A stretch of 49,124 nucleotides of DNA from Polyangiaceae bacterium (GTDB taxonomy: Bacteria; Myxococcota_A; Polyangia; Polyangiales; Polyangiaceae): assembly GCA_029261965.1 (NCBI GenBank), contig JAJDAH010000455.1, positions 1 through 49,124 of the forward strand. Reading direction: 5' to 3'. Within the stretch, counting starts at the first letter, position 1. Each line of letters begins with the position of its first letter. A model generated the notes under the pieces. The model did not search any database. It was not told the origin of the DNA and worked only from the letters and a program-made list of their open reading frames with translations. Positions 1 to 49,124 of this stretch are shown here, piece by piece. A program made the position numbers and the translations under genes.

Positions 1-1
1 G

Positions 2-322
2 AACATCGAGCTCGCCTCACCGGATCAGTTCATTCCTGAAGTGCCCGGTTGGCGCGAGAGGAGCCGTCACATCGCGACCCGGGGACCGGTCGACTTCTTT
101 CACTACGACGCCGTGTCTCAGGCTCTGTCGAAAATCGAACGAGGGCACGATCGCGATCTCCTCGACGTGCGAGAAATGGTTGCTCGCGGACTGATCGAGG
201 TCTCCAGTTTAGAGCAACACTTCGACGCCATTCGTGCGGACCTCAAGCGCTACCCGGGTGTGGATGCAGCCACCTTCGAAAAAAAAGTCCGCCAGTTTGT
301 TCAGGACGCGATCGGATCGTAG
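2..322 (+). CDS. C-terminal part of a DUF6036-like nucleotidyltransferase (5' end outside window)
   Basis: The frame is open from base 2, so the start codon lies before the window; an internal GTG at 41 is not needed. About 106 codons are visible. The motifs SPDQFIPEVPGW, HYDAVSQALSKIERG and DLLDVREMVARGL are what I know from the C-terminal half of DUF6036/AbiEii-like nucleotidyltransferases, which often sit in toxin-antitoxin-like pairs. The catalytic N-terminal half is not in the window, so activity cannot be judged. A second small gene starts 9 bases after the stop and is probably co-transcribed. The family call rests on remembered motif similarity; substrate and role are unknown. Confidence 0.7.
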   Translation, partial: NIELASPDQFIPEVPGWRERSRHIATRGPVDFFHYDAVSQALSKIERGHDRDLLDVREMVARGLIEVSSLEQHFDAIRADLKRYPGVDAATFEKKVRQFVQDAIGS

Positions 323-331
323 ACTCGTGAT

Positions 332-619
332 GTGGCGACGGATCTGAGTCAGCTGCCCGGGGGCGCGTTGGTCGTCAAGGGTCTCGACGACCTGGCACGC
401 GGCAGGCAGACCATCGAGTCGCACTTGGTGGCGATCGCTGCCACGCGACTCCGTTCGCTCGGACTCGACGTGCCGAGTGACGTGCCGCGCGAATCGGAGC
501 TGCTGCTTTACCGCAAGCTTCGAGATGACGGCACGCCAGATGCCTACTCGCGCTACAACGCGTTGTTGCGAGAGCTCGTCAGCTTCGGACGAGCGCTGGA
601 AGCGCGCGTCGAACACTGA
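332..619 (+). CDS. Small hypothetical protein, partner of the nucleotidyltransferase
   Basis: A 95-residue protein with a GTG start nine bases after the preceding stop, so very probably in the same transcript. It has no signal peptide or membrane segment and looks mostly helical and charged (for example LLLYRKLRDDG and LRELVSFGRALEARVEH). I do not recognise a domain. Position and size fit a companion or antitoxin-like subunit of the nucleotidyltransferase, but that is inference from context. A near-copy of its last 48 bases occurs at 16969-17016, which suggests a related gene once existed there. Confidence 0.6.
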   Translation: MATDLSQLPGGALVVKGLDDLARGRQTIESHLVAIAATRLRSLGLDVPSDVPRESELLLYRKLRDDGTPDAYSRYNALLRELVSFGRALEARVEH

Positions 620-622
620 CGG
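575..622 (+). repeat. 48-bp repeat, copy 1 (3' end of the small gene)
   Basis: Bases 575-622 match 16969-17016 at 44 of 48 positions. Both copies encode LVSFxRALEARVEH followed by TGA and CGG. Similarity stops on both sides. Confidence 0.7.
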
Positions 623-761
623 ATTCTGGCAATGCTGAGTCTGCCGAGGTCCTCGGCGTCGGTCGGCCTCGGATGATACCGGAGCCCAGGGGTTTGTTGG
701 GGTCTCTCATCCGTTCGAATGACGCGGTCGCGTTTCGGTTGGCGTAGTCGATCGCCTTAGC

Positions 762-2222
762 ATGACCGATAACACCAGTTCTTCTCCGCCAGTCCACCGC
801 GCCGAATCTCTCCGCAGCCGCGCCGAATCTCTCCTGCTTGGCCCTGGGCGGATCTTGACGGCGTTCGCTCTTGCGCTTCTGTTGGGGGCCTGCGGCGGTA
901 GCGACTCCGCCACGGACGGTGGCGCCGGTGGCGCCGGTGGCGGAGGTGGGCCCGGCGGGGCCGCGGGGGGCGCCGGAGCCCCGGTTCTCGATGCCGGTCC
1001 GGACGTCGTCGAGGCTGGTCCCGACGTCATCGATCCCCCCGATCCCGTCCCCACGATCTATGCGGGCGCCAGCCACACCTGCCACCTGCGCCTGTCGGGC
1101 GAAGTCATCTGTTGGGGCGACGGGCAGTTTGGCAAGCTCGGCTACGGGAACGAAGACAACATCGGCGATGACGAAACCCCCGCGAGCGTGGGCGTCGTGG
1201 ACGTGGGCGGCACCCCGGTAGCGCTCATCGCCAACGGAGCGGCGACGTGCGCTCTGCTCGACGACCAGAGTGTGAAGTGTTGGGGCTTCGCCATGGGCGG
1301 TCAGCTCGGCTACGGCAACGCCGACCCCATCGGTGACGACGAGCTACCCTCGTCGGTGGGCAGCATCGATGTTGGAGGCGCCGTCGCGCAAGTCTCTGGA
1401 AAGTTGGATCATGCCTGTGCGCTGCGCACCGACGGCGAGGTGGTCTGCTGGGGTGCGGCGAACGACGGTCGTCTCGGCTACGGCAACACCGAAAACGTCG
1501 GCGATGATGAAACGCCCGCAAGCGTGGGACCGGTCAGCGTCGGCGCCCCCGTGAGGTACGTCGGCGCCGGTGGAAATCACACCTGCGTCTTGCTCGAAGA
1601 CGGCGACGTCAAGTGCTGGGGACAAGGGCGGTTCGGCAAGACGGGCCGCGGCGACACGCTCGACACCGGGGACGACGAAACGCCCGACTCGCTCGGAACC
1701 GTGGACTTGGGGGGCAAGGCCACTCAGCTCTCGGTGGGTCATTCACACAACTGTGTGCTGCTCGAATCCGGCGACGTCGTGTGTTGGGGCCGAAATCAGC
1801 AGGGACAGATCGGCAATGCCAGCACGAGCAACGTCGGCGACGACGAGACGCCGGCCAGCGTCGGTCCGGTCGACGTTGGCGGCGGCACGGTCGTTCGAGT
1901 GGTTGCTGGCAGCCAGGTGACTTGCGTCTTGTTCGACGATGGAGCGGTCAAATGCTGGGGCCTCGGTTTCAACGGTGCGCTCGGCTACGGAAACCTCGAC
2001 AGTATCGGAGACGACGAGCTGCCGAGCGCCGTCGGCAACGTCGACGTCGGTGCGCCCGCCGTCGATCTCGCGCTCGGTGGATCCCTGACCTGCGTGGTCA
2101 CCGATTCCGGCAACGTGCGCTGCTGGGGCTTCGGTGGCCTCGGCCGACTCGGCTACGGCAACACCGACAACGTCGGTGACGACGAGACTCCGGCGAGCGT
2201 CGGAGACGTCCCGGCGTTCTGA
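762..2222 (+). CDS. RCC1-repeat lipoprotein
   Basis: A 486-residue predicted lipoprotein. A hydrophobic segment ends in the lipobox LLGAC (Cys44), followed by a Gly/Ala-rich linker and then seven RCC1-type repeats of about 50-60 residues that fill the rest of the protein. Each repeat carries a C-x9-11-CWG pattern, a GYGN-like turn and a GDDETP or GDDELP segment, so a seven-bladed propeller is the natural reading. Each blade holds one cysteine pair, which suits disulfides outside the cytoplasm. Such proteins are common in Myxococcota and usually have no assigned function. A ligand-binding or surface role is inferred. No operon partner is evident on either side. Confidence 0.88.
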   Translation: MTDNTSSSPPVHRAESLRSRAESLLLGPGRILTAFALALLLGACGGSDSATDGGAGGAGGGGGPGGAAGGAGAPVLDAGPDVVEAGPDVIDPPDPVPTIYAGASHTCHLRLSGEVICWGDGQFGKLGYGNEDNIGDDETPASVGVVDVGGTPVALIANGAATCALLDDQSVKCWGFAMGGQLGYGNADPIGDDELPSSVGSIDVGGAVAQVSGKLDHACALRTDGEVVCWGAANDGRLGYGNTENVGDDETPASVGPVSVGAPVRYVGAGGNHTCVLLEDGDVKCWGQGRFGKTGRGDTLDTGDDETPDSLGTVDLGGKATQLSVGHSHNCVLLESGDVVCWGRNQQGQIGNASTSNVGDDETPASVGPVDVGGGTVVRVVAGSQVTCVLFDDGAVKCWGLGFNGALGYGNLDSIGDDELPSAVGNVDVGAPAVDLALGGSLTCVVTDSGNVRCWGFGGLGRLGYGNTDNVGDDETPASVGDVPAF

Positions 2223-2261
2223 GTCCCTAGCCGAGCTCGTTCCGCGCGATCCGGACGATCT

Positions 2262-2278
2262 CGGCGAAATATCCGCCC
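2262..2278. repeat. 17-bp intergenic repeat, copy 1
   Basis: CGGCGAAATATCCGCCC occurs here, 40 bases after the RCC1 gene, and again at 10866-10882 beyond the 3' end of the vWA gene. Short GGCG/CGCC arms flank an AT-rich centre. Confidence 0.6.
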
Positions 2279-2424
2279 CGCGACTCAGGATCTCTGTTCC
2301 TGCACCGCCTCCGCTCTGCCTACCGCCCTTTGACGTCCACATTCTTGGCACGGCCAACACGCGAGCAGGCTCCCTCGAGTCAACGTTTGCAGCTCACGAA
2401 CTCACACCGTTCACATGCCGATGA

Positions 2425-2619
2425 TCCGGCCTACCACGCATCCATCAATATCCTGCCGATGCGCCGTCGGGACCAGCTGCGAATCGCTGCGAAGACTTTC
2501 TCGCAATGGCCGGTGAGTGGAGCGAGGACCACCGCTACCACCTGGCCGTGAAGGATTTCGCTGCGTACATGACGTGGGTCGAAGACTACCGACTCGAAAT
2601 CAAGTCTCGTTCGGGTTGA
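2425..2619 (+). pseudogene. Possible 3' remnant of an unknown gene
   Basis: An open stretch from the stop at 2422 to a TGA at 2617-2619 reads CEDFLAMAGEWSEDHRYHL and then VKDFAAYMTWVEDYRLEIK. The amphipathic composition and GC-rich third positions look like a real C-terminus. The only ATG (2506) would give 37 residues, with no ribosome binding site visible. I do not recognise the family. It could also be a chance open frame. Confidence 0.25.
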
Positions 2620-2686
2620 GCTCCATCTGCGCCGGACATCCGTGTCCGCGTTGCCTCCGGCGCGTAAACCAGTACCGTTCGTCCGC

Positions 2687-3814
2687 ATGCGAGCATTGAC
2701 CATTCTTCCGATGACCTTCTTACTTGCCGGTTGCTCGAGCAGCAGCTCCGACCCGGAGAACGCCGATCCCGGATCCGAGGATGGCCTGGCGTTCCCCGGC
2801 GAGACCTGGGAAACAGTGGACCCCGCGGAGGTCGGCCTCGATGTCGGCAAGCTCGCGGAAGCTCGCGCGTACGCGTTCGCGCCCGGCCGCAACACCCAAG
2901 GTGTCGTCATCGTGCGTGGGGGAAAAATCGCAGCCGAGTGGTACGCCGACGACGCGGACCAAGACACTCCAGCGACGAGCTGGTCGATGTCGAAGAGCTA
3001 CGCCTCGACACTCATCGGAATCGCCATCGACCAAGGCAAACTCAGCGGGGTCGACATGCCGATGACCGAATTCATCCCCGAGTGGAAGGGCACCGCAAAA
3101 GAGGACATCACTCTCGAGCACGTTTTGCGAATGCAGACCGGCATCCCGTGGGATGAAGCGGTCGGCTCTTTCGAGCTCCACCTGAGCCCACTGCAACTCG
3201 ATTTCTCGATCAATCGCGAGGGTGCCGACGGTCCAGGCCAGGGTTTCAACTACTCGAGCGCGGATACCATCCTACTCAGCTGGGCAATCGAGACGCTGGG
3301 CGAAGGCAACGCTGGTGCCTTCGCCCAGCAGCAACTCTTTGGTCCGATCGGCATGAAGGCGGACTGGTGGGACGACGCCGACGGTCACACGACCGGCTAT
3401 TGCTGCCTCGATTCCACATCGAGGGAGTACGCGCGGTTCGGTCTCCTCATGGCTCGCCGAGGCAAGTGGGAAGGTGAGCAAGTCGTCAGCGAGCAATGGA
3501 TTGACCAAGCGACGGCTCCCGCCGACAACGCCGAGCAATACGGCTTTCAGTGGTGGCTCAACACGGACGGCTCGATTTCCGAAGACGCTCCTCGCGAACT
3601 CTACGGCGCCTTCGGCCTTCACTCGCAGCGCACCTACGTCTTCGAAGAGCTCGACCTGGTCGTCGTGCGAAACGGGACCTACAACGTGAAGGAGAACCGG
3701 TCGTTCGTGATCCGCTCGACGATGGACGCGCTCGCGACCGAGCCGCCAGACGAGTGGGACAACGCCGAGTTCCTGAGGCCGATCCTCGAAGCGGTGATGG
3801 ACGAGCCGAGCTAG
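2687..3814 (+). CDS. Serine hydrolase, class C beta-lactamase fold, lipoprotein
   Basis: The start at ATG 2687 is preferred over 2642 because it gives a clean lipoprotein signal (lipobox LLAGC, Cys16). The 375-residue product has the class C beta-lactamase/NylB-type fold: SMSK (Ser100, Lys103) supplies the nucleophile and general base, and FNYSSAD holds the Tyr189 of the YxN-like motif. Further on, RFGLLMARRG and FGLHSQ fit the usual third region. Family members hydrolyse esters, amides or D-amino-acid peptides. The YSS variant is typical of esterase or 6-aminohexanoate hydrolase relatives rather than true beta-lactamases. The substrate is unknown. The enzyme should sit lipid-anchored in the periplasm or on the surface. 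Confidence 0.88.
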   Translation: MRALTILPMTFLLAGCSSSSSDPENADPGSEDGLAFPGETWETVDPAEVGLDVGKLAEARAYAFAPGRNTQGVVIVRGGKIAAEWYADDADQDTPATSWSMSKSYASTLIGIAIDQGKLSGVDMPMTEFIPEWKGTAKEDITLEHVLRMQTGIPWDEAVGSFELHLSPLQLDFSINREGADGPGQGFNYSSADTILLSWAIETLGEGNAGAFAQQQLFGPIGMKADWWDDADGHTTGYCCLDSTSREYARFGLLMARRGKWEGEQVVSEQWIDQATAPADNAEQYGFQWWLNTDGSISEDAPRELYGAFGLHSQRTYVFEELDLVVVRNGTYNVKENRSFVIRSTMDALATEPPDEWDNAEFLRPILEAVMDEPS

Positions 3815-3869
3815 GCGCCGTGCCGACGACGTTCTCGAACCGCGCCGGCAACTGCGGTAGAGTCCAGCG

Positions 3870-4331
3870 ATGGGCAGGGCAATGACAGGATGGGGTTGCG
3901 TGGTCGGTTTGCTGAGTGCTTCGTGGGCGACGGCTGGTTGCGGGGATGCTTGTGATGGCTACGCGGCTGCGTACGAGGAAGGTGAGCTGCGCGTCAACGG
4001 CGCGTATTTCGGCACCCTCGATCTGACCAATCGAACCGAAGCGATTGAGTCGCGGAACGATTCTGGCTTGAGGGCACACGAGTGGACCGCCCATACCGAA
4101 TGGCAAACGGCGGATGGCTCCACCGAAATCAACTATTTTTCTCTCGTCGCAGGTTGCGATTCAGGCGAGGTCGAAGAGGGCTCCTTTTCGGGAAGCGGTT
4201 CCGTCTTCAGCGTCACGTTCAACGGTTCCATCGGCGCAGATGAGGGGTCCGGCACCTGGACTTGTACGGGAATGTGCGAAGGCAACGACTCGGGCACCTG
4301 GTCTGTGAGGACCGGGATTCGAGCCGAGTGA
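3870..4331 (+). CDS. Hypothetical small lipoprotein
   Basis: A 153-residue protein with a lipoprotein-type start (hydrophobic stretch, then ATAGC, Cys24). The mature part is rich in Ser, Gly, Thr and acidic residues, with alternating patterns such as GSGSVFSVTFNGSIG that suggest a small beta-sandwich. Four cysteines after the lipobox (in SLVAGCDS, GTWTCTGMC and nearby) could pair. No known domain is recognised. The gene is preceded by the serine hydrolase with a 55-base gap and ends convergent with the VOC gene. Confidence 0.6.
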   Translation: MGRAMTGWGCVVGLLSASWATAGCGDACDGYAAAYEEGELRVNGAYFGTLDLTNRTEAIESRNDSGLRAHEWTAHTEWQTADGSTEINYFSLVAGCDSGEVEEGSFSGSGSVFSVTFNGSIGADEGSGTWTCTGMCEGNDSGTWSVRTGIRAE

Positions 4332-4398
4332 TTGCGACGAGCCCTGCGCCGCGGGCGCCGCCCGCTCGAGGTCACGGCGACAGTCGAGGGTCAGCGCA

Positions 4399-5172
4399 TC
4401 ACTTCGTCTTCGAATAGACCGCGAACGCCGCGCCTTGAGGGTCCTGGCACTGGGCTATCACGTCGTCGCCGGGGATGGGCATCGGGCCGTTGAGGATCTT
4501 GCCGCCGCCGTTCTTGATGCGTTCGAGCGCGGCGTCCATGCCGTCCACGGTGACGTATTGCAGCCAATGGGGTGGCGCGCCCATTTTCGCGGCGAGGTTG
4601 CACATGCCGCCCTTCGTCTTGCCCTTCGGATCTTCGAACATGAAGTAGACGTCACCGCCATCCATCTCCATCTTCGACCGCTCCTCCCACCCGAAGAGAG
4701 CGAGGTAGAACTTCCAAGCCGCATCGTAGTCGGTGGTGTTCAGCTCCGCCCAGCTGAAGTGCCCAGGCACGTCTTCGGGCGCGCTCATGTCGTCTTCGGC
4801 CTTGAAGACGGCAAACACGGCCCCTTGCGGGTCTGCCAACACGGCGAAACAGCCGACCTTCGGAATGTCTGTCGGCGGCTTGTAGATCTTGCCGCCAAGC
4901 TCTTCGGCGTGCTTCGCGGTCGCAGCCACGTCGTCCACCGCGGTGTAGGCGAGCCAGTGTGGCGGCGCGCCCATCTTCTTCGCCTCCTCCGGAAGCGTCA
5001 TCAAGCCGCCGATCGGACCCTTCGAAGCGACCCACAACGTGTAGGGCGTGGTCGGATCGGCGTCCTCCCAGGCCTGCGTCTTCCAACCGATGACTTCGGT
5101 GTAGAAGCGCTTCGCGCCGTCCGTGTCGGTCGTCATCAAGTCGAACCAAACGTTCTGTCCCTTCGATGCCAT
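4399..5172 (-). CDS. VOC (glyoxalase/bleomycin-resistance fold) protein with two domains
   Basis: A 257-residue cytoplasmic protein made of two vicinal-oxygen-chelate modules, about residues 6-125 and 130-255. Each starts with the typical strand-helix signature: WFDLMTTDTDGAKRFYTEV and WAELNTTDYDAAWKFYLAL. Both contain GAPPHWL followed by a hydrophobic strand. This arrangement matches the CFP30B-like VOC group common in Actinobacteria and Myxococcota. Substrates of that group are mostly unknown. A strong Shine-Dalgarno (AAGGAGG, complement of 5179-5185) precedes the ATG at 5172. The gene stands alone and converges with the gene ending at 4331. Confidence 0.88.
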   Translation of the reverse strand: MASKGQNVWFDLMTTDTDGAKRFYTEVIGWKTQAWEDADPTTPYTLWVASKGPIGGLMTLPEEAKKMGAPPHWLAYTAVDDVAATAKHAEELGGKIYKPPTDIPKVGCFAVLADPQGAVFAVFKAEDDMSAPEDVPGHFSWAELNTTDYDAAWKFYLALFGWEERSKMEMDGGDVYFMFEDPKGKTKGGMCNLAAKMGAPPHWLQYVTVDGMDAALERIKNGGGKILNGPMPIPGDDVIAQCQDPQGAAFAVYSKTK

Positions 5173-5178
5173 GTGCGG

Positions 5179-5185
5179 CCTCCTT
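5179..5185 (-). promoter_or_regulatory. Strong ribosome binding site of the VOC gene
   Basis: AAGGAGG on the minus strand, six bases before the ATG at 5172. Most other starts in this window lack so good a match. Confidence 0.6.
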
Positions 5186-5265
5186 CCCGAGCTTGAGTAG
5201 AGATGAGTTCGGGGGACGTCAATGACTCTCGGAGAGGGCGCAGTTTGGCGTGGCGCAGTTTCGGG

Positions 5266-5382
5266 TCAACGCGTCAGTCCGCCAGCGTTCTTCCACGTGT
5301 CGAGGTAGGCGAAAACCTGGTTGGTTCCCCGAGGAGATCCGACACGTTCATGGGCGGCATCAGCGCGTTCGGCCCGGTGCGC
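5266..5382 (-). pseudogene. C-terminal scrap of a gene, frameshifted
   Basis: On the minus strand one frame reads GPNALMPPMNVSDLL and a second frame then reads NQVFAYLDTWKNAGGLTR before a stop at 5266-5268. Together they look like the end of one secreted protein, of the type seen at the C-terminus of c-type cytochrome domains, broken by a small indel near 5325. The rest of the gene is absent. Identification as cytochrome-like is a guess from the tail only. Confidence 0.3.
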
Positions 5383-5400
5383 TGACCCGACACCGAGATG

Positions 5401-6168
5401 TCAGGGTGTTACCTTGACCGAGTACGCTGGGTAGCGGACGCCGAAGGCGAGCCAAACGATTTTCGGGTACTCGGCCGTGCCCTTTTTTGCGGATCTCGTG
5501 ACGAGGCGCTCTTTGCCGGCGCTCGTGTCGATGAAGCTGACCACGAGCTCTTCTTCCTTCTCGAGACCTTTCCAGAAGGTCTCGAGGAAGAGCGCGTTGG
5601 CCTCGCGGTTGACGAGCTCGAGCTTCGGAGGATCGACGGAAAAGTCGACTTCGCCAGCCTTGTCACCGTCGCGGCTGAGCTCGAGCTTTTTGATCGAGGC
5701 CGGTGGGCTCGTCCTGGTGTACTTCGGCACGTTGCCTATCTCGAAGCCGCCTCTGGCGATCTGGTCTCGCACCGCCTGGGGGTAGAGCGCCTCGCCCGGC
5801 TGAATCATTCTCGCGCCCAGTGGTCCACGCTCACCCTTGTTCTTTGGAGGCAAGTGCATCTTGAGACTGACGGCACCCGTGCCGACCTTCTTCAGCTTTG
5901 CCTCGACTTCCTTGGCGGCGTCCCCTGCGCTCTGGGGAACCCACTTCCACGGTCGCCCGGCGGTGATTTCGACGACACCGAGGTCGTGGCCGTCCTTGCT
6001 GATCTGGAACCACACGTCTTCCTTCTGCGGACTTGCCGGTTTGGAGACTGGCGCAGCGCCGGTCGGTGCGGCGGCCGACGGACTTGGAGCGCCGTCGGCG
6101 CCGGAAGGCTCATTGCAGCCGCACGCGAGACAGGTCGCCAACGAGAGCACCACACGCATCTTCCTCAT
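5401..6168 (-). CDS. Hypothetical lipoprotein
   Basis: A 255-residue protein. The N-terminus (RKMRVVLSLATCLACGC) is a lipoprotein-like signal with several possible acylated cysteines, followed by an Ala/Pro/Ser-rich linker to about residue 48. The rest is a single globular region with alternating strands and charged helices (VWFQISKDGHDLGVVEI near the start, EELVVSFIDTSAGKERLV near the end). No catalytic motif or known family is recognised. It is flanked by decayed sequence on one side (5266-5382) and by a long gap on the other, so it is probably transcribed alone. Confidence 0.65.
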   Translation of the reverse strand: MRKMRVVLSLATCLACGCNEPSGADGAPSPSAAAPTGAAPVSKPASPQKEDVWFQISKDGHDLGVVEITAGRPWKWVPQSAGDAAKEVEAKLKKVGTGAVSLKMHLPPKNKGERGPLGARMIQPGEALYPQAVRDQIARGGFEIGNVPKYTRTSPPASIKKLELSRDGDKAGEVDFSVDPPKLELVNREANALFLETFWKGLEKEEELVVSFIDTSAGKERLVTRSAKKGTAEYPKIVWLAFGVRYPAYSVKVTP

Positions 6169-6499
6169 GGTTACACTCTACCCCCAAACCGAGCTCGGAT
6201 GCTGCCCGCGATTGCGCACGCGAGACGGCCTCGTTGAGCTCGACCCGTGTCGGCGGCTACTCCGATTTCCTATCTTGCTCGACCACGGTTGGGGAGTCCC
6301 TCGTCAAGACCCGGCCACCGAATCATTGTTACTCGACTATTCGGAGGAGCAGACTGAGATCGCTTGCCCCGATGCGACCGGACGGTCGAGTCGGGCATGC
6401 CAGCAATGCCAAGTCGAAGCGCTCGCCCGTGTCCGCTCGGGTTACACCACGCATTTCGACGGCTTTACTCGCTGAGCTCGCAAGGCAGGCCACAGGCGC
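6169..6499. other. Intergenic region, nothing recognised
   Basis: 331 bases between the lipoprotein start at 6168 and the FG-GAP gene end at 6500. Short open frames exist on both strands but none has a convincing start, ribosome site or family motif. The promoter of the lipoprotein gene should lie here, but none stands out. Confidence 0.5.
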
Positions 6500-8344
6500 T
6501 CACGGAGCGGCACGATACACGTAGACTGCGCCTGACGTCGAGGCGCGGCCCATCATCTGATCCCCGTTGATGCCGGTCGCGTTGTTGTCCTCCAGCTGGT
6601 CGGCGACGACGAGAAGCTGCGCGTTCGCCGATAGGGCGACCGAATTGCCGAAGGCTTGGCCCGACGGCGTGTTCGTCGCTTTGACATAGGCTCGCTCGGC
6701 CCACGTGCTGCCGGAACGGGTCAGCAGGAACGTCGCGCCCTTGCCGGAGGCTCCCTGCGTCGGATCGCCGTCGATCCCGGTCGACAAGCTGCGGTCGCCG
6801 GCGTCACCCACGGCGAGCGCGTTTCCGTCGGCCGACAAGCTCACCGAGGACCCGAACGAGCCGATGTTCGGACCGCTCGTGAGGGAGACCTCTTCGCTCC
6901 AGACGCCCGCGGCGCGCGTGAACACGTAAGCAACGCCGCCAGTGCCCTGTCCGCTCGCCCCCACGGCCAGGGTGTTTCCGTCATCGGAGAGGTCCAAGGC
7001 CCTGCCGAAGTCGTCGCCGTTGTCGATGGCGCCGGACCCCTTGATGTAGGCCTGCTGCGCCCAGGTCGGCCCCGTGAAGACGTAAACCGCGCCGGCGCTG
7101 AGCCTGCTGTTGTCGCTCTGGTCGCCGTTGATACCCGTCGCACCGCTGTCTTCGAGCGCGGCGCTGACCGCGAGCGTCGTGCCATCCGCCGATAGTGCGA
7201 CGTCGGTACCGAACTGGTCGGTGTTTTCGGTGTTCGATGCCTTGATGTACACCCCCGTGTCCCAGGTGGTGCCCGACCGCGTGTAGATGTACACGGCACC
7301 CGCAGTCAACGCGGTGTTGTCGTTTCCGTCTCCACCGATTCCGGTTGCGGCGCTGTCCTCGAGCGGGGCACCCACGGCCAAGACGTTGCCGTTGTTCGAG
7401 AGGGCGACCGAGTCACCGAAGTGGTCGCCGTTGTCGATGATGGTCGCCTTGATGTAGGCCTGCTCGGTCCACGGGCTGCCCATGCCGGGGCGCTGGAACA
7501 CGTACACCGCGCCCGACGACGACTCGGAATTGTTGCTCGGATCCGACCGGTTGCCGCCGTCCTCACGCTGGGCGCCCACGGCGAGCGTGTTCCCGTCGGC
7601 CGAGATCGCGATGGCGTGGCCGAAGTAGTCGCTGGAGTCGGCGTTCGACGCCTTGATGTACGACGTCTGCAGCCAGTTCGGGCTGTTGTCGAACACATAG
7701 ACCGCGCCGCTGAACCCCGCGAGGTTGTTGGTTTGGTCGCCATTGATGGTCGTCGCGTTGCTGCCTTCCACCCAGGCCGCGGCGGCCAACGTGTCGCCGC
7801 TGGCAGAAAGTGAAATCTCGTGTCCGAACAGGTCCCCAGCTTCTGCGTTGGAGGCCTTGATGTACGCCTCGAAGGCGCCCCACGGCGTTCGGTTGAAGAA
7901 GCCCGCCGAGCCGGCCATCCCGCCGGCGCCCGCCATCGCACCGGAGCCGCCGGTACCCGCCATCCCGCCCGTCCCTCCAGTGCTCGTTCCTCCGAAGCCG
8001 GCTGCACCGCCGGTCCCACCCGAACCGCCCGAGCCGGACGCGCCCGCCGCGCCACTCGTCCCGCCGGTCGCACCCGTGCCGCCGGTTGCACCCGTGCCGC
8101 CGGTTGCACCCGTGCCGCCGGTCGCACCCGTGCCGCCGGTCGCACCCGTGCCGCCGGTCGCACCCGTGCCGCCCGTTCCGCCAGTCGAGCCTCCGGAGCC
8201 GCCCGTTGCCGTACCGCCCGTACCCGCACCGCCCGCGCCGCCGGATGAAGGGTCCGAGTCGTTGTTGTCGCTGCAGCCGGTCGAAAAGCTCAACGCGCCG
8301 GCGAGAGCAAAGACGAACGCTTGCTTGGAAACGGTGTGGTGCAT
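6500..8344 (-). CDS. FG-GAP (integrin-alpha-like) repeat lipoprotein with Gly/Thr linker
   Basis: The start at ATG 8344 is chosen over an upstream in-frame one because it gives a lipoprotein signal (SFSTGC, Cys24). The 614-residue protein then has a long low-complexity linker made of GATGGT units, encoded by 18-bp tandem repeats. After it come about seven repeats of some 60 residues with the pattern YIKASN, FGxxxxLSxDGxTLAVGA, and GAVYVF. These are FG-GAP-type blades, giving an integrin-alpha-like propeller. Several blades contain INGDQ or GDG loops that could bind calcium. A surface-adhesion role is inferred from the fold only. A perfect 7-bp inverted repeat lies just before the start codon. 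Confidence 0.85.
   Translation of the reverse strand: MHHTVSKQAFVFALAGALSFSTGCSDNNDSDPSSGGAGGAGTGGTATGGSGGSTGGTGGTGATGGTGATGGTGATGGTGATGGTGATGGTGATGGTSGAAGASGSGGSGGTGGAAGFGGTSTGGTGGMAGTGGSGAMAGAGGMAGSAGFFNRTPWGAFEAYIKASNAEAGDLFGHEISLSASGDTLAAAAWVEGSNATTINGDQTNNLAGFSGAVYVFDNSPNWLQTSYIKASNADSSDYFGHAIAISADGNTLAVGAQREDGGNRSDPSNNSESSSGAVYVFQRPGMGSPWTEQAYIKATIIDNGDHFGDSVALSNNGNVLAVGAPLEDSAATGIGGDGNDNTALTAGAVYIYTRSGTTWDTGVYIKASNTENTDQFGTDVALSADGTTLAVSAALEDSGATGINGDQSDNSRLSAGAVYVFTGPTWAQQAYIKGSGAIDNGDDFGRALDLSDDGNTLAVGASGQGTGGVAYVFTRAAGVWSEEVSLTSGPNIGSFGSSVSLSADGNALAVGDAGDRSLSTGIDGDPTQGASGKGATFLLTRSGSTWAERAYVKATNTPSGQAFGNSVALSANAQLLVVADQLEDNNATGINGDQMMGRASTSGAVYVYRAAP
8061..8168 (-). repeat. Six tandem 18-bp units in the FG-GAP gene
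   Basis: Six consecutive units of CCGCCGGTYGCACCCGTG (plus strand) differ only at one Y position. They encode GATGGT on the minus strand, so changes in copy number stay in frame and only alter linker length. Confidence 0.85.
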
Positions 8345-8348
8345 CTCG

Positions 8349-8368
8349 CGGAGATACACGAATCTCCG
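8349..8368. promoter_or_regulatory. 7-bp inverted repeat just upstream of the FG-GAP start
   Basis: CGGAGAT and ATCTCCG flank a six-base spacer, ending four bases before the ATG at 8344. It could be an operator or a leader hairpin covering the ribosome site. Confidence 0.35.
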
Positions 8369-9063
8369 AGGGCGAACAACCACGGTGCTGCCCCTCCTCC
8401 TCGGCGTCGCGATGAAGTCCCCCCTGGCACACCAAAGGCGCCGGCGCACGAAGTCTCGACGCCGTCGAGTCGCACACGGCCGCTACCGGCGACAGCGAGC
8501 TTGGCCCGGTTGATCTCCACGTCGACGTAGCTCGCCGTCACCGTTCCTGCCGGTACGGCGCGCCGCCTGTCGGGGCCACTCGAAGCTCGCCTGTTGCGCG
8601 CGAACTAGCCCCGGTGCCGCGCTTGCGGTGAGAGACAGAGCCGCCTGAAGCGAAGGGGCTCGGTGGCGCACCCGATGTCTGGGCGTCCACCACATCGAAG
8701 ACGATGGGCTTCGAAGCGCAACCGGCCGCCGCGCTTTGGTCTCGCACCGATCGCGTCTCTGCGGTCGCTCCGTTTCACGATGCCCAGGTTGTATCGATGG
8801 GCGAGGGAGATTGGCCCCGCCATGAGCAAATGATCGGGGCCACGCCGTTGATCGATGCTACCGTGAAAAACAACCCATGAGCCGAAAGCGCCTCGCCATC
8901 GTGCTCGTGGCAGCCTCCGGATGGATTTCATCGAGGACAACGTTTCGCCGCCAGGCGTCATCGTCGCCAGCTGCGAGGTGCTGGTGCGCTGAAGCTCGCG
9001 TAAAGCGTGCAATCGGGCGTTCGCTACGGATTGGGCTCTCGGCTGATAGGGTTGCGTTGCACG
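8369..9063. other. Decayed intergenic region
   Basis: About 700 bases with no intact gene. Two coding-like scraps are visible: a minus-strand stretch at about 8410-8541 (YVDVEINRAKLAVAGSG) and a plus-strand stretch at 8928-8999 (DNVSPPGVIVASCEVLV). Neither has a complete gene structure. The acylase frame runs open through part of this area but its sequence there is not acylase-like. Confidence 0.35.
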
Positions 9064-9138
9064 GCGGCGCTGGCGTTGTTCCGTGAGCAGGGGTTCGAAG
9101 AGACCACGGTCGAGGAGATTGCCGAGGGCGCCCAGGTC
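9064..9138 (+). pseudogene. TetR-family N-terminal (helix-turn-helix) fragment
   Basis: Plus-strand codons read AALALFREQGFEETTVEEI then AEGAQV, the classic first two helices and start of the recognition region of a TetR regulator. The match stops abruptly near 9138, where minus-strand penicillin acylase sequence begins, so this is a junction of two unrelated genes. No start codon context remains and the rest of the regulator is missing here. A TetR C-terminal remnant exists at 22955-23290, but nothing shows that they were one gene. Confidence 0.6.
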
Positions 9139-10275
9139 ACGCACCTCGGTCTGCAGCTCCTCGAGCGAAGCCCGATCGACGTTGCCATCGCGCGTCTTCT
9201 CGGTCAGCACCTCCGCGATGCGGGCCGCGCGAAACCCGGGAGCAAAGAAACTCCCGTAGTAAAACTCGTCGTTGAGCGGATCGTTGTCGGCGGTGTGACC
9301 CCACGGGTCGTTGTTCGCGCTCGAGATGAACGCTTGGGTCCCATCGAGATGCGGAAGCCTGTCTCGACCGAGCCATTCGCCAGACCACAGGTTGGCCGGA
9401 TCGGTGCCATCCATGATGCGATTCGCCGACGGGCGCCCTGCGATGGGTCCGCGGTCGGGCACCAATCCGTTGGTGCGGTACCGGATCCCTTCGGCACTCG
9501 CCGCCATCCAGTTCTGCATCCCGGTCCTGCCCTCGTCCACGGCGTCCTCGAACTCGTCGAGGTCCTTCATTCGGTCGAAGTCGAAGAAGCCATAGAGCTC
9601 GGTGCTGGGCGTTGTCCCCGGCCAGCGAAACAAGAGCTCGCCTTGGCTGAAGAGCGCCTTCGGCACCGGAAGAATCTCGTCCGGAAGCAGAACCCCGAGA
9701 TCGCCAACTTCTCGTACGCTCAGCTCGCGCTGCTCGAGCGTTCCGTCCTCGGCGCGGACCGCAATCACCTCGGTGCGCGCGTCGATCGGCACCCGCTCAC
9801 CGCCGACGATCACCTCGCCGCCCTCGACCGGAACCTCCCAGGTGTCCATGACGTCCGCAAGTTGGTCGTCGCACCCCAGCCGACCCAGCGGTTGTGGCCA
9901 ATGTGCACCGCGGGAACGCCGACGAACGACCACCCCACTACGTCGAACGCGCCACCGGCGTCCATGGAGTTGAGGTGCGCCAAGTGCATCACGTTCGGCG
10001 TGCGCAGGGGCCCATGGGAGTCGTTTGCTAGGTAAGGGCGGCCGGTTCGACGCCGTGGTGGATCCGACGATGAACGCTTCGCCCGCCGGACGGAAAACCG
10101 GAACGTCCGCCGCTTCGGGTACGAGCGCGTCGAGCAGCGTCGTCAGAATGTCGAACGAAAGCGTGTTCGAAAAGCCAAACTGAATGGCCGTACCGATCGC
10201 GAGCGCATCCTCCGGCGTCCACGCCTCGGGCTCGAAGCCACGCGCGGCGAACTCCGGCGGCATCGGAAGGTTACC
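9139..10275 (-). pseudogene. Penicillin acylase middle region, inverted and frameshifted
   Basis: On the minus strand, from 10275 down, the sequence follows the Ntn penicillin acylase family: PPEFAARGFEPEAWTPEDA, a degenerate start of the beta subunit, LLANDSH, HIGHNRWVGWG, DVMDTWEVPVEG, QNWMAASAEGIRYRTNG and SSANNDPWG. Two single-base changes break the frame: an extra base at 10031-10032 and a missing one near 9858. The segment between them is correct only in another frame. Where the family has GSN before the FIVG-like strand, this copy reads AGEA, so the nucleophile serine seems lost. The N-terminal alpha subunit start is absent, and the C-terminal part lies on the opposite strand at 10381-10731. 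It is non-functional as written. Confidence 0.75.
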
Positions 10276-10380
10276 TTGCTCGTGCATTCGCTCGGGGTGG
10301 ACTCGATTTTGAAGGGTGAGGGCAACCTTCACCTAGTCGCCGCACTCTCGGATGCGCTCGATCTCGTGAGCATCCGAGCC

Positions 10381-10731
10381 GGTGGAGGGAGTTACGCCTG
10401 GGGCGATCTCCATCGAGCGGTGTTCCGGTTCCCGGCGCTCGAGGGAGAGACGGAGATCGCGACGCCTGGCGACGACAGCGCGCTGAACGTCGCCCAGAGT
10501 CGATGTTGGGATGCTGGGCTCGTTGCGGAAACGTGCAGGACCACGGGTGGCGCCGTCTATCGACACATCACGGGGTTCGACGAGGACGGGACGCCAGTGA
10601 CCACGTTCAATTGGCCGATGGGGGAGGGGAGCACCGACGATTGGGCGGCCGGCACATTTCGCGCTCTCAGGTTTCGAACCGACGAGGTTCGCGGCAATGC
10701 AGTCGAAACGCGTGCTCTGTCTCCACGCTGA
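10381..10731 (+). pseudogene. Penicillin acylase C-terminal fragment
   Basis: The plus-strand frame reads GGGSYAWGDLHRAVFRFP, then TPGDDSALNVAQSRCWDAG, VYRHITGFDEDGTP and TTFNWPMGEGS, ending at a TGA at 10729-10731. WGDLHR and the following pattern are typical of the last third of penicillin acylases. It continues the domain order of the minus-strand segment at 9139-10275: re-inverting that segment would bring its C-terminal end next to this fragment. It has no own start and is a leftover of the same gene or of a close paralogue. Confidence 0.65.
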
Positions 10732-10804
10732 CGCTAACCTGCGGAACGTGCAGTGCGTGCGGTCGCTGCGACGGGCTCAGGTGGTCCCTGCAGTCGAGCG
10801 CGGT

Positions 10805-10821
10805 CGGAGCACTCTGCTCCG
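10805..10821. terminator. Possible terminator hairpin
   Basis: CGGAGCA and TGCTCCG form a perfect 7-bp stem with a three-base loop between the acylase fragment and the convergent vWA gene. There is no T-run, so this is weak as an intrinsic terminator. Confidence 0.3.
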
Positions 10822-10865
10822 GGGGAGCCCGGTCTCCGGGGGGCGCGGCGAGTGCATGTCGACGA

Positions 10866-10882
10866 CGGCGAAATATCCGCCC
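10866..10882. repeat. 17-bp intergenic repeat, copy 2
   Basis: Identical to 2262-2278; here it lies 14 bases beyond the 3' end of the vWA gene. Confidence 0.6.
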
Positions 10883-10895
10883 GACGACGCAAAAT

Positions 10896-12215
10896 CTATC
10901 TGACCACGACGGTCTCACAGCCCAGCAGGATGTCGATTCGGGCCTGAGGATCGGATTTGACCTGATCGCAGACGGGCCCACACAGGACGATCTTGTCGTT
11001 TCCGTCCGCATATTGCCAACCGTCCGCGGAGTCGCACGCCGTGTCGGGATCCTGAAGGACGTCGACCGCGTCTCCGACGCCAGGCGTGTATTTCACGTTG
11101 ACCTTGGAGAAATCCACGGTCGTTCCTCCCGGTGCACTCGGGGTATCGAATTCGCACGTGAGCGCTTGACCACTGATCGCGCCCAATGCCGCGGTGAGAT
11201 CCGTCGCGAAATCGGAGGTTTGTGTCATGTCGAAATGGCAGTCGTCGGTGCACGTCGCGCTGCTCCCGGTGCCGCCTTGTTTGGCAATCTCCGAAAGCAG
11301 TGACCTCGCAGGCTCGCTCCCCGGCGCTCCGATGACGAAAGTCCGAATGCCAAAAGACGCCGCCAGTGGTACCGCCGTGCTGAGATCCGGCAGCTTGTCG
11401 GTGCTGCAGCTTTCGGCACCATCGCTGATGAGGATGGCGAAGCGGTTGCTGTTGGGATCGACGCGCTCGTCGAGATGGCGGTAGGCGGTCACGAGTGAAC
11501 CGACGAGCGGGGTGCCGCCCGCCGGAGTGACGGCGTCCAGCGTCATGCCCAAGGTGTCGATCTGAGGCTGGTCGAGCGGTGCGATGTTGACGCTCGGGAA
11601 GGAGTTGACTCCGCACTGATCGTTGTTGTTGTAAAACGAAATACCGGCGCTCGCCCCGGGTGGCAATGCGGCGAACGAGTCTTTGAGCGCTTGGATCACG
11701 ATCTCCCACTTGCTGGGCATCATCGGGTCCGCCTGCGTCGGATTGAGCTCGCAATCCGCGGATGTGGTGATCGGTGGCAGGTTGCAGTTCATGCTGCCGC
11801 TTCGGTCGATGATGAAGAGCAAGTTCGGTGGCTTGAAGTCGGACTCGACGGTATCCGCGGCGCAGCCTCCATCTGGCGGTGGTGCGCCTCCGGCCCCGCC
11901 GACGCCGCCAGTCCCTCCAGTGATGATTCCGCCGCCGGCTCCGCCGGCGCTGACCATGCCGCTGCAGACTTGGTCGCACGTCGTCTGTTCCGTCCCCGTG
12001 CATGCGCAACGTTCAGCGCAGCTTGCGCAGCCCGCGCAGTCCGGTGCGGTCGTGCAGCCTCCGGGGTTGGTCCCCCCGGCTCCGCCGAAGCTCCGGCCGC
12101 CGCCCGAAGCGGAATCGGAAGAGCAAGCTCCGATCATCGCCAGCGCCAGCGAGCTCACGATGACGGTGTTCATTCCCCACGCGCGACGTCGTGCGTGTCG
12201 TCGGGTAGCGGTCAT
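10896..12215 (-). CDS. von Willebrand factor A-domain lipoprotein with Cys-rich module
   Basis: The ATG at 12215 overlaps the TGA of the upstream gene as ATGA, so translation is probably coupled; it also gives a lipoprotein signal (MIGAC, Cys31). After a short Gly linker comes a Cys-rich module (CTTAPDCAGCASCAERCAC) that is shared with the upstream gene. A Gly-rich linker follows, and then a vWA domain from about residue 128. The MIDAS motif DRSGS is intact (Asp137, Ser139, Ser141), with further elements GGTPL and ISDGAESC. Metal-dependent protein binding outside the cell is the usual role of such domains. The partner is unknown. The long in-frame extension upstream of 12215 is not used. Confidence 0.87.
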   Translation of the reverse strand: MTATRRHARRRAWGMNTVIVSSLALAMIGACSSDSASGGGRSFGGAGGTNPGGCTTAPDCAGCASCAERCACTGTEQTTCDQVCSGMVSAGGAGGGIITGGTGGVGGAGGAPPPDGGCAADTVESDFKPPNLLFIIDRSGSMNCNLPPITTSADCELNPTQADPMMPSKWEIVIQALKDSFAALPPGASAGISFYNNNDQCGVNSFPSVNIAPLDQPQIDTLGMTLDAVTPAGGTPLVGSLVTAYRHLDERVDPNSNRFAILISDGAESCSTDKLPDLSTAVPLAASFGIRTFVIGAPGSEPARSLLSEIAKQGGTGSSATCTDDCHFDMTQTSDFATDLTAALGAISGQALTCEFDTPSAPGGTTVDFSKVNVKYTPGVGDAVDVLQDPDTACDSADGWQYADGNDKIVLCGPVCDQVKSDPQARIDILLGCETVVVR

Positions 12216-13081
12216 GGGCACATCGCCCCCGGGTTCGCGCACGATTGGGCGCCCCAGTCCCCGCGTCCGCCGAACGCAGGATTCGATTCGAACACCTCCC
12301 ATCGGCCGAACACGAAGCTGAACGTCAGTGAGTCGTACATGGCGGTCAGTGGGCCCGAGATGGCGATGTCGTTCCCGCCTGTCGTGTACGAGCCGTTCAC
12401 GAGCTGGGCGTTCTTCAGCTCGAGGTTGACGCAATCGAGGTCACCGATGATGTCCGAGCGATAGGGGACCATGCCGAAGAGTCCAGCGTCGGCGATGCCC
12501 TCGAGCTTGCCGTCACTGATTTGGAACTCGCCGGTCGGGGCTTGGTTGATCGTGAGATCCATCGTCCCGCGCACCGGGATGACCAGAAGCCCCAATATGG
12601 CCGACGACGTGTAGCCGTCGCCTGGATTCTTGGCCGGGTCGCCGTCGAACGCCCCGAAGTAGCGGCCGGCACGACACATCCCCTGGCCCGGCGCCGTTTC
12701 GGGCCAGACGAAGTTCCCCATGCCATTGACCCCGCCGCCGGTGCCGGGCGTACCGCCGGTGCCGGGCGTGCCGCCAGTGCCGGGCGTGCCGGCCATGCCG
12801 CCCGTTGCACCTCCGGTTCCCAAACCTCCAGTACCGCCTCCGACGCCCCCGCCGCAGATCGCGCTGCAGGTCCCGGTGTCGTTGCCTTCGCAGCGGCAAA
12901 TGTCGGCGCATGTCGTGCAGCCCCCGCAGTCGGGCATCGTCGTGCACCCGGCGACCGGTCCCGCGCCGCCGCCGAGCCCACCAGCGCCGCCAAAGGACCG
13001 CTGGCCGTCGGCCCCCGAGTTGCCGCACCCACAAGAGGCAGCGCCCGCGACCAGCAACAGCAAGAAACAAACCCGACGCAT
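12212..13081 (-). CDS. Cys-rich lipoprotein, paralogous N-terminus to the vWA protein
   Basis: The start at ATG 13081 gives a lipoprotein signal (GAASC, Cys17). The 289-residue product shares RSFGGAGG and the module CTTMPDCGGCTTCADICRC with the downstream vWA protein. The linker contains GTPGTG units encoded by 18-bp repeats at 12735-12788. The C-terminal 165 residues form a domain of unknown family that begins NFVWPETAPGQG and holds regular strands (ILGLLVIPVRGTMDLTI). The last four bases overlap the next start, so the two proteins are made together. A pair of surface proteins that share a Cys-rich docking module is a reasonable inference, not shown. Confidence 0.72.
   Translation of the reverse strand: MRRVCFLLLLVAGAASCGCGNSGADGQRSFGGAGGLGGGAGPVAGCTTMPDCGGCTTCADICRCEGNDTGTCSAICGGGVGGGTGGLGTGGATGGMAGTPGTGGTPGTGGTPGTGGGVNGMGNFVWPETAPGQGMCRAGRYFGAFDGDPAKNPGDGYTSSAILGLLVIPVRGTMDLTINQAPTGEFQISDGKLEGIADAGLFGMVPYRSDIIGDLDCVNLELKNAQLVNGSYTTGGNDIAISGPLTAMYDSLTFSFVFGRWEVFESNPAFGGRGDWGAQSCANPGAMCP
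12735..12788 (-). repeat. Three tandem 18-bp units in the Cys-rich lipoprotein gene
   Basis: Three units of CCGCCRGTGCCGGGCGTR (plus strand) encode GTPGTG-type repeats on the minus strand. They resemble the units at 8061-8168 in length and composition. Confidence 0.75.
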
Positions 13082-13214
13082 GAGCTCTCCGTCCGTGGGA
13101 GTAGCTGCCTCGAACAGCTCCTCGTTGCCGCAGCATCGAAAGTCTACGGCCGCATACAATGTCGGTCAATCAGTCGGCGGTAGTCGTGAGGATCCCGAAC
13201 GCCAGCGCTCGTCC

Positions 13215-14921
13215 CTAGTTTGGGCGGAACTGAACGAACGACCCTTCGAACGATCCTGCGACAGTGCCACCCGGCGTCATGCTGGCGGCGTCGAGTGTGA
13301 TGGTACCGCCGCCCCCGAATCCGACTACTTCTACGTTCTGGGGGAGCCCTGCACTCAACTCGATCAGCAGCGCTTGTGTCTCCATGCCGTGCATCGGGTG
13401 CCGGCCCGCAGTGAAGTAGACCTTGGGCAAAGTGAGAATCAGGAGTCGGAAGCGCCCGCTTGCTAGAGGGTTCAGCAAACTGACTTGAGCCTCGCTTGGA
13501 TCGGTCTCCGATGAGCCGGCCAACGCGAGCAGTGGATTCGGTTGCCACGGTTGACCGTCGATCGAGAGGCTCAAGGTGTTCGCGCCAGGTGCAGGCGAGT
13601 CACTGCCCCACGTCGTGGAGAAGGTGCCCGATAAAGGGGTGCGCGCGTCAGGACCGCAGGCGGCGCTCGCGGCGTCGGGGCGCTCGACCCAGTCCAGAGC
13701 CGACTCGACGGCAAGCAATTCGGCGCGCAGCGCAGCGCCATGCTGTGGGATGAAGTCTCGCTGTTCTTGGATGGCAACCAACGGAGCATCCGTCAGAGCC
13801 TCGATGCGATCGATTTCCGCGAGCAGCTCGCCTTCGTCCCACACTCGTTCGAACAACGCCGTCAAGCGTTCGAAGTACATCGCTCGGCCAACAGCGTGGC
13901 CATAGAGCCGATTGGCTATGGCCCCTTCGGCGAGCACCGATACCTGCTGGTTCTCTCCACCAAAAGTGCCGATGTCGGCAAAAGCGTCGTCCGTTCCCCA
14001 GGGGATGAAGAAGAATCGGTCACTCGTCGGATCGTGGTACGCGAGGTAATTGTTCTGGCCGCCAGAGTAGCTGTCCCGATGGGACACCATCGCTTCCATT
14101 GCCCAGAAGGTCAGAAAGGCGTCAATGTCGATGACTTGGCCCAGTGCATCGATCAAGTTGGCGTCGTCGACCTGGAGGGCAGCCACGACGGCGTCGAGGT
14201 CGCTGCGGTCGTTCTCGGATTCGTTGGTCTTGAGCTCCATCAGATCCATGTGGGCGTCGGTGAAGTCCGCCCCCTGTCCCTCGTAGAGGTTGCCCTCGTC
14301 GCTTTTGAAGTGGCGTCGGAGCATTGGTTTCTTGATGCTCTCGACGTTCGAGTAGATCGCCAAGTCCTCGCCATTCACGACGACGTGCGCGAAATTGCAC
14401 CGTGGGGCGACCGAGCCAGCCTTCTCGAACAAGGCGTAGGACATGCACTGGTGCGTGTTGGAAGGGTCGCTTCTGTTGTTGTTCAGAGTCAGACGCTTCA
14501 TGCCGGAGTGTCGTCGCCCGTCGACGAACTCGTCGAAGTTGACCTTCAGTGAAGGACGTACGCTAGAGAGCGATCCCAGGAAGCCCTTCTTGCGAATCGC
14601 CACATCGTCGTAGGTATCGCCATCGATCGTGACTGTCGCGCGCATGTAGGTGTACTCGTACTCGCGCGCGCATCCCGTCAATGCATCCAACGCATCGCGC
14701 CCCTCGAAGCGCAGCGTGTCCCAGTCCGCTGGCTCGACGTCGATCTCCAATTCGATCAAGTGTTCGGGATCGAACAGCGCGACGCTCGGGTCCGGGCCGG
14801 CGTCGGCGCCGTTCGGGCCTGGACCAACGCTGTCGTTCGTCGCGTCACCGCACCCCCACACGACGACCGCTGTGCCGAGGATCGCCCACCACCGATCGGT
14901 CTTTGGTCTAGGCTCCGGCAC
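13215..14921 (-). CDS. CotH-family protein kinase-like lipoprotein
   Basis: A 568-residue lipoprotein (VWGC, Cys24). From about residue 50 it follows the CotH family: an N-terminal strand region (LIELEIDVEPADWDTLR), RKKGFLGS, KRLTLNNNRSDPS, EGNLYEGQGADF, and the HRDSYSGGQNNYLAYHDP and FFFIPWGTDDAF segments characteristic of secreted CotH proteins. CotH is an atypical protein kinase in Bacillus spores; secreted bacterial relatives are mostly uncharacterised. A C-terminal beta-rich tail of about 140 residues (from GTFSTTWG) is extra and of unknown family. No close operon partner: 133 bases separate it from the gene upstream at 13081 on the other side. Confidence 0.85.
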   Translation of the reverse strand: MPEPRPKTDRWWAILGTAVVVWGCGDATNDSVGPGPNGADAGPDPSVALFDPEHLIELEIDVEPADWDTLRFEGRDALDALTGCAREYEYTYMRATVTIDGDTYDDVAIRKKGFLGSLSSVRPSLKVNFDEFVDGRRHSGMKRLTLNNNRSDPSNTHQCMSYALFEKAGSVAPRCNFAHVVVNGEDLAIYSNVESIKKPMLRRHFKSDEGNLYEGQGADFTDAHMDLMELKTNESENDRSDLDAVVAALQVDDANLIDALGQVIDIDAFLTFWAMEAMVSHRDSYSGGQNNYLAYHDPTSDRFFFIPWGTDDAFADIGTFGGENQQVSVLAEGAIANRLYGHAVGRAMYFERLTALFERVWDEGELLAEIDRIEALTDAPLVAIQEQRDFIPQHGAALRAELLAVESALDWVERPDAASAACGPDARTPLSGTFSTTWGSDSPAPGANTLSLSIDGQPWQPNPLLALAGSSETDPSEAQVSLLNPLASGRFRLLILTLPKVYFTAGRHPMHGMETQALLIELSAGLPQNVEVVGFGGGGTITLDAASMTPGGTVAGSFEGSFVQFRPN

Positions 14922-14933
14922 GCTGAAACAACG

Positions 14934-15239
14934 CTAGCATAGGGAATCCGTAGGAACTTCGGCCCTGATTTTCCGGGCGTCGGAGTCCGTCATCCTGGCT
15001 TGGCAGCCTCTATCGCGGCCGCTTGCCAGCTTTGAGATCTCGTCGAGCGCGCTCGTCATCACCATTCTCGTGCCCGCGCTCTTTGCATGCAGTCGTTGAA
15101 ACGTGGGGCAATCACCTCGATTGAGAGCGTCGAGCGCTGAACCAGAGCACTCGCGCCAGGTCCTGCCTGAATACTCCACGACGACGTCTGAACGCTCGGG
15201 AGCAGAATTTTCGCGCGGGGGTTCGGCTTCAGCTCTCAT
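14934..15239 (-). CDS. Small ORF coupled to the Hint lipoprotein gene
   Basis: A 101-residue frame whose ATG (15239-15237) overlaps the TGA of the Hint gene (15238-15236) as ATGA, the arrangement typical of translational coupling. An upstream in-frame start at 15356 would run into the Hint gene and is less likely. The product has no signal peptide, contains several cysteines (in TWRECSG, NRGDCPTF, DRGCQAR and the final SLC) and matches no family I know. In many Hint-bearing loci a small downstream gene encodes a partner or immunity protein; that is only a possibility here. It ends 13 bases before the CotH gene start. Confidence 0.4.
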   Translation of the reverse strand: MRAEAEPPRENSAPERSDVVVEYSGRTWRECSGSALDALNRGDCPTFQRLHAKSAGTRMVMTSALDEISKLASGRDRGCQARMTDSDARKIRAEVPTDSLC

Positions 15240-16361
15240 TTCTTTGGACGCGGCGTCGGGCGGTATTCGAGATCCGTGCGAACGGAGTTGCTTTCGGGGC
15301 TCTGGGCGGCCTTGTTGTGCACGAGAATCTCGCCGGCGAAGTAGGTGTGCGGCCAACCGACGCTCAGGTCGTACACCCTACGGCCGCCACCGATCGGTCG
15401 CGGCGCGGCGACGGTGGCTCGGTTGTCGATGCCAAGAAGTCGTGTGCCAGCGCGTAGGTCACTCGCCTCGATCCAACGGCCGTCGGCATAGATCGGATGA
15501 CGACCGGTGACCACCAGATCGTCGGCGACCTGAACGAGTTGCTCGCTGAAAGACTGCCACACCGCTTGCACCTTCGTGACGTGTCGGCGACCGGTCGCCA
15601 CGTCGAACGCGAGCACGGCATCACCCACGGCGAGCTCTTGCACCGACCGCGGGCCGTCGGGCGTCGCGATGTTCGTGCCTTCGGCGATGCAGACGAAAAT
15701 CTTCTGCACTCGGAGCGACAGCACCTTGCCATCGCGACTGACTATCGTTTCCGTGAAGTGCTGGTCGTAGGGGCCGCGTCTGGTCGCGATCGAGTAGCGC
15801 ACCACTCGGTTTCCCTGCTCGTCCTCCATTGTCGGCTTGACGGGCTCTGGGGCCGATCCGAGCTTCAGGTGCTCTTTGACGAACGCAGCCGATGTCGACT
15901 CGATATCGCTGATGGTCTGGAGCTCCGTGTCCACCTCAGCACCGTTCCGCTAATGGCGCTCAGGGCCACGGGCTTGAGTGGAGCGGGAAGCGCGTCCGCT
16001 GTGGCCAGGGTCGTCTTTTTTCCGTCGCCGGTCTCGATGTTGAACCGCAGCCCGCTGAACGTCTTGACCCAGTCCACGTTGCCGAGATCTTTGGCGGACT
16101 CGAAGCCAGCTCGATCCGAACGTCGTCCTTGGGCGAAATCGTGCGCACCAGCAACCGCGTCGACACCTTCAGCCCGGCGCCGTCGGTCGCTTCGGCGATA
16201 TCGCGTCGAAGCTTCGGAATCGTCGCCAGGGTTGGTCCGTCGATCGCGAGCTCGGGTATTTCCGGCTCCTGTTTGCCGGACGTATCGCCCGGCTTCGGGG
16301 ACTTCGAGTCACAGGCGAGCAGCGCGAAGGCCAGCACGACGATCCAAACTGATTGCTTCAT
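15236..16361 (-). pseudogene. Lipoprotein with C-terminal Hint (intein-like) domain, split by two frameshifts
   Basis: Three frames join into one protein of about 375 residues. From ATG 16361: a lipoprotein signal (FALLAC, Cys17) and about 85 residues of mature sequence. After a missing base near 16110: ESAKDLGNVDWVKTF through LKPVALSAISG. After a second missing base near 15945: VDTELQTISDIES, running into a complete Hint domain. The Hint domain starts with Cys in VCIAEGTNIATPDG, has the VVTGRHPIY block with its His, and ends FAGEILVHN followed by Lys and a 24-residue tail. Hint domains cleave the chain at their N-terminal Cys. A GTG at 15934 could start the last part alone (232 residues). 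Either the gene is decayed or the two indels are sequence errors. Confidence 0.65.
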
Positions 16362-16494
16362 GTCCGTGCGACCGAGTGCGTCCGGGGCGGAGTCGTTGGG
16401 ACTACGAGCGAGCACGGCGGCGGATCGACTCGGAGGTTGATCGGGCATCGCATGCGGCCGGCGCCTAAAGGAGGAGCAAATTGCCCCCGATGGG

Positions 16495-16830
16495 TTAATA
16501 GTCCTTGGCGGGGATCGACCATTCGCAACCGGTGTTCACGGTCTTGATGGCGTCGTTGTAGTCCTGGGGTAGCCGCCCGTCGGCCAGTGGAAACGACTTG
16601 CCGGCGACGCCGTTCTTCGAGCAAGTGCAGCTCGTTGGCTCGCCCTCGTCGCACTTCACCGCATAGGAGGCTTTGTCGGGGCAACCCCCCGCGGTCAGAT
16701 TCATCCCGGGCGTCCCACTCATTCCGTAGCTGGAGCAAGACGCGGACTTTTGTTTGTCTTTGCAGCCCACCAGAGCGAGGCACGCAGAGAGCACGGTTGA
16801 GGTGAGCAGGGCCGATCGTGGAAAGTGCAT
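16495..16830 (-). CDS. Small Cys-rich lipoprotein
   Basis: A 111-residue protein with a lipoprotein signal (LALVGC, Cys23) and a short mature part holding several cysteines (SASCSSYG, AGGCPDK, VKCDEG, SCTCSKNG, NTGCEWS), probably disulfide-bonded. No known family. The gene lies 133 bases upstream of the Hint lipoprotein gene on the same strand and may share a transcript. The AT-rich stretch 16490-16500 near its stop carries no clear terminator. Confidence 0.6.
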   Translation of the reverse strand: MHFPRSALLTSTVLSACLALVGCKDKQKSASCSSYGMSGTPGMNLTAGGCPDKASYAVKCDEGEPTSCTCSKNGVAGKSFPLADGRLPQDYNDAIKTVNTGCEWSIPAKDY

Positions 16831-16968
16831 GTCTCGATGAGTCTATCACGAGGGCTACGGCGAGTTAGTCACTCTGTCCGCTTTCGGTGGTCCACATCAT
16901 GACGGAGCGTCAGCGGCGGATGGCGATGCTAGCCACCGCACCGAGCGACGCGATGGACTTTCTGTTCG

Positions 16969-17016
16969 CTCGTCAGCTTCGAACGGGCGCTCGAGGCGCG
17001 CGTCGAACACTGACGG
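16969..17016 (+). repeat. 48-bp repeat, copy 2 (orphan gene end)
   Basis: Matches 575-622 at 44 of 48 bases and encodes the same C-terminal peptide LVSFERALEARVEH plus stop, but there is no gene in front of it. It is probably all that remains of a paralogue. Confidence 0.65.
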
Positions 17017-17070
17017 CTGCTCTCGGCTTCGACAGCACGACCGTTGCGGTCCGGACCCGAACCGTCGAAC

Positions 17071-17604
17071 ATGCGCAGCGGCATGCGGGTAGAACTCGAT
17101 CGGGTCGTGGTGGCCGACAAGTTCGTCGTCGGCACTTGGAGGCGACTCATCGCCCTCGTCTTCGACGGGAACCTCGACATGACCGCGCTCGAGCTCCTTC
17201 GCCTGCGTTCCGACGAGTGGCTCGAGGCGCATCCGGGCAGAACCGTGGACATCGCCATCGTACAGCCGAGCGCAACCCAGATGGACGACGCGACTCGCAA
17301 GATGCTCGCCTTGGTCATCAAGGACCATCAGGACAACCGGAACGCGGCGGCAACGGTGATCCTCGCCACGGGACTTCGTGGAGCACTTCACCGCAGCGTG
17401 GTCACGGCGGTCAACATGATGGCGCCCCCGCCGTATCCGGGTCGAGTGTTCGGCGCGGTCGACGACGCTCTCGATTGGCTCTCGCCGTACATCGTCGAGC
17501 TTTGCGGTGAGGCGCCACTCGTCGAGATCGCGGCCGAGCTCGACGCCCTCGGGGCGGACCTCGAAGAGGCTCGAGAAAAGCCAGAGAGAGAGTCGGGTCA
17601 GTGA
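17071..17604 (+). CDS. Hypothetical cytoplasmic protein
   Basis: About 177 residues from ATG 17071 (a second ATG at 17083 is equally possible; a TTG at 17044 is less likely). The start region reads MRVELDRVVVADKFVVGTW. The body alternates strands and helices (TVDIAIVQPSATQMDDATR, NAAATVILATGLRG), an arrangement that recalls STAS-like alpha/beta proteins, and ends in a charged helix. I recognise no specific family or catalytic motif. There is no signal peptide. The gene stands alone after the orphan repeat and diverges from the small lipoprotein gene at 16830. Confidence 0.65.
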   Translation: MRSGMRVELDRVVVADKFVVGTWRRLIALVFDGNLDMTALELLRLRSDEWLEAHPGRTVDIAIVQPSATQMDDATRKMLALVIKDHQDNRNAAATVILATGLRGALHRSVVTAVNMMAPPPYPGRVFGAVDDALDWLSPYIVELCGEAPLVEIAAELDALGADLEEAREKPERESGQ

Positions 17605-17941
17605 TTGGTGTCGTTGCGAGCAGCCGTCGCCGCGTCGGCGCCTAGTGCGACAGCAAATTCACGCGGCTCGTCCCGCGCGATTCGGCGATGGGGGAGCAAG
17701 AGGGAGCAAGTCCGTGGAGTGAGTCGCATATTCCGCCGGCGGCAGCCCGGTTCGCACGGATCGCAAGGTGGCCCGGTGGCTGGGCGCATGAAGGTTTGTG
17801 CCAACTCAGCCACACGCCGCCGCCATTGCTCTACCTAGCCGCCCCGTGGAGAGGGGTCAGGATCGGGCCTCGCCGGAACGCCATTCGGCGACCGGAGGTC
17901 TGCGCTGATTCGCGGTTCGGTTGTGATAGATTCGCCGTCCG
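17605..17941. other. Intergenic region, nothing recognised
   Basis: 337 bases between the hypothetical protein and the FGE-like lipoprotein gene. No gene, repeat or clear promoter was found. The AT-rich bases before 17942 may hold the promoter of the next gene. Confidence 0.45.
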
Positions 17942-19099
17942 GTGCTTGTACGACTCCACGCGAAACGGCGGCGCCGGGTAGCCTGCGCGGTGGTGTCGTT
18001 TTCCTGCGCTCTGCTCTCCGGCGCGCTCGGGTGCAGCTCCAAAACGACCACGCGAGCGACACCCTGCGAGCCCGGCGAGGCGCAACCGTGCATCACCGCC
18101 GCTGGCTGCGATGGGCTGCGGAGCTGTAACGCCGACGGCAACGGTTTGTCTGGCTGCGTTTGCACGAACCCGGGGGCCGGGGGCGCTTCCACGGGGGGCG
18201 GCCCGTCCACTGGCGGAAGCCCTGCCACCGGGGGCAGCGGAAACTCCGACTCCGGCACTGGATCGGGGGGCATTGCGGGCGGAGCAGCTGGAACGGGAGG
18301 CGCCGCAGCCGGGGGTGCAGCTGGAGAGGGGGGTGCAGTCGGAGAGGGGGGTGCTAGCGGTGCCGACGGGGGTGCGGGAACCGCGGGGCTCGGTGGGAAC
18401 GGTGGCCTCGACGCCGGAACGTGCCCGTCGACGGCGGGACCGGCGATGGTCCGGGTGCCGAGTCTCGCCGGCGGGAGCTACTGCATCGACTCCACCGAGG
18501 TCACCAACGACGACTACGCAGCTTTTCTCACGGCCAAGGGGGCCGATACGAGCGGACAGCCCGCCGTGTGCGGATTCAACGGGGACTACACGCCTTCATC
18601 GGACTGGCCAGCCCCCAGCATGGGCAATCTGCCGGTGCGATGGATCGATTGGTGCGATGCCCGCGCGTACTGCGAGTGGGCCGGCAAGCGACTGTGCGGA
18701 AGAATCGGCGGGGGACCGCTGGTGCGCAACAACAACGAGACCAATGCTGGGATGAGCCAGTGGTTCAACGCTTGCTCGGCGAGTGGCACACGGACTTACC
18801 CCTACCCCGGCGTGTATGTCGGCTCGGCGTGCAACGGCGTGGACTTCGGTTCGGGTACGGCCATCGACGTCGGGCAGTCAGCTGCCTGCGAGGGAGGCTT
18901 CCCCGGCATCTTCGACATGAGCGGAAACGTGTCCGAGTGGCTCGACTCGTGCTCGGGCACCGCCGGAGCGAGCGACGTGTGCAACCTCATCGGTGGTAGT
19001 AGCGCCGTGGGCAGCACCGCTCTGGCGTGTGGCTCGTTGACCTCCGGTGCCCGGTCGCAACAGGCGCCGACGTTCGGGCTGCGATGCTGCGCGCCCTAG
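17942..19099 (+). CDS. FGE-sulfatase (SUMF1) fold lipoprotein
   Basis: GTG start with a lipoprotein signal (SGALGC, Cys31). Next are a Cys-containing segment (PCEPGEAQPC, CDGLRSCNADG) and a Gly/Ala-rich linker to about residue 160. The rest is a formylglycine-generating-enzyme-type domain: SYCIDSTEVTNDDYAAFL, PVRWIDWCDARAYCEWAGK, FDMSGNVSEWLDS and a FGLRCC end. These are the standard landmarks of the FGE fold, which also serves ergothioneine synthases and many non-enzymatic proteins. The canonical RGGSW segment is IGGSS here and the paired catalytic cysteines are not evident, so enzymatic activity is doubtful. The product is probably surface-anchored. Confidence 0.85.
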   Translation: MLVRLHAKRRRRVACAVVSFSCALLSGALGCSSKTTTRATPCEPGEAQPCITAAGCDGLRSCNADGNGLSGCVCTNPGAGGASTGGGPSTGGSPATGGSGNSDSGTGSGGIAGGAAGTGGAAAGGAAGEGGAVGEGGASGADGGAGTAGLGGNGGLDAGTCPSTAGPAMVRVPSLAGGSYCIDSTEVTNDDYAAFLTAKGADTSGQPAVCGFNGDYTPSSDWPAPSMGNLPVRWIDWCDARAYCEWAGKRLCGRIGGGPLVRNNNETNAGMSQWFNACSASGTRTYPYPGVYVGSACNGVDFGSGTAIDVGQSAACEGGFPGIFDMSGNVSEWLDSCSGTAGASDVCNLIGGSSAVGSTALACGSLTSGARSQQAPTFGLRCCAP

Positions 19100-19106
19100 A
19101 CTCGCG

Positions 19107-19280
19107 TCAGCGTTCGAGTTCGGCGAGCACTTCGTCGGCATCGATGAGGTGACCAGCGTCGGCTTGTTCGATTCCGCGCCGCAGCGACCGATGCAACTCG
19201 CCGTGTCTCGCAGCCGCAGCGCGATCGAGTGCCACGAGCGCTTTGGCGGTCGGCGTGCTGGGCCTATCAACGTCGGGTCG
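19107..19280 (-). pseudogene. Antitoxin-like gene fragment
   Basis: The minus-strand frame reads TPTAKALVALDRAAAARHG then SLRRGIEQADAGHLIDADEV and ends LAELER-stop at 19107. The tail GIEQADAGHLIDADEVLAEL is typical of small ParD/RHH-type or DUF-type antitoxins. No start codon with ribosome site is visible and no toxin gene is adjacent. The stop lies seven bases beyond the FGE-like gene end. It is probably the 3' remnant of a toxin-antitoxin locus. Confidence 0.4.
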
Positions 19281-19513
19281 ATTGGGCGACGGACAGATCG
19301 TGAATCAGCGACGACGGTCCTGAACCTCGCTGCGTTTTAGGAGGCTAGGGAAACGCCGATCGCACGAGGATGCCCCCCACGGTCCCTCCTGGAGGACATG
19401 CAGAATACGGCGTCGCGATCGACGAGGTCGAGTAAGACGCCGACCTCGTCGATGAACCGAGATGAGCGCGGGCAGGGACGTCGTTCACGATGACTGTGTC
19501 ACGACTAGACTCG
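19281..19513. other. Intergenic region with one coding-like scrap
   Basis: The minus-strand frame ending at a TAA (19337-19339) reads SSRFIDEVGVLLDLVDRD and then AVFCMSSRRDRGG, with GC-rich third codon positions. It has no start and is likely the tail of a lost gene. Nothing else was recognised. Confidence 0.3.
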
Positions 19514-20221
19514 TTACGCGGTCTGGCCGACCCACTCGAACGCTCGCCGCACGAAGGCGTGGGCGTCGTGCTCGATGCAGCGGCCATGAGAGAGGACCAG
19601 TCGCTCGATGTCCCACCCGAGGAGAACATCACGGGCACGTCGCGCGGCGTCGCGATCGCGCACGGTAAGCCGCCAATCACGTGGGGCCCCCCCGTCCGGA
19701 GCGAGGATGCCGTTGAGACGCTTCACTCCGCGCCAGAACCACGTGTCCTCTTCTGGCTCGTGGTTCTGGATGATGTCGGTCACGATGAGCGTTCGCGACT
19801 TTCGGTGGAAGAACACCATCTCTGAAAGCACGTTGCTGCCTCTAAACCACACCTGGTCGATGTCGTCCTTCCACGCTGCAGGTGCCTCATCGTCGAGCGT
19901 GCCATCGAAGTGCAGGTCCGAACGGCGCCGCTGAAGGGCTGGGTCTGCCCATGTCCTCGCCGACGAGAATCGCTCTGCCCAGGGCGCGACGAAGAGGTGG
20001 TGGAGCTTGTTGGGCGCGATGACGTGTCCCACGTCGCCCAAACTCTCGACCGCGCGAAACCGCTCATCGCTAGGTTTGACTGGAGAATGGATCCACAATC
20101 GGTCGTCGCCGAGACGCACCACCGTCATACGAGTCCCGAAGGGAATTCCGAGCATGCGCACCCGGTCGCCGTCGATGGTCCAGAGGCAGTCCCCGACTGG
20201 CCTCGTCAGGTCTTCGCTCAT
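19514..20221 (-). CDS. DUF4336 family protein (metallo-beta-lactamase-like)
   Basis: 235 residues from ATG 20221, preferred over 20251 because the family alignment starts near LWTIDGDRVRMLGIPFGTRM. TVVRLGDDRLWIHSPVK and VIAPNKLHHLFVAPW are DUF4336 signatures; LIVTDIIQNHEP and RLVLSHGRCIE follow. DUF4336 proteins resemble the metallo-beta-lactamase fold with shortened metal sites, and their substrate is unknown. The product is cytoplasmic, without a signal peptide. The gene lies 47 bases after the end of the minus-strand gene at 20269, so the two may be co-transcribed. Confidence 0.8.
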   Translation of the reverse strand: MSEDLTRPVGDCLWTIDGDRVRMLGIPFGTRMTVVRLGDDRLWIHSPVKPSDERFRAVESLGDVGHVIAPNKLHHLFVAPWAERFSSARTWADPALQRRRSDLHFDGTLDDEAPAAWKDDIDQVWFRGSNVLSEMVFFHRKSRTLIVTDIIQNHEPEEDTWFWRGVKRLNGILAPDGGAPRDWRLTVRDRDAARRARDVLLGWDIERLVLSHGRCIEHDAHAFVRRAFEWVGQTA

Positions 20222-20268
20222 GCTCGAGCCCCTACCACGGTTCTCGGTCACGATTCTGGCGATCGCTT

Positions 20269-20955
20269 TCAGTCAGGGCACCGGCCCTTGGTAAGCTGGA
20301 AGCTTCCGCCGAGCCCAGTTGCGAAATCGTTCACGTAGGACTCGCAGTCCTGCCCACCGGAAAAGTCCATGGGCAGCGACGCGCAGAGCTCGCTCTTTCC
20401 GTGGTGCCGAATCAGCTCGAGCTCGCACGCGAAGCGCCCCTTGTCGGCCCCCTCGTCGAAGCGGTAGCCGAGCTCGGTCTCGATGACCTCGACGAGCACG
20501 TGCGTGTCGGGAAAGAACTCGTCGTTCTGACAAGCACCGAAGTCGAAACGCTCGATGGCCGTCGCCGTCGCGCATTGCGAGGGCGAGTCGTGCAACGTGC
20601 AGGCGTCGATGTCGCCGGTCGCCCACACGTACTCGCCGATGCAATCGGATTGAGGCGAGGCGCAGGCGTCCGCCGTCTCTTCCGGCAACGTGAGACACGT
20701 GGCGAGCCAGCTCGCGCCGGGATCGAAGTCCCCAACGTTCGTGTTCTGGTCGGTAGGCTCGGTAGGCATCGGCAGAACCTCCGGAACCCTCAGATTCTGA
20801 CTCGACTCGGCGACGTCGTCCTCGGCCACGTCGTCCATCGCCGCAATGTCGGCTTCGCTCGCCGGCGCGCCCACGCAGGCAACGTTCACGAGCGCGGTCG
20901 CGCCCGCCATCAGCAATGCCATCGTTCCGCGGTCGAGTAGGTTGCTCATCGTCAT
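20269..20955 (-). CDS. Hypothetical lipoprotein, acidic and Cys-containing
   Basis: A 228-residue product with a lipoprotein-like signal (VNVAC, Cys27), an acidic segment (AAMDDVAEDDVAESSQ) and a mature domain with regularly spaced cysteines (ATCLTLPEETADACASPQS, SDCIGEY, DACTLHD, SQCATA, FGACQND, FACELE, ELCASL, QDCESY, GRCPD) that are probably all paired. I do not recognise the family. A GGAGGAC element stands just before the ATG. The next gene on the strand is the DUF4336 gene, 47 bases further on. Confidence 0.65.
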   Translation of the reverse strand: MTMSNLLDRGTMALLMAGATALVNVACVGAPASEADIAAMDDVAEDDVAESSQNLRVPEVLPMPTEPTDQNTNVGDFDPGASWLATCLTLPEETADACASPQSDCIGEYVWATGDIDACTLHDSPSQCATATAIERFDFGACQNDEFFPDTHVLVEVIETELGYRFDEGADKGRFACELELIRHHGKSELCASLPMDFSGGQDCESYVNDFATGLGGSFQLTKGRCPD

Positions 20956-21426
20956 GTCCTCCGAGACGAGGTCATTGCAGAGACCGTGCCGACCGCTTTG
21001 TCCTGTTTTTCGAGCTGCTTCTGGCGCCGCTGTTCACTGCGCTGCACACCGCTCACCGCTCGGTACCAGACCTGTAAAGCGGGCTGCACACTCTGACGGG
21101 AGTGACCTTGAGCGTCGAATGCCGACCTTCGGCAAGCATCCCGCCCGAAATAGGACGGAACGTCTAATTTCGACCCCCATGGCTCCCCATGCCCCCCGAA
21201 ATGTAACGCTGACTCACATTTTGGGGCACATGCTTCCCCTCGCCGAGCGTGGCACAGCTTCCGCGCCCGCCGACTCGATGCGAAGTCTCCCTGCTTGCGG
21301 CTCCGTCGGCGACACCGTGCAACGACGCCGGGGACTCCATCGTTGTCATCGTCGACGCGGACCGCCGCGACGAGCTCGACCGTGCGCTCAACTGACGGTG
21401 CCCAATCCGACGGGCCGAGCAGTCGC
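20956..21426. other. Intergenic region with a plus-strand scrap
   Basis: It holds the plus-strand open stretch at 21213-21395 and otherwise nothing recognised. The upstream signals for the minus-strand lipoprotein gene at 20955 should lie in the first 150 bases. Confidence 0.4.
21213..21395 (+). pseudogene. 3' remnant of an unknown gene
   Basis: The open frame ends VSLLAAPSATPCNDAGDS then IVVIVDADRRDELDRALN-stop with codon third positions typical of this genome. The only possible start is a GTG at 21249. No family is recognised. The frame is cut off by a stop at 21210. Confidence 0.25.
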
Positions 21427-21666
21427 CTAGCACCCGCGAGCCACCAACCGACCGCTCGCCGTCGTGAACTCCACTCTCAATACGCCGGTCTGATCGTCGT
21501 ATGACCAGTCTGTCGGAGGAAGCTCGGCTCCGTCGAGGGTCACGGCGCAGGGTTCGAACGGTCGTTCGTTGCGCCCTGAGACCCCGGACATACGGCTCGC
21601 GTGCTCGTCCGGGTCGGCCCAAGGGAGAACGAAGTCGGAGCCCAGCCCGGCGATCGCGCCGTAGTC
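21427..21666 (-). pseudogene. C-terminal remnant of an unknown secreted protein
   Basis: The minus-strand frame, directly after the serine hydrolase stop but in another frame, reads GAIAGLGSDFVLPWADPDEH, then CAVTLDGAELPPTDWSYDD and TGVLRVEFTTASGRLVARG. Codon choice is strongly coding-like. It looks like the beta-sandwich end of a larger extracellular enzyme, but I cannot name the family. An internal ATG would give only 54 residues. Confidence 0.35.
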
Positions 21667-22774
21667 AGCGGCTCTCGAAGAGCAGGCGCTCGAGCTGAGC
21701 GAGATCCTTCGCGCTGGCGTCGCCGTTGAGCAGCACGACGGCCGCATCTCCGCGGGAAGGCCGGAGGACGAGCTCCGCGGAGACTCCGTTTTCTCCGCCA
21801 TCGTGCCCGACCACATCCACTGCATCGAGCTTCCACCAAGCGAAAGCCAACCCCTGACTGGGCTCGAGATCCGGAAAGGCGATCTGCCAGGCCTCAGCGA
21901 TGGCCGCCTCGGGAAGAAGCTGGTCGGGCTCTAGTAGCGCGAGGGCGAAACGCCCGAGGTCGGTTGCCGTCGTGCGGAGCGAGCCGCTCGGATAGTCGAC
22001 GAAACCGTAGTGGTCGAGGGGGATGAATCCGCGTGCCCATTCGGTCGGCACGGCGAGCTCGTCTTTGGTGAGAGCGTCGAAAAACCACGTGGTCTCGCTC
22101 ATGCCGGTCGGTGCAAAGATCTCTTCCTGGCAATACTGGTCGAACGAGCGGCCGTCGACGACTTCGACCACGTAACCGAGCAGGGTAAACCCGACGTTGC
22201 TGTACTCGAACACCGAGCCCGGAGTGGCCGAGCGCCAATTCTTTCTGGCGTGGTGGTACTCGCCGCCTTCGAGGAAATAGCCCCGCACGAACGTTTCGAG
22301 ATCCACGACCGGGTCATGAGGGGTGTAGAGCGCACCGAGCACATCCCAATTGTCGCGAACGCTCGTGGCGTGACCGAGGAGCTGGCGGGCAGTGAGCGGT
22401 ATTGCGGGGTGCTCGGGATGTTCGAGCTCCATTGGTAGGATCGCGGAGAGATCCGCGTCCAAGTCGAGGCGGCCCTCTTGTGCGAGTTGCAGCACCGCGA
22501 CTCCCGTCACCAGCTTCGAAACCGAGGCGGCCATGAATCGCGTGTGGTTGTCGTTCAGACGCTCGGTGCGAGTGTCCGCGTAGCCGTAGGCGCGAGCGAG
22601 CGCGACGTCCCCGTTTCGCACGAGCGCCACCTGGGCGCCCGGCACGGCGGCGTCCTCGAGGGCGAGTACGATGTTCCGGTCGAGCTCGTCTGCGCCATCC
22701 GGCAGCGGGACGTGGGGCTCCGCACAGCCCGCGAGCACGATTGGAAGCCAGGCGATCCAGAAACGAAGGGTCAT
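21665..22774 (-). CDS. Serine hydrolase, beta-lactamase family, lipoprotein
   Basis: A 369-residue lipoprotein (VLAGC, Cys17) with all three active-site motifs of class C beta-lactamase/DD-peptidase relatives: SVSK (Ser84, Lys87), YSN (Tyr191) and HDG (His324). RFMAASVSKLVTG and GYVVEVVDGRSFDQY fit esterase/peptidase EstB-like enzymes. The substrate cannot be told from sequence; a lipid-anchored D-peptidase or esterase is likely. This is the second such enzyme in the window (the other is at 2687-3814), and they are not close copies. It is followed by a gene remnant and preceded by the gene graveyard. Confidence 0.88.
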   Translation of the reverse strand: MTLRFWIAWLPIVLAGCAEPHVPLPDGADELDRNIVLALEDAAVPGAQVALVRNGDVALARAYGYADTRTERLNDNHTRFMAASVSKLVTGVAVLQLAQEGRLDLDADLSAILPMELEHPEHPAIPLTARQLLGHATSVRDNWDVLGALYTPHDPVVDLETFVRGYFLEGGEYHHARKNWRSATPGSVFEYSNVGFTLLGYVVEVVDGRSFDQYCQEEIFAPTGMSETTWFFDALTKDELAVPTEWARGFIPLDHYGFVDYPSGSLRTTATDLGRFALALLEPDQLLPEAAIAEAWQIAFPDLEPSQGLAFAWWKLDAVDVVGHDGGENGVSAELVLRPSRGDAAVVLLNGDASAKDLAQLERLLFESR

Positions 22775-22809
22775 ACGGACTCGCTCTCGAGTCTACAGGC
22801 TGACGAGGA

Positions 22810-22910
22810 TCACGTCGTGCCAAGCGGTGGCCCGAGCAACGTCACTCCAACTTCCGAACAAATCGCGTTGAGCTTGTCCATCGCGGGCGGCCCACCCGCG
22901 GCAAACAGCG
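22810..22910 (-). pseudogene. C-terminal end of a cupin-domain protein
   Basis: The minus-strand frame reads FAAGGPPAMDKLNAICSEVG then VTLLGPPLGTT-stop. The LNAIxxEVGVTLLGPPL ending is the usual tail of small cupin proteins. The cupin barrel itself is missing, because a TetR remnant begins on the other strand just upstream. Confidence 0.45.
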
Positions 22911-22954
22911 CTGCCGCTTGGCTCTGCTGGGCATGAAGCAGAGCGCCCGACTGA

Positions 22955-23290
22955 CTCGACGTGGTGGTCGGAGAACCGGCGGTCGAAATGTTGCGGCTCG
23001 CCATCGGTGAAGCGAACCGGTTTCCGGACCTGGCAAAAGCGTTGTGGGAAAGTGGACCGGCAAACGCTTACGGCGTCTTCGCCGAGTTCATTTTGTAGCC
23101 GTCGTGCCCGCGGCGAGCTCGACTTCGAAGACGCTCAACTGGCGTGCGAACACTTCCTTGGCACGATCGCCGGTCACATTTAGCTCAAGGTCGTCATGGG
23201 CATCACCACGCCGCCTGACGAAGCCGAGAGAGAGCTTCGCGTCGCGGCTGCGGTCGACACCTTTTGGCGCGGTACGGTGCAAGCACCTGA
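22955..23290 (+). pseudogene. TetR-family C-terminal remnant with frameshift and stop
   Basis: The first frame reads EPAVEMLRLAIGEANRFPDL then AKALWESGPANAYGVFAEF and meets a stop at 23096. The next frame continues RGELDFEDAQLACEHFLGT, meets an in-frame TAG in the place of a coding codon, then reads LKVVMGITTPPDEAERELRV and AAAVDTFWRGT. Together they match the ligand-binding half of a TetR regulator (MLRL and AVDTFWRGT are typical). One indel near 23096 and one premature stop show decay. The DNA-binding part is not adjacent. Confidence 0.65.
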
Positions 23291-23399
23291 AAGCTGGATT
23301 CGTCTACGGCGCGATCTATGTTCGGCAAGCCCCCGGAAAATTGACGCCCCCCTGGGCCGAGCAAACCGGCTCTTCGAGGGCGCTGAGGCATGCGGAAAA

Positions 23400-23485
23400 G
23401 TCACATCGGATCCGCCATCACCGCCACACGCGACCAAGAAGACCTGCACCAACACCACGGAGCCTAGAATTTTCCGCTTCAACAT
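23400..23485 (-). pseudogene. Lipoprotein N-terminal fragment
   Basis: The minus-strand ATG at 23485 starts LKRKILGSVVLVQVFLVAC, a complete lipoprotein signal, and GGDGGSD. The frame then runs into antisense of the TetR remnant, so only the first 25-30 codons of the original gene are left. Confidence 0.45.
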
Positions 23486-23681
23486 CGCGTGCTTCAGCGG
23501 CGACGCGTCCGATCGGGTCCATCTCGCCGGTCGCCGGCGCGGTTCGCGACCAAGATCTCCCACGGACATCCTGGGTGTCTTGCGAGCACGAGCATTTCAC
23601 GGCCGTCGGGACGCAGCGGACGTCGCCATCGCGTTTTTGCGGACCGGCGCGACACTGAGCCGCGAGCGGCCGGCTTATCGT

Positions 23682-23718
23682 TTGACGGTTACTAACTGAC
23701 ATGCTAATTTAGCTGACA
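23682..23718 (+). promoter_or_regulatory. Promoter and palindromic operator of the AbiE-like pair
   Basis: TTGACG (23682-23687) and TAATTT (23705-23710) are 17 bases apart. The palindrome GCTAATTTAGC (23703-23713) covers the -10 element, and CTGACA is repeated at 23696-23701 and 23713-23718. Transcription would start at or next to the GTG at 23719, so the mRNA may be leaderless. AbiEi antitoxins are known to bind repeats at their own promoter, so autoregulation is likely. Confidence 0.5.
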
Positions 23719-24780
23719 GTGAATCCGCCATCACTGACGGGCAGCGGAGTTTTCTCGAGTTATCTTCGTCACTTGAGAGACATTCCGTTCGTCCGCCGAG
23801 CAGACGTACGTACTAAAGTTGCGCGGGATGTCTACCCGGAACCGGACGGAGTTCTCGTCATCAAGACCCCGGTCGGGACGAAGCATTTTTGCGTCGAGCT
23901 CAAACGAACGCACCTGACCCGAGAGATTGTCGATTCCTTCGTCGAACGGACGCGAACCTCCCGCGAGTCTTGGATCCTTTTCGCTCGCCTGGTGGGCAGA
24001 CCACTAGGCGAAAGAATGGTTGCCAGTGGCCAAAATTTCGTCGACGAGCGCGGCAATCTCTATTTGAACATCCACGACAAGCTCGTCGCACGCACGCAAG
24101 GTCGCACGGTCCCTCGAGCAGAACGAGTGCAGCGCGGGCATGGTGTTCGAGCGGCAGGCTACCAAGCGCTGTTCACATTGCTCGCGGAGCCAAGTCTCCT
24201 CAACGCCTCCGTTCGCGCAATCGCTACGCATGGCGGCGTCAGCCGACAGACGGTCAACGACATGCGGCATCGCCTGATCGACGAAGGTTACTTGACGCGA
24301 CGCCGAAACCACTACGAGTGGATCGTATCGCGACGTGTTCGACTCGTCGAATTCTGGCTCGCGGGATACGCCGCAACACTTCGACCCGCACTGCTCGTGG
24401 GCTCGTACCGAACGAAACACGACGACGTAGGTGCGTTGGAAGCGTGGATAGCGGAGCGGCTTCGAACCGAGCCCATGTGGCGCTGGGGCGGGGCGGCGGC
24501 GGGAAATCGACTCGTTGGCCACTATCGGGGTCAGACGACGACTATCCACATGGTTGAGCCACCTTCAAACCTCGAAGAACGCCTACAGGCGCTCCGGGAT
24601 CCTCGAGGGCCGCTGGTGATTCTTCGAGCTCCAGGACCGATCTCGCTCGAGGGAGATCACCGCGAATGCGTACATCCGCTGCTCGTCTACGCCGAATTGA
24701 TGGCGAGCATCGACGACCGCGCGCACGACCTCGCCCACCTGCTCCGTGAACGCGTCCTGGAGGTCCAGTGGGCGCGTTGA
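23719..24780 (+). CDS. AbiEi-family antitoxin-like protein (type IV toxin-antitoxin)
   Basis: A 353-residue protein from GTG 23719. The N-terminal half has a PD-(D/E)xK-like arrangement (Asp43, then ELK with Glu60 and Lys62 in HFCVELKRTH). It is followed by a winged-helix region around residues 147-200 (AIATHGGVSRQTVNDMRHR, IDEGYL). The C-terminal part (LLVYAELMASIDDRAHD) matches the COG4861-type proteins annotated as AbiEi. In AbiE systems the antitoxin is a transcriptional repressor of its own operon and counters the nucleotidyltransferase toxin. The next gene starts inside the end of this one (13-base overlap). The palindrome at its promoter supports autoregulation. This is not the short two-domain AbiEi of streptococci. 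Confidence 0.75.
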   Translation: MNPPSLTGSGVFSSYLRHLRDIPFVRRADVRTKVARDVYPEPDGVLVIKTPVGTKHFCVELKRTHLTREIVDSFVERTRTSRESWILFARLVGRPLGERMVASGQNFVDERGNLYLNIHDKLVARTQGRTVPRAERVQRGHGVRAAGYQALFTLLAEPSLLNASVRAIATHGGVSRQTVNDMRHRLIDEGYLTRRRNHYEWIVSRRVRLVEFWLAGYAATLRPALLVGSYRTKHDDVGALEAWIAERLRTEPMWRWGGAAAGNRLVGHYRGQTTTIHMVEPPSNLEERLQALRDPRGPLVILRAPGPISLEGDHRECVHPLLVYAELMASIDDRAHDLAHLLRERVLEVQWAR

Positions 24781-25529
24781 GCGCGGCACAGATCGAGGTC
24801 CTCCGCGACCTCCGTCTCGCCTGGCCCGATCGACGGGTGATGCTGGTTGGCGCGCAGGCGCTCGCACAGCACATCGACATGTCGTACCGCGACACGAAAG
24901 ACATCGATTTCGCAGTCGCGGTGGACATGCCGGAAATTCCCGGCGACCTGGAAAGGTGTTTCGGCTGGAAGCGAGACGCGAAGCAGCTCCAGCGATTCAC
25001 TGCCCGCAACGGCCTGCTCGTCGACCTCGTGCCTACTGGTAGGAACCTTCTGGACGCCGGGTCCATCGAGTGGTCGGATGGGCGGATAATGAACCTCTCT
25101 GGCTTCGATCTGGCCTTCGAGCAGTCGACGCACGTTTCGGTGGCCGATGACTTGACGGTCGACCTCCCATCGGCACCGGCGCTTGCTCTGTTGAAAATGC
25201 AGGCGTGGCTCGACCGCAGAGCGCGCACGAACCGCGACATTCGCGATCTCGCACACCTATTCGAAACTTATGTACGCGAGGACGACGAACGCCGATGGAC
25301 CGGCGGGGTCGATGTCGAGATCGAATTCACGGAAGCGGGCGCGTTCTTGATCGGCATCGATATGGCGAAGATATGCAAAGAACGGCATCGCGACATTGTC
25401 ACCTCGTTCTTCGACGAGCTCGACCTCGCGAGTTGGATGTCCACGGGCCCGCCCCGATGGAATCTCGACGAAAACGTCGTCGAGAAAGTCAGAGCCGCAT
25501 TCGAGCTTGGGTTCAAGAAGAAGCAGTGA
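24768..25529 (+). CDS. AbiEii-like nucleotidyltransferase toxin
   Basis: A 253-residue protein from GTG 24768, overlapping the antitoxin gene by 13 bases. The nucleotidyltransferase core is visible: LVGAQALAQH (Gly28 region) and TKDIDFAV with Asp45 and Asp47 as metal ligands, followed by FTARNGLLVDLVP. LLKMQAWLDRRARTNRDIRDL and the C-terminal helices fit AbiEii/DUF1814-type enzymes. AbiEii toxins transfer nucleotides to cellular RNA or protein targets and cause growth arrest, often against phages. The target here is unknown. It ends 37 bases before the convergent caspase gene. Confidence 0.8.
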   Translation: MGALSAAQIEVLRDLRLAWPDRRVMLVGAQALAQHIDMSYRDTKDIDFAVAVDMPEIPGDLERCFGWKRDAKQLQRFTARNGLLVDLVPTGRNLLDAGSIEWSDGRIMNLSGFDLAFEQSTHVSVADDLTVDLPSAPALALLKMQAWLDRRARTNRDIRDLAHLFETYVREDDERRWTGGVDVEIEFTEAGAFLIGIDMAKICKERHRDIVTSFFDELDLASWMSTGPPRWNLDENVVEKVRAAFELGFKKKQ

Positions 25530-25566
25530 CTCTCTTGGCCATGTTCGTCATCCGAGAAAACTCCGC

Positions 25567-28500
25567 TCACGCACGCGAGCGGTGGCGCCGACGGCGTATT
25601 AGCCCCGCGAGCGCGAGCAGCGTGAGCAACGAGCTGCCGGCGATGTTCGCCGGGGCGGCTCGGCATCCGCACCCGTGCGGGGTTCTTGCCGGCGGCGGCG
25701 CGGGGCTCTGCGCCGCGGGGCTCGGCTCGGGGGCCTTCGTGCCAACGTCGGCTCGGTTCAGGATCGAGCGAGCCGAGGCGACGACGGGTAGCTGAATGTT
25801 CGCGGTCAAGTTGTCTCGGTCGACGGTGGGGTGCTGCGCGTTGCCGGTGGCTTTCGATACCGTCTCGGTAACGAAGCGTCGCAGCTCGTCGCTCGACACG
25901 AGACCATCGGCGTCGTCGTCGGCGCCCGGTCCGGTGAGAGCATCGAGCAGCGCTTCGGTGAAGACGCCGTTCTTGATCTCGTCCTTCTCCCACGACAGCT
26001 CCGAGCCTCGTGACGACGAGAGAACGATCGCGCCCGACCGACGGCGGAGGTCGTTGTCGATGTAGCGCTCGTCTTCGAAGAGGAAGCTCCGCTGCTCGGG
26101 CTTCTTTCCCGCAGCAGCTGGGGTGGCCGGTTGCTCGAGCACGAGCGCCCGGGTCGTTCTCGCTCGAAGCCCGCGGCTGCCGGGCGCTACGACGAGTCGC
26201 TCTTCCTCCTCCGGATCGCGCTCGCCGGACTCGCACGTGTCGAGCAGAAACAGCTTGTTGCGTGGCCCGATGCCGACGAGAAGCGACTCGATGAGCTCGA
26301 AGCTGGCTCCGGTTTGCCGGAGCCTGTCGATTCGGGTGTCGTGAGTCACGTAGTAGTAGTCCGCGGAAGCGTCGCGAGTGTGCACGCCGTGGCCGGCAAC
26401 GAAGAGCACCACCGTGTCGTCGACCTTCGCCTGAGCCAACCAGGGCTTCGCGTTGGCGATGGCAGTGGCGGTGACCTCTTGGTCGATGAGAGTCTTGACG
26501 TGCACCTGGCCGAAGTGAGCCTTGGCTTGCCGCAGCACGTCTGCCAGGTCGAGCACGTCCTTGTGCGGGTAGGCGAGGTTGTACTTCTCGTTGGCGTAGC
26601 GAGAGACTCCGAAACCGAGGAAGTAGAGGTCTGTCACCGGCTTCTTGCCATGCTCGAGCACACGAAACGGTCGAAACGACTCGATGCCAGCGCCGTCGGT
26701 GACGGAAACCTCGATCTTGTTGATCCCCGCCCCGAGCTCGATCGACTCGCGTGCGCGCTTTTTGCTCCCGGTGAGCGGTTTCCCTTCACGCGCGAACAGC
26801 GGCACGTCGTTGACGAACACGTTGTAGCTCTTGAGCCCCGCGGCTGCCGCGGCCTCGATCTCGAGCTCGGCGAGCTTGCCCTTCTGCTCGAGTGAAACGA
26901 ATCGCACCGTCGGCGCGCTTTCGAGCGCCTGGCCGAGCGCGGTCTCGCTCACTCCGAGTCGTCGGAGGCGCTTTTGGTACTGCGCTTCGAAGTGCGCCAC
27001 TCGCTCGGGCGGTCCGAATCCCAGTCGTTCGAACAAGAGGTCGGGACGGTTGCGCTGTGCCGCGAGCTGATCGACCCGATAGCCGCGCAGGCCGTGGCTC
27101 GCGATGAGGAGCCTTCCACCGTCGCGCGACGCGGTGAAGTACCCGTCGTCGCTGTAGATGACCCACTCTCGACCATCGCTCACGAGAGAGATGCGCTCGT
27201 GGCTTCGTACACGGTAGACCCGCGCTACCCCGTCGCTTCCCGCGGCGAGCAGCAGCTTGCCCTCGTCGTCGAAGGAGAGAGTCTGGGTGACGACGCTGCT
27301 CGACTCGGTTTCGTGCTGCACCTTCAGCGTGGATCCGTCGAGCAACTTGATGGATCCGTCGAGCGTCCCGATCGCAATGCGCTTGCCATCGGGCGAAGCG
27401 GCGGTGCTGAAGATGTCGTTCATGCTCACGCCGAGGCTCTTCTCGGTGTGTTTCGCGAGCAGTTTTTTGGATCGAAGATCGAACAAAAAGAGCCGATGCC
27501 CAAGGGCCGCCAGCAGCTTGCCGGACGCGAGCACTGTCGGCGTCGCGAACGGCATGGAAAGACCCTTCTTCGATTTCTTGATCGGATAATGTGAAACCGT
27601 TCCGGTGGTGGGGTCGGTCACCTGAAACCGGTCTCCCCGGTGGCGCGCGCGCGGTGGCTCGAGCTTTTTTCCGTCGACGCCGGCGATCGGCTCACCTGTC
27701 TCGAGGGAGTACCCACGCGCCATGCGGCCGAACGGACCGTCTCCGAAGATCCACAGCTCGTTGGCGCGGAACATCGTGCGCCGCGGCTCGGCAGGCGACA
27801 GCGTCCATCGATGGCGCCGCTCGCCCGTTTTCGCGTCGACGAGCTCGACGGATTCACCGACGATGGCGGCGAGCGAGCGCTGATCGGCAGACAAGCTGAG
27901 GCCGCGCAGAGAGTCGCGCTGCTTGCCTTCGAGCTCTCTCGACCACTCGAGTCGGAGGTCGCGAATGCTCCAGGACGTGATCGTGCGCTCGTGGACGACG
28001 AACGCGCGGGCGCCGTCCGGGCTCAGGCGGGCGCTACGCACGGGCCGCAGCCGAGCAAAAGCGGGTCGATGGGCGGCGCCCGTCGCCACGTCGCGATACT
28101 CGGGCTTACGGTACAGGCCGACGACGCGCTGCCCATCGCCGGTGAAGGCGATGCCGTTGCTCTGCAGATCGAAGCTGGCCCGAACCCGGCCGGTCTCGAC
28201 GTCGACGACTTTGACGCCGCTCCTGGGGCTACCGAACGCCGTCGCCGCGAGCTTCCCATCCGGCGAGAACGCGAGAGGCACGTCGCAGCAACTGGACATT
28301 CCCTTGACGACGTGGCGTTCGACGCGTGAGATCAGTTTTCCGGTCTCGAGGTTCCAGAGCAGCGCGAAGTGCGGAGATCCCGCGTTCTTCGACTTCTCGG
28401 CCACGGCGAGATCCGAAATGGCTCGCAGCCCGTCGGGCGAGACCTCCACGTCGTAGATGCTGTGTCGCTCGGCGACGCCGGGGTCGAGCCGCCCGACGAC

Positions 28501-29073
28501 CTTGCCCGAGCTGGCGTCCATCACCTCGAGCTTTCCGCTCGCGACGAGAAGGCGGTCTCGATCACGAAAAGCGATGCCCTGAGCGCCCGGGACCTCGGTC
28601 TTGCTCAGGCGCCGACCGCTGTCGACCTCGACCACGAGCACGAACCGCTCGTCGAATTTCCCGCTCGTGTGGGCGACCACCCCGAGCCTCGTGCCGTCGG
28701 GCGAGTAGGCTGCTGTTCTCGGGACCAGCTTGCCGATTTCGAGCTCGCGATGCTTGCCGGTCTCGAAGTCGTAGATCCACAGCGGTGCTCGATTCAGGAC
28801 CACTTTTGGTCCGGTGGGTGATATCGCCAGCGGCCAGCCGAGTGGCTGCGCGCGGCTGCCGAGCGTGCGCAGAAGAATGCCGCGCTCGAGGTCCCAAATG
28901 GAGAGCCGAACGTCGTGCGCGGTGACTGCCCACTTGCGATCCGGCGAAATCGAAACCCGCAAGCCCTCTGCACTCGACAGCTGCGGGACGAGCTGGACCC
29001 CCGAGGCTCCGCTGGCGACCGACGTGGCCAAACAAGCTACCGCGAAAGCGAAAATCGCGACCGTCCTGGTCAT
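25567..29073 (-). CDS. Secreted WD40-like propeller and caspase (peptidase C14) with MYXO-CTERM tail
   Basis: ATG 29073 is preferred over 29187 because it gives a signal peptide (FAFAVACLATSVASGASG). The 1168-residue protein has WD40/propeller repeats over about residues 25-640 (SPDRKWAVTAHDVRLSIWD, SPDGKRIAIGTLDGSIKLL). A caspase domain follows from about 830 with the catalytic His895 in VAGHGVH and Cys947 in LLDTCESGE. It ends in a MYXO-CTERM signal: Cys residues in HGCGCRAAP, a hydrophobic helix and RRRRHRSR. Such tails are cleaved and anchor proteins at the surface in Myxococcota. Most bacterial caspases are cytoplasmic, so an exported one is unusual. The substrate is unknown. Confidence 0.9.
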   Translation of the reverse strand: MTRTVAIFAFAVACLATSVASGASGVQLVPQLSSAEGLRVSISPDRKWAVTAHDVRLSIWDLERGILLRTLGSRAQPLGWPLAISPTGPKVVLNRAPLWIYDFETGKHRELEIGKLVPRTAAYSPDGTRLGVVAHTSGKFDERFVLVVEVDSGRRLSKTEVPGAQGIAFRDRDRLLVASGKLEVMDASSGKVVGRLDPGVAERHSIYDVEVSPDGLRAISDLAVAEKSKNAGSPHFALLWNLETGKLISRVERHVVKGMSSCCDVPLAFSPDGKLAATAFGSPRSGVKVVDVETGRVRASFDLQSNGIAFTGDGQRVVGLYRKPEYRDVATGAAHRPAFARLRPVRSARLSPDGARAFVVHERTITSWSIRDLRLEWSRELEGKQRDSLRGLSLSADQRSLAAIVGESVELVDAKTGERRHRWTLSPAEPRRTMFRANELWIFGDGPFGRMARGYSLETGEPIAGVDGKKLEPPRARHRGDRFQVTDPTTGTVSHYPIKKSKKGLSMPFATPTVLASGKLLAALGHRLFLFDLRSKKLLAKHTEKSLGVSMNDIFSTAASPDGKRIAIGTLDGSIKLLDGSTLKVQHETESSSVVTQTLSFDDEGKLLLAAGSDGVARVYRVRSHERISLVSDGREWVIYSDDGYFTASRDGGRLLIASHGLRGYRVDQLAAQRNRPDLLFERLGFGPPERVAHFEAQYQKRLRRLGVSETALGQALESAPTVRFVSLEQKGKLAELEIEAAAAAGLKSYNVFVNDVPLFAREGKPLTGSKKRARESIELGAGINKIEVSVTDGAGIESFRPFRVLEHGKKPVTDLYFLGFGVSRYANEKYNLAYPHKDVLDLADVLRQAKAHFGQVHVKTLIDQEVTATAIANAKPWLAQAKVDDTVVLFVAGHGVHTRDASADYYYVTHDTRIDRLRQTGASFELIESLLVGIGPRNKLFLLDTCESGERDPEEEERLVVAPGSRGLRARTTRALVLEQPATPAAAGKKPEQRSFLFEDERYIDNDLRRRSGAIVLSSSRGSELSWEKDEIKNGVFTEALLDALTGPGADDDADGLVSSDELRRFVTETVSKATGNAQHPTVDRDNLTANIQLPVVASARSILNRADVGTKAPEPSPAAQSPAPPPARTPHGCGCRAAPANIAGSSLLTLLALAGLIRRRRHRSRA

Positions 29074-29130
29074 CGACCGCCGGGTATCGCATCGCTCGCG
29101 GCTCGAGTCGAGAGAGTCGAGTCGAGTCGG

Positions 29131-29145
29131 GTTGGGTCGCCCAAC
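29131..29145. repeat. Perfect 6-bp hairpin upstream of the caspase gene
   Basis: GTTGGG-TCG-CCCAAC, next to short GAGTCGAGTCG direct repeats (29104-29128), in the divergent region between the caspase and nitronate monooxygenase genes. Confidence 0.35.
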
Positions 29146-29168
29146 GCGCCGGGGCGGAGCGGGGCGAA

Positions 29169-29187
29169 TTGCGACAATTACTCGCAA
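29169..29187. promoter_or_regulatory. Inverted repeat in the divergent promoter region
   Basis: TTGCGA and TCGCAA flank the seven-base AT-rich spacer CAATTAC. A dimeric regulator could bind here and control one or both genes. Confidence 0.3.
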
Positions 29188-29356
29188 AGCTGTACTCGGT
29201 TTGACCCGCGAATAGGAGCCCCGGCTCGATCGGTCTGCTCTTTCTCCGAAACGGCGCTTGGGAGAACAGCCAGCTCTCGAGCGAAGGCTGGGTCAAAATC
29301 TCCGTCGAGCCCCTCGAACTCTGGTCGGGGCGCCGTGGCCGTCCTATGAACAGCGC

Positions 29357-30337
29357 GTGAAAACACGCATCACCGAGCTTTTTGGAATCGAGCATCCAAT
29401 CATCCAAGGCGGAATGCACTACGTCGGATTCGCCGAGCTCGCGTCGGCCGTTTCGAACGCGGGCGGTCTCGGCATCATCACCGGGCTGACTCAAAAGACC
29501 CCGCAAGACCTGGCGAAGGAAATTGCGCGCTGCAAGGAGATGACCGACAAGCCTTTCGGTGTGAACCTGACGTTCCTACCGACAGTGACCGCGCCCGACT
29601 ACCCCGGTTACATCGACGCCATCCTCGATGGCGGAGTGCGAATCGTGGAAACGGCTGGCCGAAACCCGCAGGAGCACTTGCCTAGGCTTCAGGAGGCCGG
29701 GGTCAAGATCATCCACAAGTGCACCTCGGTTCGGCACTCACTCAAGGCGCAGAAGATTGGCTGCGACGCGGTTTCAGTGGACGGCTTCGAATGCGGCGGG
29801 CACCCGGGCGAAGACGACATCCCGAACATGATCTTGCTGCCGCGCGCCGCAGAGGAGCTGACGATACCGTTCGTGTCGTCAGGAGGAATGGCTGACGCGC
29901 GTTCGCTCGTCGCGTCTCTCGCGATGGGAGCGGAAGGAATGAACATGGGAACGCGCTTCATCGCCACCAAAGAGGCCCCCGTGCACGACAACGTCAAGAA
30001 GGCCATCGTGGCTGCGTCCGAGCTCGACACCCGCCTCGTCATGAGGCCACTTCGAAACACCGAACGAGTACTGAACAACGCCGCCGTAGAACGCCTGCTC
30101 GAAAAGGAGCAGCGTCTCGGCAAAGAATTGCAGTTTCAGGACATCCTCGAAGAGGTGGCCGGGGTGTACCCCCGAATCATGCTCGAGGGGGACATGGACG
30201 CCGGCGCTTGGTCCTGTGGGATGGTCGCTGGGCTCATCCACGACATTCCGACCTGCAAGGAGCTCGTCGATCGGATCATGAACGAGGCCGAGACCCTCAT
30301 CAGCCAAAGGCTGACAGGCCTGCTATCGGCGAGCTAG
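29357..30337 (+). CDS. Nitronate monooxygenase (FMN-dependent, 2-nitropropane dioxygenase family)
   Basis: The start at GTG 29357 gives KTRITELFGIEHPIIQGGM, the normal family beginning; the longer frame from 29258 has no family similarity. The 326-residue TIM barrel contains SNAGGLGIITG, the FMN-binding GFECGGHPGEDD segment with its conserved His, and SSGGMADARSLVASLAMGAE followed by MGTRFIAT, all diagnostic. The family oxidises alkyl nitronates; bacterial members often detoxify propionate 3-nitronate or act as enoyl-ACP reductase-like flavoproteins. The product is cytoplasmic. It diverges from the caspase gene. No specific pathway partner is present. Confidence 0.92.
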   Translation: MKTRITELFGIEHPIIQGGMHYVGFAELASAVSNAGGLGIITGLTQKTPQDLAKEIARCKEMTDKPFGVNLTFLPTVTAPDYPGYIDAILDGGVRIVETAGRNPQEHLPRLQEAGVKIIHKCTSVRHSLKAQKIGCDAVSVDGFECGGHPGEDDIPNMILLPRAAEELTIPFVSSGGMADARSLVASLAMGAEGMNMGTRFIATKEAPVHDNVKKAIVAASELDTRLVMRPLRNTERVLNNAAVERLLEKEQRLGKELQFQDILEEVAGVYPRIMLEGDMDAGAWSCGMVAGLIHDIPTCKELVDRIMNEAETLISQRLTGLLSAS

Positions 30338-30429
30338 CGCGCAGAAGCGAGTGTACTCCACGAAGTGAGGTCGCCTCCCCTACACGGCGTACGGATGCGC
30401 CGCCGCTAGGCTCGCCAGCGCAAGCCTCC
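30338..30429. other. Short intergenic region, nothing recognised
   Basis: 92 bases between the monooxygenase stop and the end of the broken LDLa gene on the other strand. Confidence 0.4.
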
Positions 30430-30840
30430 TCAGCTACCACCGCCGGCGAAACAGTTTGCCTCGTCGAAACCATCGGCGCAGTCCTGGACGCCGTCGCATT
30501 GGGCAGCCGCGGGGACGGCTTCGCCGCTCGGACAATCGATGAGAAAACAGGTCTCACGAACCTGGGCTTCTTCGGGTCCGCAAACTCTCAGAGCCGTGTC
30601 GAGCTGACGACCGCAGTCGGTCAAACCGTTGCAGCTGAGCGAGTCTAGGCATTCGATGTAGCGACCGTGTGCGTCGATGACGCACTCCATCAGCACGGAG
30701 CCGTTGTCGAGCTTCGAGTACTCCGAAGCCTTGCATTAGCCAGCACAGTGCCAGACCCGTTTTCGCTCTCGAGGCCGCATTTCGGCGCGATGTCCGTGTG
30801 CCAAGCTGTGCCGAGCGCGCCCGAATTGTCATCGCCCTTT
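30430..30840 (-). pseudogene. Secreted protein remnant with LDL-receptor class A domain
   Basis: The minus-strand frame from 30735 reads KASEYSKLDNGSVLMEC, LSCNGLTDCGRQLDTALRVC, then an LDLa motif CPSGEAVPAAAQCDGVQDC and DGFDEANC, and a stop at 30430. A TAA in frame at 30736-30738 cuts it upstream; the adjacent frame above continues coding-like as ECGLESENGSGTVLAN-type sequence. No start remains. The domain binds calcium and protein ligands in animals and is found in some Myxococcota surface proteins. It is frameshifted near 30736 and lacks its N-terminus. Confidence 0.5.
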
Positions 30841-30896
30841 TCCACAAGCGGCTAGCTATGGCTAGCCTGAGCCTAGCTACCTTGGGCGCCGGTCCG

Positions 30897-31544
30897 TCAT
30901 GAGCGGCGTGCCAGAAAAACCACGTAGAAGCACGACCCGAGATTCAACAGCATCAACAGGGCAACGAACAAGAGGTTGCTGAGCGCCTCGTCGCCCGGGG
31001 AGTCTTGCACCTCGTACACCCGCGGTCCCGGTCCCGGCGGCAGCGGCTCCTTGGCCACCGTGCGGAGCTCCTGGTCCCAGGTCGCCTTCCACCGGCCGAG
31101 CATCGGTTTGGCCTGTAGCAACTTCGTGCACTCGGCTTCGGAATTCGCCACCTCCACGGAGCGGTGGCAGGCGAACCAAACTTTCCAGGGCGGCGTGTCG
31201 CCAACCGCCGGGCCGACTGGCGCGAAAAACCTCGTGTCATGCGACATCCCGGGCCGCGTGTTCTCGAGCTTCCTCGAGTAGACGACCATCTGATCGATGC
31301 GAGCGACTCCGTCGGTAATCTCGATCGTGTCTTTGCTATCCACGTCACGCGCGGCCGCTTCGGCAACGGTCAGCGTCGTCGTCCCAGAGAGCAAGACGCG
31401 AAGCTCGGGGCCGAGTCCGCCGGCGCACGCGGGGGTCACGATTGCTGGTAGGGGCACCAGAATGAGCAGGGCGGCGGAACGAACAGAAAGCGCCCACACC
31501 CCGCCGACGACAATGCCGATGCCCACGCCGGCCGCGGCCGCCAT
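30897..31544 (-). CDS. Hypothetical membrane protein
   Basis: A 215-residue protein with hydrophobic helices at the N-terminus (GVGIGIVVGGVWAL and AALLILVPLPAIVTP) and one at the C-terminus (LLFVALLMLLNLGSCFYVVF). The region between, about 130 residues, is likely extracytoplasmic. The middle contains KDTIEITDGVARIDQMVVYS and TPPWKVWFACHRSVEV. I do not recognise a family. The gene diverges from the sulfotransferase gene with about 60 bases between starts. Function unknown. Confidence 0.6.
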   Translation of the reverse strand: MAAAAGVGIGIVVGGVWALSVRSAALLILVPLPAIVTPACAGGLGPELRVLLSGTTTLTVAEAAARDVDSKDTIEITDGVARIDQMVVYSRKLENTRPGMSHDTRFFAPVGPAVGDTPPWKVWFACHRSVEVANSEAECTKLLQAKPMLGRWKATWDQELRTVAKEPLPPGPGPRVYEVQDSPGDEALSNLLFVALLMLLNLGSCFYVVFLARRS

Positions 31545-31606
31545 CCAAAACGTGTCGGTCTGGAGCAGAACGCCGACGCACGTTGCAAGCGGCCAATGGG
31601 GGCGAA

Positions 31607-32485
31607 GTGATCATCGTTACTGGAACCAAGCGCTCCGGGACGTCGATGTGGATGCAGTTGCTGCAAGCCGCCGGCATGCCGGTCATCGGGGAAGCGTTTC
31701 CGCTCACCTGGGGTGAGTCGATTCGCAGCGCGAATCCCGAGGGTTTCTTCGAATCGATCCTCCGCAAGGGCATCTACTGGGAGACCAATCCGCATCCGGC
31801 AACCGGCGCGTACATCGACCCGCACCAGTCACGCTACTACGCAGTCAAGGTCTTCATTCCGGGTCTCATTCGGACGGACCGAGCGTTCATGCACAAGGTG
31901 ATCGGCACGATGCGCCACTGGCGTGAGTACGATGCTTCGCTCAAGCGGCTCTATGCGATGGGCGACGACGCTCGCACGAAAGTCGCGGAAAAGGGCGGAG
32001 CGAAGAAGCCGCGACCCGTGGAGTACACGTCCGAACGAGTCGACCCCGTGCTGGAATGGTGGGCGGAAAACTTCTCGCTCGTGAGCGACTTGGCGATACG
32101 CCGCTACCCCGCGCACCTCGTCGCCTACGAAAACACGCTTCGAGAGCCCGACCGCGTCGTGACCGAGGCCTTCGAGTGGCTCGGCAAGGGGGATCCGAAG
32201 AAAGCCATCGAAGGCGTCAAACCCGAAGTCCGCACGCAGGACGATTCGAGTCGACAACAGAAGCTCGAAATCGACGAAGAGCCCGAATTGACGTCGACCT
32301 TCGACGACCTGTACGCCCACGTGCTCGAACGCCGCGCTCTCGAGCCGAGCTTCATCGACAAGCTAAACGCAACGAACGACAAGCTCATGCCCCGGTTCAA
32401 AGCTGCGGCAAAGGCGATGGACAAAGCCCGCCAAGAACAACGACGCCAGGCGCGAAAGCCTAGAAAGGACGCGCCAGACCGCTGA
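31607..32485 (+). CDS. Sulfotransferase-family protein
   Basis: The start at GTG 31607 is preferred because GGGGGCGAA precedes it and the family begins IIVTGTKRSGTSMWM; a TTG at 31583 adds eight residues. GTKRSGTSMWMQLLQ is the PAPS 5'-phosphosulfate loop of P-loop sulfotransferases. AHLVAYENTLREPDRVV, with its Tyr-Glu and Arg, corresponds to the 3'-phosphate-binding part. The C-terminus is a charged helix (KARQEQRRQARK). The product is cytoplasmic. The acceptor is unknown; such enzymes in Myxococcota may sulfate lipids or sugars. No matching biosynthetic genes are next to it. Confidence 0.8.
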   Translation: MIIVTGTKRSGTSMWMQLLQAAGMPVIGEAFPLTWGESIRSANPEGFFESILRKGIYWETNPHPATGAYIDPHQSRYYAVKVFIPGLIRTDRAFMHKVIGTMRHWREYDASLKRLYAMGDDARTKVAEKGGAKKPRPVEYTSERVDPVLEWWAENFSLVSDLAIRRYPAHLVAYENTLREPDRVVTEAFEWLGKGDPKKAIEGVKPEVRTQDDSSRQQKLEIDEEPELTSTFDDLYAHVLERRALEPSFIDKLNATNDKLMPRFKAAAKAMDKARQEQRRQARKPRKDAPDR

Positions 32486-32581
32486 GCCGCGCTCTCGGTC
32501 GGGAGGACGCCGGACTTCACTGGCTCGTCGAGATCCGGCGCTGACTTTCGCCGCGCATGCGCTATCGTTCTCGGAACGCCG

Positions 32582-33679
32582 ATGCCGGAAGCCTCGAACC
32601 CTTCGCTCCTGTCTGCCCGCCCATTGGGGCGATTTGGCCGCCTGGTCGCGGCCGGTGCGTGCGGCTGCGCGCTCGTTGCGGTCGGCTGCGGCGACGGCGA
32701 AAACGGCAAGACGGATCCTGTAGACGCGGGCTCGTCGTGGAGCACCACCTTTCAGGGCCTTCAGGGGGCCCTGATTTCGATTTGGGGCTCGGACGAAAGC
32801 GACGTTTGGGCGGTCGGGAGCGATCCACTCGATGGCGATGGTCCGCTCGTTCTGCGCTACGACGGATCGAATTGGTCGCGGCTCCGAGCCAGCGCGTCGG
32901 GCGACCTGTGGTGGGTCCACGGGGTTTCCGACGGATCGGTGTTGGTTGGTGGGGCGGACGGTGTGATCCTCGAATATCGAGATGCGGTCTTTCGTCCGCA
33001 AACGACTCCATCCAGTCAAGGGACGGTTTTCGGGATCTGGGCCGCCGGTCCGGATGATGTTTGGGCCGTAGGCGGCGATCTCGAAGGCGGAACCGGAGCG
33101 TTCGTGTGGCGTCGCGGAGCGACGGGCTGGACGAACATCGATCTGCCGCCGGAGATCTCGGGCGACGCGTTTTTCAAAGTGTGGGGTCGGGGGTCGGACG
33201 ACGTGTGGATGGTGGGCAGCACTGGCACTTCGCTCCACTACGACGGGACGTCGCTCACGGCGGTGGCCACAGGCCAGGACCCGCTCTTCACCGTTCATGC
33301 GAGCCCGGACCGTTGGTGTGCCGTCGGCGGGTTCGACCTCGCTACGCTACTCGAACACGATGGCTCGGGGGCCTGGGCGCCGGTCGAGACCCCAGCGTCG
33401 ACTCGTCAGCTATTCGGCGTGTGGCTCACGGCCCAAGGCGGTTGGGCGGTGGGTGTAGACGGCACGGTGCTCCGCCGCGACGCGAGCGGGTGGTTGCGCG
33501 AAGACACGGGACTCGAAAACGACGTGGCATTTCACGCGGTCTGGGTGGACCCGGGCGGCAGCGTTTGGGCAGTTGGCGGCGACGTGCTCGTCCCTCCGCT
33601 CGGGCGAGGCACACTGGTTCGCCGGGGGGATCCGGTTCCCGCAGGGCGGTTGGAGGTGATCGATGCGATCGGCAAATAG
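32582..33679 (+). CDS. Beta-propeller lipoprotein (WAVG repeats), first gene of a four-gene overlap cluster
   Basis: A 365-residue lipoprotein (LVAVGC, Cys36). The mature part consists of about six repeats with the signature SDESDVWAVGS, DDVWAVGGD, DDVWMVGSTG and GSVWAVGGD, each followed by a strand such as LVLRYDGSNWSRL. This is the BNR/Kelch-like propeller pattern common in Myxococcota surface proteins. Its last 17 bases overlap the next gene (33663-33679). Function is unknown; protein or glycan binding is the usual guess. The overlap suggests coordinated production with the three following proteins. Confidence 0.8.
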   Translation: MPEASNPSLLSARPLGRFGRLVAAGACGCALVAVGCGDGENGKTDPVDAGSSWSTTFQGLQGALISIWGSDESDVWAVGSDPLDGDGPLVLRYDGSNWSRLRASASGDLWWVHGVSDGSVLVGGADGVILEYRDAVFRPQTTPSSQGTVFGIWAAGPDDVWAVGGDLEGGTGAFVWRRGATGWTNIDLPPEISGDAFFKVWGRGSDDVWMVGSTGTSLHYDGTSLTAVATGQDPLFTVHASPDRWCAVGGFDLATLLEHDGSGAWAPVETPASTRQLFGVWLTAQGGWAVGVDGTVLRRDASGWLREDTGLENDVAFHAVWVDPGGSVWAVGGDVLVPPLGRGTLVRRGDPVPAGRLEVIDAIGK

Positions 33680-34916
33680 TCGAGTGATCGGGCGGCGCTG
33701 TGCGGCCGCGGTCGCTGCGCTCGCTCTGCTGTCGGGTTGCGGTGGCGGCACCGAGCGTGAGCCCGAGCCTGGGGACATCACCGGCTGGGCCGGCGACGGG
33801 ACGCAGGGGCATGACGGCGACGGAAATCATCGGACCGAGTCATGGCTGAACCAACCGATGGAGATCGTCTTCGCCTCCGATGGATCGGGGTACATCGTCG
33901 ACTGGAACAATCACGCGATCCGGCGTGTTTCCCCTGACGGCATTCTCGAAACGGTTCTAGGCGCGGAATTGCCGGGCGACTGGCCGTGTCAGACGCCGGA
34001 AGATCCTGCCAACTGCGAAGTTCCTCTCGACCAGCCCGCCGACGCGAGTCGGGTTCGGCTCAACCATCCGACCGATCTCGTGTTCGACGGAAAAGTCGCG
34101 TTCATTGCGGCGTGGCACAACCACAAGGTCGAGCGATTCGATCTCGACCAGTCCGTGGTCGAGGTCATTGCTGGTCGGGAAAAACCCGGGTTTGCCGGGG
34201 ACGACGGACCAGCCGCCGACGCATTGATGAACTTTCCCGATTCCATCGTGCTCGACGCGAGCGGTGCCCTCGTCGTCTCCGACGAGCGTAACAATCGGGT
34301 ACGGCGCATCGTCGGCGAGAACCCGCGCATGATCTCGACCGTCGTCGGATCACGCACCGAATCGGGGTTCGCCGGGGCGGATGTGCCGGCGACCGAATCG
34401 GAAGTGGCCTTCAGCCCGTACAACGAGGCGGGTGGCGCGGATAACCCGCCTCCGGGTGCGGGCCTCGCCCTCGATGCCGACGGCAACCTCTACCTCGCCG
34501 ACACGTTCAATCATTGTGTTCGTCGAGTGGCGCCCGGGGCGGACGGTCTTTTGGGTGCCGGGGACCCGCTCGAAGAAATCATCACGACAGTTGCCGGCGA
34601 ATGCGGCGTAGAGGGGTTCGCCGGCGACGGCGGTCCCGCGGCCGAGGCGCGCTTGCGCCACCCGCACGACATCGAGATTGGCCCCGACGGGAGAATCTAC
34701 GTCGCTGACACCGACAACCACGCCATCCGACGAATCGATCCGGCCACCGGCGTCATCGACACCGTGGCGGGGACTGGCACCGCGGGAGATGCCGGCGATG
34801 GCGGACCGGCAGTGCAGGCCCAGCTCCGGCGGCCCTATGGTCTGGCCTTCGATCCCGCCGGGGATCTCTTCGTGGTCGACACGGGCAACAACCGAATCAG
34901 GAAGATCGTGCAATGA
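33663..34916 (+). CDS. NHL-repeat propeller lipoprotein
   Basis: A 417-residue lipoprotein (LALLSGC, Cys26). Repeats of the NHL type fill the mature part: LNQPMEIVFASDGSGYIVDW with NNHAIRRV, LNHPTDLVFDGKVAFIAAWH, FPDSIVLDASGALVVSDERN, LRHPHDIEIGPDGRIYVAD and TGNNRIRKI at the end. Gaps between blades carry FAGDGGPA loops. It starts inside the previous gene and its stop overlaps the next start (ATGA at 34913-34916). NHL propellers bind proteins or RNA in other systems; here the protein is outside the cytoplasm, so a protein or polymer ligand is likely. Confidence 0.85.
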   Translation: MRSANSRVIGRRCAAAVAALALLSGCGGGTEREPEPGDITGWAGDGTQGHDGDGNHRTESWLNQPMEIVFASDGSGYIVDWNNHAIRRVSPDGILETVLGAELPGDWPCQTPEDPANCEVPLDQPADASRVRLNHPTDLVFDGKVAFIAAWHNHKVERFDLDQSVVEVIAGREKPGFAGDDGPAADALMNFPDSIVLDASGALVVSDERNNRVRRIVGENPRMISTVVGSRTESGFAGADVPATESEVAFSPYNEAGGADNPPPGAGLALDADGNLYLADTFNHCVRRVAPGADGLLGAGDPLEEIITTVAGECGVEGFAGDGGPAAEARLRHPHDIEIGPDGRIYVADTDNHAIRRIDPATGVIDTVAGTGTAGDAGDGGPAVQAQLRRPYGLAFDPAGDLFVVDTGNNRIRKIVQ

Positions 34917-36160
34917 ACCGAGCAGCGTGCGTCTCATGGGCTTTGCTGCTCGCCGGGTGCGGCGGCAGCCCGTCGACCCCGAGCATCGAGGACCTCGAGC
35001 CTGGACAGATCGGGACCTTCGCCGGCGCCGGACAGCGTGCGACCGATCCCGTCGGTGGTGCTCCCATCGAGCTGCTCGAGGCGCGTTTCGATTCCCCAAT
35101 GGACGTCGTCGTCGCGCCGAACGGCGAGCTATACATTCTCGACTGGAACGGCCACAAAGTTCGCGTCGTTCGAGACGGCAAAGTGGCTTTCGTGGTGGGG
35201 ACGGGCACCGAGGGTGACGCCTGCGAAACGACTCCCGACGGGGAGTCGTGCCCGGCGACCGCTGCCCAGCTCAATCATCCGACCGACGTCACCTTCGACG
35301 ACTCCGGGGGGATGCTGGTGGCGGCGTGGCACAACTCGAAAATCAAGCGCGTGGATCTCGAGCAGGGCCTGGTTTCCGACGTTTGCGGCAACGGCGGGCG
35401 GAACTTTCGGGGGGACGGCGGGCCCTGTCGCGAAGGAGACCAGGACCTGGTTTCGTTCGACTTGCCATCCGGTGTGGTGCGGGATCCCTTCGGTAATCTA
35501 TTCATTTCGGATCAGGCCAACATGGTCGTCCGGCGGCTCGGCACCGACGGGATCATCGACACAGTGGCTGGAGATTGCCCCTTGTCGATGGGTTTTGGGT
35601 GCAGTCGCGGTCGCGGGTACGTCGGCGATGGTGGTCCCGCGACCGGGGCCTTGCTCAACAACAGCATCGGTCAAGGAACAGATCCTCAGGGCAAGATCGC
35701 GCTCGGTCCCGACGGAAGCCTTTACATCGCCGACACCGGGAACCACGTCGTGAGAAAGGTCTCGCCCGGGCCGGACGGCGTCATCGGTGACGGCGATCCG
35801 AACGAGGAGATCATCACGACGATTGCCGGCACGGGCGAAGCAGGATTTTCGGGCGATGGTGGGCCCGCGAACGAGGCCGCTCTGCAGCTACCAACCGACG
35901 TGGAAATAGGTCCCGACGGATCGATCTTCGTGGCGGATCGAGGCAACCATTGTGTTCGTCGGATCGACGCCGACGGCATGATTTCCTCGGTGGCTGGTCG
36001 GTGCGGGTCCGCGGGCTACGACGGAGATGGCGGAGACGCCGGCGCCGCGCACCTCGATACACCCTACGGGATCGGCGTCGACGAGCAGGGCCTTCTCTAC
36101 ATCGCCGACACGCTCAACCATTGCATTCGTGTCGTATTGCCATCGGAGGCCGGCGGTTGA
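34913..36160 (+). CDS. NHL-repeat propeller lipoprotein, paralogue of the preceding gene
   Basis: A 415-residue lipoprotein (ALLLAGC, Cys16), similar in length and repeat pattern to the preceding protein: GELYILDWNGHKVRVV, LNHPTDVTFDDSGGMLVAAW, GNLFISDQANMVVRR and YIADTGNHVVRKV. Extra cysteines occur in ACETTPDGESCPA and GDCPLSMGFGCSRG. The two genes form a tandem duplication with a four-base overlap. The stop overlaps the next frame as TTGA. A pair of interacting propellers is the simplest reading; whether they form a heterodimer is unknown. Confidence 0.85.
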   Translation: MNRAACVSWALLLAGCGGSPSTPSIEDLEPGQIGTFAGAGQRATDPVGGAPIELLEARFDSPMDVVVAPNGELYILDWNGHKVRVVRDGKVAFVVGTGTEGDACETTPDGESCPATAAQLNHPTDVTFDDSGGMLVAAWHNSKIKRVDLEQGLVSDVCGNGGRNFRGDGGPCREGDQDLVSFDLPSGVVRDPFGNLFISDQANMVVRRLGTDGIIDTVAGDCPLSMGFGCSRGRGYVGDGGPATGALLNNSIGQGTDPQGKIALGPDGSLYIADTGNHVVRKVSPGPDGVIGDGDPNEEIITTIAGTGEAGFSGDGGPANEAALQLPTDVEIGPDGSIFVADRGNHCVRRIDADGMISSVAGRCGSAGYDGDGGDAGAAHLDTPYGIGVDEQGLLYIADTLNHCIRVVLPSEAGG

Positions 36161-36672
36161 TTTCGGATCGTGTGAGCCGGCGCGCTCGCGTTTGTTTCGT
36201 AGCGGCGATTCTGTTGAGCTGTGGCGATTCAGGTGGGGACGAGACGATCTACCCGAAGGATTTTAGGGCGGCTGGATATCAGCTCGTCCGGGAGTGTCGG
36301 AGCCCCGGCGAGCATTCAGGCATCAGCGCATTCACCGTCTGGGTGAGCCCCGAAGCCGTCGGAGCGCTCGAGCAGCTCTTCGCATCCCCCGACACCACGG
36401 CGATGCCCGCCGGCTCGGTACTCGTCAAAGAGGTCTACGGGGGTTCGGCATGCGAAGAGACCGACGTCGACCATTGGGTGGCCATGGCGAAGGAGCCCGG
36501 TTTCGATCCCGAGCACGGCGACTGGCACTGGCAAGAGGTCAGCGCCGACGGGGCGATCGTCGTCGACGGCCGCGACAGCGCGTGCATCGGGTGCCACGCC
36601 GGCGACCCGTCGACCACGTGCACGGGCTTCGGCGAGATGAACGGCTTCGACTACGTGTGCACCACGCCGTGA
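36157..36672 (+). CDS. Secreted CxxCH protein, cytochrome P460-like, lipoprotein
   Basis: A 171-residue protein. The start is either TTG 36157, which overlaps the upstream stop as TTGA, or GTG 36172; both keep the lipobox AILLSC (Cys22). DFRAAGYQLVRECRSPGEHS, SVLVKEVYGGSAC, MAKEPGFDPEHGDWHWQ and the heme c motif CIGCH (Cys143, Cys146, His147) match cytochrome P460-type proteins as I know them. A c-type heme would need the periplasmic maturation system, consistent with export. It is the last gene of the overlap cluster with three propeller lipoproteins. A redox role together with the propellers is inference. Confidence 0.72.
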   Translation: MISDRVSRRARVCFVAAILLSCGDSGGDETIYPKDFRAAGYQLVRECRSPGEHSGISAFTVWVSPEAVGALEQLFASPDTTAMPAGSVLVKEVYGGSACEETDVDHWVAMAKEPGFDPEHGDWHWQEVSADGAIVVDGRDSACIGCHAGDPSTTCTGFGEMNGFDYVCTTP

Positions 36673-36767
36673 CGCGCCCTCGTCGAACCCGCTCGTGAGA
36701 TGTGCTCGGCGCGCTCGCCGACGATTGCAGTTGGGCCCCGCGCTGGTTCTACTTATCCTCCAGGCGC

Positions 36768-37808
36768 ATGCGACTCGTGGCTGTTCCCGCTTTGGTGTGT
36801 GCGTTCGCGCTGACCGTGACCGCGTTCGCGCAGCCGGATGGCTCGGATAACGCGGCTCGCGCCGCCGCTCGGGCGATTGGTTACGAAGCGGTGGAGGCCT
36901 ACGAAGCCGGGGACTTCGCCACAGCTCTCGAAAAGTTCGAGCGCGCTTACGGTGTGCTCGAGGCCCCGTCTCTCGGCCTCTATTCCGCGCGGTGCATGCG
37001 AGAGCTCGGCCGGCTGGTGGACGCCGCCGAGAGATTCAACGACGTGACCCGCTTGTCTCTCGAGCGTTTCGGCACGGGGCAGCGACGCACCATTCAAGCC
37101 GAGGCTCAGGCGGCGGCCGCGAAAGAACGAGTGGAGCTCTTGCTTCGGATCCCCAAACTCGAGATTAGGCTGAGCAACGCTCCGGCCGGGACACGGGTCG
37201 AGGTCGGCGGTCGCGTCGTTCCGGAATCGCTCGTCGGAGCTGCGTGGCCCGTCGACCCGGGCGAGCACGTGATTCGCGTCGAATGGGGAGCGGCGTCGTC
37301 TCGAGAGGTCACGGTCCGGGTCGCCGAGGGTGAAACGCGTGAGGTCTCGCTCGACCTCGAAGTACGGGCGCCCGCGCCGCCGGTCGAGAGCTCGTCCGCG
37401 CCCTCTCCCGCGCCCGAGGCGCCGGCACCTGCTCGAGTCGCTTCTCCGGCCGAAGACCGACCGCCACCTTCGACGACGAGCGGTCGCGGGCATCGGATCG
37501 CTGGCTGGACTACCCTGAGTTTGGGAGGGGCCGGCCTCTTGCTCGGAGGCATCACCGGTCGACTGGCGATTGCGAAGGACGACGAGCTCGGTCGGCGATG
37601 CACGAACGCGGGTTGTCCGCCACAAGTCGCTAGCGACATCGACACGTACGACCGACTTCGCCTCATGTCGACGGCGGGACTCGTCGTGGGGGCGATCGGA
37701 GCGGCGGCGGGGTTGACGCTCGTCCTGACGGCGCCTCGCTCGAAGTCCGCCGCGCAGACGACGCTTCACGTGGGCGCCGCGCGCGTCCAAATTCGCGGCG
37801 CCTTCTGA
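36768..37808 (+). CDS. TPR and PEGA-like membrane protein
   Basis: ATG 36768 gives a signal peptide (VPALVCAFALTVTAFAQ); an upstream in-frame start is not supported. A TPR-type region (EAYEAGDFATALEKFERAY, LYSARCMRELGRLVDAAERF) spans about residues 30-130. A PEGA-like beta domain (LSNAPAGTRVEVGGRVVP, GEHVIRVEWGA) spans about 150-205. A Pro/Ala-rich stretch and two hydrophobic segments near the end (GGAGLLLGGITGRLAI, VVGAIGAAAGLTLVL) suggest membrane anchoring. This architecture is very common in Polyangia next to Ser/Thr kinases. It is followed six bases later by the Cys-rich lipoprotein gene. Confidence 0.8.
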   Translation: MRLVAVPALVCAFALTVTAFAQPDGSDNAARAAARAIGYEAVEAYEAGDFATALEKFERAYGVLEAPSLGLYSARCMRELGRLVDAAERFNDVTRLSLERFGTGQRRTIQAEAQAAAAKERVELLLRIPKLEIRLSNAPAGTRVEVGGRVVPESLVGAAWPVDPGEHVIRVEWGAASSREVTVRVAEGETREVSLDLEVRAPAPPVESSSAPSPAPEAPAPARVASPAEDRPPPSTTSGRGHRIAGWTTLSLGGAGLLLGGITGRLAIAKDDELGRRCTNAGCPPQVASDIDTYDRLRLMSTAGLVVGAIGAAAGLTLVLTAPRSKSAAQTTLHVGAARVQIRGAF

Positions 37809-37814
37809 GAAAGC

Positions 37815-39134
37815 ATGCCCTCCTCACTTTCAACCGAGCGGGTCGGATCGGCGCTGGCGTTCTCGCTCGTGTTCGCTACCCAGTGCACCTTGCCGGATCG
37901 CGAGGTGGACCCGGCGCTCGAATGCCTGGGAAGGTTGCAGGAAAGTTGCAGCTCGACCGTTCGCGAGTGTGGCGCTTCCGAGGATTGTACTCGGGCCCTC
38001 AGGTGCCTCGAACAATGCGCGCCGGGCGACACCGGTTGCGATCTGGCTTGCGCGTCGGTGTCCACGGAGACACGACCCGCGAACGCGGCCCTGTTCGCCT
38101 GCTTTCGAGCAACCTGCGGCGGCGAGATTGGGCCGGCGCAGGGCGTCTTCGGTGGCGGCGCGTGCGCCGAGTGTCTGGCCGACGAGTGTCGAGAATCCGT
38201 CTCGGATTGCTCGAACGACCCGGCGTGCATCGAACGCGTAGCGTGCCTCAGTGTGAGTGATAACCCTGCGGACACCGATGCTTGTCTGGCGCTTCCTCCG
38301 TCGACCGCAGAGCTGGACGACAGCTTGGTGGACTGCGCCAACGATCGGTGCCGCGCGAGGTGCGGCCTGGGTGAGCGTTTCGAGTGCATCGGGGGCTACG
38401 ATTGGCCACCGCCCGAGCAAGAGGTCGTCACCGAGAGGTTTCGCGTAGCCGATCGTCTCGTGGCGCCGCCGAACAACGGGATCGCCGACCTCGTGGCTCA
38501 GGCGTGCCGCCGGATCGATCCTGGTTGCCAAATGCCGGCGGACGAGCAGTCGACGGACGCCGATGGCCTCGTCACGGTGTCGCTGCCGGGGCTGTTCGAC
38601 TTCAACGACTTCGCCTTCGATGGCTATGTGTTCTTTCGACAGCCAGCGACGGTCGATCTCGACTTCATGCCCACGCTCTTGTACCGCGACCGTCCGTCGT
38701 ACCGCGTTCGGGAGGAGGTTCAGGAGGTTCCCACCGCCAAGCGACCAGGCCTCGAGCTTTCGCTCGGCATCACCCTCGGCGGATTGGCGCCCGATCCGAC
38801 TCGAGGGCACGTGGCTGGTCAGGTATTCGACTGCCGGGGGCTCCAGGCCAGCCCACCGCCTGGCTTGGTGATCCGCGCCGCAAACGCCGATGCAAGCACG
38901 GCCGTCGCGTACCTTCGCCCGCGCGATCAGGTTCCCGAGCCGAGCCTCGAATCCACCCAAGCCGGCGTTGGGCGCTTCGTCATCGCGAACGTTCCTCCGG
39001 GCGACCGCGTCGAAATCATCGCCGAGCATCCCGTCCATGGCCTGGTCGGAAGCATCGAAGTCGAAGTCCGCCCCGACCACTTCACCGTCATGGGGATTTT
39101 TCCCGACACCACGGACGAAGCGGGCGCTCGCTGA
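37815..39134 (+). CDS. Cys-rich lipoprotein
   Basis: A 439-residue lipoprotein (FATQC, Cys24). Its first 190 residues hold some twenty cysteines in short repeats (CLGRLQESCSSTVRECG, EDCTRALRCLEQC, CAECLADECRESVSDC, CANDRCRARCG), probably small disulfide modules. The later half is beta-rich, with a carboxypeptidase-regulatory-like pattern (RGHVAGQVFDCRGLQ, VGRFVIANVPPGDRVEIIA). It lies six bases after the TPR/PEGA gene and upstream of the kinase gene, so the three are likely one transcript. Function unknown. Confidence 0.75.
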   Translation: MPSSLSTERVGSALAFSLVFATQCTLPDREVDPALECLGRLQESCSSTVRECGASEDCTRALRCLEQCAPGDTGCDLACASVSTETRPANAALFACFRATCGGEIGPAQGVFGGGACAECLADECRESVSDCSNDPACIERVACLSVSDNPADTDACLALPPSTAELDDSLVDCANDRCRARCGLGERFECIGGYDWPPPEQEVVTERFRVADRLVAPPNNGIADLVAQACRRIDPGCQMPADEQSTDADGLVTVSLPGLFDFNDFAFDGYVFFRQPATVDLDFMPTLLYRDRPSYRVREEVQEVPTAKRPGLELSLGITLGGLAPDPTRGHVAGQVFDCRGLQASPPPGLVIRAANADASTAVAYLRPRDQVPEPSLESTQAGVGRFVIANVPPGDRVEIIAEHPVHGLVGSIEVEVRPDHFTVMGIFPDTTDEAGAR

Positions 39135-39179
39135 GCAGCTTGTAACAACCTCTAGCGATGGCTACCCTCGCCAACCAAC

Positions 39180-40646
39180 GTGGCCGAGACGACACCGAAG
39201 ATCGGGCCTGGATACGTCGTCGATGGCCGGTATCGTCTACGCGAGAAGCTAGGCGAAGGCGGCATGGGATCGGTCTGGAAAGCCGAGCACCTCTCGCTCA
39301 AGTCCGACGTCGCCGTCAAGTTCATCATCAAGAACGTCGAAGACGACGAGCAATCGTCAGCGCGATTCATGCTCGAGGCTCAGGCGGCGGCCGGCCTCCA
39401 CAGTACCCACGTGGTCAAGATGCTGGACTACGGCGTGTTCGACAAACGCCCGTACATCGTCATGGAGTTGCTACGCGGCGAGTCACTCGATGCGCGTTTG
39501 CGCCGAAACGGCCCGCTCACCCCCGGGCAAACCGCCGAGATGCTTCAGCAGGTTGCTCGAGCGATCTCGAAGGCGCACGACGCCGGGATCATTCATCGCG
39601 ACTTGAAGCCCGACAACATTTTCCTCGTCGACGAGGGCGACATCGAAGTCGTCAAGGTGCTGGACTTCGGGGTCGCCAAACAGATCCACCAGGATCTCAC
39701 CGAGAGCTCTCCTCGCACGGTGACCGGTGCGTTGATGGGGACGCCTTTCTACATGAGCCCCGAGCAGCTCGGTGCCGGCGGAGAGATCGGCGTCCGCTCG
39801 GATGTGTGGGCTCTCGGAGTCATCGTGTACGAGTGTCTCCTCGGGACCCGCCCGTTCACGGCGGACACCTTGCCCGAAATGGTTCTCGCTGTGGCCGTCG
39901 GCGAAAAGCCCGTTCCCTCGGAACAAGGGGTCGTGCCTGCGGGATTCGACGAATGGTTCGACAAGGCCACGGCGCGCGTAGTGGACGAAAGGTTCGGTTC
40001 GGTCCTGGAGCTCACGGCCCACCTCTTCGAGATCGTCGAAGGCCCGCGCTCGCTTCGCGCTCAGCAACTGCGCCGGGGAGCTATCCCGTCGACCGGGGAC
40101 GATTTCGCTACGGCTGCGACGGTGGAACAACATCCGTCCGAGTCGCCGTCGCCGTCGAACGAGCTTTCGGGTAGCCACAAGCGCGCCATCACGGTGTCGG
40201 CAGCCGGGTCCGAGGAAAGCGGGGAGAGAGGTTCGTTGCCCGCAACGACCGCCAAGAGTTTCTCGACAGCGGCTTCGCCGTCGACGAGTCCGCCCGGCGG
40301 GCGCCGAATGCCATGGGGTCTCATCGCGGCGGTGGTCATCGCATGCGCCGCGGCCATCGTCCTCTTGGTTCGGCAGAAGGAAGAGCCCGCAACGACCGAG
40401 CCCGCTCCGGCCGCCGCCGCCGAGGCCCGCGAGCCCGCGAGCGTGCTCGTCGACAAGACGCCGGTCACCTTCGATGAAGTTGCCGATCTCGAGGTGCCCG
40501 CAAAATCCACCGATGGCGGAAGCGATACCGAAGCTACGGTGCAGCCGAAGAAAAAACCCGCAGCAGCTGCCCAAGCTCCACCTTCGAAACCAACATCTCG
40601 ACCGGAGACCAAGGCCAAGAAGCCCAAAATCGATCTCGGTCTCTAG
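39180..40646 (+). CDS. Membrane Ser/Thr protein kinase (PknB-type)
   Basis: GTG start. The 488-residue kinase has the glycine loop GEGGMGSVWKA, Lys47 in AVKF, the catalytic loop HRDLKPDN (Asp141), DFG (Asp162), GTPFYMSPEQ and SDVWALGVIVYECLLG, so all catalytic residues are present. After a Ser/Pro-rich linker comes one membrane helix (about residues 378-397) and a short Ala/Pro/Lys-rich extracytoplasmic tail ending KPKIDLGL. No PASTA or sensor domain is seen. Kinases of this type are numerous in Myxococcota and act in signalling. The upstream TPR and Cys-rich lipoprotein genes are probable co-operon members. Confidence 0.93.
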   Translation: MAETTPKIGPGYVVDGRYRLREKLGEGGMGSVWKAEHLSLKSDVAVKFIIKNVEDDEQSSARFMLEAQAAAGLHSTHVVKMLDYGVFDKRPYIVMELLRGESLDARLRRNGPLTPGQTAEMLQQVARAISKAHDAGIIHRDLKPDNIFLVDEGDIEVVKVLDFGVAKQIHQDLTESSPRTVTGALMGTPFYMSPEQLGAGGEIGVRSDVWALGVIVYECLLGTRPFTADTLPEMVLAVAVGEKPVPSEQGVVPAGFDEWFDKATARVVDERFGSVLELTAHLFEIVEGPRSLRAQQLRRGAIPSTGDDFATAATVEQHPSESPSPSNELSGSHKRAITVSAAGSEESGERGSLPATTAKSFSTAASPSTSPPGGRRMPWGLIAAVVIACAAAIVLLVRQKEEPATTEPAPAAAAEAREPASVLVDKTPVTFDEVADLEVPAKSTDGGSDTEATVQPKKKPAAAAQAPPSKPTSRPETKAKKPKIDLGL

Positions 40647-40667
40647 CGTGACCTCGAGTCTCGGTCA

Positions 40668-42068
40668 TCAACCAGCCTCGAGCAAGAGTTCGTAGCTGAC
40701 GCTGACGTTTCCTTTTTCCGGATCTGGGAACTTCATCGATGCGAACGTGCGAACGATGCACGTCTCCACGTTCTTGTCCGCGAGAGTCGAGGCCTCGAGC
40801 GACGGCTTGACGATCGTTCCAGCGGCGTCGATGGTGAATCGAATCGCGATGCGACCTTTCAGGGTCGCCTTGTCTTTCAGGCCGGTCGCGTAGCAGCGCC
40901 TCAGCTGAGCGTGGCGCTGCCGGACGATGCGCTGCACGATTTCCCGCGGCAGCTTGCCCTCGACGAGGACGCGCCCGGTAGTGATCTTGGGGAGTCGGCC
41001 GCTCACCATCCCGTCACGCTTCATCGCGCGGTAGCTCCGATGTGACGATGCGTCGAACACCCCGGGGGGAGAGCTCAGCGTTCCGATTTGCGCGAGCATT
41101 CCGTCGTCGTTCCCCCAAATCTTTTTTCGGTCACCTTTCGGGGCAGCGGGCTTTCGCGGCGCGCCGTCCGCCTCGGTCAAATGTCCGATGATCCCGAACC
41201 GGTCGCTCGGGCGCAGCGTCGCGAGGCGCGTCGACTCGATGCGGAGGGTCGATGACTCCAGCGGTGAGAACGACAACGTGGGTTTCGGGTTCTTACCCGC
41301 GTCGGTCTCGTCGATCACCTGCCTCAAGGTCGACGCGATCGATCTGAGGTCCTTCGTGTTCATGGTCTTGTCGAACAGGACGATGGCGAGTCGGCGCCCC
41401 TCCTTCTCTAGATCCGAATGTTGCGCCCATTCGCGGCGGAGCGCGGCGAGGCGCTCGGCGTCTCCCTCGGGTATCCGCAACAGTTTCTGAATCGAGTCCG
41501 CCCGCGCCCAGACGAACCCCCATGCCGTCTGGTTCCGTCCTTCGACCGCGTTCTGTCCTACGACCGCGTTCTGTGCGTTGACCGTCTTCGGGACGGCGTA
41601 GAGGATCGCCGGCGCTTCCTCTACGGGCCGACGCTGCTGAATCGATCGTATCGCGGCGCTCGGCAACAGCGTCAGGTCGACGCGTGCTCTTCCTCCAGCT
41701 TTCACGCCGACCGACACTCGATCGTACCAGTACTGGCCCCGGACCTTCGCGGACACCGGCGTCGAGAAGTCGGTGATCTCGAAGCGTGCCGGCGATCCCG
41801 CGGACCAGCTATTGGTCACGCCGAGCGGGTGAAGCTCCACGGTCAACGACTGGGCGGGCAGCCGATCGCCGGGCAAGAGCGATCGAAGATCGACGACCAC
41901 GGCTCCGGTCTTGGGCGGGGTGCGGGCCGCGGCGCTCGCCGAAATGGCCGACGGATGTGGTTTGTCGGGTTTGGATCGACACCCGAGGGGACCACTGGTC
42001 AGCGAGGCGATGGCAACTAGGCCGACGAAACCGGCTCGCGCCGAACGAGAAGACTGGGCGGATCGCAA
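40668..42068 (-). CDS. Lipoprotein with AgmX/PglI-type C-terminal domain
   Basis: A 466-residue lipoprotein (TSGPLGC, Cys30) from a TTG start. The N-terminal half has no known domain (VDLRSLLPGDRLPAQ, WYDRVSVGVKAGGRARVD). A middle region contains LAIVLFDKTMNTKDLRSI. The last 110 residues (REIVQRIVRQRHAQLRRCYA, KGRIAIRFTIDAAGTIV, CIVRTFASMKFPDPEKG, VSYELLL) match the TonB-like AgmX/PglI C-terminal family, including the RRCY and CI cysteines. In Myxococcus, AgmX proteins are linked to gliding. It converges with the kinase gene 21 bases apart. Confidence 0.85.
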   Translation of the reverse strand: MRSAQSSRSARAGFVGLVAIASLTSGPLGCRSKPDKPHPSAISASAAARTPPKTGAVVVDLRSLLPGDRLPAQSLTVELHPLGVTNSWSAGSPARFEITDFSTPVSAKVRGQYWYDRVSVGVKAGGRARVDLTLLPSAAIRSIQQRRPVEEAPAILYAVPKTVNAQNAVVGQNAVEGRNQTAWGFVWARADSIQKLLRIPEGDAERLAALRREWAQHSDLEKEGRRLAIVLFDKTMNTKDLRSIASTLRQVIDETDAGKNPKPTLSFSPLESSTLRIESTRLATLRPSDRFGIIGHLTEADGAPRKPAAPKGDRKKIWGNDDGMLAQIGTLSSPPGVFDASSHRSYRAMKRDGMVSGRLPKITTGRVLVEGKLPREIVQRIVRQRHAQLRRCYATGLKDKATLKGRIAIRFTIDAAGTIVKPSLEASTLADKNVETCIVRTFASMKFPDPEKGNVSVSYELLLEAG

Positions 42069-42130
42069 GGCGAGGGGAGTCTACCGCAGCTCGGTCGATG
42101 TCCGCTGAAGTCGCCGCGCCTCCCCCCGTC

Positions 42131-43222
42131 CTATGCGGCCCGGAGGCGATAGAAGCGGAAGAGATCGTTTTCGATGGGCAGCACCTGGACCGATCCGAAT
42201 CCCGCGCGGGTGGCGCAATCTACGAGCATGTCGGCTCGCAACACGGTGCCGAGCGCCTCGGACGGCTGCTCGGCGCGAGCAACCGGCAGGCAATGCACGA
42301 CGCTCCAGCCGTACATCATTCGTTCGATGTCGTCTCCCGGCGCCGTGAACTCGTTGGCGACGCGCTCGTCGACGACGATGACGGATCCGTCCTCGTTCAG
42401 CGCTCGCCGGAACGCCGCCAAGGCTTCGGTGGGTTGCGCCATGTCGTGAAGCGCTTCGAGCACGAGGATGACGTCGTAGGGTCCGGATTCCGCGAGCGCG
42501 GTCGCATCCCCTGACCGGAATCGCGCGGAGGCGCCTTGGTGCTGCGCATGGACCTTGGCGGCGCTTATCGAGGGACTGTCGATGTCGATGCCGACGACCT
42601 CCGCGTTCGGATACGCGCGTGAAAGCGCGATGGTCGACCACCCCTCGCCGCATCCCACGTCGGCTATTCGCGCGGGCGGGTCATTTCGAAGTCGCTCGTC
42701 TATGTCGGTGATTGCCGGGATCCACCGCTCGGGCAGGTCCTCGGTGAACGCCGGGCGGTTGATGCCTCCCTGGCCGCATCGAAAGTCGGATCCATACGCT
42801 TCGTACGGGACTCCGGCTCCAGTGCGATACGCCTCGGCCACCCGAGGCAGGGCGGAGCCGATGCCCGCGATCATTTGAGAAAACGGCGCCACGTGTGCCG
42901 AGTGGTCCGTGTCGAAGAGCACCCCGACGTGTTCTTCCGGCACGGCGTACCGACGGAGGGTTTGGCCCTTGCTCTCGTCGTCGACGATGAGCAGCCCCGC
43001 GACCGCTTGCTGTTCGAGCCATTCTCGGGCGTAGCGCTCGTCGATGCCCGCCCGCTGGGCAAGCTCGCCCGGGGTGGCCGCGCCCCCGTCGACCAAGGCT
43101 CCATAGAGCCCGAGTCGCTTGCCGAGAAACACACTGTAGAGCTCGAGCGTGCCGATGGTGGACTGGAAGAGGCGATCAATCAGTTTCTGTTGAGTTTCTG
43201 AGGGCGTGGATGCTTGGCTCAT
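42131..43222 (-). CDS. Class I SAM-dependent methyltransferase with winged-helix dimerisation domain
   Basis: ATG 43222 is chosen: it is preceded by GGGAGA, and the upstream frame extends into the promoter module. The 363-residue protein starts with a winged-helix dimerisation region (TPGELAQRAGIDERYAREWL). A Rossmann methyltransferase core follows: RIADVGCGEGWSTIALSRAY for SAM binding, VVGIDIDSPSI, FRSGDATAL and YDVILVLEALHDMAQP. The order fits O-methyltransferase or cyclopropane-synthase relatives. Its substrate is unknown. The repeated promoter module lies 30-50 bases before the start, shared with the hydroxylase gene across the regulator gene. Confidence 0.88.
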   Translation of the reverse strand: MSQASTPSETQQKLIDRLFQSTIGTLELYSVFLGKRLGLYGALVDGGAATPGELAQRAGIDERYAREWLEQQAVAGLLIVDDESKGQTLRRYAVPEEHVGVLFDTDHSAHVAPFSQMIAGIGSALPRVAEAYRTGAGVPYEAYGSDFRCGQGGINRPAFTEDLPERWIPAITDIDERLRNDPPARIADVGCGEGWSTIALSRAYPNAEVVGIDIDSPSISAAKVHAQHQGASARFRSGDATALAESGPYDVILVLEALHDMAQPTEALAAFRRALNEDGSVIVVDERVANEFTAPGDDIERMMYGWSVVHCLPVARAEQPSEALGTVLRADMLVDCATRAGFGSVQVLPIENDLFRFYRLRAA

Positions 43223-43230
43223 GTGGATCT

Positions 43231-43275
43231 CCCGGTTTCTCGGGAGGGGCGTGACAGCGCGTGGAACATCGTTCC
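43231..43275 (-). promoter_or_regulatory. Repeated promoter module, copy 1 (before the methyltransferase)
   Basis: In plus-strand coordinates: the hairpin-like CCCG-GTTTCT-CGGG (43231-43244), GTGACA (43251-43256), six bases, and the palindrome GGAACATCGTTCC (43263-43275). The same order and spacing recur at 47436-47477. In the gene's direction this reads palindrome, six bases, TGTCAC, CCGG arms. Confidence 0.65.
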
Positions 43276-43320
43276 ATCCGCGCCAGCCCCCTCGGGAGTC
43301 ACGGCCGAAATCGGTGGGGT

Positions 43321-46300
43321 TTAGCCGGCGCGCTCGGGCTCGTAGCTGCAAAAGACGCCCGTACGGACCGCGTGGGTCAGGTGTCTTCCGGCCTTGGGGC
43401 ACTGCTGGCTGATCCTTCCGATGGCGTCTTTCAGCCTTCGTTGCACGTTGACCCGCGCACGCTCGGCGGTGGATCCCGCTTTTCGGAGGCGCCCACCGAG
43501 TCCAACCCCTCTCGATAGCTCGTCGGCCAGAAACTCGAGCTCGGCCTTGGCTTTCGCCGCGCGGGCAGGGTCGTTGAACTGCTCGGCTTCGGCTACTGCG
43601 TGCGAGAGCTCGTCGACACGTGCTTGGTAGGCGCGTTTCGAGACTTCATCGAGCACCTCTCCCGAGTCGCCCGCGACGTCGGCGGCGCCGCTCGGCGCGC
43701 CCAGCTCGATCGCGTGAAATTCGCGACCAGGCTCGGCCAGCAACGCCGCTAGGATACGCAAGCCCTTGCTGTCCTTCAGTTGGCAGCTCTCGCCACTGAA
43801 GCGCACCGTCCACACTTCACCGTCTAGTTTCAACTCGGGTTGTTCGCCATCGTCGGTCTGCTCTCGAGCAGCCGGCGCGATTTCGAGTTGCTCGATCTCT
43901 TCGAGCAACGCTTTCATCCCGAGGCGTCGAGCGATCTGCCCCGCCACGGCCGCGAGCTCGCCGGCGCGCTGCCGATTGCCCTCGGCAAATTCGAGCTTCG
44001 CCAGCTCGTAGAGTGCACGGCATCGATGAGGCGGCATGGCCTCGGTGCGTTCGAGCGCATTCTGGTAGTGCTTCCGCGCGTCGTCGCTCTCTCCGAGCGA
44101 TGAGGCCAAAAGTCCCAGAATGAACGTGATTGGTCCCTCGCCGGCCATACCGGTCATGCCCCACGATAGGTTCCGATCACGACATTCGGCGAGACGCTCG
44201 TAGATCCGTCGTGCGCGCACTCGGTCCCCGACGAGAGCGGCCGGCTCGCCCTGAAGCGCCAGGGCCAAGGGATCTGCTCCAGCGGCGCCGAGGTCGTCGG
44301 GCAAGCCGTCGAGCGCGGCGCGAGCGGCATGGTGCTGACCGGCGCGCGCGTGGATCATCGCCGAGCACAGCGCCTGCCACACGGGCGCGTCCGGCACTTG
44401 CGCAAACGCGGCGGCGGCTTTGGGCGCATACGACAACAAGGCGTCTCGGTCGTCCGCCGTACGCAGCCGCGCGATCGGTTGCAGCCCGAGCGCGAGAGCC
44501 GCGTTCGGATCGGACGAGGCAGTGGCGAGCTCCTCCGCGCGGTCAGCGAAGGCTTCGGCCTCCTCGAACCTACCGTCCAGCATGGCCCGCGCGGCGCGGA
44601 AAGAGAACGTGCGCCAGTGGTAATGGGATTGGGCGAACTCGTTCGCGCGCCGCTCATAGGCGTCGATGTAGGTGTCGGCAGCCGTGAGGTCGTCGCCTTC
44701 GAGGCAGTCGATGACGAGGCGCGCCGTCGCTCTCAGTCCCTTGGGTTTGTCGCCGAGGTCATCGGCCAGCCGAAGGGCTCGTTCCCCGAGGTTGCGCCGT
44801 TCGCGTGGGTCGGCGAAGTCCGTGAGCGCCGAAAGCGCGGCATGCAGCACGTCGAGCTCGGTTTCGTCGTTGCCTAGACGCTGCGCCATCTCGATTGCTT
44901 CGCGGGCGAGGGTCATCGGACCGTTGGGATCGGTGGCGGGCTGCAAGGCGGCCGCGAGCCGAGCCTTGGCGCGAGCGACCAGCGTGCTCTCCTCCGCGCC
45001 GAGCTGGCTCAGGCCGGTTTCGAGCAGTTCGACGAGCGTGCGATCGACGTGAAACAGCTGGAACGACGTGCCGTAGGCCAGCGCGGCCCGTGTCAAAAGC
45101 CGCGCGTCTCCGAGCGCGCGCGCGACTCGTGCGGCTTCTTGGCTGCTTCTTCGACTGGCATTTCCGCTGCCCGCGCGGCTCTGCGCCTCGGCCATACCGA
45201 GGTGGAGCTCGGCACGTTCGCGCTCGAGCTCGGGGCCGATCTGGTGAAGCGCGCGGGTGTACAGATCGATGGCTGCCTCGTAGGCCAGACGATCGTTCGC
45301 TTCGGTTGCCGCGGATTGCACGGCGCCGAGAAGGGAAGTCGTGTCTGCGGTCTCGGCCTCGAGCAGGTGGTGCGCGACTTCGGCGACCGGTCCGTCGCCC
45401 GCGCCCGATTCGAGAACCGCGGCGATGTCTCGGTGCGTGGCGGTGCGCTCGGTTGCGGACATTTCTCCGTAGAGCGCGTCCCGGACGAGCACGTGCGAGA
45501 ACCGATGAGTCGCTTGCCCCGTCGGCTCGATGATGCCCGCATCCCGCGCTTCGGCGACGGCGGCATCGAGAGCGCTGCCCCGCTCGCCGAGAGCTTGCCG
45601 AACCACCTCGACCTCGAATTCTCGGCCCGCTGCCGCAGCTCTGGCCAGAAGGTCCCGGCTGCCGGCGGACAACATCTCGAGTCGCCGCCGGATGACCTCG
45701 TTGATGCCGTGCGGCACCTGGTGGCGTGCGCCACGGCCGAGGCGCAGCATCTCGTCGACGAAAAGTGGATTGCCTTCGGTGATGTCGAACAGTTGGTCGA
45801 TCGCGCCGTCCTCGACGGCCCCGAGTCGGCTGCGAGCCAGCTCGCCGACTTCGGGGCGTCCGAGTCGTGGCAAGCTCAACGTTTCGCCTTCGCGAGCGAC
45901 GTCGGCGAGCACCGTGCGCGCGTCGGGGTCGCGCAACGCCTCCACGTCGCGATAGGTGACCGCGAGCACGGCCTTGGTCCGTCGGAGGTTTCGCGCGACG
46001 AACTGCAAAAGCAGGAGCGACGGACGGTCCGCCGAATGGACGTCGTCGAGGACGATGAGTAGCGGCGATTGGTCCGACGCACGACGGAGCAGTCCGCTGA
46101 CGGCATCGAACAGGCGAAATCTTGCTTGGCTCGGGTCGAAGGCCGAGGCGGGCTCGACGTCGTCGACCAAGTCACGCAGATCCGGCAGCAGTTGCGCGAG
46201 CTCGTGGGCCGAGGCTCCCAGCAGCGTCTCGAGGGACTCGCGGCCGCGTTCGTCGAGCAGCTCTCGCAAAACTTGTGTCCACGGCCAGTAGGGCGGCGCC

Positions 46301-46602
46301 CCACCGGATTCCCAACACCGCCCCCAGTACGCATGGAAGCCGCGACCGGTCGCGCGCGTGGCGAGTTCGTCGGCAAGTCGAGTTTTCCCGATCCCGGGTT
46401 CGCCCGCGATCAAGAACGAGCGCCCTCGGCCGCCGAGGGCGCCGTCGAGCCCGGCGTCGAGCTGCGCCAGCTCGGAGCGGCGACCCACTAGCGGTCCGCT
46501 TGTCATCGCGTGGCGCAAGATAACCCGCGAGCGCCCGGAGGGAACCCGGGCGCTCGGGGCGTATGCGATCGTCGCGACTTCCGACGATACGTCAGGGGGC
46601 AT
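43321..46602 (-). CDS. Large AAA-ATPase/TPR transcriptional regulator with C-terminal winged-helix-like domain
   Basis: A 1093-residue protein. ATG 46602 is nine bases after the hydroxylase stop; ATG 46506 (TSGPLVGRRSELAQLD) is an alternative nearer the usual family start. Walker A GEPGIGKT (Lys73) and Walker B LLIVLDDVH (Asp186, Asp187) form a STAND-type ATPase. Helical TPR-like repeats follow from about residue 440 to 930. The C-terminal 160 residues (VRFSGESCQLKDSKGLRIL, REFHAIEL, AERARVNVQRRLKDAIGRI, LTHAVRTGVFCSYEPE) match a domain common at the end of actinobacterial and myxobacterial regulators. It likely controls the flanking hydroxylase and methyltransferase genes. Confidence 0.85.
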   Translation of the reverse strand: MPPDVSSEVATIAYAPSARVPSGRSRVILRHAMTSGPLVGRRSELAQLDAGLDGALGGRGRSFLIAGEPGIGKTRLADELATRATGRGFHAYWGRCWESGGAPPYWPWTQVLRELLDERGRESLETLLGASAHELAQLLPDLRDLVDDVEPASAFDPSQARFRLFDAVSGLLRRASDQSPLLIVLDDVHSADRPSLLLLQFVARNLRRTKAVLAVTYRDVEALRDPDARTVLADVAREGETLSLPRLGRPEVGELARSRLGAVEDGAIDQLFDITEGNPLFVDEMLRLGRGARHQVPHGINEVIRRRLEMLSAGSRDLLARAAAAGREFEVEVVRQALGERGSALDAAVAEARDAGIIEPTGQATHRFSHVLVRDALYGEMSATERTATHRDIAAVLESGAGDGPVAEVAHHLLEAETADTTSLLGAVQSAATEANDRLAYEAAIDLYTRALHQIGPELERERAELHLGMAEAQSRAGSGNASRRSSQEAARVARALGDARLLTRAALAYGTSFQLFHVDRTLVELLETGLSQLGAEESTLVARAKARLAAALQPATDPNGPMTLAREAIEMAQRLGNDETELDVLHAALSALTDFADPRERRNLGERALRLADDLGDKPKGLRATARLVIDCLEGDDLTAADTYIDAYERRANEFAQSHYHWRTFSFRAARAMLDGRFEEAEAFADRAEELATASSDPNAALALGLQPIARLRTADDRDALLSYAPKAAAAFAQVPDAPVWQALCSAMIHARAGQHHAARAALDGLPDDLGAAGADPLALALQGEPAALVGDRVRARRIYERLAECRDRNLSWGMTGMAGEGPITFILGLLASSLGESDDARKHYQNALERTEAMPPHRCRALYELAKLEFAEGNRQRAGELAAVAGQIARRLGMKALLEEIEQLEIAPAAREQTDDGEQPELKLDGEVWTVRFSGESCQLKDSKGLRILAALLAEPGREFHAIELGAPSGAADVAGDSGEVLDEVSKRAYQARVDELSHAVAEAEQFNDPARAAKAKAELEFLADELSRGVGLGGRLRKAGSTAERARVNVQRRLKDAIGRISQQCPKAGRHLTHAVRTGVFCSYEPERAG

Positions 46603-46611
46603 GCGCGGCGC

Positions 46612-47385
46612 TCAGGCGACCTGCGGCTGCACCGAAGACGGCGGCGGCTCGAGCTCTTCGGGCGCGGACACGTCTCGACCGATCGCCATCTCCGCGACTC
46701 GGTGCGAGGCGCCGTCGTAGAAGCCGGCTTCGCCGTCCCAAGTCGCCGGATTGCAGAACGTGCCGAACACGATGTCCCAGAACGGGATGTCCGCGTAGTT
46801 GTAGGCGTGCACTCCTCGTTCGTGGTGGATCGAGTGGGATTCTGGTCTCGTGATGAAGTAGCCGAGCCAGCGCGGCGTTCGGAGGTTGGTGTGCTGGAAC
46901 ATCGTGCAGAACGTCGCGAATCCGGACGCGATCATCGCTGCTTCCGGGGCCACGCCCACGACCAGCACCAGCGACAGACTGCCAATGAGCGCGAAACCGG
47001 CGACGTCGAGCGGGTGAAAGTACCAGGCGCCGAAAATGTCCACGCGCTCGGCGCTGTGGTGCATCTGATGAAAGTGGCGAAAGAGCCAGTCCGTGCGGTG
47101 CATCGTTCGGTGCCACCAGTAGATGCCGAGCTGAAGCGCCAGCAGCCCGACGATGGCGCCACCGACGGTGCCGAGGCCGCTGGCGTCGATCAGCCGGTAC
47201 TCGGCGAAGTGCGCGTCCCACAGCGTTGGCAACATCACGCTCAGCGCGACGCTCGAAACGAAGAAGAACAGTCCCTTCGCCCGCCACCTCCGGACCAGCG
47301 GAAACCGTCGGGCGGGTCGGGCGAGGTCGAGCACGATGAAGGCGCCGTACAACGCGAGCAGGCCATAGGTGATGACGTCTTCCAT
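46612..47385 (-). CDS. Fatty acid hydroxylase / sterol desaturase-like membrane enzyme
   Basis: ATG 47385 is preceded by AAGGAGA. The 257-residue integral membrane protein carries the three histidine boxes of the di-iron family: HRTMH (His92, His96), HFHQMHH (His104-His110) and HSIHH (His184-His188), with an extra FGAWYFHP segment. Hydrophobic stretches lie around residues 5-20, 40-55, 75-90 and 130-150. Such enzymes hydroxylate or desaturate fatty acids, sterols or carotenoids with molecular oxygen. The gene begins a two-gene operon with the large regulator (nine-base gap). The repeated promoter module lies just upstream at 47436-47477. Confidence 0.9.
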   Translation of the reverse strand: MEDVITYGLLALYGAFIVLDLARPARRFPLVRRWRAKGLFFFVSSVALSVMLPTLWDAHFAEYRLIDASGLGTVGGAIVGLLALQLGIYWWHRTMHRTDWLFRHFHQMHHSAERVDIFGAWYFHPLDVAGFALIGSLSLVLVVGVAPEAAMIASGFATFCTMFQHTNLRTPRWLGYFITRPESHSIHHERGVHAYNYADIPFWDIVFGTFCNPATWDGEAGFYDGASHRVAEMAIGRDVSAPEELEPPPSSVQPQVA

Positions 47386-47435
47386 GAGATTCTCCTTCGC
47401 TGATGGCGCGAAAACGCACGTGTCACGGCGCTTGG

Positions 47436-47477
47436 CCGGTTCTCCGGTCGGCGTGACAAGCGATGGAACGACGTTCC
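47436..47477 (-). promoter_or_regulatory. Repeated promoter module, copy 2 (before the hydroxylase)
   Basis: CCGG-TTCT-CCGG (47436-47447), GTGACA (47453-47458), six bases, and GGAACGACGTTCC (47465-47477): same parts, order and palindrome spacing as copy 1 at 43231-43275. Confidence 0.65.
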
Positions 47478-47511
47478 CTGGCCGCAACACTGGCGGCACC
47501 CCCACGTGTAG

Positions 47512-47543
47512 TATAGTAGCCCTCCTACCTTAGACCCCCCTGG
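47512..47543 (+). promoter_or_regulatory. Possible promoter and ribosome site of the Cys-rich lipoprotein gene
   Basis: TATAGT (47512-47517) is a possible -10 element; no good -35 is seen. GGAGGG ends six bases before the ATG at 47552. Confidence 0.4.
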
Positions 47544-47551
47544 AGGGACTC

Positions 47552-48538
47552 ATGCGACATCTCGTTCTCGCCACTCTCAGCCTCACTTCGTTCGTCGCGC
47601 TCGGCGCCTTCGCGTGCAGCGACAGCTCGAGCTCGAATAACAACGGTACCGGTGGCGCTGCGGGTGCCATGGCTACTGGCGGAACCGGAGGCGGCGCGAC
47701 CGGCGGAAGCGGCGGCGGCATGGCCACCGGCGGAAGCGGTGGCGGCATGGCCACCGGCGGCGCCGGTGGCGGCGGAACTGGCGGGAGCGCGGGCGCCGGC
47801 ACCGGCGGCAGTGCAGGCGCGGGCACTGGTGGCTCAGCCGGCATGCCGGCCGGCGACCGCTGTCGAGAGCGGTGCACGATGACCTCCGACTGCTTGCCAG
47901 GCTTCGAGTGCATCAGCAATCGCTGCGAGTTTCCTGGCCCCGGTTGCATGAGCGACAACGAATGCGTGATCAGGTCGAGCTTTGCGAGCTCCGGGTGCAC
48001 GAACGACGGGGACTGCACGGTCTCCGGCGACCGGTGCGTCGTATTCATGGCGGCGAACCACTGTGCGACACCCTCTTCAGGCTCCTGCTTCTTCAGCACG
48101 GAACAGTCGCTGCCTCTCGCCGATACGACCGGCAACATCGACGTTTGCGTGAACGATACCGCGAAGTGCCCGGTACCGGGCGGCTTGTGTCTCGTCGCTG
48201 CGTGCGAGAGCAACACGGATTGCGCTGCGCCCTTCTCCGAGTGCGACACGACCACAGGACTTTGCGGATGCAGCGACTCGCCCGACAGCTGCGGCACGGG
48301 CGAGGCGTGTAACGCCAGCACGGGGCAGTGCGAGTGCACGGACGACTCCGCGTGCACGGCTGGTACCAATGTTTCGGTTTGCAACACGACGACCGGTCTG
48401 TGCGAGTGCGCGAACAACGCGGATTGCACGTTCAATTCCGACGTCTGCAACAACGGGACGTGTGGTTGTTCGAACGCCACGGTGTGCGCCGGCACGACGA
48501 CGCACCCGAGCACCACCTTCGTCTGCGAGGCGAACTAG
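47552..48538 (+). CDS. Cys-rich lipoprotein with EGF/Dickkopf-like repeats
   Basis: A 328-residue lipoprotein (LGAFAC, Cys22) with a long Gly/Ala/Thr linker (units such as TGGSGGGMA) to about residue 100. The rest is a string of short Cys modules: CRERCTMTSDCLPGFEC, GCMSDNECVI, CTNDGDCTVSGDRC, CSDSPDSCGTGEACN, CTDDSACTAG and CANNADCTFNSDVC. This pattern resembles the EGF- and Dickkopf-type repeats of many Myxococcota surface proteins. It is divergent from the hydroxylase gene and convergent with the CorA gene. Function unknown, likely surface-exposed. Confidence 0.82.
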   Translation: MRHLVLATLSLTSFVALGAFACSDSSSSNNNGTGGAAGAMATGGTGGGATGGSGGGMATGGSGGGMATGGAGGGGTGGSAGAGTGGSAGAGTGGSAGMPAGDRCRERCTMTSDCLPGFECISNRCEFPGPGCMSDNECVIRSSFASSGCTNDGDCTVSGDRCVVFMAANHCATPSSGSCFFSTEQSLPLADTTGNIDVCVNDTAKCPVPGGLCLVAACESNTDCAAPFSECDTTTGLCGCSDSPDSCGTGEACNASTGQCECTDDSACTAGTNVSVCNTTTGLCECANNADCTFNSDVCNNGTCGCSNATVCAGTTTHPSTTFVCEAN

Positions 48539-48551
48539 CCGTCGAGATCGA

Positions 48552-48586
48552 TTTTGCGGACGAGCTGAACGGGTGCGCCCGCAAAA
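48552..48586. terminator. Possible bidirectional terminator
   Basis: TTTTGCGG and CCGCAAAA form a perfect 8-bp stem with a 19-base loop between the convergent lipoprotein and CorA genes. The T and A runs would serve both strands. Confidence 0.45.
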
Positions 48587-48612
48587 ACAACCGTCCGCCC
48601 AGTTTTCGCGGG

Positions 48613-49122
48613 TCACTCGGGTCGCGACAGCCAACCCTTGCGATAGAAGTACCCGACGAGCAGGAGGGCAATGCTCGCCATGAGGCCGAGCACGAGTGGA
48701 TAGCCGTGGGGCCAAGCGAGCTCCGGCATGTTCCAGGCCGAGACACGCGTGTCGAAGTTCATGCCGTACACCCCGGCGATGAACGTGAGCGGAATGAAAA
48801 TCGTCGCCATGATGGTCAGGATTTTCATGACGTCGTTCATGCGGTTGCTCATGCTCGACAGGTAGACGTCGAGCAGACCGCTCACGATCTCGCGATTGAG
48901 CTCGATGGCGTCGAGCGCTTGGTTCGTGTGGTCGTGGCAGTCGCGCAGATACATCACTGTTTCGTCGGTGAAGAATCGTTTGTCGTTCCGCACCAAGGCC
49001 GCTGCCGCATCCCGCAGGGGAACTGCCGCCCGCCGAAGCGCGAGCAAATCACCCTTCACGTCTTGAATGCGCTCGGGCGTGCCCCGAGAGGGCGTGCTGA
49101 ACGCCTCGTCCTCGACGGCTTC
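48613..49122 (-). CDS. corA: CorA-type magnesium/cobalt transporter, C-terminal part
   Basis: The frame is open to the window edge, so the N-terminal cytoplasmic domain is outside. The visible part has the long coupling helix (IELNREIVSGLLDVYLSSMS, NRMNDVMKILTIMATIFIP), the first membrane helix, the signature YGMNFD between TM1 and TM2, and the second helix ending GYFYRKGW. GMN is the ion selectivity motif of CorA channels. The stop lies 74 bases from the end of the convergent lipoprotein gene. Confidence 0.92.
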   Translation of the reverse strand, partial: EAVEDEAFSTPSRGTPERIQDVKGDLLALRRAAVPLRDAAAALVRNDKRFFTDETVMYLRDCHDHTNQALDAIELNREIVSGLLDVYLSSMSNRMNDVMKILTIMATIFIPLTFIAGVYGMNFDTRVSAWNMPELAWPHGYPLVLGLMASIALLLVGYFYRKGWLSRPE

Positions 49123-49124
49123 GA

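Follow-up and report, generated by a model that had tools for sequence, protein, structure and literature searches.

Positions 25,567 to 29,073 of the window (the whole 49,124-nucleotide stretch of Polyangiaceae DNA analyzed here) were confirmed as a real gene. Its product is a single chain that runs from a signal peptide through a WD40 double propeller, an Ig-like domain, and a C14 caspase to a MYXO-CTERM tail. The best reading of this product, to which we give a probability of roughly 0.55, is an exported, surface-tethered, probably Ca2+-dependent and arginine-specific, self-processing protease.

Gene and domain anatomy

The open reading frame begins with an ATG at 29073 and its stop codon ends at 25567; GC content at the three codon positions is 0.67/0.49/0.81, the pattern expected for a coding frame in this 65% GC genome (9.59 Mb in 480 contigs). 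The features of the gene and its product are as follows:

25567..29073 (-): caspase gene, whole; 1,168 aa, coordinates including the stop codon
29005..29073 (-): signal peptide, residues 1-23; type I by inspection, pLDDT <50 at 1-23
27094..28995 (-): WD40 double beta-propeller, residues 27-660; Pfam matches, model, and fold match
26917..27075 (-): helical connector, residues 667-719; predicted structure
26638..26916 (-): Ig-like beta-sandwich, residues 720-812; from the strand pattern of the model, not matched separately
25750..26637 (-): caspase domain (p20, linker, p10), residues 813-1108; Pfam, model, and fold match
26557..26559 (-): Asp839; invariant, in the first turns of helix alpha1, proposed S1-pocket acid
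26389..26391 (-): catalytic His895; motif context and alignment
26239..26241 (-): Asp945; two residues before Cys947, proposed S1-pocket acid
26233..26235 (-): catalytic Cys947; motif context and alignment
26158..26160 (-): Arg972 of the p20-p10 linker (RGLRAR972TTR); invariant 37/37, proposed self-cleavage site
25885..25920 (-): EF-hand-like loop DDDADGLVSSDE, residues 1052-1063; present in 31/37 sequences
25675..25749 (-): Pro/Ala-rich C-terminal spacer, residues 1109-1133; predicted disordered
25570..25674 (-): MYXO-CTERM tail (GCGC, hydrophobic helix, RRRR), residues 1134-1168; TIGR03901

This architecture bears out the sequence-only reading, which had placed a signal peptide, a propeller of about 600 residues, a caspase, and a MYXO-CTERM tail in a single chain; the helical connector, the Ig-like sandwich, and the EF-hand-like loop are additions to that reading. 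Pfam gave WD40-type propeller matches across the N-terminal part, and a fold search matched residues 27 to 660, about 630 residues, to tandem seven-bladed WD40 structures such as AIP1 (1nr0) and Pwp2. The AlphaFold2 model of the whole chain, built on a 37-sequence alignment, has a pLDDT of 81.4, with very low confidence at residues 1 to 23 and from 1110 to the end, one residue excepted; the sandwich-caspase part modeled alone reached 89.3. The caspase model matched GSU0716 of Geobacter (3bij; Z 22.6), Arabidopsis metacaspase 4 (AtMC4, 6w8s; Z 21.6), and MALT1 (8V4X; Z 20.9), while a profile of the Ig-caspase region found nothing among the sequences of solved structures at an E value of 0.01.

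Conserved residues of the caspase domain

Peptidase_C14 (PF00656) matched residues 821 to 1092 at 71.5 bits against a cut-off of 21.4; the profile of EACC1-associated caspases (NF047832) scored 75.2 bits, below its cut-off of 140. The catalytic dyad lies where the sequence-only reading had located it, His895 within FVAGHGVH and Cys947 within LLDTCESG, and these two residues, together with Asp839, Asp945, and Arg972, are each invariant in all 37 aligned sequences, across phyla. The S1 residues of TbMCA2 are Asp95 and Asp211 (PMC4357240), and the acid two residues before the cysteine of AtMC4 is Asp137 (PMC7206013); Asp839 and Asp945 correspond to TbMCA2 Asp95 and Asp211 by motif and secondary structure rather than by residue-level superposition. 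Characterized C14 enzymes other than animal caspases prefer Arg or Lys (PMC5756287). At the position two residues before the catalytic histidine, where TbMCA2 and AtMC4 both have a serine, the window caspase has Ala893.

One arginine of the hypervariable p20-p10 linker, Arg972, is invariant. When the linkers were shuffled internally 40 times and realigned in the same way, the best arginine column reached at most 19/37, against the 37/37 observed; the linker is modeled at low confidence, and the placement of Arg972 relative to the active site is not given by the model. In AtMC4, linker Lys225 occupies the pocket that contains the Asp two residues before the cysteine and keeps the active site closed until Ca2+ sets off cleavage at this lysine (PMC7206013). 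The EF-hand-like loop is located in p10 and differs from the known Ca2+ site of TbMCA2; Ca2+ motifs of the EF-hand class occur preferentially in proteins that are periplasmic, surface-located, or secreted (PMC3123361). From the invariance of Arg972, the AtMC4 precedent, and the EF-hand-like loop, we propose that the enzyme may cleave itself after Arg972 in Ca2+-rich surroundings. The conservation of the S1-type acids, Arg972, and the loop suggests this mechanism.

Export signal and sorting tail

By inspection, the N-terminus reads as a type I signal peptide, with a hydrophobic stretch at about residues 5 to 19 followed by TSVASGAS; an automatic lipoprotein (LIPO) label was dropped on the same inspection. 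At the other end, TIGR03901 (MYXO-CTERM) matched residues 1134 to 1163 at 22.0 bits in the full chain and at 26.6 when the tail was scored by itself (cut-off 20), one of 50 such matches in the host genome. The same genome encodes the myxosortase MrtC (NF040594; 280.7 bits against a cut-off of 195) and the type II secretin GspD (469.6 bits against 351). Surface anchoring of TraA in Myxococcus xanthus depends on the myxosortase MrtX, which cuts the TraA tail, and cysteine lipidation and type II secretion transport of TraA have been proposed (PMC11980579). Taken with the sequence itself and the nearest relatives described below, MrtC and the secretin support the export and C-terminal anchoring that the sequence-only reading had proposed. 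A search of the open-access literature for a caspase linked to a myxosortase returned none, an absence that holds for open-access papers.

A family of exported caspases and an apparent change of anchor

A profile search of genome contigs with a four-sequence alignment recovered 60 loci in Spirochaetota, Delongbacteria, Desulfobacteria, Bacteroidota, Planctomycetota, Verrucomicrobiota, Pseudomonadota, and Myxococcota. Nearly all full-length members keep the His/Cys dyad and have an N-terminal signal peptide, either type I or lipoprotein, as called by a simple and crude hydropathy and motif rule and checked by eye. The long form was found in 11 of 377 genomes of the phylum (profile A4, E 1e-60), and its distribution is therefore patchy; viral contigs held no relative. 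The window caspase belongs to this widespread family of exported bacterial caspases, and its tail characterizes the small branch within the family to which it belongs.

In most Myxococcota members, a Pro/Ala/Ser-rich stretch comes after a lipobox, and the majority of these proteins stop right after the caspase. In the window caspase, the signal peptide runs straight into the propeller and the spacer is C-terminal, ahead of the cysteine motif. Its nearest relative, L104, has the same plan, with a tail that exceeds two curated cut-offs, and L106, whose N-terminus is missing, has a tail at 18.4 bits, just below the cut-off of 20; the three form one clade (SH-aLRT 99). Elsewhere, L133 has a weak MYXO-CTERM tail (13.4 bits), a few members have a signal peptide but neither anchor (L141, and L091 with ankyrin repeats instead), and no clear case of both anchors together was seen among the Myxococcota relatives. 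The sequence-only reading had held that absence of the tail in homologues would count against it; most homologues do lack the tail, but L104 and L106 have one, and others carry a different anchor or a signal peptide. From its distribution, the tail looks like a branch-specific swap of one lipid anchor for another, the direction of which is not proved.

Several members of the family differ in other ways. L091 (the same as L128) is a paralogue with a signal peptide and about 360 residues of ankyrin-like repeats after the caspase, and its genome also encodes two lipobox paralogues, L048 and L090. By inspection, the C-terminal domain that follows the caspase in the Spirochaete members L131 and L134 resembles FGE-sulfatase. 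L094 has the GHG, but its DxCxxG motif was not found, making it a possible pseudo-caspase. Separately from these, L039, one 1,205-aa frame of G018, has two C14 matches.

Exported C14 proteins are common, and the premise that known bacterial caspases act inside cells fails as a rule. By a crude test, 20 of 40 C14 proteins sampled in the host's taxonomic family score as exported, although a few of these calls are doubtful, and a 2012 survey assigned extracellular or N-terminal-helix topology to many C14 proteins and proposed extracellular roles (PMC3501461). The only other C14 protein of the host genome (L001, 1039-2175, + strand; 378 aa) is itself a predicted lipoprotein, with a lipobox start of FVWAAC followed by GAPQ. 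Smaller myxobacterial C14 proteins with a signal peptide include L220, L221, L222, L224, L226, L227, L228, L230, and L231, and likewise L008, L009, L023, and L030; the C-terminal end of all of these resembles an outer-membrane beta-barrel on inspection, and they are perhaps a second type of exported caspase.

Alternative explanations

The protein could instead face the periplasm, exported and anchored inside the outer membrane, with a part in maturing envelope proteins or controlling their quality, as its lipobox relatives may have. Among the myxobacterial relatives, most are predicted to be N-terminal lipoproteins, which usually sit on the periplasmic face, and a signal peptide alone is present in many of the relatives from Spirochaetes and Delongbacteria. 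Against this, TraA of M. xanthus is brought to the cell surface by its MYXO-CTERM (PMC11980579), and both GspD and MrtC are encoded in the host genome. We regard this placement as unlikely, though worth serious consideration. The other question of anchoring concerns Cys14 in FAVAC, a substandard lipobox that, if it worked as in the relatives, would make the protein an N-terminal or doubly anchored lipoprotein. It matches a loose lipobox pattern, and some relatives also have Ala at -3, but the cysteine comes as early as position 14, is followed by the hydrophobic LATSV with no N-terminal spacer, and has no equivalent in L104; a working lipobox is improbable.

Pseudo-enzymes exist among bacterial caspases (PMC6426788), and the propeller and caspase fold might simply bind a partner without cutting; given that the catalytic residues, the S1 acids, and the linker arginine are invariant across phyla, a silent scaffold of this kind seems very improbable. 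We give least credence, and very little, to an intracellular death or anti-phage effector tied to the neighboring AbiEi/AbiEii-like type IV toxin-antitoxin pair (window 23719-25529, + strand). The pair ends only 38 bases from the caspase gene but is convergent with it, so the two form no operon and the pair was not taken as a partner; moreover, relatives share no conserved neighbor, export signals occur throughout the family, and the PADLOC caspase match is weak (29.6 bits). A conserved neighboring gene had been considered as a partner and was dropped, as the largest clusters consisted mainly of antisense frames of the caspase gene. Farther along the window, two NHL-repeat proteins lie side by side in tandem (33663-36160, + strand).

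Proposed route and activation

From the sequence anatomy, predicted fold, and conservation of the window caspase and the sorting machinery of its genome, a route for the surface-tethered protease can be proposed. Sec would export the chain, the MYXO-CTERM tail would retain it in the inner membrane, Cys1135 or Cys1137 would be lipidated, the host MrtC would cut the tail, and type II secretion would carry the protein to the outer surface. There, the double propeller and Ig-like domain may bind a protein and thereby present or regulate the caspase, a metacaspase-like protease probably specific for Arg/Lys; the Ca2+-rich surroundings outside the cytoplasm would fill the EF-hand-like loop of p10, and the enzyme would cut its own linker after Arg972. 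We infer lipidation, surface location, arginine specificity, Ca2+ control, and self-cleavage by homology. Candidate roles are surface-protein processing, kin interaction, and predation, and sequence cannot separate prey, kin, and self substrates. A more specific picture is tentative and rather unlikely to hold in full: an Arg-specific caspase that is gated by Ca2+ and processes itself, that myxosortase displays on the outer surface of the myxobacterium, and whose tandem propeller is the recognition head would act on the proteins of other cells, in a branch that moved lipid anchor and spacer from the N- to the C-terminus.

Relation to known systems

The window caspase shares with bacterial metacaspases and orthocaspases (C14, PF00656) the caspase fold, the His/Cys dyad, the Asp two residues before the Cys, the acid in helix alpha1, and the basic linker residue. 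It differs from them in its export signal, in carrying a double propeller and an Ig-like domain ahead of the caspase, and in the C-terminal sorting tail; no partner gene was found. AtMC4 (6W8S) and MALT1 (8V4X) are among the closest solved folds, at about 17 to 23% identity. Once Ca2+ is supplied, AtMC4 cleaves its own linker at a basic residue, as proposed for the window caspase, and the paracaspase MALT1 resembles the window caspase in the Ig-like domains that adjoin its caspase domain, but both are eukaryotic and intracellular. MYXO-CTERM surface proteins such as TraA of M. xanthus likewise have a signal peptide and a cysteine motif, hydrophobic helix, and Arg-rich end, with a myxosortase in the genome; TraA is a cell-cell recognition receptor, whereas the window protein has a caspase instead. 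Gingipains and clostripain belong to peptidase families different from C14 and are not known to have a WD40 propeller. These enzymes (C25 and C11, respectively) are exported, Arg-specific, Ca2+-linked proteases of clan CD (PMC4357240).

The window protein would thus tie a caspase to a surface-sorting pathway, and it draws attention to exported WD40-Ig-caspases as a broad family that has been little described. That the anchored end appears to have switched within one family suggests selection on membrane tethering itself, and with the conserved linker arginine and the EF-hand-like loop, activation outside the cytoplasm can be tested directly.
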